33,219 nucleotides of DNA from a virus. Where the stretch lies: positions 1-33,219 of IMG/VR virus record IMGVR_UViG_3300032092_000136. One strand, written 5' to 3'. Made by a program: the position numbers and the translations under genes. Of the stretch, positions 1 to 33,219 are shown piece after piece. The stretch's first letter is position 1, and every line of letters starts with the position of its first letter. The notes under the pieces are model-generated. The model did not search any database. It was not told the origin of the DNA and worked only from the letters and a program-made list of their open reading frames with translations.

Positions 1-127
1 GCAAACTCTAGGGGCGCACCGTCTGCTCCTGTCAATTCGTGCTTTTGGGTTTCTGCCCAGCGCATCTGTGTCTTGCTCCACCAAATAGCCGCAGTCGTGT
101 CTCCAGCCATTACCTTTTGGAATAGGG
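1..127. repeat. Terminal direct repeat, left copy (circular-contig overlap)
   Basis: These 127 bases are identical to 33093-33219. The repeat lies inside one gene (TerS), whose reading frame is restored when the ends are joined, so it is best read as an assembly overlap of a circular or circularly permuted molecule. An exact 127-base length is what a k-mer assembler would leave. P22-like terminases package by headful, which yields circularly permuted genomes and agrees with this reading. Confidence 0.93.
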
Positions 128-383
128 TTTTCCCTACCTGTGCGTTTGCCTTGGCTTTGCCTGATTGCATCTCACTTGCAAAGTGCGCCCGTAGGGTATC
201 AACGCTGATTCCGTCTCGTATCAATGCGCCTATTTGGTCAATTGGCAAGCCATAACCGCTGAGTGCTTCTACCTGTTTGCGCTCTGAATCGGTAGGCTCA
301 AAGGCTGGTCTACCTGCGCCTTCCCGTGCGCCGCCGTTAGGACCACGCTTTTTTAATATGGGTTTTTCAGTTTTCTTTGACAT
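1..383 (-). CDS. terS: Terminase small subunit (5' part; gene continues across the contig seam)
   Basis: Small DNA-recognition subunit of the packaging motor. The ATG at 381-383 is preceded by a strong ribosome site (GGAGGT, 5 bases before the ATG). Joined to 33059-33092 through the circle, the frame is exactly 139 codons (138 aa), matching the family. A basic Gly-rich start (GGAREGAGRP, about residues 17-26) leads into a helix-turn-helix-like stretch (residues 35-70, YGLPIDQIGALIRDGIS), then an oligomerisation region with KAKANAQVGKTLFQK and AAIWWSKTQMRW, both typical of phage small terminases. It follows the radical SAM gene by 44 bp and overlaps TerL by 8 bp. The function is inferred from family resemblance and position before TerL. 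Confidence 0.85.
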   Translation of the reverse strand, partial: MSKKTEKPILKKRGPNGGAREGAGRPAFEPTDSERKQVEALSGYGLPIDQIGALIRDGISVDTLRAHFASEMQSGKAKANAQVGKTLFQKVMAGDTTAAIWWSKTQMRWAETQKHELTGADGAPLEF

Positions 384-427
384 TTATAACCTCCGCGAAA
401 GGTTGATTTGCTGCGTAATTTTTGAGA

Positions 428-1384
428 TTAGTCGTTGCACATGCAGTTACGACATATATCGTGATTTTGCCATTCTTTGGTACTGTGGATGCGGCGAAGA
501 TGTTTCATCTTACTTGAATCCCATGCTTCTTGTAGAGTCATAGTCTCAATGTTGCCTATTGGTAGTTTTTTGCCAGCCAATTTACAACATGGCAGTATTT
601 CACCATCATCATCAATCACAAGTTGCTTGAAAGGCAAGTCACATCCCTTACTTGGCATTTCAACATCCGCAATAGTCAGACTTGTTTTTCTGTCTGGTAT
701 TTCATTCATCTTTTGAAATGCAATTAAGTCTGCCCTGTCTTGCCAAAACTCTTGAAAAGCTTTTTCCTCGTGTTTATTTATTTGGTTCAGCAAGAAACTC
801 ACACGAACAAGTGGAAATTGTTGTCCAAGTTCGTTACGTTCTTTAATAAAAGCCAAAACATTAGCAACCACTTTATTAAATTGACCTGACAATCTCTGCT
901 TATTGTAAGTTTCTTCGGTCACTGCATCAAGAGATACAAACAACTTAGTTAAACCTGACTGTATTAGTGATTGTCGTCGTTTGGGCGTTAAAAGTGTTCC
1001 GTTTGTAACCATGTAAATATTGATGATGCCTTGATCTCTAGTCCAGCGGATGATTTCCTCAAGGTCTTTGCGAAGCATTGGTTCATTTATGTAATTGAAT
1101 TTGACAGCTTTGACCCCAATACTGACTGCTTCTTTTAAAATCTTTTCAAACTTTTTACGATCAAGTAAGTTGTTTTCAATCTTTTGGTATCCGTGAATAC
1201 AAAATGGACAGGCCATGTTACAGCCAGCATTTAATTCAACATCAATTTGCAAAGGGTGCGAATGTTCCTGTAAATCAGATGCACTTGTCATCATGCTTCT
1301 AAATTCGTCCCACTCTTTTTTGTCAACATCAGGCGGACAGGCAGAAAGTAAGTGTTGATTGTGAAATTTATGTGTTTTTGTCAT
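428..1384 (-). CDS. Radical SAM enzyme with C-terminal SPASM-type cluster domain
   Basis: Predicted iron-sulfur enzyme (318 aa) that cleaves S-adenosylmethionine to start radical chemistry. The radical SAM signature CNMACPFC (C55, C59, C62) binds the 4Fe-4S cluster. A barrel follows (NEPML, MVTNGTLL, SLDA). The C-terminus has a SPASM-like set of cysteines (C248, C266, C267, C311, C314, C316) with the usual PIGNIETMTLQEAW stretch. The ATG at 1382-1384 was chosen; an in-frame TTG at 1417 would add 11 residues and overlap the glycosyltransferase, and neither has a strong ribosome site. It is the last member of the ParB-glycosyltransferase-radical SAM run. The region is AT-rich: 1081-1140 has 19 G/C of 60, against 35 of 60 at 32641-32700 in TerL. 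The substrate is unknown; DNA bases or a peptide are both possible. Confidence 0.88.
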   Translation of the reverse strand: MTKTHKFHNQHLLSACPPDVDKKEWDEFRSMMTSASDLQEHSHPLQIDVELNAGCNMACPFCIHGYQKIENNLLDRKKFEKILKEAVSIGVKAVKFNYINEPMLRKDLEEIIRWTRDQGIINIYMVTNGTLLTPKRRQSLIQSGLTKLFVSLDAVTEETYNKQRLSGQFNKVVANVLAFIKERNELGQQFPLVRVSFLLNQINKHEEKAFQEFWQDRADLIAFQKMNEIPDRKTSLTIADVEMPSKGCDLPFKQLVIDDDGEILPCCKLAGKKLPIGNIETMTLQEAWDSSKMKHLRRIHSTKEWQNHDICRNCMCND

Positions 1385-1403
1385 TTGTAACTTTTTTCGT
1401 GTC

Positions 1404-2315
1404 TTAGTTATTTTCAACAGTGCTTGTAATCCGAGAGAGCACTCTTGGTTTTCGATGCGATTCTTCTAGTATTTTTGGCACTGCATATTTCCATACAACT
1501 TGATGATGTATTCGTCTATCCGTAGTTCCAAGTTCACTTATTTTTACGCTTGATGGGGCATACATAACAGAATAAAAAGATTTAACATAAGTGCCAAAGT
1601 CAACATATGCCTCAGTCATTCCACCAGCATCTTGTTGTGTAATTTGCTGCTGTAGTCGTAATTGTGGTGATGTCATCAGTAGAATTCCACGCCTACCGTG
1701 TTCGACATACATATTCACATCATCATTCATTCGACCCATAAATTCGACTGGGCGATCTACACGAAACATAAATGAGTTCATTACCTTGCGATAAATTTCA
1801 TCTTTTCGCATCTTGCTCAGTAATACGCAACCTTCACCACCGATAAAGTCGCCTCCTTGTGCGAATGCCACCGAATGAAAGGGTGTTGTATCTAAAAATT
1901 CAATCAGTGCAAGTAAAACATCATCCAGTTTTCCAATCTTATTTTCTGAAGTTATGTACTGCATTTCCTCATTAGTCGAGTAATCAAACCTTGTGTAATC
2001 GTCATCCAGCTGCCAAAAGTGTGTTAACTTAAGGTTGGCTGCAATTTTGAAGTTCATGTTTCTTGCGTAGACTACGCTGTTGCGTTTTTTGAAGTTGTCT
2101 CCGCTGTCAGTTGCATCAATTCCATCTTGTTTGTTGAAAACGATTACAGAATCCTTGCCATAAACTTCTTTGTATTTATCAAGTTGTTTGTCCTCGTCAT
2201 CACATAAAAGGTAAATCTTACCTGTGTAACCTTGTTTACGTAACGTTTCAAAGGTGTAGACAGAATTTGCTCGACCATGCGTCAGAATGAATACAGCAAA
2301 AGTCTTAAGCATCAT
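1404..2315 (-). CDS. Phage glycosyltransferase, TAGT (TET-associated glycosyltransferase)-like
   Basis: Predicted GT-A-fold nucleotide-sugar transferase (303 aa). Seen: an opening strand FAVFILTHGR (residues 6-15), LLCDDEDKQLDKY, SVVYARN (about 80-86), the DxD-type acidic motif QLDDDYT (D104-D106) for metal and sugar nucleotide, and a conserved tail around GGMTEAY...KSFYSVMYAPSSVKI. From memory this matches the phage family proposed to glycosylate modified bases in DNA. The ATG at 2313-2315 was chosen because AAGG lies 9 bases upstream; a second ATG follows at once. It overlaps ParB by 11 bp and ends 19 bp before the radical SAM start. No TET/JBP dioxygenase or pyrimidine hydroxymethylase is visible here, so the acceptor is an open question. 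Family call by recollection, not by search. Confidence 0.8.
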   Translation of the reverse strand: MMLKTFAVFILTHGRANSVYTFETLRKQGYTGKIYLLCDDEDKQLDKYKEVYGKDSVIVFNKQDGIDATDSGDNFKKRNSVVYARNMNFKIAANLKLTHFWQLDDDYTRFDYSTNEEMQYITSENKIGKLDDVLLALIEFLDTTPFHSVAFAQGGDFIGGEGCVLLSKMRKDEIYRKVMNSFMFRVDRPVEFMGRMNDDVNMYVEHGRRGILLMTSPQLRLQQQITQQDAGGMTEAYVDFGTYVKSFYSVMYAPSSVKISELGTTDRRIHHQVVWKYAVPKILEESHRKPRVLSRITSTVENN

Positions 2316-3102
2316 GCTTTTCACCCTTTTCGCTAGTGTATACATCACCTATAGCTTGCGAAAGTTTTACATATCCGTTGGCAATAGCTTTATCAAAGTC
2401 AATAATGATTAATGCGCTTTCTTCCATCAGTTGCTGTATGTCTGGACTGGCGTGGGCATAAAACTCGGCAATTTGCTCAAAGTCGAATCGAATATGCCTT
2501 GCGGCTGCTGCCAGCAAAAAATCTTTGACTTCTGACTTAATTTCGGGGTCTTGATAGATTTTTGCCGTTAGTTCCTCGTATTTTGTTTTTTCGTAAAGTT
2601 CATTTATAGGCGGACAATCACCCGAAGGTGTATAAACTGGAGCATCTATTTTCTTTGTGTATTTACTATCGTCATTTTGCTCATCTGAATCACTTAAGAA
2701 CGTCAATTCTGTGATTTCTTCTGCTGTAAATCCAGTTAAATCAATGTCAAAGCCTAGACCATCTATTTCTTCTAGTTCTAGCGATAACATGTCATTGTCC
2801 CAATCAGCATTTTGAGCCAATTTATTGTCTGCAATGATGTAAGCTCGCTTTTTTGCATCGCTCCAACCTTTTGCCACCATCACAGGCACTTCGGTCATTC
2901 CTAGTTTTTGCGCCGCCAGTGTGCGCCCATGCCCTGCAATGATTCCACCTGTCTCATCTACCAAAACTGGGGTTGTCCAGCCCCACTCTTTGATGCTTGC
3001 CGCAAGTTGTGAAACTTGCTCACTAGAGTGAGTTCGTGCGTTTCGTGCATAAGGGATGAGTTTATCAATGGCCCATTTTTCGACTTTATCTGCTGGATTC
3101 AT
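2305..3102 (-). CDS. ParB/Srx-fold domain protein of a phage DNA-modification cassette
   Basis: N-terminal ParB-like domain (about residues 5-100 of 265) with IDKLIPYARNARTH, LAASIKEWG, and the nucleotide-binding box GGIIAGHGRTLAAQKL (GHGR at 57-60). The C-terminal half (from about 160) has an all-helical segment (KDFLLAAAARHIRFDFEQI...AEFYAHAS...LIIIDFDKAI) that I recognise from phage ParB proteins encoded next to TAGT-like glycosyltransferases. The ATG at 3100-3102 has AAGGA 4 bases upstream, immediately after the terminator hairpin. It overlaps the glycosyltransferase by 11 bp. No partition partner (ParA) or parS repeat is seen, so a role in sequence recognition or as a nuclease/CTP switch for DNA modification is more likely than segregation. 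The biochemical role is inference. Confidence 0.85.
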   Translation of the reverse strand: MNPADKVEKWAIDKLIPYARNARTHSSEQVSQLAASIKEWGWTTPVLVDETGGIIAGHGRTLAAQKLGMTEVPVMVAKGWSDAKKRAYIIADNKLAQNADWDNDMLSLELEEIDGLGFDIDLTGFTAEEITELTFLSDSDEQNDDSKYTKKIDAPVYTPSGDCPPINELYEKTKYEELTAKIYQDPEIKSEVKDFLLAAAARHIRFDFEQIAEFYAHASPDIQQLMEESALIIIDFDKAIANGYVKLSQAIGDVYTSEKGEKHDA

Positions 3103-3111
3103 AGCGTCCTT

Positions 3112-3133
3112 AAAAAAAAGGGGCCGAAGCCCC
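3112..3133 (-). terminator. Strong intrinsic terminator upstream of the ParB gene
   Basis: On the minus strand GGGGC-TTCG-GCCCC (3120-3133) forms a five-pair stem with a UUCG tetraloop and is followed by eight T residues (3112-3119). This is a textbook rho-independent terminator. It falls after the HNH gene and just before ParB, within genes all on one strand. Late genes must therefore be reached by read-through, antitermination or an unseen promoter. AAGGA, the ParB ribosome site, begins directly after the T run. Confidence 0.85.
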
Positions 3134-3246
3134 AAGGCTGGCAACTGCTACCAACAAGGATGGAAACTGTCGAGCGGGGTGCTTTGGGTGCGTCCACCCT
3201 CACTTCACTTGCCATTTGTCAATTCCCATCCCTGTTGTCAGCGTTT
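3134..3246 (-). other. Untranslated spacer with alternative hairpins before the terminator
   Basis: This 113-base spacer between the HNH gene and the terminator contains, on the minus strand, GGGTG (3195-3199), which can pair with CACCC at 3186-3190 or with a second CACCC at 3176-3181. The two pairings are mutually exclusive. A 16-codon frame (3200-3250) is ATGA-coupled to the HNH gene, and a 38-codon frame (3099-3215) reads through the terminator; neither looks like a known protein. A perfect TTGACA (3217-3222) lacks a -10 partner. Confidence 0.4.
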
Positions 3247-3579
3247 TCATTCTACTGCAATTGGTATATTTATGTTGATAGGCCATTCACCTCTGTGAAC
3301 CAAAAGTTGCACGGTTTTGTAGTGCGCCACTTTCCATGCAAGTTTTCTTTCATCTTTTGACCACTTTGAACCTTGGTCAATGTCGTAATGGCAGCTCATG
3401 CAAAGGGCTGCTGTGTACTCATCGCTGGCCTTAATTCCCCTGCCTTTGCCGCCTAAGTCAACCCAGTTTGAGTGTGCGGCTTGGACAAAGTTGCCTGAAC
3501 CGCATATCTGACAATCAAGACTTGCCACTTTTTTAAGCAATTGCTTGCTGCGGACATATTCGTATTTTTTAAAACTCAT
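3247..3579 (-). CDS. HNH-type zinc-ribbon protein, Ref/DUF968-like nuclease
   Basis: A 110-aa protein with paired cysteines C23-x2-C26, the central AAHSN (H36), a Gly/Lys loop GGKGRGIKASD, then C60-x2-C63-H64 followed by D66 and D68. This spacing is that of small phage HNH nucleases related to Ref/DUF968 proteins that act in recombination or repair. The ATG overlaps the upstream stop in an ATGA. It is the last gene of the early minus operon, before the spacer and terminator. Its distance from TerS and its family make a recombination role more likely than the packaging-linked HNH role. Confidence 0.68.
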   Translation of the reverse strand: MSFKKYEYVRSKQLLKKVASLDCQICGSGNFVQAAHSNWVDLGGKGRGIKASDEYTAALCMSCHYDIDQGSKWSKDERKLAWKVAHYKTVQLLVHRGEWPININIPIAVE

Positions 3580-3908
3580 CGCATCGCACGATCAGTTCTG
3601 TTGCCAGCGTAAATGTTGGCTTTTTCGGCTTCAATCCGTGCCTGTGCTGCTACCATCAACCAGCGGGTGCGTTCTCTTTGCTCTACCGCAGCCTGTAACG
3701 CCAGCAAGTGTTGAACATATTTTGGGTCGGCGTAGGCTTCACGCTCTTGGGCGGCTGTGGTCTTGTGGCCTTGTATTTCAAAGTCTTTCATTAACTGCGC
3801 TTTGACGGTTTTTCTGAGTTCCGTCATGTAAACCAACTGTGCCTCTGCTACGGCATAGTCTCCAGCGTGGTCACGCAAATAGTCTACGGCTCGGTCAAGG
3901 TTGCTCAT
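3576..3908 (-). CDS. Conserved helical phage protein, unknown function
   Basis: A 110-aa charged, mostly alpha-helical protein. The stretch AAQEREAYADPKYVQHL and the following AAVEQRERTRWLMVAAQARIEAE are characteristic of a phage family often found beside nucleases and replication genes; I know no established function. Start supported by GGAG 7 bases before the ATG. It overlaps the VRR-NUC gene upstream by 14 bp and the HNH gene downstream by 4 bp, so it is translated in the same chain. A role as nuclease partner is conceivable from context only. Confidence 0.72.
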   Translation of the reverse strand: MSNLDRAVDYLRDHAGDYAVAEAQLVYMTELRKTVKAQLMKDFEIQGHKTTAAQEREAYADPKYVQHLLALQAAVEQRERTRWLMVAAQARIEAEKANIYAGNRTDRAMR

Positions 3909-4170
3909 TTATCACTCCAATCATTCGTAATGCCGCTTCTACGCTGTCAATCCGTGCCAAGGTACTACCAGCCCAATTGTTAAAAAAGTCTGTCTGTAGG
4001 CTCGTTAAACGCTTTTTAGAGGTGGTTTTGACTTCAACCAAGAATGTGTGGCCTTTGTAACCCACCAAAAGGTCAACTGGTAGGCCAATCACCCAAACAT
4101 AAGCCCCGACTTTGCGTAACGCCGCCACGATTTCGGTTTGGTTAGCATCTATTCTTGCTGCGTATCTCAT
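3895..4170 (-). CDS. VRR-NUC-like nuclease (minimal PD-(D/E)xK fold)
   Basis: A 91-aa protein matching the small VRR-NUC nuclease layout: an N-terminal helix DANQTEIVAALRKVG (residues 8-22), then VDLLVGYKGHTFLVEVK with D33 and E46-x-K48 as the metal-binding PD-(D/E)xK core, and a C-terminal helix (EAALRMIG). Such proteins cut branched or structured DNA during phage replication and recombination. Starts just after the 56-aa gene and overlaps the next gene by 14 bp. The length is typical for stand-alone phage versions. Confidence 0.78.
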   Translation of the reverse strand: MRYAARIDANQTEIVAALRKVGAYVWVIGLPVDLLVGYKGHTFLVEVKTTSKKRLTSLQTDFFNNWAGSTLARIDSVEAALRMIGVINEQP

Positions 4171-4171
4171 G

Positions 4172-4342
4172 CTATTTCCCAGTGCTTTGCTGTTTTTTCA
4201 ACAATTCGATTTGCTCGGCAACGCACTTCCCCAAGCCCTTCCAATAGGGACTTTTCTCGTATTTCCTGACCATGTGCCGAACATGGTCTATCCAGCCCTG
4301 ATTCATGGCAAGTTTGGCGTAATGTTCCGCTAGTTTTTTCAT
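4172..4342 (-). CDS. Small conserved phage protein (56 aa), unknown function
   Basis: This frame starts at an ATG overlapping the upstream stop (ATGA at 4339-4342) and ends with TAG at 4172-4174. The protein reads HYAKLAMNQGWIDHVRHMVRKYE then YWKGLGKCVAEQIELLK, a pattern I recognise from short phage proteins in replication operons. A competing frame (4167-4349) on the same strand gives an unpatterned product and is rejected. Basic, helical, no membrane segment; function unknown. Confidence 0.72.
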   Translation of the reverse strand: MKKLAEHYAKLAMNQGWIDHVRHMVRKYEKSPYWKGLGKCVAEQIELLKKQQSTGK

Positions 4343-4662
4343 TGTTCATTTATTGTTTCTGTTATTCGCAAGGCACGTTTAGCCATTTCAACCACCTCAA
4401 TTGGCTTTTTTACACCCAATTGATGTTCGGCAAGGATTCGTTTTGCCCAATACTTTTTATCATTAACGTTGGCTTTTTCGTCTTGGGTAAGTTCTCTATG
4501 TTCTGAACGCACAGGCCAAGAACCCCACTGGTGGTAGCTGCAAAGTGGTCGCTCAATATTTATGCTCCAAGGCTTACCGCAGCCTGGGTGAGTGCAAAGC
4601 AAATAACGCCCTTCGTCAATGGTTGATTCTTGACTTGTTTTCTTAAAATTAGTGAGTGCCAT
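4339..4662 (-). CDS. Putative zinc-binding phage protein in the replication operon
   Basis: A 107-aa protein with a compact metal-site pattern: C23, H25 and C28 in CTHPGCGKPWS, then C41 and H44 in LCSYHQW. The C-terminal half is helical and charged. Start supported by AGAAGGA 7 bases before the ATG. It overlaps the DUF1376 replication gene by 14 bp and the next small gene by 4 bp. Proteins of this layout often follow DnaT-like initiators in phages; a DNA-binding or loader role is plausible but not shown. Confidence 0.65.
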   Translation of the reverse strand: MALTNFKKTSQESTIDEGRYLLCTHPGCGKPWSINIERPLCSYHQWGSWPVRSEHRELTQDEKANVNDKKYWAKRILAEHQLGVKKPIEVVEMAKRALRITETINEQ

Positions 4663-5425
4663 GGTATTTTCCTTCTACGATTTTTGCAAAATTGCTTGGC
4701 TTCAAAATCCACTCAAGGTCTGCCAAAAATGCCCTACCGTCTTTGCTGTTGACCCGACCCGTTAAAAACTTGGATTGTCCAATGTGGTCAAAGAATTCTG
4801 TAAACCAAGTCAAAACGTCTGAAATTTCGGCCTTTTTGTCCTTTGCTAATTCTTCTGCCACTTCCCGCCATCTTTGCCGCAGATAACCTTTTCGTGTGTC
4901 ATTCCAAACTTCTACCCTGCGTAACGTTGGCAAGTGCTTGTGGTACAGGTCAACAATGGCTTGATGGTTGCATTTTGGTAAACCTGCTTTATCGTCAAGT
5001 TCACCGTTAGGTGGACATATATATTTATCTTCTTGGTTTATGGTTTCTAGTTTATAGTTTATAGTTGCCTTAGCGATGGGTTCCGAGTCGGTTGCCATTG
5101 GGATACCCACTGGGTTCTTTTTGCGTCCACCAAGCCGACCATTTGTTCTATTTTTTTCGGCCATTGCGTGATACTGTTGTATTAAATCATCACATTTAGC
5201 ATGAAACCAGCCATCCTCATGCTTGACAAACATATCTTGCAGCACCCCATCAACCACTTGGATAGTCATTCGTAATCGTTTGGCAACCCACTGGGTATCG
5301 AGTGGTATTTTTTGTTCAGTGTCGTAATACATATCCAAAAGTCGGCGATAAGCCAAATCTTCTTCATTGGATAAATGAGCTGTTGCAGCTCGATAGTCAC
5401 CAATATTAAATTGGAAATAGTGCAT
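4649..5425 (-). CDS. DUF1376/YdaU-type phage replication protein
   Basis: A 258-aa protein opening with HYYF-like MHYFQFNIGDYRAATAHL, then LSNEEDLAYRRLLDMYYDTEQKIPLD, the DUF1376 signature of phage replication initiators. A linker with AEKNRTNGRLGGRKKNP follows, and a C-terminal domain (from about residue 165: WNDTRKGYLRQRWREVAEEL...WFTEFFDHIGQSKFLTGR) typical of DnaT-like helicase-loading regions. The ATG at 5423-5425 has AAGGA 6 bases upstream; a longer TTG-start version is less likely. First gene after the regulator in the minus operon. Confidence 0.78.
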   Translation of the reverse strand: MHYFQFNIGDYRAATAHLSNEEDLAYRRLLDMYYDTEQKIPLDTQWVAKRLRMTIQVVDGVLQDMFVKHEDGWFHAKCDDLIQQYHAMAEKNRTNGRLGGRKKNPVGIPMATDSEPIAKATINYKLETINQEDKYICPPNGELDDKAGLPKCNHQAIVDLYHKHLPTLRRVEVWNDTRKGYLRQRWREVAEELAKDKKAEISDVLTWFTEFFDHIGQSKFLTGRVNSKDGRAFLADLEWILKPSNFAKIVEGKYHGTH

Positions 5426-5489
5426 AAATTTTCCTTCGCTGTCCTCCGCTGAGAAAGAAACAATCGGCAGGCGGGGAGGCTCGCTTTTC

Positions 5490-5511
5490 GGTTTGGAGAT
5501 CAAGCCAAACC
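5490..5511 (-). other. Seven-pair hairpin between the regulator and replication genes
   Basis: On the minus strand GGTTTGG (5505-5511) pairs perfectly with CCAAACC (5490-5496) around an 8-base loop, 19 bp past the end of the YdaS-like gene. No T run follows, so it is not a standard terminator. It could mark an mRNA processing or attenuation point. The gap 5426-5530 holds no convincing gene. Confidence 0.45.
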
Positions 5512-5530
5512 TAGCCGTGTTTCAAAAAAA

Positions 5531-5713
5531 CTATACAACAACCTTTTGCGCCTCCGCAATCTGCTTCTTAAACTTGTACTTCAACACCTGCTCCCATGAC
5601 TTAGGAACGCCCCGCTGCCGCCAGTTGCACACAACGTTCTGCTTTACGTCCAGGATAAACGCTAGCCGCCCCGTGCCACCAGCCGCTTTGATTGCTATTT
5701 CTAAGATGTTCAT
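5531..5713 (-). CDS. YdaS/Cro-like helix-turn-helix regulator
   Basis: A 60-aa DNA-binding protein: IAIKAAGGTGRLAFILDVKQ (helix 1-2), then NVVCNWRQRGVPKSWEQVLKY (recognition helix and helix 4). The W-RQRGVP stretch is typical of the YdaS family of Cro-like phage regulators. The ATG at 5711-5713 lies only 6 bases from a perfect TATAAT, so the message is probably leaderless. It is transcribed divergently from the early plus operon, with operator-like palindromes over both promoters; autoregulation and control of the early operon are inferred. The frame extends upstream to 5851, but that would read through the promoter. Confidence 0.8.
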   Translation of the reverse strand: MNILEIAIKAAGGTGRLAFILDVKQNVVCNWRQRGVPKSWEQVLKYKFKKQIAEAQKVVV

Positions 5714-5719
5714 TGCAGC

Positions 5720-5750
5720 ATTATATACACGATTGTGAATCATTGCGTCA
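5720..5750 (-). promoter_or_regulatory. Promoter and operator of the YdaS-like gene
   Basis: A perfect -10 TATAAT lies on the minus strand at 5720-5725, leaving 6 bases before the start codon. The -35 region (about 5743-5748) is weak. An imperfect palindrome at 5726-5739 (TACACGATTGTGAA on the plus strand) matches the perfect site at 5813-5826 in 12 of 14 positions and abuts the -10. Weak -35 plus operator fits an autoregulated promoter. Confidence 0.6.
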
Positions 5751-5803
5751 TTAAAAAAATCTATCAACAACAGAGAACCGATTAATTTATTTATTAAAAA
5801 GAG

Positions 5804-5833
5804 TTGCAAGGCTTCACAATTGTGAATTAGAAT
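5804..5833 (+). promoter_or_regulatory. Early plus-strand promoter P1 with perfect operator palindrome
   Basis: -35 TTGCAA (5804-5809), an 18-base spacer, and -10 TAGAAT (5828-5833). The spacer is mostly filled by the 14-bp perfect palindrome TTCACAATTGTGAA (5813-5826). A repressor bound there would block RNA polymerase directly. The region is part of a duplicated module: AAATCTATCAACAAC (5757-5771) recurs upstream of P2. Confidence 0.65.
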
Positions 5834-5842
5834 GTACTCATG

Positions 5843-5873
5843 CCGAAACATTCCGTATCGGTCTTTTAAGGAA
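5843..5873 (+). promoter_or_regulatory. Early leader 1: short hairpin plus TCTTTTAAGGAA
   Basis: CCGA (5843-5846) can pair with TCGG (5858-5861), followed directly by TCTTTTAAGGAA (5862-5873), which includes the ribosome site for the gene at 5878. The same layout recurs at 7199-7227 and 7495-7516 with different stems. ACTCATGCC precedes both P1 and P2 leaders. Confidence 0.5.
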
Positions 5874-5877
5874 AATT

Positions 5878-6078
5878 ATGAAACCTCAAGAACTTTACAA
5901 AGGTATCAAGGTAGTGGCTACCGACCTTCCAAATGCAACTGTTTATACAGTTCAATCAATTAAAAATTTTACAATAGAACTTGTCTACACCACGCCCAGT
6001 GGTCAAGAAGTAAAAGCTGGTGTTCTTGATGCTTGCTTTTTAAAACTTCCCACCATTCAACAACTCGCAAACGCTTAA
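5878..6078 (+). CDS. Small early protein, unknown function (66 aa)
   Basis: First gene of the plus operon, starting 4 bases after AAGGAA. The product is a small beta-rich protein (IKVVATDLPNATVYTVQSI...FTIELVYTTPSGQEVKAGVLD) resembling a compact SH3-like barrel, with a KLPTIQQLANA tail. No catalytic motif, Cys pairs or membrane segment. The position right after the operator-controlled promoter suggests a host-takeover or regulatory role. Unknown family. Confidence 0.65.
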   Translation: MKPQELYKGIKVVATDLPNATVYTVQSIKNFTIELVYTTPSGQEVKAGVLDACFLKLPTIQQLANA

Positions 6079-6087
6079 TCAACCCAC

Positions 6088-6101
6088 GGGGCTTCGGCCC
6101 C
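6088..6101 (+). terminator. UUCG-loop hairpin after the first early gene
   Basis: GGGGC-TTCG-GCCCC, a five-pair stem with an extra-stable tetraloop, 9 bases after the stop codon. Only CTTATT follows, not a T run, so it is a weak or partial terminator, or an mRNA-stabilising 3' hairpin, inside the operon. Confidence 0.5.
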
Positions 6102-6117
6102 TTATTAAAGAAAAATC

Positions 6118-7086
6118 ATGGCACATTTAATTGAAAAAAATACGATCACAAACAAAGCAGAAATTGCATACGCAAACAAAACTCCTTGGCACGGCCTTGG
6201 TCAACAGTTGACACAAGATGCACCCATTGATGTTTGGCGCACAGAGGCTGGACTTGATTGGGAGGCACAAGTTTCCCCTGTCATGTTTTGGCCTGAAGGT
6301 ATGGCTGCGCCTCAGGAAGTCAAAAACAAAAATGTGATTTTTCGCAATGACAATAAAATTCCACTTGGCGTAGTTTCAGACCGATACAAAATTCACCAAC
6401 CTGCTGAGGTTTTAGACTTCTTCAACACTTTGGTGCAATCAGCTGGTTTTACTCTTGAAGTTGCAGGGGCTATCAAAGGCGGTAAACGTATTTGGGCACT
6501 GGCAAATGTCAACAAAGAATCGGTGGTCTTGAATGATGATGCTGTCAAAGGCTATCTGCTTCTCAGCACTTCTTTTGATGGGTCAGCTGCAACCATCGGT
6601 CAATTTACCAGCATTCGAGTTGTCTGCAATAACACCCTCTCAGCGGCTGATACTGAAGTTTCACCAAGCCGTGTAATGTTGACCCATGGGGCAGACTTTG
6701 ATGCAAGTTTGATGCGAGAACGCCTCGGCATCATTGTTGGTGGGTTTGATGGAATGATGGATAAATACAGGTCACTTGCTCGAAAAGGTGTTTCACTTGA
6801 ATACGCAAAGAATTTCACCAGCAAATTATTCCCTGCAATCTTTGACCCACAGACCGAAAAGCTAAAAGAGTCTAAAGGCTTCAAACGGGTTTTAGAACTC
6901 TTTGATGGTGCAGGTATTGGCGCATCAAACCAAGGCGTTTACGGTACACGATGGGGCTTGCTAAACGCAGTGACTCAATACATCGACCATGAGCGTGGAC
7001 ACAATGTAGACACTCGAATGAACAATGCTTGGTTTGGTAACGGCAACAGACTTAAATCAGAAGCCGAAACACTCCTACTTGCATAA
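6118..7086 (+). CDS. DUF932 family phage/plasmid protein
   Basis: A 322-aa protein of the DUF932 family found on many phages and plasmids. Seen: TPWHGLGQQL near residue 21, the middle LGVVSDRYKIHQPAEVLDFFN (about 82-102), GKRIWALANV, and LLSTSFDGSAATIGQFTSIRVVCNNTL (about 148-174), all family hallmarks. The C-terminal part (FDGAGIGASNQGVYGTRWGLLNAVTQYIDH) is also typical. The molecular function is not established; neighbours in other phages suggest DNA metabolism. Start at ATG 6118 after the UUCG hairpin; the ribosome site (AAAGA) is weak, so coupling or structure may matter. Confidence 0.85.
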   Translation: MAHLIEKNTITNKAEIAYANKTPWHGLGQQLTQDAPIDVWRTEAGLDWEAQVSPVMFWPEGMAAPQEVKNKNVIFRNDNKIPLGVVSDRYKIHQPAEVLDFFNTLVQSAGFTLEVAGAIKGGKRIWALANVNKESVVLNDDAVKGYLLLSTSFDGSAATIGQFTSIRVVCNNTLSAADTEVSPSRVMLTHGADFDASLMRERLGIIVGGFDGMMDKYRSLARKGVSLEYAKNFTSKLFPAIFDPQTEKLKESKGFKRVLELFDGAGIGASNQGVYGTRWGLLNAVTQYIDHERGHNVDTRMNNAWFGNGNRLKSEAETLLLA

Positions 7087-7092
7087 AAAAAC

Positions 7093-7106
7093 GGGGCTTC
7101 GGCCCC
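7093..7106 (+). terminator. UUCG-loop hairpin after the DUF932 gene
   Basis: GGGGC-TTCG-GCCCC identical to the hairpin at 6088, 6 bases after the stop codon and followed by ATTAAC rather than a T run. Promoter P2 lies just beyond, so this may partly insulate the two transcription units. Confidence 0.5.
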
Positions 7107-7161
7107 ATTAACAAAATCTATCAACAACGCAAACATGATTAAAAAATGTTCCAAAAATAGT

Positions 7162-7189
7162 TTGCACAGTTCACAATTGTGATTATAAT
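7162..7189 (+). promoter_or_regulatory. Early plus-strand promoter P2 with operator
   Basis: -10 TATAAT (7184-7189, perfect) with a weak -35 TTGCAC (7162-7167) and a 16-base spacer filled by TTCACAATTGTGAT (7170-7183), 13 of 14 identical to the P1 operator. AAATCTATCAACAAC (7114-7128) and the downstream ACTCATGCC are also shared with P1, so the whole intergenic module is duplicated. Confidence 0.68.
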
Positions 7190-7198
7190 GCACTCATG

Positions 7199-7227
7199 CC
7201 CCGAACACCTTGGGGTCTTTTAAGGAA
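7199..7227 (+). promoter_or_regulatory. Early leader 2: hairpin plus TCTTTTAAGGAA
   Basis: CCCC (7199-7202) pairs with GGGG (7212-7215) around a 9-base loop, then TCTTTTAAGGAA (7216-7227). Compared with leader 1 the stem bases differ but pairing and the downstream motif are kept. A hairpin followed by TCTTTT could also act as a weak attenuator. Confidence 0.5.
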
Positions 7228-7236
7228 GTAAGCACC

Positions 7237-7467
7237 ATGAAAAATCCAAAAGTTTTTGTTGATAACAGCGGCTCTGAAACCGTTTTGAAATTTCAATTTG
7301 GTTTTTATAGTTTTAAATCCGTGCAAGAAGTTTTTCCTGAATGCCGATATTTGTTTCCTTGGCGTGATTCCAATGGAGAGCAATATCTTCAAGTGGCAAT
7401 TCCATCTCATGTTGCAATGCGCCACGGTATTGAGCATCGCAATACTTTCAGTTTATTAGCAGCCTAA
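7237..7467 (+). CDS. Small early protein, unknown function (76 aa)
   Basis: The ATG at 7237 was chosen: it follows AAGGAAG by 8 bases; an in-frame TTG at 7210 lies inside the leader hairpin. The product (VFVDNSGSETVLKFQFGFYSF...FPWRDSNGEQYLQVAIPSH) is aromatic-rich and looks like a small mixed alpha/beta fold. No known motif. It is the first gene after P2 and has its own UUCG hairpin 3' of the stop, so it forms a self-contained expression unit. Confidence 0.62.
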   Translation: MKNPKVFVDNSGSETVLKFQFGFYSFKSVQEVFPECRYLFPWRDSNGEQYLQVAIPSHVAMRHGIEHRNTFSLLAA

Positions 7468-7474
7468 ACCAATC

Positions 7475-7487
7475 GGGGCTTCGGCCC
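7475..7487 (+). terminator. UUCG-loop hairpin after the 76-aa gene
   Basis: GGGC-TTCG-GCCC (7476-7487, preceded by one more G), 8 bases after the stop codon and followed by TATTAAT. Third plus-strand copy of this hairpin; like the others it lacks a real T run. Confidence 0.5.
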
Positions 7488-7494
7488 TATTAAT

Positions 7495-7516
7495 CCCGCA
7501 AGGGTCTTTTAAGGAA
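7495..7516 (+). promoter_or_regulatory. Early leader 3: GCAA-loop hairpin plus TCTTTTAAGGAA
   Basis: CCC-GCAA-GGG (7495-7504) forms a small GNRA tetraloop hairpin directly followed by TCTTTTAAGGAA (7505-7516), the ribosome-site motif also found at 5862 and 7216. No promoter hexamers precede it here, so the element belongs to translation or RNA processing rather than to promoters alone. Confidence 0.5.
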
Positions 7517-7522
7517 ATCAAA

Positions 7523-7753
7523 ATGACTAAATACCAAAAAATGCAAAGCCTAAAAAAACAACGGCAAGCACTTTCCGATTCATTGCCAAGTTACACATTG
7601 CGTCACGACCCCCTTGTTCGGCAACTGCAAGACATGGATGTTGAAATAGAAGCCATTGCATATGAAATTGGCATAAACGCATGGAAGCACAATGCTCCAA
7701 TTAACCCTGCATTTTCAGGCGCACAACCTGCACGGGCTGGCGAAGATTATTAA
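7523..7753 (+). CDS. Small coiled-coil early protein (76 aa)
   Basis: Begins 6 bases after AAGGAA. The N-terminal 55 residues are charged and helical (YQKMQSLKKQRQALSDSL, VRQLQDMDVEIEAIAYEIG), suggesting a short coiled coil; the tail is Ala/Pro-rich. An overlapping frame at 7692-7952 is unpatterned and rejected. Function unknown. Confidence 0.6.
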   Translation: MTKYQKMQSLKKQRQALSDSLPSYTLRHDPLVRQLQDMDVEIEAIAYEIGINAWKHNAPINPAFSGAQPARAGEDY

Positions 7754-7771
7754 ACCCAACAAGGAAACAAA

Positions 7772-7981
7772 ATGCAAACAGCAACACTCACCTACGACAA
7801 CATTGTTTGGGAAGTTACTTACGAATGGGAAGACGCTCAAACCGAGACGGACATTGACCCACCAATCCCCGCAATCGCAACCATTGACCAAATCTACGTC
7901 AACGGCGTTGAACTTTACGAACACATCAACGTTCACACCATTTACGCATTAGAAGCAATGATTGTGGAGTCAAACGAATGA
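7772..7981 (+). CDS. Small acidic early protein (69 aa)
   Basis: Start ATG after AAGGAAACAAA. An acidic, beta-rich protein (ATLTYDNIVWEVTYEWEDAQTETD, then IDQIYVNGVELYEHINVHTIYALEAMIVES). Similar small acidic proteins accompany Erf and exonuclease genes in phages. Its stop overlaps the next start (ATGA at 7978-7981). Function unknown. Confidence 0.6.
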   Translation: MQTATLTYDNIVWEVTYEWEDAQTETDIDPPIPAIATIDQIYVNGVELYEHINVHTIYALEAMIVESNE

Positions 7982-8055
7982 AAGACATTGCCACCGCTTT
8001 TCTGTTCGCCGCCCTGATTGGGCTTCCCTTTGTAATTTACTTTTGGAGAATGTAA
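7978..8055 (+). CDS. 25-aa single-membrane-span peptide
   Basis: ATGA-coupled to the gene before and TAATG-coupled to the gene after, which argues that it is translated. Residues 5-22 (ATAFLFAALIGLPFVIYF) form one hydrophobic membrane segment with a positively charged end (WRM). Unknown role in the inner membrane; one of two membrane peptides in the early operon. Confidence 0.5.
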   Translation: MKDIATAFLFAALIGLPFVIYFWRM

Positions 8056-8231
8056 TGAAAGGTCTTATCAAACTTTACTTTGAGCAAATGCAACACCTTG
8101 AATTTTGTGCTTATTGCACCGAGCCAAAGGGAGAAAAACGCTCTTGCTGTGGTGAAAATCATTGGCTTGAGTTTTCAGATTTTGACGAAACAACACAACT
8201 TGAACTTATCAACGAGGAATTAGCAGCATGA
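8055..8231 (+). CDS. Small cysteine-containing protein (58 aa)
   Basis: The ATG at 8055 has GGAGA 6 bases upstream and overlaps the preceding TAA. CAYC (18-21) and CC (31-32) in a 58-residue acidic protein suggest a small zinc knuckle (FCAYCTEPKGEKRSCCGENHW). It ends in an acidic helix and overlaps the Erf start by 4 bp. Function unknown. Confidence 0.58.
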   Translation: MKGLIKLYFEQMQHLEFCAYCTEPKGEKRSCCGENHWLEFSDFDETTQLELINEELAA

Positions 8232-8776
8232 AAAATATCGCAACCGCCTTGGTTAAGGCACAAAAGGCTTTTGGACCAGCCCTTAAATCATCCACCAACC
8301 CGCACTTCAAAAGCCGCTACGCCGACCTTTCAGCTTGCGTTGAAGCGGTGATTGAAGGCTTAAATGGTGCAGGGATAGCACTTATCCAGCGCACCAGCGA
8401 AGACACAACAGGCGTTACTGTAGAAACTGTGTTTATCCACGAATCAGGCGAAATGCTGGAATGCGGAAAACTACACGTACCAGCGTCTAAACAAGACCCG
8501 CAAGGGTATGGGTCTGCCTTAACTTATGCACGGCGGTACAGCCTAATGGCAGCCTGTGGCATTGCGCCTGAAGATGATGATGGCAACGCAGCCACCAAAG
8601 CCCCTACGGTATCAGCTGCCACGGTCAAAGCCTTGGTTGCCGATATTGCAGCCTGTACCAACGAGGATGAATTGAAAGCCGCATATTTTGAGGCAATCAA
8701 AGTGGCTGGCAATGACCAAGCCGCCAAGACCGCCATCATCAAGGCCAAAGACGAAAAGAAAGGTGAATTGTCATGA
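8228..8776 (+). CDS. erf: Erf-family single-strand annealing recombinase
   Basis: ATP-independent protein that pairs complementary single strands in phage recombination (P22 Erf family), 182 aa. Seen: PHFKSRYADLSACVEAV (25-41), GYGSALTYARRYSL (93-106) and GIAPEDDDGN (111-120), the conserved core of the family. The C-terminal 60 residues are a helical Ala/Lys-rich tail. ATGA overlaps on both sides link it to the small protein before and the exonuclease after, forming a Red-like pair. The annealing protein probably promotes genome circularisation, which fits a headful-packaged, terminally redundant genome. Confidence 0.92.
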   Translation: MKNIATALVKAQKAFGPALKSSTNPHFKSRYADLSACVEAVIEGLNGAGIALIQRTSEDTTGVTVETVFIHESGEMLECGKLHVPASKQDPQGYGSALTYARRYSLMAACGIAPEDDDGNAATKAPTVSAATVKALVADIAACTNEDELKAAYFEAIKVAGNDQAAKTAIIKAKDEKKGELS

Positions 8777-9414
8777 TAGAAATGATGGAACAAGGCACGG
8801 ACGATTGGTTTTCGGTTCGACTTGGCAAAGTGACCGCCAGCCGATTGGCTGATGTGCTTGCCAAAACCAAAACAGGTTACAGCACCAGCCGAACCAATTA
8901 CATGACTCAACTTGTATTAGAACGCATTACCCAAACTAGAGCTGAATCGTATTCCAATGCAGCAATGGCTTGGGGTACTGAACAAGAACCTTTTGCACGG
9001 GCTGCGTATGAGGTGCATACGGGTCAAATGGTTGAAGAGGTTGGGTTTATATCTCATCCCGCCATTGAAGCCGCTGGAGCATCACCTGATGGATTGGTGG
9101 GTGATGACGGAATGATTGAGATTAAATGCCCGTCATCCAGTACTGCTTTGGAATGTTGGTTAATCAATGCACAAGGTGGCAATCCAGTAGACGCAAAGTA
9201 TTACGCACAGATGCAGTGGCAAATGCGTTGCGCTGATAGGTCTTGGTGCGACTATGTGGTTTTTGACCCACGGATGCCAATCAAGGCTCAACTTTTCGTA
9301 TTCCGTGTTGAGAGAAATGCTGATTGGCTCAAGATAGCCGAAGATGAAGTTACTATTTTTTTGGCAGAATTAGATGCCAAAGTCGTATCCCTTAAATCAA
9401 TCATTGGAGAATAA
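8773..9414 (+). CDS. YqaJ/lambda-exonuclease-type 5'-3' exonuclease
   Basis: A 213-aa PD-(D/E)xK exonuclease that resects double-stranded DNA ends to give the single strands used by Erf. Seen: DDWFSVRLGKVTASR (10-24), the helix with WGTEQEP (67-73), ASPDGLVG with D106, and MIEIKCP with E116 and K118, then YYAQMQWQM, a conserved glutamine helix. All catalytic residues are present. Start overlaps the Erf stop (ATGA); ATGs 9 and 12 bases later are possible alternatives. The SSB-like gene begins 2 bp after its stop. Confidence 0.9.
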   Translation: MIEMMEQGTDDWFSVRLGKVTASRLADVLAKTKTGYSTSRTNYMTQLVLERITQTRAESYSNAAMAWGTEQEPFARAAYEVHTGQMVEEVGFISHPAIEAAGASPDGLVGDDGMIEIKCPSSSTALECWLINAQGGNPVDAKYYAQMQWQMRCADRSWCDYVVFDPRMPIKAQLFVFRVERNADWLKIAEDEVTIFLAELDAKVVSLKSIIGE

Positions 9415-9416
9415 AA

Positions 9417-9686
9417 ATGGCAAAAATCAAAAAAGAAGTGTCCTGTATCGTTGGGCAATACACAAACGCCCAAGGGCAAAACAAAAACCGCTATCAGCGT
9501 ATTGGCTCAATCATTGAAACCAAGAATGGCGAAATGCTAAAGCTGGATGTTGTCCCGCTTAAAGAAGGTGGTTGGGACGGTTGGGCATACCTTAACGACC
9601 CAAAGCCTAGAGAAGACCAACCACGCCAAGCGCAAAGCCGACAAGGTAGCGGGTTTGACGATATGCCTGACGATTTGCCATTTTAA
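9417..9686 (+). CDS. SSB-like single-strand DNA-binding protein
   Basis: An 89-aa protein with a small OB-like beta core (EVSCIVGQYTNAQGQNKNRYQRIGSII...MLKLDVVPLKEGGWDGWAYL), a flexible Gln/Arg linker and an acidic tip ending DDMPDDLPF (81-89). The acidic tip ending in P-F resembles the SSB tail that docks host proteins. It directly follows the annealing protein and exonuclease, completing a recombination set. The fold is inferred; shorter than bacterial SSB but usual for phage versions. Confidence 0.75.
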   Translation: MAKIKKEVSCIVGQYTNAQGQNKNRYQRIGSIIETKNGEMLKLDVVPLKEGGWDGWAYLNDPKPREDQPRQAQSRQGSGFDDMPDDLPF

Positions 9687-9703
9687 AGAAAGGGCGGTGC
9701 AAA

Positions 9704-9997
9704 ATGTTTAGAGCAAGAAACACCGACCCTGTGACCAGTTGGCTGGCTGCGGATGCCGCCGATAACTTGGCTTTTGTTCATTCAATGGCAATTGTTGACT
9801 GCCTTGAAAAACACGGCAAATTAGGCAAAGATGGCATTGCAAACCTTACAGGATTGGATTCCAACCAAGTTGCACGGCGAGTAAAAGAAATTGAACGTGC
9901 TGGGCTGATTTGTTTAACAGGGCAGAAAGTACGCAGCAACTCAAACCGAATGGAGCAAGAATGGCAAATCACACCGACCCAATTGACTCTGATTTAG
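9704..9997 (+). CDS. Winged-helix DNA-binding protein
   Basis: A 97-aa protein with a winged-helix core: IVDCLEKHGKLGKDGIANLTGLDSNQVARRVKEIERAGLI is helix-helix-recognition helix, and LTGQKVRSNSNRMEQEWQI is the wing. The N-terminal ARNTDPVTSWLAA is a known phage lead-in. Likely a transcription or replication regulator acting late in the early operon. The next gene starts inside its last 37 bases. Confidence 0.68.
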   Translation: MFRARNTDPVTSWLAADAADNLAFVHSMAIVDCLEKHGKLGKDGIANLTGLDSNQVARRVKEIERAGLICLTGQKVRSNSNRMEQEWQITPTQLTLI

Positions 9998-10170
9998 AGA
10001 CACCAACTATATTTGAACGGCTATGGGATGGCTTTATTGACCTTATGACTTTGCTAGGCATGGTAGCCACCGTTGCTTTTATTGCAGGGTGCATCATTGC
10101 AAACCAACCATCAAGCGTAGTTCAGTGCCAGCCCACCAAAGTTGTATTAGCAAAAGGAATTTTTCAATGA
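9961..10170 (+). CDS. Small membrane protein (69 aa)
   Basis: The ATG at 9961 has GGAG 5 bases upstream and lies within the end of the winged-helix gene. The N-terminus is acidic; one membrane span covers about residues 28-48 (LMTLLGMVATVAFIAGCIIAN), then a short polar tail. Interestingly its opening MANHTDP resembles MINHTDP in the next gene. Function unknown. Confidence 0.58.
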   Translation: MANHTDPIDSDLETPTIFERLWDGFIDLMTLLGMVATVAFIAGCIIANQPSSVVQCQPTKVVLAKGIFQ

Positions 10171-10361
10171 TAAATCATACAGACCCGCAAGCGGCATTTC
10201 CCGATGAATATCAAAATGGCATGACCCTGCGTGATTACTTTGCAGCCAAGGCTATGCAAGGACTGATTTCAGAACCATCTATACAAGGAACTATGGATGA
10301 GTTTTCTCACAGGGCTTACGCAATAGCAGACGCAATGTTGACAGCGAGAGAGAAAAAATGA
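10167..10361 (+). CDS. Small conserved phage protein (64 aa)
   Basis: Start overlaps the upstream stop (ATGA at 10167-10170). Contains GMTLRDYFAAKAMQGL and HRAYAIADAMLTAREKK, a pattern I have often seen in small phage proteins near replication genes, without known function. Soluble, helical, no Cys. Ends in an ATGA overlap with the next gene. Confidence 0.7.
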   Translation: MINHTDPQAAFPDEYQNGMTLRDYFAAKAMQGLISEPSIQGTMDEFSHRAYAIADAMLTAREKK

Positions 10362-10570
10362 ACCATTTAAAAAACTTATGGGAGTGGCTGATAAACCACT
10401 GGGTAATGCCAACGCCTGCGGAATTGATCGCAGAGGAGTTGATACAAGCACAGCGCACCAAGTTGCGCCACCAGTCAAGCATGGAGTACCACACAGCCAT
10501 CGTTGCCTACAACGTGGCACGGATTAAACGCCTTGAGTCCCTGACCGCAAAGCAGGAAATAACAGAATGA
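10358..10570 (+). CDS. Small helical phage protein (70 aa)
   Basis: ATGA-coupled at both ends. An amphipathic helical protein (LWEWLINHWVMPTPAELIAEELIQAQ, then EYHTAIVAYNVARIKRLESL) of a type common in phage early operons. Could be peripheral membrane because of the Trp-rich N-terminus. Function unknown. Confidence 0.65.
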   Translation: MNHLKNLWEWLINHWVMPTPAELIAEELIQAQRTKLRHQSSMEYHTAIVAYNVARIKRLESLTAKQEITE

Positions 10571-10830
10571 AACTAGCAGCAGGAAACCCAAACTTCATGC
10601 GTGAAAACCGAACAGTCACACTGGGTGCGTTTGCCAAGCCTGAGAAGACAACTTACAAATACGGGCAAAGTGGCGGCTATGTGCCAATGGTGCGAACGCC
10701 TGATATGGCAGAGCCACGCACCTTTAACCATATGTTAGACGGACAATTGTATGTACCCGACAATTCTCCACCAGCACGGGCTGGTGCTACCGATGCAATG
10801 CTCGTTCAAAGTCGAGGCTTTAAAACGTGA
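10567..10830 (+). CDS. Last early gene, small unknown protein (87 aa)
   Basis: ATGA-coupled to the gene before. A basic, proline- and glycine-rich protein with little predicted helix (FAKPEKTTYKYGQSGGYVPMVRTPD...LYVPDNSPPARAG). No family recognised. Only 12 bases separate its stop from the end of the convergent endolysin gene, and no terminator hairpin is visible, so plus and minus transcripts probably overlap here. Confidence 0.6.
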   Translation: MKLAAGNPNFMRENRTVTLGAFAKPEKTTYKYGQSGGYVPMVRTPDMAEPRTFNHMLDGQLYVPDNSPPARAGATDAMLVQSRGFKT

Positions 10831-10842
10831 GTGTTAATTAAA

Positions 10843-11271
10843 CTACACAAACGCACGAGTGCCTGATTTATCAATAATTAACGCTTTGCCACGGGGTTCT
10901 GCGTCTTCTATGTTCGGGATGCTGATATGTGTCCAGCGGTCGTACTCACGGATTATTTGATCGAACGGTAAACCAGCAGCAATTACCGCACGAACTACCG
11001 CATCAGGAGTCATACTCGGCACACGGAAGTCACAAGCGCACCCTAAACGATGCTGAGATTTGTCAGAACTTCCAACCGCATCATTCACGGCCTTACTGCG
11101 GAAGGCAGAGTTCACCATCACAGGCTTGCCGCCAATGGCCTCTTTGACCTGTTCCAGCAGTTGCGCCAAACGTTGCAGGTTGCTGATTTCCTCTTGGGTC
11201 GGGCTATTGTCAAACTCACGATGGTCGGTGACGGTTAACTCGGCAAGCGTAAAGTTGGGCGAAAGGTTCAT
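10843..11271 (-). CDS. Endolysin: M15-family peptidase (peptidoglycan-cleaving)
   Basis: A 142-aa zinc peptidase of the M15_3 type that cuts cell-wall peptides at lysis. Seen: NFTLAELTVTDH at the start, NSAFRSKAVN (54-63), the zinc motif SQHRLGCACD (S72, H74, D81) and WTHIS (H115). All ligands are present. The ATG at 11269-11271 was chosen: it overlaps the holin stop in an ATGA and has AAAGG upstream; a start at 11352 would add 27 unlikely residues. Last gene of the late strand. Confidence 0.9.
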   Translation of the reverse strand: MNLSPNFTLAELTVTDHREFDNSPTQEEISNLQRLAQLLEQVKEAIGGKPVMVNSAFRSKAVNDAVGSSDKSQHRLGCACDFRVPSMTPDAVVRAVIAAGLPFDQIIREYDRWTHISIPNIEDAEPRGKALIIDKSGTRAFV

Positions 11272-11759
11272 TTTGCTGCCTTTGACAATAAATCTGTTTT
11301 TGCTTGAGAACCTGCTGATGAGCCAAAATAGTAAGAAATGATGCCTGTCCAAGCCGTACCTAACGAGCCAAGCATCATTAATATGGCAGGGTTGCTGCTG
11401 TCAATCTTGTTAAAAAACATCAGCACCATAATGCTAAAAAAGCCAACGGTCACAGCACTAGCCAGCAAAGGTGGCACGATTGACTTGGTTGTGGATTGCA
11501 TATCCCGTGCTGATTTGCGGTCTTCAACTTCCAACTTCTCAAAGTTAAGGCCAAGTTCATTGGCTTGCTTTTGAAGTTCAATCTCAGCAATCTTAATTTG
11601 AGCAATTTGGTCTGCTGTTAACTTGCCTGATTCAATGGTCTTTTGTGCGTCTTCAGGCGAGATGTTCATGACTTTTGCCACCATCCCATAAGCCAGCGTT
11701 CCAAATGGGCCACCCATTGCGGTTGCAATAGTAGGTGCAATTTGTTTTAGCCAATCCAT
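11268..11759 (-). CDS. Holin, GTA/3TM-type
   Basis: A 163-aa inner-membrane protein. N-terminal amphipathic part (IAPTIATAMGGPFGTLAYGMVAK), a charged middle coiled coil (residues 38-88), then two clear membrane spans (about 94-116 and 124-145) ending in ISYYFGSSAGSQAKTDLL, the signature tail of the 3TM holin family. It would open the membrane so that the endolysin reaches the wall. TAATG overlap upstream, ATGA overlap with the endolysin. Confidence 0.85.
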   Translation of the reverse strand: MDWLKQIAPTIATAMGGPFGTLAYGMVAKVMNISPEDAQKTIESGKLTADQIAQIKIAEIELQKQANELGLNFEKLEVEDRKSARDMQSTTKSIVPPLLASAVTVGFFSIMVLMFFNKIDSSNPAILMMLGSLGTAWTGIISYYFGSSAGSQAKTDLLSKAAK

Positions 11760-12376
11760 TATTGTTTACTCCTCGATAACATGGTTGCGGCAATACTCAG
11801 CATGGTTCGTGCTGATTCTAAGTCCGTAGGCTCTGTCTCCCATCCCACGGTTATCTGCCCCACAAACCGACCTGGCTCTGGTGGAACACTGATACGGCAA
11901 GTGTATGTAACGCCCTTGTTAATGTACCAAATGCCCATTTCAGACTGCGCTGTGCGGTACTCCCCGCAAGGGATTTCGTTTGCCATCAACTTTACAACAT
12001 CGGCGTTATTGGCTGCGTTTTGCGTAAACAGTCCTACATCCAGCCCGTCATTGGTTTTGTCTCGCCCATCCTTGGCATAGGCTCGGTACAGTATGCGAGT
12101 CCCGAACATAGGGTTGACCTTAAACACCGCAACGATAGTGGCATTGGTGGTCTTGAACAGGTGAGCAGAGGCATCCTCAACCCTGTCCTCGGCAATGCTG
12201 GGTATTTTCTTGGACTCTTTGTAAGCCCCAATCAGCAGGTCTTGGTTTGTATAAACAAAGTAGCCAGCGAAGGCGACCACCCCCATGATAAGGATGGCAG
12301 CAAGTTTAAATGGAGAATCCACATACCCCAAAACTTTGTCAAGGGTTGAGTTGGCGTTTAACTTTTCATCGCTCAC
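11759..12376 (-). CDS. Membrane-anchored lysis-region protein (GTG start)
   Basis: A 205-aa protein: short polar N-terminus, one membrane span (about 24-43, LAAILIMGVVAFAGYFVYTN), then a long presumably periplasmic domain with two cysteines (C in EIPCGEY and YTCRIS) that could form a disulfide. The start is GTG at 12374-12376, overlapping the upstream TGA, with AAGGA a few bases before. The position before the holin suggests a lysis-timing or spanin-like role, not proven. Related proteins occur at this place in other phages by my recollection. Confidence 0.66.
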   Translation of the reverse strand: MSDEKLNANSTLDKVLGYVDSPFKLAAILIMGVVAFAGYFVYTNQDLLIGAYKESKKIPSIAEDRVEDASAHLFKTTNATIVAVFKVNPMFGTRILYRAYAKDGRDKTNDGLDVGLFTQNAANNADVVKLMANEIPCGEYRTAQSEMGIWYINKGVTYTCRISVPPEPGRFVGQITVGWETEPTDLESARTMLSIAATMLSRSKQ

Positions 12377-12846
12377 AACTTTCCTTTCATTGCAATAATT
12401 CCCCAAGCAACCAGCGTAAATATAGCTGCGGCTACCAGTATGCAAAGCCCCATCGTGATGGCTTCGTCAATCTCTGCCTTGCGGTTCTTAGCCGCCCTAG
12501 CATCCAGTATCTCCTGTGTCCGTCTACGCTGCACTATTGCATTGCGCTCAAGAAGAATCTGATTCCAAAGCTGGCTGTGGCCTTGGTTAATGAAGTGCCA
12601 CTTCAACTCTTCCTCGGCCTTGTTCAACTCATGCAACTGCATGACCGTGGACATTGCTTGGCTGGTGTCAGAGGAGTATTTCTTTTTTGGGTCTTTGACT
12701 GCTTCTTTAGCGACCTTTTCCTTGGCATCAAAAAACTTCATCACATCGCCAGTGATGGACTGCACATCCTTGCCCATTTTTATTGCGGCTTGGATTCCTG
12801 AAATAGCCGTTCTAGCCAACGCAAAAGCACTAATTGGGTCTATCAT
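12373..12846 (-). CDS. C-terminally membrane-anchored helical protein
   Basis: A 157-aa protein: N-terminal MIDPISAFALARTAISGIQAA, a long charged helical body (residues 25-125), and a C-terminal membrane span (about 130-152) followed by Lys. Start at ATG 12844-12846 with GGAAG upstream. This DPISAFALA-type family occurs in phage lysis regions; function unknown, possibly spanin- or antiholin-like. Its first 17 bases overlap the small gene at 12830-13000. Confidence 0.66.
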   Translation of the reverse strand: MIDPISAFALARTAISGIQAAIKMGKDVQSITGDVMKFFDAKEKVAKEAVKDPKKKYSSDTSQAMSTVMQLHELNKAEEELKWHFINQGHSQLWNQILLERNAIVQRRRTQEILDARAAKNRKAEIDEAITMGLCILVAAAIFTLVAWGIIAMKGKL

Positions 12847-13000
12847 TTTTAACTTCCAACACCCAGCGGCACACCCTCCCATCCTTATCTAGAAATTCAT
12901 TCGCACCGTATTTTTCTTGCGGCAGCACAACACGGCACACCAGCACGATTTTTGTTTCCGTGTTAGGCCAAGGTATTTGTGCGGACGCAACATCAATCAC
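12830..13000 (-). CDS. Small GTG-start protein in the lysis cassette (56 aa)
   Basis: This frame starts with GTG at 12998-13000, overlapping the upstream TGA (GTGA), and ends with TAG at 12830-12832. The product is protein-like: IDVASAQIPWPNTETKIVLVCRVVLPQ, then YGANEFLDKDGRVCRWVLEV, a mixed beta protein with two cysteines. It fills an otherwise empty gap of about 150 bp between two coupled genes. No signal peptide, so not an Rz1-type lipoprotein. Family unknown. Confidence 0.62.
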   Translation of the reverse strand: MIDVASAQIPWPNTETKIVLVCRVVLPQEKYGANEFLDKDGRVCRWVLEVKNDRPN

Positions 13001-13191
13001 ATCCCAGCCAGTTTTTTTATGAATTCAGCAACAAAGCCTGGACCTAAAAGCACTGCCGCAATGACTACATACAAAAGGTATTCAATCTTGGTCATGCGCT
13101 TAGAGCCTTCGTCAAAACGGGCTTGAATGGCTTGGTAACGCTCAACGCAAACCGCCTCATGCACTGCAAGCCGTTTATCCGTCTCTTGCAT
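12997..13191 (-). CDS. Small XhlA-like membrane protein (64 aa)
   Basis: An N-terminal charged amphipathic helix (about 1-35, ETDKRLAVHEAVCVERYQAIQARFDEG), then one membrane span (38-57, YLLYVVIAAVLLGPGFVAEF) and a KK end. This arrangement resembles XhlA-type hemolysin/holin helpers. The ATG at 13189-13191 lies 1 base after the upstream stop with AAGG 8 bases before. First of four consecutive membrane or membrane-linked genes leading to the endolysin. Confidence 0.6.
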   Translation of the reverse strand: MQETDKRLAVHEAVCVERYQAIQARFDEGSKRMTKIEYLLYVVIAAVLLGPGFVAEFIKKLAGM

Positions 13192-13192
13192 T

Positions 13193-13546
13193 TTATAGAC
13201 CTTGCCCAGGAGTGATAAACACATTTGCAGCAGATGCCGACAAACCACTAAAAAACGCACCTGACGGAAAACGCAGAATTTGCGTTGCGCCTGCGGTGAT
13301 AGGGATGCCAGCAGCGGGTGTACCTGCGGCTGCTGCAACCGCATTTGTGGCGGCTTCCGCTGCGGTTGAACCAATACCTAGATGCACGATTACCGTGCTT
13401 GTATTGACAATCCTCACTTGCCCAGTATCTTGGCCTGAAAAGCGAGTTTGAATTGGGGCTTGTACGCCGCTTGGTGCAGTCGTGTTTGCCGCCACTACAA
13501 CTGTGTTGCCTTGTGGGGCAAATGCAATTTGACTATTTGTTGACAT
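13193..13546 (-). CDS. Small beta-rich virion-type protein (117 aa)
   Basis: Beta-sandwich-like sequence: AFAPQGNTVVVAANTTAPSG, TGQVRIVNTSTVIVHLGIG, a low-complexity Ala/Thr loop, then PITAGATQILRFPSGAFFSGLSAS...VFITPGQ. Similar proteins sit among tail-fibre genes of many phages and are probably structural. Clear ribosome site (AAGGA 7 bases before the ATG). No enzyme motif. Confidence 0.62.
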   Translation of the reverse strand: MSTNSQIAFAPQGNTVVVAANTTAPSGVQAPIQTRFSGQDTGQVRIVNTSTVIVHLGIGSTAAEAATNAVAAAAGTPAAGIPITAGATQILRFPSGAFFSGLSASAANVFITPGQGL

Positions 13547-13555
13547 GATTTTTCC

Positions 13556-13768
13556 TTAAGGTTCGTTGCTTGGTTGGGTTGGTGCATTCGCTTGCGCTTC
13601 AGCTAGTGCTGCTTGCTGTGCCGCAAGTAATGCTGCGGCTTCCGCTGCTGCTGCCTCCGCTGCCTGTTGTGCCGCCACGGCAGCATCGTGTGCAGCCTGT
13701 TCGTCAGCGGTGTATTCAACCATTTTGGTTTCGCCTGTTGTAGCGTTAACTTCAATTCTATGTGTCAT
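13556..13768 (-). CDS. Ala-rich coiled-coil small protein (70 aa)
   Basis: A beta hairpin at the start (IEVNATTGETKMVEYTADE) leads into a long Ala/Gln/Glu helix (residues 25-60) and a Pro-rich end. The N-terminal motif is common in small phage tail-region proteins. Its ATG overlaps the upstream stop in an ATGA. Low complexity means composition could mislead, but coupling at both ends supports translation. Confidence 0.62.
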   Translation of the reverse strand: MTHRIEVNATTGETKMVEYTADEQAAHDAAVAAQQAAEAAAAEAAALLAAQQAALAEAQANAPTQPSNEP

Positions 13769-13986
13769 GGCATCACCTGTTTAATTTCATTAGGGGTTGT
13801 GGCAGCGTCAATCGCAGTTTGCATTTCAGCATACTTGCTACGAATAACTGCACGGGCTGCTTCTGCTGCTGCGGCCTCAGAAGGGATGGTTGCCTTAATA
13901 TCTAAAGGTGCAAACTCAGCCGCACGAGCAGCTCTCCTAGCGTCATGTGCTATGGATTTGGCTTTGGTGGTGTTGATGGTAATCAT
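13765..13986 (-). CDS. Small helical tail-region protein (73 aa)
   Basis: Mostly helical and Ala-rich (IAHDARRAARAAEFAPLDIKATI, then AVIRSKYAEMQTAIDAAT). The ATG at 13984-13986 is chosen because it overlaps the stop of the 58-aa gene (ATGA) and has GGAG 8 bases before; an ATG at 14001 has no ribosome site. This protein and its two neighbours form a run of short proteins just downstream of the fibre genes, as tail-fibre assembly helpers often do. Confidence 0.62.
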   Translation of the reverse strand: MITINTTKAKSIAHDARRAARAAEFAPLDIKATIPSEAAAAEAARAVIRSKYAEMQTAIDAATTPNEIKQVMP

Positions 13987-14159
13987 GCTGTGTACTCCCA
14001 TGCGTTTCGGAAAGTGCGGTCTGTTGGCACATCGGCAACATCAATGATTTTGTAGGGCTTGCCTTCAGGAATGTCCTTCATTGCCGCCTCAATAGATTCA
14101 GCGGGAACAATGACAGCCACGCCGCCATTGTCAGTTGGGTAAATAATTCTTTGGTTCAT
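13983..14159 (-). CDS. Small conserved phage protein (58 aa)
   Basis: A 58-codon frame from ATG 14157-14159 to TGA 13983-13985. It reads RIIYPTDNGGVAVIVPA, then DIPEGKPYKIIDVADVPTDR and TFRNAWEY, a pattern I recognise from short phage proteins near tail-fibre genes. Its stop overlaps the next start. The domain is presumably a small beta barrel; function unknown. Confidence 0.7.
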   Translation of the reverse strand: MNQRIIYPTDNGGVAVIVPAESIEAAMKDIPEGKPYKIIDVADVPTDRTFRNAWEYTA

Positions 14160-14168
14160 TTTGTTCTT

Positions 14169-14573
14169 TCAGCGGAAAATTGCTACATTAGCCCAAAATA
14201 TATCTGTGGCGGTGCTACCTTGCGCCGAAAGCAAGCGAATTGCAGAAGTCGTTACCGAAGCGCCAGTTCCAGAGTCATTAGTTAAGCGCAACCCAATAAG
14301 AATTGGGGTACTACTATCATCTTGTTGACCGCCAAAAGATGTGTTGTAGTTTGCATCTGTCATTGCAGTCGTAAAGTTGACCGTGTAGTCACCAGTTCCA
14401 TTATCTGTGATGCTCGACACATTCCCACTGGAACGAATAGCCACAGTGCCTATGCCGTTGAAGTTTACAAAAGCCCTGCATGAAAAGTTGATACCATCAA
14501 TCGTTGTCGATGGGTTTACAGACCCACCCGCATTGGTTGTTACACCCGCTGACCCATCAATTATTACTGACAT
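14169..14573 (-). CDS. Tail-fibre distal protein (134 aa)
   Basis: Beta-rich protein with the phage fibre pattern CRAFVNFNGIGTVAIRSSGNVSSITDNGTGDYTVNF, seen in distal receptor-region domains, and IFWANVAIFR at the end. It may be a separate fibre tip added to the products of the upstream genes. Fourth of a four-gene fibre run; a weak site precedes its ATG. No collagen-like repeat or protease domain. Confidence 0.75.
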   Translation of the reverse strand: MSVIIDGSAGVTTNAGGSVNPSTTIDGINFSCRAFVNFNGIGTVAIRSSGNVSSITDNGTGDYTVNFTTAMTDANYNTSFGGQQDDSSTPILIGLRLTNDSGTGASVTTSAIRLLSAQGSTATDIFWANVAIFR

Positions 14574-14576
14574 AAT

Positions 14577-15179
14577 TTAACCCTCTAACAAAATGTTGAC
14601 TGTTCCAGTGTCAAAGATATCAGTTCCGTTGGATGCGGTAAATCTTATTCTGTCTAGTGTTCCACCTAAAGCAACTTGTCCAGCAGTCATAGTAATATCA
14701 GAATTACCTGTGTTATTCACCATACCTGTTGCAATCCATGTATCTGCAGTTCCCAAAGAAACCAAAACAATTGTCCCAGAAAAAAAATAAGCACTTGCGC
14801 TACCTGAGCCAATAGTTAAAAAACCATTGGTACTGGTAACGCCTCTAGTAGTATTGTTAACAGTTGTGACAAGACCGCCTGTATTTGTATATCCTGAAGT
14901 AACAGCACCAGTAGATATTCCTGCTTGAATAATTATGGCTGAAGAACCATTAGTAGAGACATTATTAAAAATACAAGTTACTCGCTTTACCCAAGCAGGA
15001 ATACTTGTAAAGTCAATCGAAGTTCCTGATGTGGATGCAACAGCCGTGGACAATGTAATCCGCTGCATCTGCGCCCGTGCAGCAGCACTATCAGTACCAA
15101 AGAACTGACCGTTGTACTCAAGCGTACCTGTGGCTGGCGTACCTGCCAGCGTGTCAGAGGTTAAAACAAGTTGTGCCAT
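14577..15179 (-). CDS. Tail-fibre protein, paralogue B (200 aa)
   Basis: The N-terminal 35 residues (LTSDTLAGTPATGTLEYNG...FFGTDSAAARAQMQ) are a typical fibre shaft lead. From about residue 43 it carries the domain TAVASTSGTSIDFTSIPAWVKRVT, ending LDRIRFTASNGTD...VNILLEG. The same domain is in the gene directly upstream (paralogue A). Probably a receptor-binding fibre head; the two copies differ in the surface-loop middle part. Confidence 0.78.
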   Translation of the reverse strand: MAQLVLTSDTLAGTPATGTLEYNGQFFGTDSAAARAQMQRITLSTAVASTSGTSIDFTSIPAWVKRVTCIFNNVSTNGSSAIIIQAGISTGAVTSGYTNTGGLVTTVNNTTRGVTSTNGFLTIGSGSASAYFFSGTIVLVSLGTADTWIATGMVNNTGNSDITMTAGQVALGGTLDRIRFTASNGTDIFDTGTVNILLEG

Positions 15180-15181
15180 GA

Positions 15182-15760
15182 TTAGCCCTCGTAAAGAATA
15201 TTGACGCTGCCAGCATCAAAGGTGTTCGTACCGCCAACTGTAGTGATGCGTACTCTGTCTAGTGCGCCACCAAGAGCAGGCGACGTTCCTCCAGTGGCGC
15301 TTGAGTTTGAACCACTATCTGCAAGATAACCAGTTGCAACCCAAGTATTTGACCCTAACAAAGTTAAAGTTATTGATCCAGATTGTGTATTTGCCGCCGA
15401 CCAAGTTGCAAACGGAATACCGGCAGTTTCATTACCACCTCCTAAAGTTGCACTTTGAAAATAAGCTACTCTGCTTGCGTATCCAGATGTAGTAACTGAA
15501 CCAGACCCTATTTGAACAAGTAAATTACTTGTGCCGTTTGTACTTACGCCACTAAACATTACTGTAATCCGTTTAACCCAACTTGGGATGCTAGTGAAAT
15601 CAATTGAAGTACCGCTAGTAGAAGCAACAGCGGTTGCCAGCGTGTTGACAGACATTGAGGCAGTGGCTGCTTGAAGTGTTAGCGTGTTTGTACCCGCAAC
15701 AGCAGGTGCTGCTATTGTTACAGCCCCGCTGGTATCTCCTGAAATAATTACAGACGACAT
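15182..15760 (-). CDS. Tail-fibre protein, paralogue A (192 aa)
   Basis: Opens with VIISGDTSGAVTIAAPAVAGTNTLTLQ, a standard fibre module, followed from about residue 43 by TAVASTSGTSIDFTSIPSWVKRIT and an end LDRVRITTVGGTNTF...VNILYEG. It is a tandem paralogue of 14577-15179 sharing the C-terminal domain but with a different N-terminus. Good ribosome site (TTTAAGGAAATAT before ATG) just after the upstream stop. Confidence 0.78.
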   Translation of the reverse strand: MSSVIISGDTSGAVTIAAPAVAGTNTLTLQAATASMSVNTLATAVASTSGTSIDFTSIPSWVKRITVMFSGVSTNGTSNLLVQIGSGSVTTSGYASRVAYFQSATLGGGNETAGIPFATWSAANTQSGSITLTLLGSNTWVATGYLADSGSNSSATGGTSPALGGALDRVRITTVGGTNTFDAGSVNILYEG

Positions 15761-15768
15761 ATATTTCC

Positions 15769-16491
15769 TTAAAGAACAACCCAGCGACTACCGCTAGAAA
15801 CTGTGACTGCTTGACCAGAAGCGATTGTGATTGGTCCTGATGACATTCCTGAATTGCCCGTTGCTATCGTGTAACTTGCCGAGACGGTTTGATTATTTAC
15901 ATAAATGCCGTTTGCAGCATCAACGATAGACGCTTGAAACTCACCCGTGCTTGGTTGATAAAGCAACTTTGCATTGCTGGTAAAAATCGTGCTTGCTGTA
16001 CCCGATGTGATATTTGTAAAAACGGGGAAAAGGTTTGTTGCGGTCGAAGTGTCATTGCTGATAGTTGAAGACCCACCCGATGCTGTGCTTGCAATCGTTT
16101 GATTGGGAAATGCGCCAGTAATCGTAATATTTGCACCAGCCACTAAACTAGGCGTTGATGTACCAGTACCACCTTGGGCAACTGGCAAAATGCCCACTGT
16201 ATTTGATGCTGAACTAAAAACTAGACTTCCGCTTTTATTCAATACCTGAATGCTGAAATCTACATTGTTAACATAGACCTTTGCTGGTGTACCTAGATAA
16301 ACAGGAAAACCGTTTAGGGTGCGAATTGGCTGTACGGCAGGAATTGTAAAAGCTGTGTCAAAGAATGTCGGAAGCGGATTGGTAACGGGATTCAGGTTGC
16401 TAATACCAATGAACAAATAGCCATTTTCCAATGGCGAACCATCAGCATCGGTGAATATGGGGAACGGGGATTCAATAGTTACTGCGGACAT
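15769..16491 (-). CDS. Tailspike/fibre adaptor with P22-type head-binding domain
   Basis: Residues 1 to about 105 (SPFPIFTDADGSPLENGYLFIG...NPVTNPLPTFFDTAFTIPAVQPIRTLNGFPVY...KVYVNNVDFSIQVLNKSGSLVFSS) match the head-binding domain of P22-type tailspikes, which attaches the spike to the tail hub. The rest is a fibre segment with VAQGGTGTSTPSL and a C-terminal beta region ending SGSRWVVL. No catalytic spike domain is present, so this is an adaptor carrying further fibre proteins rather than a polysaccharide-cutting spike. Confidence 0.82.
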   Translation of the reverse strand: MSAVTIESPFPIFTDADGSPLENGYLFIGISNLNPVTNPLPTFFDTAFTIPAVQPIRTLNGFPVYLGTPAKVYVNNVDFSIQVLNKSGSLVFSSASNTVGILPVAQGGTGTSTPSLVAGANITITGAFPNQTIASTASGGSSTISNDTSTATNLFPVFTNITSGTASTIFTSNAKLLYQPSTGEFQASIVDAANGIYVNNQTVSASYTIATGNSGMSSGPITIASGQAVTVSSGSRWVVL

Positions 16492-16502
16492 TTGTTGTTC
16501 CT

Positions 16503-18650
16503 TTATTTGCGTTTTAGCAATTCTTCCATTGCCTTGACTGCGTTATCTTTGTTGATGCCACGCAATTGTTCGGCCTTTTCAGCTAATAATTCTACTGCCC
16601 TTCTAGCTGCACCGCCTCTTGCAATATCGACTCCAGTTTGCATGGCTTCGGCAACTTGGCCTTTCAATGAAGTCTGTGCTGCTGCGCCAAACATACGATC
16701 AAGTTCATTGACAAAAATGAGTTGGTTCACAATATCATCGTCTATCGCCATGCCGTACTTGGTAGAAGTTTGATTCGCTTGGTCTAGGGCATCAATCAGG
16801 TTGGCTCGTGTGCCGTAGTTGCTGGTCAACTTCCGCATTGCTGTGCCAAGTGCTTTGTTGGCGTTTGGAGAATCAAAATCAATACTCGTGCCAGCCGCTT
16901 TCTGTAAATCATCCAGCGCAGTAACAGTGTCTGAATACTTTGCATTGGCAGCTTTGTAGTCAGGGAATTGGTCGCCAAGGGTTGTATTCAGATTGCGGCG
17001 CAATGTTTTCAGAGTTTTCTCGGCCTGTGCTGTCAATGGGTTTGCAAGGCTTTTTTTGCCAAAATCAACCTGAGTATCAATAAAACGCTTGGCTGTATGG
17101 ATGCCATAAGCATCGGGTGCTTTAACGGTGCTCAAACGTTCTAAAACCATGTTTAAGACACGTTGCGCCTGTCTGTCTCCCTGTATATCAGAACCTTGCA
17201 GATTGGCCTTAGCGACCCCGTTTGCGTCTAGTTCAACCTTCACGCCTAAAACTCCAAGGTCATCAATGAAAGTATTTATGGCTGGGTCAAAATCAACTTT
17301 TTTGCCACGAAGTTGACTGTTTGCAATCTGATTGATGGCAGTACCAGCTTCTTTATTTGCAGTTGATAGAAAATTTATTCTTGAATCAACAGTGTCGCCA
17401 AGAATATCAGCTGCACGATTTAAGGCACGAAACTTCTCACTTTTTTCACCCATCTTAAAGATGTTGAGCATCTTGGTCATGGACTGACGGTCTTTATCGG
17501 ATGCAGCCTTAATGCTGGCAATCGTTCCGTCTTTCCATCCCTGCTTGATGGCTGCTGCCGCTTCGTTGTCTGGCACTACTTGAGTTCCAGATAAGCGAAA
17601 ATTTACGGTATCTACTGAATCAGGGACTCGGGCAATCTGCTGTTTAATGATCTGTTGATTTTCAGGCGAAATTTTTTCACCAACAGTAGCTTTGATGCTT
17701 TGCAAAGATTCTTTTACAGTTGGTTCAACTTGCTCACGGATACCCGCCCCAACGGGTGCAATTTGTTTTGCCGCTTGACCCGTCAGCGTTTTTATAGCCG
17801 CTGGTACAGATGGAATAAGAGCACCGCCGACATTAGCCAAAATCTGCCCTACAGGGCTAGCACCTTCTTCTTTTGCAATCTGACCTGCGCCAGCGGATGT
17901 TGCACCTGTAAGTGTTTGCAACATGGGTGTAGTTGCCATCGCTTGACCTACCGCTTTGGCAACTGGCCCTGCTGCGGCAGCTTCCACGGCTTTACCTATC
18001 GCAACACCGCCAATGCCACTACTAGCACCAGCGGCTGTGGTTTGCATAATACGTTCGGCTGCTGTGCGAGGTTGCGCTACGCCAACACGGGTAAGCAAGT
18101 CTTCCATTGCATCGGTTGGCAGTGTGTATTTTGTGCCAAATAAGCTATTGACCGAACCAACAATAGGGTCGCCAATCAAACCAGCAAGGGTCGCAGCACC
18201 AGCCCCTGCAATTGCTCCAGGAATAGCCCCTACACCGCCAAGCAAAAGGCCAGCCGTGCCACCAGCAATCGCACCAGCGGCTGGCAAAGCCAAGCCTCTT
18301 GTTAGCGCACCAGTAAGTCCAGTAACTGTTGTCTCTGGCACTTCAACAGTGCCACCAAATTGGGCTGCAAGTGCAGCAAGGTCTTCCGTCTTAGCTGGTG
18401 CTGCTGTTGGAGTTGCTTGCTCTGTTGGTCCTAACCAAGCATTTAATGACTGGTCATAGTAAGAACCTGCTGGTTTTGCATCAACCTGACTGAATGACAA
18501 TAATTTATAGCCCGCTGGCGGTGTAATAGTTCCAGCTGCTTCGCTTTCGGCATAGATAGGCGCACCACTCACTTCTACACGAAAAGGCTCGGCAGCTGGT
18601 TCAACCGTGCCGCCAAATTGTTTCGCAAGTGCTTCGTAGTCTGTTGCCAT
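16503..18650 (-). CDS. Ejection protein, P22 gp16-like (715 aa)
   Basis: Large internal virion protein thought to leave the head with DNA and cross the membranes. Two copies of a short motif, LAKQFGGTVE (8-17) and LAAQFGGTVE (94-103), mark the N-terminus. A Gly/Ala-rich hydrophobic stretch (about 112-162, with AGAIAGGTAGLLLGGVGAIPGAIAG) looks membrane-active. The rest is long helix/coiled coil. Position (third ejection gene, before tail fibres) and size fit gp16, though P22 gp16 is about 100 residues shorter. The start overlaps the preceding stop (TAATG). No lytic transglycosylase motif noticed. Confidence 0.75.
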   Translation of the reverse strand: MATDYEALAKQFGGTVEPAAEPFRVEVSGAPIYAESEAAGTITPPAGYKLLSFSQVDAKPAGSYYDQSLNAWLGPTEQATPTAAPAKTEDLAALAAQFGGTVEVPETTVTGLTGALTRGLALPAAGAIAGGTAGLLLGGVGAIPGAIAGAGAATLAGLIGDPIVGSVNSLFGTKYTLPTDAMEDLLTRVGVAQPRTAAERIMQTTAAGASSGIGGVAIGKAVEAAAAGPVAKAVGQAMATTPMLQTLTGATSAGAGQIAKEEGASPVGQILANVGGALIPSVPAAIKTLTGQAAKQIAPVGAGIREQVEPTVKESLQSIKATVGEKISPENQQIIKQQIARVPDSVDTVNFRLSGTQVVPDNEAAAAIKQGWKDGTIASIKAASDKDRQSMTKMLNIFKMGEKSEKFRALNRAADILGDTVDSRINFLSTANKEAGTAINQIANSQLRGKKVDFDPAINTFIDDLGVLGVKVELDANGVAKANLQGSDIQGDRQAQRVLNMVLERLSTVKAPDAYGIHTAKRFIDTQVDFGKKSLANPLTAQAEKTLKTLRRNLNTTLGDQFPDYKAANAKYSDTVTALDDLQKAAGTSIDFDSPNANKALGTAMRKLTSNYGTRANLIDALDQANQTSTKYGMAIDDDIVNQLIFVNELDRMFGAAAQTSLKGQVAEAMQTGVDIARGGAARRAVELLAEKAEQLRGINKDNAVKAMEELLKRK

Positions 18651-20038
18651 TATTTAATCCCTGCGGCTTTTTTATAAGCATCGGCAGCAGCTTGATTAGG
18701 AAATTTCGCTCTTGTACCGTCTGGCAAAGCAACAAAAACTTCCTGTCTAGCTGGCACATCACTCGGCGGTGATGGCTTTCCTGCTCTTAGGGCGATATTA
18801 ACTCTAGCCTTTTCCAACAACCGTACTGCCTCATTTACGTTTTCTATCAAGCGATCTGGTGATTGTTTAAGCGATAAATTCTGTAAAGAGGCTTGTAATT
18901 TGCCGCCTTCAGCTTCAGACAAACCACCAGTACCTTTAATTTTTGGTATCTGAGTTAAGAACGCTTGTGAGCCAAGTGTTTCAACCAATGCTTCAAAATC
19001 TGATACGTCCTTATTAGTCGTTGGTAATCTTGATCTTATTGGCCCAGTTGCGGCTTCAATAATGTTTCTTGGTGTCTGCTTAATTCTTTCAGCAGTATTA
19101 ATAAAATTATCAATGTCAGCAGATTGATTGGCAAGCGTTGCTTGTTGCTCTCTATCAGCAGCATTACGCTTTTCAGTTGCATCATCAATTCTTTGTTGTA
19201 TCTCTTCACGCTTGATTACGTTTGTCTCTTTAGCTATTGCTGCGTTTAGTGCGGCAATACGTGCGTTTTCCCTATTAATAATAATGTCTTCGTTGGTTTT
19301 ACGAATATCAGCACTCTTTTTTTGCACATCAAGAACAGCATTGGCTTGAGCAAATTCTGCCTCAACTTTTGCTTTTACAGCATTTGCGGTTGCCAGTGCA
19401 GCATCTGCCTTTGCTTGCTCTGGTGCATTGGTTGCTTTAGCTTGTGCTGTGGTAGCGTCTGCAACGGCTTGGTCTGCTTTTGCAAGTGCTTCTTTTAATT
19501 CTGCTGGGGCTTTTCCAGCAGTAGTCCGTGCATCCACTTGCTTTTTGAATCTGTCTGGCTCTGCCATTGATAAAGCATAATTCACTCCAGCCTGAGCACC
19601 TTTTATATTTCCACGGTCAAGTTCGGCTAATGTTTGGTCGTAAATTCCAGTTGGCAAATTTGATGTTTTTCGTGCTGATATGATCGTTGTCAGCTTTTGT
19701 TTTGCAACCTCTGGGTTGTTATTCTCTAAAGCCATAGAGACTTCAAAACCTTGATTGAATTCGTTGGTTGCTGCAACTTCCCCGTAACCTTTGCGTACTT
19801 CAGCAAATGCCTCACGCTGTTGCGGATACTTGGCAATCATCTTGCTCCAAGTCTCCTGTGTTGGGTTATTTATGGCAGCTTGTAGGTCAGTTGCATAGGC
19901 CGCTTTGACTTCTTCTGCCTGTGTGCGTTTTTGACGATCTGCTAATACTTTTCCAAGTTCAGCAAATTCTTGACCAATGTTGATCTGTGGAACCATTCCA
20001 GCATAATTAATTGGTGGTTGTAATGGGTTGATAGCCAT
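18650..20038 (-). CDS. Ejection protein, P22 gp20-like (462 aa)
   Basis: Long, Ala/Lys/Gln-rich coiled-coil protein (heptad-like from about residue 170 to 310, for instance KADQAVADATTAQAKATNAPEQAKAD), with a short proline-rich start (NPLQPPINYAGMVPQINIGQEFAEL). Length is near that of P22 gp20 and it lies between gp7-like and gp16-like genes. C-terminal half has a globular segment with FLTQIPKIKGTGGLSEAEG. Ribosome site AAGG 8 bases before ATG. Identity is by order and architecture. Confidence 0.72.
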   Translation of the reverse strand: MAINPLQPPINYAGMVPQINIGQEFAELGKVLADRQKRTQAEEVKAAYATDLQAAINNPTQETWSKMIAKYPQQREAFAEVRKGYGEVAATNEFNQGFEVSMALENNNPEVAKQKLTTIISARKTSNLPTGIYDQTLAELDRGNIKGAQAGVNYALSMAEPDRFKKQVDARTTAGKAPAELKEALAKADQAVADATTAQAKATNAPEQAKADAALATANAVKAKVEAEFAQANAVLDVQKKSADIRKTNEDIIINRENARIAALNAAIAKETNVIKREEIQQRIDDATEKRNAADREQQATLANQSADIDNFINTAERIKQTPRNIIEAATGPIRSRLPTTNKDVSDFEALVETLGSQAFLTQIPKIKGTGGLSEAEGGKLQASLQNLSLKQSPDRLIENVNEAVRLLEKARVNIALRAGKPSPPSDVPARQEVFVALPDGTRAKFPNQAAADAYKKAAGIK

Positions 20039-20047
20039 GTCAGTACC

Positions 20048-20668
20048 TTAAAAAGCAGCAACGGTTTTTGCAATGCCAAGAATATCGCCAAAGGCTTGTC
20101 TATTGACATTACCAGCCGCTATTTGCCCGCCAGCCGTGGCTGCCCCTTGGTTGGCTAATAGATTAGCAACGTTGCTTCCTGTTGTAATACCTTGTGCAGC
20201 TTGACCAGCAGCTGACGATTGTCCAATTTTAGTTAGTCCACCAAGTTGCCCGTATTGCTGTTCAATTAATTGACTTAACAACTGGGGTCTAAATTGAGCC
20301 AGTGAAGATTGAACATTACCGCCACGCAACCCGCCTGTGGCTGAAGCCCTTTGTAGGATTGCTTCTTCACCCTGTCTTGATAATTCCTGAAATGTAGAAC
20401 CACCAGTAATGCGTTCGATTGCTGCTTTTTCTGCCTCTGGACCTTTTAAGCCTATCAACGCTTGTTGTGCTTCAATGGCTGGTAAACCCGCTGCAACATA
20501 GGGCGACATGAGTTCAACAAGTTTGTCAAATTGTCTGCGCTGTTCATCAATACCAGCCCCAGCAGCGGCAGCTTGCGTTGCTGCAGCCCGTTCCTGTGCT
20601 TGACCAGCTTGCTTTGCGCCAGTGATGCCACCAAAAACGTCACCAATAAAATCGCCAATAAAACTCAT
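20048..20668 (-). CDS. DNA transfer/ejection protein, P22 gp7-like (206 aa)
   Basis: The start is the ATG at 20666-20668, overlapping the upstream stop (ATGA), with GGAG 6 bases before. The N-terminus is amphipathic (MSFIGDFIGDVFGGITGAKQAGQAQE), followed by helices and the Gly/Ser-rich LQRASATGGLRGGNVQSSL pattern typical of phage DNA-transfer proteins (p32-type), then Ala/Gly-rich repeats. First of three ejection genes in P22 order. Confidence 0.78.
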   Translation of the reverse strand: MSFIGDFIGDVFGGITGAKQAGQAQERAAATQAAAAGAGIDEQRRQFDKLVELMSPYVAAGLPAIEAQQALIGLKGPEAEKAAIERITGGSTFQELSRQGEEAILQRASATGGLRGGNVQSSLAQFRPQLLSQLIEQQYGQLGGLTKIGQSSAAGQAAQGITTGSNVANLLANQGAATAGGQIAAGNVNRQAFGDILGIAKTVAAF

Positions 20669-21111
20669 ATCGCACTCCATTCCTGTCGGGTCATGCCCAA
20701 CACATAAACGTCTTTGACTATGCCATTTTGCACACAGGCACTGCGCCTACAGCCTTCTATTTTGAAACCTAACTTGATGCAATAATTTTTTGCCATCTCA
20801 AGTCCTTCAATAATGTATGCGGTCACTCGTAAAATGGGTTGAGCAAAAGCCCATGCTAAACAAGCCATGCCAAGATTGCGAGATTCTTTGAGTGCGGACT
20901 TTTTGAGTAACGCATGAAGTTCTAACTCTACTGCGCTTTGTTTTATGACCAAAAACGCACCTGAGAATTTGCCGTCAACCCACGCCGAAAGATAAGTTGC
21001 GTTAGGATGTTGGATTGGCGAAGCAGGGCGATGGTCGTGCCCAATTTTTGTAATGTAGGGGTCAGAATAGACCTCTAGCAAATGCTTTTCCGAGATGCCA
21101 ATCGTAACCAT
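20665..21111 (-). CDS. GNAT-like DUF2824 protein, P22 gp14-like
   Basis: A 148-aa protein with a GNAT-like layout: SAWVDGKFSGAFLVI (beta strands), a long helix region ALKESRNLGMACLAWAF, and AKNYCIKLGFKIEGCRR, the usual acetyltransferase C-terminal strand. P22 gp14, which sits between the needle and gp7 genes, belongs to this type. The ATG at 21109-21111 has AGGAG 6 bases before. The 68-bp gap upstream can fold into a mismatched stem. Whether it acetylates anything is unknown. Confidence 0.75.
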   Translation of the reverse strand: MVTIGISEKHLLEVYSDPYITKIGHDHRPASPIQHPNATYLSAWVDGKFSGAFLVIKQSAVELELHALLKKSALKESRNLGMACLAWAFAQPILRVTAYIIEGLEMAKNYCIKLGFKIEGCRRSACVQNGIVKDVYVLGMTRQEWSAI

Positions 21112-21179
21112 GCACAACTCCTGTTAAGGGTGAGCTGCTGGTTGCCCGATAGACTCAGCGGCTCTATTTTCGCACACTT

Positions 21180-21578
21180 TCAAGAATTTTCGTATTCTTT
21201 ATCTTCCCAAGCCTGACAGACCCGCATATCGTTGCAAATGAAGTTCAACTTTTCGCAGTGCCCACGATAGCCATAGCCTGTGTCGTATCCAGCCATAGGG
21301 ATTCGCTCAATTCTGACTTGGGTCATAAAGCTGTTGTCGTAATACTCGCAGTTTGAGCAATGCTTACGCCTTGCGTCCTTTGCATCACATTGCATAGCCT
21401 CAGCCAAAGACTCATAAAACTCAGGGTTTGACTTTGGGTCGTTACTCGGTTCTTCTGGCCCGTAGTGCCAATCTTTCACCGCAATGAGAAAATTGGCTTT
21501 GTTCTCAGCAACAGTTAAAAACTCATCTTCACTGGGCAAGCCCATGAAGCCCTTTGGAATAACCATAAATTCTTTCAT
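21180..21578 (-). CDS. Cysteine-cluster protein among virion genes (132 aa)
   Basis: The ATG at 21576-21578 (GGAG upstream) is preferred over a start within the previous gene. Five cysteines late in the sequence: CSNC, then GHCEKLNFIC and VCQAW, the pattern of a small zinc or iron-sulfur knuckle. The N-terminal half is acidic. A redox or metal role is inferred; such proteins appear among phage structural genes without known function. Confidence 0.65.
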   Translation of the reverse strand: MKEFMVIPKGFMGLPSEDEFLTVAENKANFLIAVKDWHYGPEEPSNDPKSNPEFYESLAEAMQCDAKDARRKHCSNCEYYDNSFMTQVRIERIPMAGYDTGYGYRGHCEKLNFICNDMRVCQAWEDKEYENS

Positions 21579-21588
21579 ATTGCGCTCC

Positions 21589-21924
21589 TTAAGTAATTTC
21601 TCGGCCTGATGCCCGAATGGTAAGCGATGCCGCTGCGCTTGCCAATGTAGATATAAAACCACCAGAATCTAACGATTGACCCACCAACTCAGGGCAGGTG
21701 TAGGTTTCGTCAGGCACGATGGTTCTCGCATCAATGATTAAATTTGCCGCATTTGCCGTACCGACCACCGTGACCAGATTGCAGCTAAATGTTGTATTGG
21801 TGGCACTGGTGTTGGTCACAGTGAATTTGTCAATGATGGCCTTGGCATTGTTAGCCGTGTATTGTGTAGTTTGTGCATTTTCAGCTTGTTTTGCTGGGAT
21901 TAAAACTTTAACGACAACAGTCAT
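21589..21924 (-). CDS. Small beta-sandwich virion protein (111 aa)
   Basis: Beta-rich pattern: KVLIPAKQAENAQTTQYTANNAKAIIDKFTVTNTSATNTTF...ETYTCPELVGQSLDSGGFISTLASAA...TIRASGREIT. I recognise it as a phage family near podoviral neck genes. Its start overlaps the stop of the needle-like gene by 4 bp. Could decorate or cap the tail; no catalytic motif. Confidence 0.72.
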   Translation of the reverse strand: MTVVVKVLIPAKQAENAQTTQYTANNAKAIIDKFTVTNTSATNTTFSCNLVTVVGTANAANLIIDARTIVPDETYTCPELVGQSLDSGGFISTLASAAASLTIRASGREIT

Positions 21925-22628
21925 GTGAGTTCTCCAATTGTGTTCACTGTAAGAATGATAGACGGAATGCCAGGGTGTGGCGCAGCAGCAGCAAATGTTT
22001 TTAGTTCAACACTCAAGTCGGTGACAGAGAACATTAACTCAATGTAATCATTCGCTTTGAGACTAAAAAAATAATTTAATGATGAAAAAATCTCGGCATT
22101 GTTGCCTTGGATTTGGATTCTGCTTGCGCTGTTTGTCACATTAACACCATTTAAGCGAAACCAAAAATCAAAAATGGCTAAACCGCCCGTTGTTTTGTCT
22201 ATTTGAAAAGATGTATCAAAGTTGTACACACCCTCATTAGCCACAACAATTCTTGATGTAGGGCTTCCAATAAAAACCCCGCTACTTAAGTCGGTGCTGT
22301 TAAAAGTAATGGCTGTGGCTGTATTTATCGTTGTCGCTAATTGAGTAGTGGTGTCGTAAAAAGCACCATATCTTATTCGCCTGAATTCCCTTGGTGGTGG
22401 TGCTAATTGCAACCCCTGAACAATGTTATTCAATGTGCTTATTTGTGCCAATGCGCTTGTTGCAGAAGCAGCTGCTGTGTCGGCCTGAAACTCAAAGTCT
22501 GTGCCAGTGATTACTTCCAGTTCATCAACGGTTTGAAAAAGCAACTCAAATTGCTTAATTTGCACCTGATCTTTTAAAAAGGTAGCAAGCTGGTCTCTGG
22601 TTAAATTAAGTTTGCGTGAGGTAGCCAT
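21921..22628 (-). CDS. Putative tail needle with C1q/TNF-like knob (gp26 position)
   Basis: A 235-aa protein, close to P22 gp26 (about 233) and in its exact place after gp10. N-terminal 80 residues are helical (LNLTRDQLATFLKDQVQIKQFELLF...ASATSALAQISTLNNIVQGL), suited to a trimeric shaft. Residues about 85-235 form a beta jelly-roll of C1q/TNF type (YGAFYDTTTQLA..., VVANEGVYNFDTSFQID, FFSLKANDYIELMFSV). Sf6 has a needle with a TNF-like knob, so this fits a tail plug that pierces the outer membrane. Stop/start TGATG overlap with gp10. Needle role is inference. Confidence 0.7.
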   Translation of the reverse strand: MATSRKLNLTRDQLATFLKDQVQIKQFELLFQTVDELEVITGTDFEFQADTAAASATSALAQISTLNNIVQGLQLAPPPREFRRIRYGAFYDTTTQLATTINTATAITFNSTDLSSGVFIGSPTSRIVVANEGVYNFDTSFQIDKTTGGLAIFDFWFRLNGVNVTNSASRIQIQGNNAEIFSSLNYFFSLKANDYIELMFSVTDLSVELKTFAAAAPHPGIPSIILTVNTIGELT

Positions 22629-24034
22629 CAGTAAGCCAATGCTTCAATCTTTGCCTCAAGTCGTACAAAGGACACATGGGCATCGCTGTTGCCCTTAAAT
22701 CGCTGAATGCGGAAGTTCCGCATATGCCCTTGCTGAAACCATGACAAACGCTTATTGCTGCCGATCGTGCCCACACTGATTGAACGGTCTTGGCTGTAAG
22801 ACAACCCGTTGATTGAGTAACTGGTGCTTATCTGCGGGTTTGTGCCTAAAGCCACGCTACCCGTCAGGCTGACCAGTTCCAATTGTTGCATCAAAGCACC
22901 TTTGCCCTCGGCATACATAATCAATGTGCCGAATTCCCAATAGACCTGTTCACCCCAATTACTGCCAATGTCTTGCACCAAGAATCCTATGCTGCTAGAT
23001 TCAGGGTCGCCAATCATCCACTTGTCATAGACCCACACCATATTTCTTGCTCGGTATTGCGAGAACCCAATAATGCTGCTGGTCAAAATAAACCATACGG
23101 GAACCTGTAAGGCTTGGCTTGACGATGCGTCATAAACCAATGCTTTATCAGGCAAATGCACATACAAAAATTGGTGGTTTTTATTATTTCTAGCCTCAAC
23201 AAGCACCAAAGCAAGTTGTGCTTCTGTGTATTCAGTCAATAAATTGTCAATTTCTTGTGTACTTATTTTTGATGTATTCGCTGATTGGGCAATGTAAATG
23301 GCTGGTGCTTCATTGCGCCCACTGCCTAAAAAAGCAACACTTTCAAGGTAAATGCAGCAAGCGTGTACGCCTAGACAACCTTTTTGGACTTGCGCCCCAT
23401 CAACAACTTGAAAAGGAAAAGGCACTGCCGCAGTTGTGTTGTCGTAGACCTCCATCGTGTAGCGATTGATTGCATACACTTCATTACGCAATCGTAATAA
23501 AGAAGTAACGGGGTCGGGGTCGGCAATTGGTTCTTCAAAGGCAAACGCATCAATTACAAAAGGGTTGCCAATGTTGGTCAGGAATAAACGCTCACCATCG
23601 GTAAGCATGAATCTTCCGTCAATAAAACAGAAGTCAATAATTGGTCCAATCGTTACCAAAGGGTAAACGCCTTGGGTTAATGTCGTGCCATCCCAAAAAT
23701 AAATGTTGCCACCAGACGCAACTGCCAGTTCAGCAAAACTGTAATCAAACACCACAATGCCGCCAGCCCCAACATCACCAAGCACAGTGACTACGCCAGC
23801 TGCGTCTATTTCAACCAGCTTTGTACCCATCACCCTATAAAGTTGGTTCTGCCAGTTGACGCCGCCACGGTCAGTTCCTGGGCCTGTGCCGTTGCTCACA
23901 ATGCCATCGGCGGGTCTTAAAAAACCATTGCTGATGCCACTTACCTTTGGTACAGGCACGAGATTGATAGGGTAACTTGTACGCAACTCAGGTGTTGTGT
24001 CAGCGTAAATACCGTTCAAGATAGGTATTTGCAT
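22628..24034 (-). CDS. P22 gp10-like tail hub / DNA-stabilising protein
   Basis: A 468-aa protein (P22 gp10 about 472) with the start PILNGIYADTTPELRTSYPINLVPVPK, a beta-propeller-like body (repeating strands such as FAELAVASGGNIYFWDG and IIDFCFIDGRFMLTDGERLFLTN), and an end AHVSFVRLEAKIEALAY. This matches the packaged-DNA-stabilising hub that binds gp4 and the tailspikes. Next to it are the gp4-like and needle-like genes. Start directly follows the stop of the small basic gene before it (TAAATG). Confidence 0.88.
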   Translation of the reverse strand: MQIPILNGIYADTTPELRTSYPINLVPVPKVSGISNGFLRPADGIVSNGTGPGTDRGGVNWQNQLYRVMGTKLVEIDAAGVVTVLGDVGAGGIVVFDYSFAELAVASGGNIYFWDGTTLTQGVYPLVTIGPIIDFCFIDGRFMLTDGERLFLTNIGNPFVIDAFAFEEPIADPDPVTSLLRLRNEVYAINRYTMEVYDNTTAAVPFPFQVVDGAQVQKGCLGVHACCIYLESVAFLGSGRNEAPAIYIAQSANTSKISTQEIDNLLTEYTEAQLALVLVEARNNKNHQFLYVHLPDKALVYDASSSQALQVPVWFILTSSIIGFSQYRARNMVWVYDKWMIGDPESSSIGFLVQDIGSNWGEQVYWEFGTLIMYAEGKGALMQQLELVSLTGSVALGTNPQISTSYSINGLSYSQDRSISVGTIGSNKRLSWFQQGHMRNFRIQRFKGNSDAHVSFVRLEAKIEALAY

Positions 24035-24328
24035 TTACTTTGCCTTATTTCGTGCTGATATTTTTTTTGCTTTGGCTTGAGCATCTGCCTTGGATGATGC
24101 GCCCCATGCTCTCAAACTCAAGAGTAATCTAGTAGGCTCACCGTCTTTGTATTCAGGGCCAGCATTGCCGCCCATACGAGCCAAGAACGATGCCCTGCGT
24201 GGGTTATCACCTGACTTGACAGGAGGCTTCAAATTCATGCCTTCAGCCTTTGCAGCAGCCCTTCCCTTGGCGTTCAATCCACCCTTTGGGTTTTGGCCTT
24301 CTTTGCGGGAATACGCTGGGGTTTTCAT
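24035..24328 (-). CDS. Small basic protein, DUF6321-like
   Basis: A 97-aa Lys/Arg-rich protein: YSRKEGQNPKGGLNAKGRA, LKPPVKSGDNPRRASFLARMGG, EYKDGEPTRLLLSLRAWGASS. The Lys/Arg-Gly pattern matches a phage family known to me as DUF6321, found beside structural genes. ATGA overlap with the gene before. Basic nature suggests DNA or capsid interaction. Name by recollection. Confidence 0.72.
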   Translation of the reverse strand: MKTPAYSRKEGQNPKGGLNAKGRAAAKAEGMNLKPPVKSGDNPRRASFLARMGGNAGPEYKDGEPTRLLLSLRAWGASSKADAQAKAKKISARNKAK

Positions 24329-24558
24329 CTAAAACTCTTAATTTTCTCGGCAACCTTTTTTGGCTGCTTGGCAAATTGTTTGCCTTTAGCTGTGGCCTCA
24401 CGCTTTGCCCTTGTTGTTGCTGCATATTCAGCCGAAGTCAGGGCTTTGATGGCCTTTGCTGGCAGATACCGTTCGCCAGTTTCAGACGATGGCTTTCCTG
24501 ACTTAGTGCGCCAATCCTGCGAACCCCAATCTTTAAGGCTTTGTTGTGGGGCTTTCAT
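24325..24558 (-). CDS. Small basic protein, DUF5872-like
   Basis: A 77-aa basic protein: WRTKSGKPSSETGERYLPAK, TSAEYAATTRAKREATAKGKQF, ending KKVAEKIKSFR. The SETGERYLP and EYAATTRAKR patterns match a family seen in phage virion regions. Overlaps both neighbours by 4 bp. Function unknown; same translation chain as the two other basic proteins. Confidence 0.7.
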   Translation of the reverse strand: MKAPQQSLKDWGSQDWRTKSGKPSSETGERYLPAKAIKALTSAEYAATTRAKREATAKGKQFAKQPKKVAEKIKSFR

Positions 24559-24737
24559 TTATAACCTCCACCCTTTTTCTTGTACTCCACCGCCAGCAGT
24601 TGGGCTTTACGGGCTGACCATTCGTTTGGGTCACCGCCCTTTGTCCCTGCCTTGATTTTCTCAAATAAGGCTTTTCGCATGGTCGGCTTCGTATAGTTGC
24701 CAGCCGCATTGACCGTGGACTTCGGTTTGGTTGCCAT
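24555..24737 (-). CDS. Small basic protein (60 aa)
   Basis: KSTVNAAGNYTKPTMRKALFEKIKAGTKGGDPNEWSARKAQLLA then YKKKGGGYK: a short, Lys-rich, partly helical protein of a phage family that often travels with the two basic proteins that follow it. TAATG overlap with the fibre gene upstream, ATGA overlap with the DUF5872-like gene downstream. Function unknown. Confidence 0.7.
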   Translation of the reverse strand: MATKPKSTVNAAGNYTKPTMRKALFEKIKAGTKGGDPNEWSARKAQLLAVEYKKKGGGYK

Positions 24738-25927
24738 TACGCCGCCACGCCTTTGATAACTGCAAAGTTAAATACTGGAGTTTCTGTAGTCGTGCCGCCT
24801 GTGGTGCGGAATGTAATGTTAAAACTACCAGCCGCCACAGCAGTGACCATCAAGTCATACAGGTCTGTACCTGACTTTTGGTTCAAAATAATCACATCAG
24901 TTGCCGCTACTGCGCTGTTTGTCACAGTAAAAGTTGCAGCCGTAGTTGTTCCTGCTGCGCTAAATAGTGTGATTGCACCTGTTGTTTTATTTAGGGTCAC
25001 GCCAGTGGTGCGGCTTGTTCCTTGAGTGACAGTGCCGCCAGCTCCAGTTGCGTAACCAATACCAGTTCCACCTGAGGAAACAATCGTGCCAGATGCAACA
25101 AGACTTGTTCCTGTGGCTGCACCAATATTAGGTGTAACCAAAGTTGGAGTCGTATTAAATACTAACAATCCACTTCCAGTGTTATCAGTCACGGCAGCGT
25201 CTAAATTTGCGCTAGATGGCCCAGCCAAGAATGTGGCAACGCCTGTCCCTAAACCGCTTACACCAGTTCCAACAGGCAAACCAGTGCAGTTTGTCAATGT
25301 TCCAGAGGCTGGTGTGCCAAGAGCTGGCGTTGTAAGAATAGGCGAAACCAATGTTGGGGTGTTGTTAAACACCAACAAACCAGTGCCAGTTTCATCAGTC
25401 ATGGCAGCAAGCAAGTTGGCACTTGATGGGTTTGATACCCAGTTTTGAATACCACCCGAAAATACTGCTTCGGAGTTCACCTGATACCAAGAATTTGTTG
25501 GCTGATAAAAACGCAGGGTCGTTGCTGAACCACTTGCTAATGAAGTCACGCCACCATAAATAGCAGATGCACCATTCAAAGCAATTGTTAGAGATGTAAT
25601 CTCTTGCGTTGTTGTAATCAGAACTGAAGTGCCATCAGGCACACCAGTGTTCAAAGGCAATGTAATAGTCCCAGTTGCCAAGATACTAGCTGGCTGCAAA
25701 AGCATCCACTGGTCATTACTGACAGGGGTTGGCACGGAAATGTTGAACCCAGAGCCAGGAACAAAAAGATTCACTGACAGAGTTGGCGAAGCAAAAGTTT
25801 GCTGGAAAAATGTCAATAAAGAACCAATTGAGGTTCTGCGAGCATCACCATTGTTGGGCGAATAAACAGGTAACTGGTCGCCGCTGGAAATCGTACCTAG
25901 TACGGGTAATTGGTTGATGGTTGGCAT
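24737..25927 (-). CDS. Fibre-like virion protein with internal repeats (396 aa)
   Basis: N-terminal QLPVLGTISSGDQLPVYSPNNGDARRTS is a common fibre attachment motif. From about residue 160 there are two diverged copies of a unit with SSANLLAAMTDETGTGLLVFNNTPTLV and SSANLDAAVTDNTGSGLLVFNTTPTLV, plus Gly/Thr-rich linkers, and a compact beta C-terminus. Likely a virion fibre or head fibre. It lies between gp4-like and the basic trio, outside the tail-fibre cluster. Clear ribosome site (AAGGACAATC). Confidence 0.75.
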   Translation of the reverse strand: MPTINQLPVLGTISSGDQLPVYSPNNGDARRTSIGSLLTFFQQTFASPTLSVNLFVPGSGFNISVPTPVSNDQWMLLQPASILATGTITLPLNTGVPDGTSVLITTTQEITSLTIALNGASAIYGGVTSLASGSATTLRFYQPTNSWYQVNSEAVFSGGIQNWVSNPSSANLLAAMTDETGTGLLVFNNTPTLVSPILTTPALGTPASGTLTNCTGLPVGTGVSGLGTGVATFLAGPSSANLDAAVTDNTGSGLLVFNTTPTLVTPNIGAATGTSLVASGTIVSSGGTGIGYATGAGGTVTQGTSRTTGVTLNKTTGAITLFSAAGTTTAATFTVTNSAVAATDVIILNQKSGTDLYDLMVTAVAAGSFNITFRTTGGTTTETPVFNFAVIKGVAA

Positions 25928-25935
25928 GATTGTCC

Positions 25936-26415
25936 TTAGTTGTATTCGATAGGGCCATCAGGCCCAGCATTCACAGGTAAATAAGGTGGTCTGACATACG
26001 GATTATCGTATCGCCAAGGTTTAGTGCCAGCACCAGCGGGCATCTTGGCTGGTAACTGTTTCTCTAGAGGGTAAGTTGCACGTTGCAACAAAATATCGTA
26101 TCCCTGCTTGGCAGTTGCCTTGGTTTCAATCATTACTTGCTTGCCGAAACTCGGCGCAACTCTGATTGCTAAATTGCAGATAATGGCTTCATAAGCCGAA
26201 TCAGGCACAAGGGTTTCTTCGTCTAAATCGCTGTCCTGTGGGCTGGATGGCAATGGGTAACCCAAGCGGATGCCTTTGCCATTCCAATCTGCAATCATTG
26301 CATCTAGTCGGCGTAAGGCGTAGTCCAATTGTTCAGGGCCAAGGTCAAAAACGTATGACGCAAGGCCAATTTCTTCAAGGGCAGAACTTATAAATTGGCG
26401 TTTGGTATAGCCCAT
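25936..26415 (-). CDS. P22 gp4-like tail accessory factor / head completion protein
   Basis: A 159-aa helical protein (P22 gp4 about 166): KRQFISSALEEIGLASYVFDLGPEQLDYALRRLDAMIADWNGKGI, then AIICNLAIRVAPSFGKQV and a tail with PAGAGTKPWRYDNP. These match the gp4 family that caps the portal and carries gp10. In P22 it also has wall-degrading activity; whether that holds here cannot be judged. Start overlaps the preceding stop (TAATG). Confidence 0.85.
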   Translation of the reverse strand: MGYTKRQFISSALEEIGLASYVFDLGPEQLDYALRRLDAMIADWNGKGIRLGYPLPSSPQDSDLDEETLVPDSAYEAIICNLAIRVAPSFGKQVMIETKATAKQGYDILLQRATYPLEKQLPAKMPAGAGTKPWRYDNPYVRPPYLPVNAGPDGPIEYN

Positions 26416-26708
26416 TACACAGTCTCCATTGCATTATTAATCTTGCTGAGTAAGGTTGCGTCTGACCAGCGTTTGTCTACTTTTAGACCAATCGCTTCAG
26501 CTTGTTGCAACATTTCTTCATGGGTCGGCAAAGTCTCTGTTGTTGGTTCATCTATTTGGCTCAATGATAAACCGATAGGCGTTGGCGTAACACGTTTGTT
26601 TTGTTTACGCTCAAGGGCTTGAGTCTTTTTTAGTTTGCGCTTTTGCAGCCGCAACTCTTTCCACGGGGCAAGAACCCTAGTCTTAACAATTGCGGCTGAC
26701 TTAATCAT
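26415..26708 (-). CDS. Small protein with HeH/LEM-like C-terminal fold (97 aa)
   Basis: Very basic N-terminus (VLAPWKELRLQKRKLKKTQALERKQNKR), then an acidic linker and a C-terminal three-helix stretch (THEEMLQQAEAIGLKVDKRWSDATLLSKI) typical of HeH/LEM-like minor phage domains. ATGA overlap with the gene before, TAATG overlap with gp4. Possibly a DNA-binding head protein. Confidence 0.65.
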   Translation of the reverse strand: MIKSAAIVKTRVLAPWKELRLQKRKLKKTQALERKQNKRVTPTPIGLSLSQIDEPTTETLPTHEEMLQQAEAIGLKVDKRWSDATLLSKINNAMETV

Positions 26709-26869
26709 TTTTTCATTGGTGCTTTGCTAGGCTTACTAGCGGCTTTTGCCGACTTGCTTGCCATGCCAAGTGCCATTGCAACGGCTTGCTTTTGGGGCTT
26801 GCCTGACTTCATTTCCATCGCAATATTCTTACCGATGGTCTTTTTGGAATAACCTTGTTTCATTGGCAT
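26705..26869 (-). CDS. Small basic protein, DUF6496-like (54 aa)
   Basis: The ATG at 26867-26869 (GGAG 6 bases upstream) is chosen over upstream starts that would run into the hairpin and the preceding gene. The product PMKQGYSKKTIGKNIAMEMKSGKPQKQAVAMALGMA... is Lys-rich with the I-x-x-E-x-x-x-GKP-x-x-QAVA pattern of small basic phage proteins of the DUF6496 type. ATGA overlap with the next gene. Function unknown. Confidence 0.72.
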   Translation of the reverse strand: MPMKQGYSKKTIGKNIAMEMKSGKPQKQAVAMALGMASKSAKAASKPSKAPMKK

Positions 26870-26883
26870 TTTGATCTCCATGT

Positions 26884-26912
26884 AAAACAGGCCAACATCT
26901 CTGCTGGCCTGT
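26884..26912 (-). terminator. Intrinsic terminator-like hairpin after the coat-associated gene
   Basis: ACAGGCCA (26905-26912 read on the minus strand) pairs perfectly over eight bases with TGGCCTGT (26887-26894) around a 10-base loop; the stem ends in a short T run (TTTT counting the last stem base). It lies 6 bases after the stop of the 204-aa gene. A partial terminator here would give the coat genes more transcript than the genes further along. Confidence 0.6.
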
Positions 26913-26918
26913 CTTGGT

Positions 26919-27533
26919 TTAACCGCCGATGCGGTAGACGATAAAGGTATCAGCCGCAGTCTTACGGCAACGGAATCGTGCAGATGCACCAGACGTTGCC
27001 GCAGTGGTAGCAGCACCCACGATGGTCACGCCTGTATTGACCGTGATGGTCAAAACAAACGCAGCCAAAGTGATGACGCTGAAGTCAAACGAATCACCGA
27101 TTGCCCACTCAGTTGCCAAGTCAAGGTTTGCACCTGTTGGCAATTGAATGCTGCGAGCAGTTGTTGGGGTTGCAGTAATGATGCCAGTAAGCACATTTGC
27201 TGCTGTGGCAATCATCGAACCGCCATCAGCTATGTCAGCAGGCGCACCCTGAGGTTGCCAGTTGCCATTGTTGCTGATGTCAGGTGCAACGCCTACTGAG
27301 AAGTACGCACCCGATGCACCAGCTTGAATAGTCACGTTGGTGGCATTGGTAAATGCAGACGATACATAGGTTGTATTCTCAACTACAGTCAGCAAATCGT
27401 TGGCTTCAGGAAAATTGGGAAAACCAACTTCTTGAAAAACGCTTGCCGATGAGTAGGCTTGAACGGCGATTTTCTCGCCAGCTGGCACGGTGACGGTAGC
27501 TGTACCTTGTGCAAAAATTACGTTGTAACTCAT
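26919..27533 (-). CDS. Coat-associated virion protein (204 aa)
   Basis: Beta-rich protein directly after the coat gene: FAQGTATVTVPAGEKIAVQAYSSASV, ATNVTIQAGASGAYFSVG, and a C-terminal block SARFRCRKTAADTFIVYRIGG that I recognise from phage capsid-region proteins. Position suggests a capsid decoration or head protein, not present in P22 itself. Ribosome site AAGGAG 7 bases before the ATG. A hairpin follows its stop. Confidence 0.72.
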   Translation of the reverse strand: MSYNVIFAQGTATVTVPAGEKIAVQAYSSASVFQEVGFPNFPEANDLLTVVENTTYVSSAFTNATNVTIQAGASGAYFSVGVAPDISNNGNWQPQGAPADIADGGSMIATAANVLTGIITATPTTARSIQLPTGANLDLATEWAIGDSFDFSVITLAAFVLTITVNTGVTIVGAATTAATSGASARFRCRKTAADTFIVYRIGG

Positions 27534-27543
27534 GATTTACTCC

Positions 27544-28830
27544 TTAAGTCTGATTAAACAGCAAAATACCAGACATTTCTGGCTGCTTATTGACCACGCC
27601 ATAAAGGGTATCTAAACGATACTTGGTCTTCATGGTGTTGACATCGTATTGCTTTTGCATGACCAGTTCGATGCCTTGATCGGTGGAGGCTCGCATTACT
27701 GCAACACCCGCATCGGTTGGGACAGCATAACGTCCAGGCAGAATCTCCAGCGCATCTTTCTGCCAGAAGCAGTTGATAGGCGCAGCAACTGTGTTCAAGC
27801 GATTGATGGTTGCAGATGCGTTTGCTGTAACGATACAGTTTTGGTATTGCAACTCGGCATCAGTTCCACCTTGTGCGGAAATAATGGGAGGTGTAATAAC
27901 GCAAGTTGTTGCATTGGTCACGCTCACCACACGGAAGGTCTTGGAAAAACCAGTACCTTGTTTGGTGATGTGATGCACAGCCTCAACGCCGCTGATCTCA
28001 ATCGCTGTTCCAGCAGGTAAGTTGGTGGTACTTGAAACGGTGATCGTTTGGAAACGATTGTCAACGTTTTGAGTCTCTCCAGTAGTTGCGGTAGATGTTG
28101 CCGTAGGCACATAGTAGTTGCTTGCGCCAACCAATGTACTCATAGTTGGATCTGCACCAGCCGCCGCAGCAATGCGATTTGCGTAGTCCAGTTTGTAGGT
28201 CTCAAAGCCTGCAACCATACCAACATAAGAACGCTCAAACGCATTGTTTGACTTAGGGCCAGCAAAACTACGAGCTACGCCTGTAGCACCAGTGCCACCA
28301 GCAATATTGCCAGCGATGCCGTTGTAGTCACGGCTTGAAAGAGCCAAGTAACGGTCAAAAGACTGTACGCCTTGCTCGTTCATAATGCTGTCGCACAAGG
28401 CCACATCATCATAGTCACCAGCAGCGGTGTTAACAGTCACTACCAAAGAACCTTGAGCAGCAGCAACATTCATAATTGAAATGTTAATGTCAGATGCCAA
28501 CTTTTGCTTGGCAGCATCACCCAAACGACCTTCTTGCAGTGCGTCACGCAGTTCCAAAGCGTCAAGGATGAACGGCACAGACTTTTGAAAGCCAAGTGTC
28601 GCTGGAACTGACAGCTGTGTGTATGCGGTGAAGTTATTGGTCTGGTCCATGCCATCGTACGACTGTGCGATATATGGTTGTGGACGATAGATAACGTTGT
28701 TGGTTCGTTCCATCATTGAGCCATCTGTGTTGTAGATGGACACGTTGCGGGAAAGTACCAAAGCGTCATTAAAGCCTTCAAGGATGTCCTCAAAGGCAAC
28801 TCGCTCTTCTTTGCTGAATGAATTACTCAT
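27544..28830 (-). CDS. Major coat protein, P22 gp5-like
   Basis: A 428-aa capsid protein (P22 gp5 about 430) of the HK97 fold. N-arm and early part with FNDALVLSRNVSIYN, MERTNNVIYRPQPY, DALELRDALQEGRLGDAAKQKLASDINISIMN and VAAAQGSLVV match P22 coat proteins. Between about residues 230 and 345 there is an extra beta-rich stretch (FQTITVSSTTNLPAGTAIEI...TKTFRVV-like SKTFRVVSV), equivalent to the inserted telokin-like I-domain of P22. Scaffold gene lies 18 bp upstream; a strong AGGAG precedes the ATG. No separate head protease was found, as in P22. Confidence 0.92.
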   Translation of the reverse strand: MSNSFSKEERVAFEDILEGFNDALVLSRNVSIYNTDGSMMERTNNVIYRPQPYIAQSYDGMDQTNNFTAYTQLSVPATLGFQKSVPFILDALELRDALQEGRLGDAAKQKLASDINISIMNVAAAQGSLVVTVNTAAGDYDDVALCDSIMNEQGVQSFDRYLALSSRDYNGIAGNIAGGTGATGVARSFAGPKSNNAFERSYVGMVAGFETYKLDYANRIAAAAGADPTMSTLVGASNYYVPTATSTATTGETQNVDNRFQTITVSSTTNLPAGTAIEISGVEAVHHITKQGTGFSKTFRVVSVTNATTCVITPPIISAQGGTDAELQYQNCIVTANASATINRLNTVAAPINCFWQKDALEILPGRYAVPTDAGVAVMRASTDQGIELVMQKQYDVNTMKTKYRLDTLYGVVNKQPEMSGILLFNQT

Positions 28831-28848
28831 TTCATGCTCCTATTTAAA

Positions 28849-29694
28849 TTACTTGGATGCTGATCGCTTTTGCGCTTTGTACGCAATGACTTTCGTCATA
28901 TTGCCTGTACGCTCTGCATCTGCTCTCAGCCGTTCTAGGGTTGAGTCCACAGCTCCTGATGATCGTCCTGTTCCTGTAACGATGCGTTCGGGTGCTGGGG
29001 CTGCTTTGCGATTTGTAACTTTCAAGTCTTTCTCCAGTTTTGCTACCGCAAAGGCAAACTTTACGGGGTCTTTGATTTCAGCCAACTCTTTAGCCTTGAC
29101 AGGATTTTTACCAAGTGCGTAAACAACGAGTGCAGGGTTATCTGCACCTTGAAGCAAAACGCCTTGCTGGGTGATAGAAAAAACTTGTTGAGCAACTTCT
29201 TCAGCATCTTCAAAGTCCTTTACTCTTAGCTCGGCTTTCGCCTTGCCATAACCATCCAACTTAGCTTGCCATGCTTTTTGCTGATTCATAACTTCAGCTT
29301 CTTGCTTGGCGTTGACATCATCGGCTTGACGCTTTCGCTCAAACCAGTTCGTCAGTGCTTCCTCGTACTTTTCAGCGTCATAGTCGTGGTCTTCCAGTTT
29401 TGGCTTATTACCTATCACCACTGGTTTGATCTCAGTTGGTGCGGCTTGTAGCTTGCCCTGCAATTCACGATTCTGCCGTTGCAGTTCTCGATTTGTTTTA
29501 CGCAACTCTTTAACCCATTCAGGCGCAGGAGTATGTTCTTCGGGAGGTGGCGCTTCCTCACCAATGCTGACAACGACTTCTTCGGTATCTTCGGGTTCTA
29601 CTTCATCAACTTGTGGGCTGATTACAGTTTCTTCTTCATCTACTTCAATTTCGTTGTCTTCAATTACTGCCTTTTGATTCATCTTTGACCCCAT
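28849..29694 (-). CDS. Scaffolding protein, P22 gp8-like
   Basis: A 281-aa acidic and helical protein between portal and coat. The N-terminal 60 residues are very acidic (EDNEIEVDEEETVISPQVDE), the middle carries Arg/Gln coiled coil (ELRKTNRELQRQNRELQGKLQ), and the C-terminus is basic (AYKAQKRSASK), as expected for a scaffold that binds coat by a basic C-terminal helix-turn-helix. Alternative start at the second Met (29682). A 6-pair hairpin sits just upstream. Assigned by position and composition. Confidence 0.8.
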   Translation of the reverse strand: MGSKMNQKAVIEDNEIEVDEEETVISPQVDEVEPEDTEEVVVSIGEEAPPPEEHTPAPEWVKELRKTNRELQRQNRELQGKLQAAPTEIKPVVIGNKPKLEDHDYDAEKYEEALTNWFERKRQADDVNAKQEAEVMNQQKAWQAKLDGYGKAKAELRVKDFEDAEEVAQQVFSITQQGVLLQGADNPALVVYALGKNPVKAKELAEIKDPVKFAFAVAKLEKDLKVTNRKAAPAPERIVTGTGRSSGAVDSTLERLRADAERTGNMTKVIAYKAQKRSASK

Positions 29695-29700
29695 TCAACT

Positions 29701-29723
29701 CACCCACTTTGAACGGCTGGGTG
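29701..29723 (-). other. Hairpin just before the scaffold start
   Basis: On the minus strand CACCCA (29718-29723) pairs with TGGGTG (29701-29706) over six bases with an 11-base loop. The 3' arm ends 6 bases before the scaffold ATG, overlapping its likely ribosome site GGTGAG. Could mask the site. Confidence 0.35.
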
Positions 29724-29753
29724 GTAACCGTTATTTTGATTGTCGCTTGTTTT

Positions 29754-31817
29754 TTACTGGTTTGCAACAGGTTGTACTATTTGACCACGCAATATTTCTT
29801 GCACTGCCTCTGCATTGGCAATTGCCATGTTCTGTGCGGTTTCGTCTACTTTGCCTAAAGTTTCTAAAGTTTGGGCACGTTTTAGTTCTGCGGCTGCTAC
29901 CGTTTCAACAGTATCGGCTCGGGCTTTGGCTGCTTTGGCTGTGGCTTCCTCGGCTGCGGCTTGCAGGTAAAGTGCATTCGGGTCTTGTGGCTGGCCTTGC
30001 ATTTCGGCCATAAGTTCTTGTGCCTCGTCATCGGTAGGCTTAACTACGCCCATTCGTAGGAGTTTCTTACGGAAATAAGCATTGGCATCGCCTACGCCTT
30101 CGCCTTCCATGTTCATCATTGCCATTGCGGTCAACACTTGGGCTGTCTCTGGGTCGGTCGTAATCTGAAGCATTCCTGTCAAAGCCCTAACGGTGGCTGC
30201 ACGTTTACTGCTGCTTGATGGTCCAACTTGCGCTACAACGTCAAATGTGGCATTGCTTAAATCGTTTGCCATCACAATTTCGCCTGTTTCTTGGTCAATC
30301 ATTGGCTGCATCAGCTCAACCATGCCAGACTGTCCCGTAGGCGCAATGGTTTTCATCTTGCGCTTGTCCTCGGTGTAGATTTCCTTTGCCATGCTTAACC
30401 AGATTTCGCCGCATCGCTTCATGCCCTTAGCAAAGTTGCTCATGTAAATGAACGTCTGCATATCTATACGGGTTTGAATCATCTCCACCGCTTTACCTGA
30501 TACGCCTGAAACCATCTTGTCTGCCCCTTGCGGGTTGCCCAAAATGTCTTGCATATCCTGCTCGGTAATCTGTAGGAGTGCCGCCATCGCAGGTGGGATT
30601 GCTGCCGACTTTGTGTAAGCCACAGGCCCGCTGATTGTTATCCCGCCATCTGGACCAGTAACAGGGTTAATCAGTAGGTAAGGGTAATCCCGTAGATTGT
30701 CCTCAGCCCACATGACTTGATGCCCTGCGACTTGTTCGGGAGTCATAATCGGTTTTTCAATGCTAGACAGTGCGCTGATTTCGCCCAGCTTGGACAGTTG
30801 CATATTCTTTAGGCGTTGGGCATCTTTTGCCAATCTGACCGCACCCATGCAACGCTCGATGTTGTCCACAAACCAGCGTTTGCCGTAAACCACAACCACG
30901 GGAATATTCTTGCCAGCAATATAACCAGCGTCCTCAAGCACCTTGCCGCCTGACATGATGTATTTGCGAACCCTCATGCGCTTGACCCGTTTTTGTCGGA
31001 CTTCCCTCGTGCCGATAGCCAGTAGGGTTTCCTCTAGCATCTCATCATTAAGAAAATCTGTGGCGGTGTAGCGTTCTTCAGTCCCGTCCATGGCTTCAAA
31101 AATGCGGATGGTTTCGGTCTTTTCTTCTAGCTTGAAGTATTCAGCAACAAAAACTACGTCAGGGGTTGCCCAATCAAATTCGTATTGGTGAATCAGTTTA
31201 GGCCAGTCTGTTGGGTCATCGTTGTAGATTTCTTTGTAACTGTCACGGGTCATGCTGGTGACAACAAAGCAAAACTTTGCATCTGACTTGTCTTGCCGCT
31301 TGGCGTTTAGGTCAAAGAATACTGAACTGTCAGCATCATAGATAGGTTCAAAGCGAATGCGTTGGCGGTCGTTTTCCTCGTCTTCTTCGTCCTCGTAGAC
31401 TGTCCGCAACCTCCAAGCCCCAATGCCACCGCCCACGGCTTCTTCAAAAGCGTTATCGTAGGCTTCATCGGCAACGGATGATTGCTCATCTGCACGGTAT
31501 AGACCATCGCACACCTCAGCCAGCTTGTCGTTTTCCGAGCCATCCTTGCTTACATAATCAACCGTGATGCGGTTATTGCGGTATTCGTTAACGATGCGAA
31601 TGACCGCCAACATAATTTTGTTGACTTCAAACTTGGGTTTGTTTTCGTATTGGTCATTGAGTGGGCCTTCCCACTGAGCACCACAAAGGGAATAAAACCT
31701 GCGGTCTTGCAAGCATTGCAAACGCTCATCACGCAATGCGGTTTGAATGTCGTTAAACTGCCGCAGTGCTTCAGAGTGCAGATTAGCAAGGCGTTGGTCG
31801 TTGGGTATTCGTGCCAT
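29754..31817 (-). CDS. Portal protein, P22 gp1-like
   Basis: A 687-aa dodecamer-forming portal (P22 gp1 about 725). Family pattern seen: LQDRRFYSLCGAQWEG, KFEVNKIMLAVIRIVNEYRNNR, the acidic clip-side stretch, IAGKNIPVVVVYGKRWFVDNIER, GAVRLAKDAQRLKNMQLSK, QDILGNPQGADKMVSGVSGKAVEMIQTR. The long C-terminal helix (from about residue 620, Ala/Glu-rich, AAAEEATAKAAKARADTVE) corresponds to the P22 barrel helix that senses packaging. Good ribosome site (AAGGA, 6 bases before ATG). Next to TerL upstream and scaffold downstream. Confidence 0.92.
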   Translation of the reverse strand: MARIPNDQRLANLHSEALRQFNDIQTALRDERLQCLQDRRFYSLCGAQWEGPLNDQYENKPKFEVNKIMLAVIRIVNEYRNNRITVDYVSKDGSENDKLAEVCDGLYRADEQSSVADEAYDNAFEEAVGGGIGAWRLRTVYEDEEDEENDRQRIRFEPIYDADSSVFFDLNAKRQDKSDAKFCFVVTSMTRDSYKEIYNDDPTDWPKLIHQYEFDWATPDVVFVAEYFKLEEKTETIRIFEAMDGTEERYTATDFLNDEMLEETLLAIGTREVRQKRVKRMRVRKYIMSGGKVLEDAGYIAGKNIPVVVVYGKRWFVDNIERCMGAVRLAKDAQRLKNMQLSKLGEISALSSIEKPIMTPEQVAGHQVMWAEDNLRDYPYLLINPVTGPDGGITISGPVAYTKSAAIPPAMAALLQITEQDMQDILGNPQGADKMVSGVSGKAVEMIQTRIDMQTFIYMSNFAKGMKRCGEIWLSMAKEIYTEDKRKMKTIAPTGQSGMVELMQPMIDQETGEIVMANDLSNATFDVVAQVGPSSSSKRAATVRALTGMLQITTDPETAQVLTAMAMMNMEGEGVGDANAYFRKKLLRMGVVKPTDDEAQELMAEMQGQPQDPNALYLQAAAEEATAKAAKARADTVETVAAAELKRAQTLETLGKVDETAQNMAIANAEAVQEILRGQIVQPVANQ

Positions 31818-31839
31818 ATTTATCCTTTGGGGCGATTAT

Positions 31840-33066
31840 CTACCAGCGTTTTACATTAGGCAATGGCGTAAATGTAACTGGTTTTGTAACTGCTGCCCTT
31901 CTAATGCCTTCACAGGCGTATCGCAAAGCATCAATTACGTGGTTCTTTTTGTCCTCAAGATGGGGCAGAATGCGCCCCGTCAATGGGTCTGATTTATAGC
32001 TGTACAGGCTTAATTCGTCAATGGTGTGTACGCAGCGAGGGTGAACCACGATGTCGTAGTTCTTGAGAAACTCGATGCCTTCTTCTACCGACTTTGGTCC
32101 TTTGACCGCTGTCATTATCTTAGGGAAGCCGTTGCGCTTCATGTGGCTGATGGTTTCAGGTCGGGCTGAGTCTGCCACGATAGGCCACTTCTCTGCCTCT
32201 GGCACTTGCATGAATAGTTCAGGCGTGTTGACAATCTCGCAGCCAACCATGTACGCCTCATAGTCAATGTAAAGCGTTCGCCCAATAATGTGGCAGCGCA
32301 CCAATACGGTCGGGTCTACTGAGAACCCCCAATCAGCACCAAGCCTGTGGATAACTTCTGCTGGGGCTTCAAACTCATCAATTTTCCAGTTCCTAAATAC
32401 CCTACTGTTACTGTTTCGCAGGTACTGACCCATCCAAACGTGCTGGTATTTGTCAGGGTCACGCCGCTTGTCGTACTCCATCTCGTCCTTCAGGACTTGC
32501 GGAAACCAAGGATTGTCACCAAAGTTGACCTTAATCACTGCGGCATCGGTTGGCGGCTCAGGGCCACGCAACAAGAAGTCCACGGGGTCGCTGTTCTGCC
32601 GAGGGTTCCACGTGAACCATAACTCGCTGTTAGGTTTGCGGATGGTGGGGCGCAGCAGGTCGAGGCTAGTCTGACTTAGGCTTTGTGCTTCCTCAACCCA
32701 AGCGCAGTCGTAACCTTCTAGCGATTTAATGCTGTCGGCTGTGTGGTTCTGCATCCCTTGGAAAATAATCATGCCATCGCCCTTACGGGACTTGATGACC
32801 GCATCTTGCACTTCAAAGTATGCGCCAGCGTTCATTGCCTCAATCTTTGTCTCCAGCAGCCGCTTCACGGATTGATTGAGTGACTTCTGTATCTCACGAA
32901 CACAAACGCTTCTGCGCTTTTGGTCAAGAATGTGGCCTTCAATCATTAGTTCGGCAAAGGTGTGCGACTTACCCGAACCTCGACCACCCCATGCGCCCTT
33001 ATAGCGACTGCCTTCCAGCAGCGGGAGTGCCCACTCAGGGGTTTGGATTTGCAGGGTTTTACCCAT
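31840..33066 (-). CDS. terL: Terminase large subunit (ATPase-nuclease motor)
   Basis: A 408-aa PBSX/Terminase_3-type motor that pumps DNA and cuts headfuls. ATPase: Walker A GGRGSGKS (27-34), Walker B with acidic pair DCAWVEE (120-126), coupling motif FTWNP (151-155). RNase H-like nuclease: GADWGFSVDP with D245, VADSARPE with D299, and NHVIDALRYA with D379, all present. Overlaps TerS by 8 bp; the portal gene follows after 22 bp. TerL of this type in a P22-like cluster predicts headful (pac) packaging. Confidence 0.95.
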   Translation of the reverse strand: MGKTLQIQTPEWALPLLEGSRYKGAWGGRGSGKSHTFAELMIEGHILDQKRRSVCVREIQKSLNQSVKRLLETKIEAMNAGAYFEVQDAVIKSRKGDGMIIFQGMQNHTADSIKSLEGYDCAWVEEAQSLSQTSLDLLRPTIRKPNSELWFTWNPRQNSDPVDFLLRGPEPPTDAAVIKVNFGDNPWFPQVLKDEMEYDKRRDPDKYQHVWMGQYLRNSNSRVFRNWKIDEFEAPAEVIHRLGADWGFSVDPTVLVRCHIIGRTLYIDYEAYMVGCEIVNTPELFMQVPEAEKWPIVADSARPETISHMKRNGFPKIMTAVKGPKSVEEGIEFLKNYDIVVHPRCVHTIDELSLYSYKSDPLTGRILPHLEDKKNHVIDALRYACEGIRRAAVTKPVTFTPLPNVKRW

Positions 33067-33219
33067 GCTTGACGATTACACGCTCGATTTTGGCAAACTC
33101 TAGGGGCGCACCGTCTGCTCCTGTCAATTCGTGCTTTTGGGTTTCTGCCCAGCGCATCTGTGTCTTGCTCCACCAAATAGCCGCAGTCGTGTCTCCAGCC
33201 ATTACCTTTTGGAATAGGG
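33059..33219 (-). CDS. terS: Terminase small subunit (3' part, across the contig seam)
   Basis: C-terminal third of the TerS gene, entering from the right edge and ending with TAA at 33059-33061. The last residues are ERVIVKHG. The final eight bases (ATGGGTAA on the minus strand) are also the first eight of TerL, so the subunits are translationally coupled. Bases 33093-33219 duplicate 1-127, so this is the same gene as the entry at 1-383, not a second copy. Confidence 0.85.
   Translation of the reverse strand, partial: LFQKVMAGDTTAAIWWSKTQMRWAETQKHELTGADGAPLEFAKIERVIVKHG
33093..33219. repeat. Terminal direct repeat, right copy
   Basis: Second copy of the 127-base terminal repeat; position 33093 corresponds to position 1. 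Removing one copy gives a 33,092-bp circle. No inverted repeat or transposon signal flanks it. Confidence 0.93.

Follow-up and report, generated by a model that had tools for sequence, protein, structure and literature searches.

The TAGT glycosyltransferase of phage T6 (Pfam PF20691) adds a second glucose onto glucosylated hydroxymethylcytosine in DNA (PMC13216743, PMC13390438). In T6, this acceptor is provided by a hydroxymethylase and an alpha-GT. According to a 2026 survey, 288 of 753 phage genomes have TAGT homologues but neither alpha- nor beta-GT, and these homologues were termed potentially novel transferases (PMC13216743). TAGT proteins are also the sugar transferases of the TET/JBP-TAGT phage hypermodification systems. 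In the CmoA-CmoX-CmoY carboxymethylcytosine system, the carboxymethyl handle comes from a C5-MTase homologue, and ParBc proteins are frequently coded beside the cytosine-modification enzyme CmoX and are often fused to DNA methyltransferases (PMC12783734). Finally, the arabinosyl-cytosine of RB69/NP and the pentosyl-cytosine of Thanatos are found in T4-type phages with a dCMP hydroxylase/hydroxymethylase, in which sugar-supply enzymes are linked to a DNA sugar transferase; ParB and radical SAM proteins are outside these described pathways (PMC13390438, PMC12838424).

We analysed the IMG/VR virus record IMGVR_UViG_3300032092_000136 over its whole length of 33,219 nucleotides (hereafter called the window), in which genes for a ParB_N-domain protein, a TAGT-family glycosyltransferase and a radical SAM enzyme lie side by side. 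The locus shares its transferase family and GT-A fold with the T2/T6 pathway, the TAGT as sugar transferase with the TET/JBP systems, the ParB_N (ParBc) protein with the Cmo system, and the association of sugar-supply enzymes with a sugar transferase with RB69/NP and Thanatos. It differs from them in that neither a hydroxymethylase, nor TET/JBP (in a search without positive control), nor a C5-MTase homologue was found in the window, whereas ParB and radical SAM proteins are added. Our literature search found no description of this trio; an earlier mention of parts of this gene neighbourhood in the 2013 TAGT-defining survey is possible. The best explanation, to which we give a probability of about 0.5, is a modular phage DNA-glycosylation cassette whose radical SAM enzyme tailors the sugar.

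Layout of the cassette and identity of its proteins

The window begins and ends with the same 127 bases, and the genome is therefore complete, with about 33.1 kb of unique sequence. Its ORFs include those for a P22 coat protein, a tail accessory factor, a gp7 ejection protein, an ERF recombinase and a YqaJ exonuclease, indicating a P22-like phage. On the minus strand, the genes are ordered ParB_N (3102-2305), TAGT (2312-1404), radical SAM (1384-428), TerS, TerL (33066-31840) and portal, and the TerS/TerL region reads across the record join with the same continuation as in the related contig L046. The features are as follows:

2305..3102, minus strand: ParB_N-domain protein, 265 aa (PF02195; phrog_620; N-terminal part similar to phrog_498)
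1404..2312, minus strand: TAGT-family GT-A glycosyltransferase, 302 aa (PF20691; invariant DD, D103-D104)
428..1384, minus strand: radical SAM enzyme, 318 aa from the conserved ATG (CxxxCxxC at 55/59/62 and twitch-type auxiliary Cys 248/266/311/314)
1..383, minus strand: terminase small subunit (TerS), 5' part; the gene crosses the record ends
31840..33066, minus strand: terminase large subunit (TerL), after TerS on the circularised genome
1..127 and 33093-33219, no strand: direct terminal repeat, identical bases

The ParB and TAGT genes overlap by 8 nt (2305-2312). A start of the radical SAM gene at TTG 1417 would make it overlap the TAGT gene, and a start at ATG 1384, the equivalent of which is used by its relatives, leaves a 19-nt gap. 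The overlapping arrangement proposed in the preliminary description thus holds for the first two genes, and for the last two only with the TTG start. The same trio is found in the human-gut phage MT835491, in the unrelated IMG/VR phage L071 and in dozens of other IMG/VR contigs, which bears out the view of the three genes as one conserved cassette and refutes a chance association. With GC contents of 38.4% and 37.5%, respectively, versus 45.8% for the genome, the TAGT and radical SAM genes fit an acquisition by (recent) transfer.

The ParB_N protein matches PF02195 with 30.9 bits (cut-off 26.3), a membership that does not imply a partition function. It also matches phrog_620, and its residues 2-162 match the ParB part of the DNA-methyltransferase family phrog_498. 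Its initial assignment as a ParB-like protein with a DNA-recognition-type domain was retained. ParB_N proteins occur next to, or fused to, enzymes that modify phage DNA (PMC12783734). The glycosyltransferase was confirmed as a TAGT by its match to PF20691 (E = 1.7e-33; 116.7 bits for a cut-off of 27.5), a family whose characterised member, from T6, adds sugar to phage DNA (PMC13216743, PMC13390438). In an alignment of the window TAGT with 13 phage relatives (14 diverse members), D103, D104, R84, N196, D198, R267 and H269 are invariant, D103-D104 being the conserved GT-A metal-binding Asp pair. No solved structure was found to match this TAGT by sequence, and its structure model (pLDDT 58.5) was left out of the analysis.

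The third protein matches PF04055 (E = 1.2e-14; 55.3 bits for a cut-off of 29.5), with C55, C59 and C62 invariant, and the SPASM signature PF13186 (E = 1.5e-13). Its conserved auxiliary Cys residues are 248, 266, 311 and 314, plus 267. It had been called a SPASM radical SAM enzyme, which is correct for the radical SAM part and the PF13186 match, but with four auxiliary Cys it is of the twitch type rather than a full seven-Cys SPASM protein. Its best sequence match in the PDB is BtrN (E = 9e-22, over both domains), followed by MoaA (5e-15), and the BtrN alignment is ungapped over 75 residues that include the auxiliary cluster. BtrN, a 2-deoxy-scyllo-inosamine dehydrogenase, is thus the closest solved sequence, with a single twitch auxiliary cluster of the same Cys spacing; BtrN itself acts on an antibiotic aminocyclitol. 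An AlphaFold model (pLDDT 82.8) confirmed the radical SAM/twitch fold. In fold comparisons, SkfB, BlsE, SuiB, MoaA, DesII, anSME and BtrN were tied or nearly so (Z 16-18.5), and since sugar enzymes and peptide maturases are found together in this group, the fold does not decide the substrate. A QueE-type 7-deazaguanine route was rejected, as no QueE assignment appeared among the best family matches of the enzyme.

The ParB-TAGT core and its third gene

A ParB gene was detected in 203 of the 243 distinct TAGT loci from IMG/VR; many of the other 40 are truncated at a contig end or come from distant TAGT lineages. The pair is near-universal among IMG/VR TAGT contigs, with the proviso that these matches are mutually related and that their counts do not correspond to independent events. 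It is also present in isolates. In Escherichia phage 683R6, Lactobacillus phages c5 and jlb1, and Nocardia phage NTR1, the ParB gene (an unnamed ORF matching ParB in NTR1) directly precedes TAGT, in most cases with an overlap, and the terminase genes come right after the pair; in the archaeal virus HHTV-2 (Haloarcula), TerL lies a few kb downstream of it. ParB and TAGT make up a widespread core of two genes, to which a radical SAM gene may be added as a third.

Queries with the radical SAM protein only yielded 63 distinct virus contigs, of which 61 are informative (in L039 and L366 the gene starts at the contig edge). Of these 61, 59 have a TAGT gene no more than four genes away, namely 55 from an automatic tally, L347, L367, whose adjacent TAGT scores 27.0 bits, just below the 27.5 cut-off, and L040 and L043, with edge fragments. 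An apparent MTase-TAGT fusion in L347 turned out to be an over-long ORF call spanning two separate genes. The two contigs without TAGT are L374, which harbours genes for an N6/N4-methylase, the radical SAM enzyme and ParB, and L373. In the latter (positions 2138-5945), a radical SAM protein of the same family has no visible ParB or TAGT beside it and is adjoined by an AMP-binding ligase and two more radical SAM/SPASM-like proteins.

The gene orders of the cassettes are ParB-TAGT-rSAM, ParB-rSAM-TAGT, rSAM-ParB-TAGT and ParB-TAGT-TAGT-rSAM. The radical SAM proteins, cellular homologues included, form about 20 clusters at 60% identity, and a second subfamily (about 23% identical) occupies the same place in MT835491 and L071. 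Between the window and L048, the radical SAM proteins are 84% identical and the TAGTs 18% identical, showing that the radical SAM gene is passed from one TAGT lineage to another.

A class I SAM-methyltransferase family was found in 12 of the 51 distinct TAGT loci with a radical SAM gene versus 2 of the 192 without (Fisher p 1.5e-7, indicative only because the loci are related). Its members include L046:710-1540, L048:3704-4519, L342:2309-3103 and L368:2192-3097; the gene is inside the cassette in L342 and L368, and in some other cases kilobases away. This family, absent from the window, is a possible fourth component of the cassette.

Acceptor and sugar genes

We searched for enzymes that might provide an acceptor on the bases. 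Genes for dCMP hydroxymethylase (thymidylate synthase fold, PF00303) are absent from the window and 16 relatives, with detection in 9 control genomes, and C5-cytosine-MTases (PF00145), also detected in controls, are absent from the window and from the other records searched except that of L071. Neither the window nor the other whole records searched contain N6/N4 methylases, and the window has no second radical SAM gene. TET/JBP gave no match in the window and 16 relatives, in a search that scored in no control genome, and a Pfam scan of the window ORFs likewise found none. The preliminary statement that TET/JBP and a pyrimidine hydroxymethylase are missing is thus well founded for the hydroxymethylase, while for TET/JBP it stands as not found without a positive control.

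Sugar-related genes were identified near a minority of the ParB-TAGT pairs, and their positions are close. Genes for NAD-dependent NDP-sugar epimerases/dehydratases are at rank 1 in 15 of 22 cases and those for TagD/RfaE-like cytidylyltransferases in 9 of 11, compared with a baseline of 457 of 2443 (19%) for all flanking genes. All five counted UDP-galactopyranose mutase genes are within rank 2 (the L139 protein, at 338 bits, exceeds the NCBIfam cut-off), and all three sulfotransferase genes lie beside the pair. Cassettes with a radical SAM gene can include such genes as well, in the orders TAGT-rSAM-cytidylyltransferase (L330/L331) and ParB-rSAM-MTase-TAGT-epimerase (L368). UDP-galactopyranose mutase genes were seen beside ParB-TAGT in L110, L115, L122, L123, L139 and L212, together with a sulfotransferase gene in L122/L123, which suggests that galactofuranose and sulfated sugars are placed on the same acceptor.

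The radical SAM enzyme also has cellular homologues, 35-40% identical over their full length, in Aenigmatarchaeota, Rickettsiales, Pelagibacteraceae and Prochlorococcus. They are coded in polysaccharide clusters, directly 3' of a glucose-1-phosphate cytidylyltransferase gene (TIGR02623; 379 bits in L148, over the cut-off; 226 in L150, 243 in L152 and the split gene of L149 below it). In L147, L148 and L150, a gene without a Pfam match (L147 and L150 scanned) follows the radical SAM gene. As other phages fill this slot with genes for nucleotide-sugar or sugar-tailoring enzymes, and as the cellular relatives belong to polysaccharide clusters, a sugar is a likelier substrate of the radical SAM enzyme than a base. 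Together, the neighbouring genes, the cellular clusters and the relationship to BtrN make sugar tailoring the best explanation.

In the proposed mechanism, the ParB_N protein would guide or license the modification of phage DNA, and TAGT would use an NDP-sugar to glycosylate a base. The BtrN-like twitch radical SAM enzyme would alter this sugar by radical chemistry, either on the NDP-sugar or once on DNA, the likeliest reaction being an oxidation or a rearrangement of a sugar carbinol. We infer DNA as the acceptor, and the acceptor atom, the identity of the sugar and the type of reaction are equally matters of inference. What counts against this explanation is that no handle enzyme has been recognised in complete ParB-TAGT genomes, leaving the acceptor unexplained, that only a minority of the ParB-TAGT pairs are accompanied by NDP-sugar genes, that the fold of the radical SAM enzyme matches peptide maturases equally well, and that in L373 and L374 its gene occurs without TAGT. 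A more specific version, which we put forward tentatively as somewhat less than an even bet, is a horizontally shuffled assembly line similar to those of O-antigens. ParB and TAGT would place a sugar on bases without the help of any known type of handle enzyme, and the sugar would be diversified by exchangeable tailoring enzymes, in the window by the radical SAM enzyme. Such a system would provide, to our knowledge, the first case of a DNA sugar tailored by a radical SAM enzyme, and perhaps of an unactivated base being glycosylated.

Alternative readings and related loci

Three other readings were weighed. The cassette might put its sugar onto something other than DNA, for example RNA, a protein of the virion or a glycan of the cell surface, and the radical SAM enzyme would then tailor this sugar or a peptide. 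The lack of a detected handle enzyme, the surface polysaccharides served by the cellular relatives and the fold ties with peptide maturases are in keeping with it; however, the precedent for TAGT is DNA (PMC13216743), both the ParB_N partner and the location beside the terminase genes agree with those of phage DNA-modification genes, and the ParB domain matches the ParB-DNA-methyltransferase fusions of phrog_498 (PMC12783734). We consider this reading unlikely.

The preliminary description suggested a role of the radical SAM enzyme as handle-maker, whereby it would functionalise the base by hydroxylation or carbon insertion and so give TAGT its acceptor. A complete genome with no hydroxymethylase or TET/JBP found (the latter search having no positive control) and the near-constant presence of TAGT beside the radical SAM gene speak for it. 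However, among the 30 IMG/VR contigs whose TAGT is at least 80% identical to that of the window, the 3' side is clear in 28, and in 25 of these TAGT is followed straight by TerS, only 3 carrying the radical SAM gene. Family searches over whole records found this gene once per genome harbouring the trio, and did not find it in G001-G007 or in the isolates 683R6, NTR1, c5, HHTV-2 and jlb1. Since close relatives and isolates, including complete genomes, keep ParB-TAGT without the radical SAM enzyme, the transferase does not need it, and TAGTs this similar should not be expected to use a different acceptor only where it is present. With sugar enzymes as slot-mates and cellular relatives, the handle-maker role was not upheld, and we regard it as quite improbable. 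Least probable of all is that, next to DNA glycosylation by ParB-TAGT, the radical SAM enzyme independently modifies the same bases in another way, concerning neither the sugar nor the handle: the gene is indeed optional and mobile and co-occurs with the methyltransferase family, but this would leave unexplained the NDP-sugar genes in the same positions and the polysaccharide clusters of the cellular relatives.

For TAGTs without alpha- or beta-GT, the present analysis provides an anatomy: a ParB partner that is almost always there, a location mostly next to the terminase genes, and a slot for tailoring genes that is occupied by UDP-galactopyranose mutase, epimerases, cytidylyltransferases, sulfotransferases, a methyltransferase or radical SAM enzymes. 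The cultured viruses Lactobacillus c5, Nocardia NTR1 and HHTV-2 make the question directly testable. If the explanation is correct, phages would diversify the sugars of their DNA as bacteria do their surface glycans, which would matter for restriction, for defence by DNA glycosylases and for new DNA chemistry.

Another TAGT, approximately 41% identical to that of the window, is coded by the T4-like Vibrio phage pv27 (L375:5893-6894), with no adjacent ParB gene. This phage has one thymidylate-synthase-family gene; genome searches for AGT and BGT had no positive control. Its TAGT is a possible bridge to the known glycosylation of hydroxymethylcytosine-containing DNA. In the records L005, L006 and L007, the product name beta-glucosyl-HMC-alpha-glucosyltransferase has been carried over from T6 to phages without a detected hydroxymethylase, and this name is probably misleading there.
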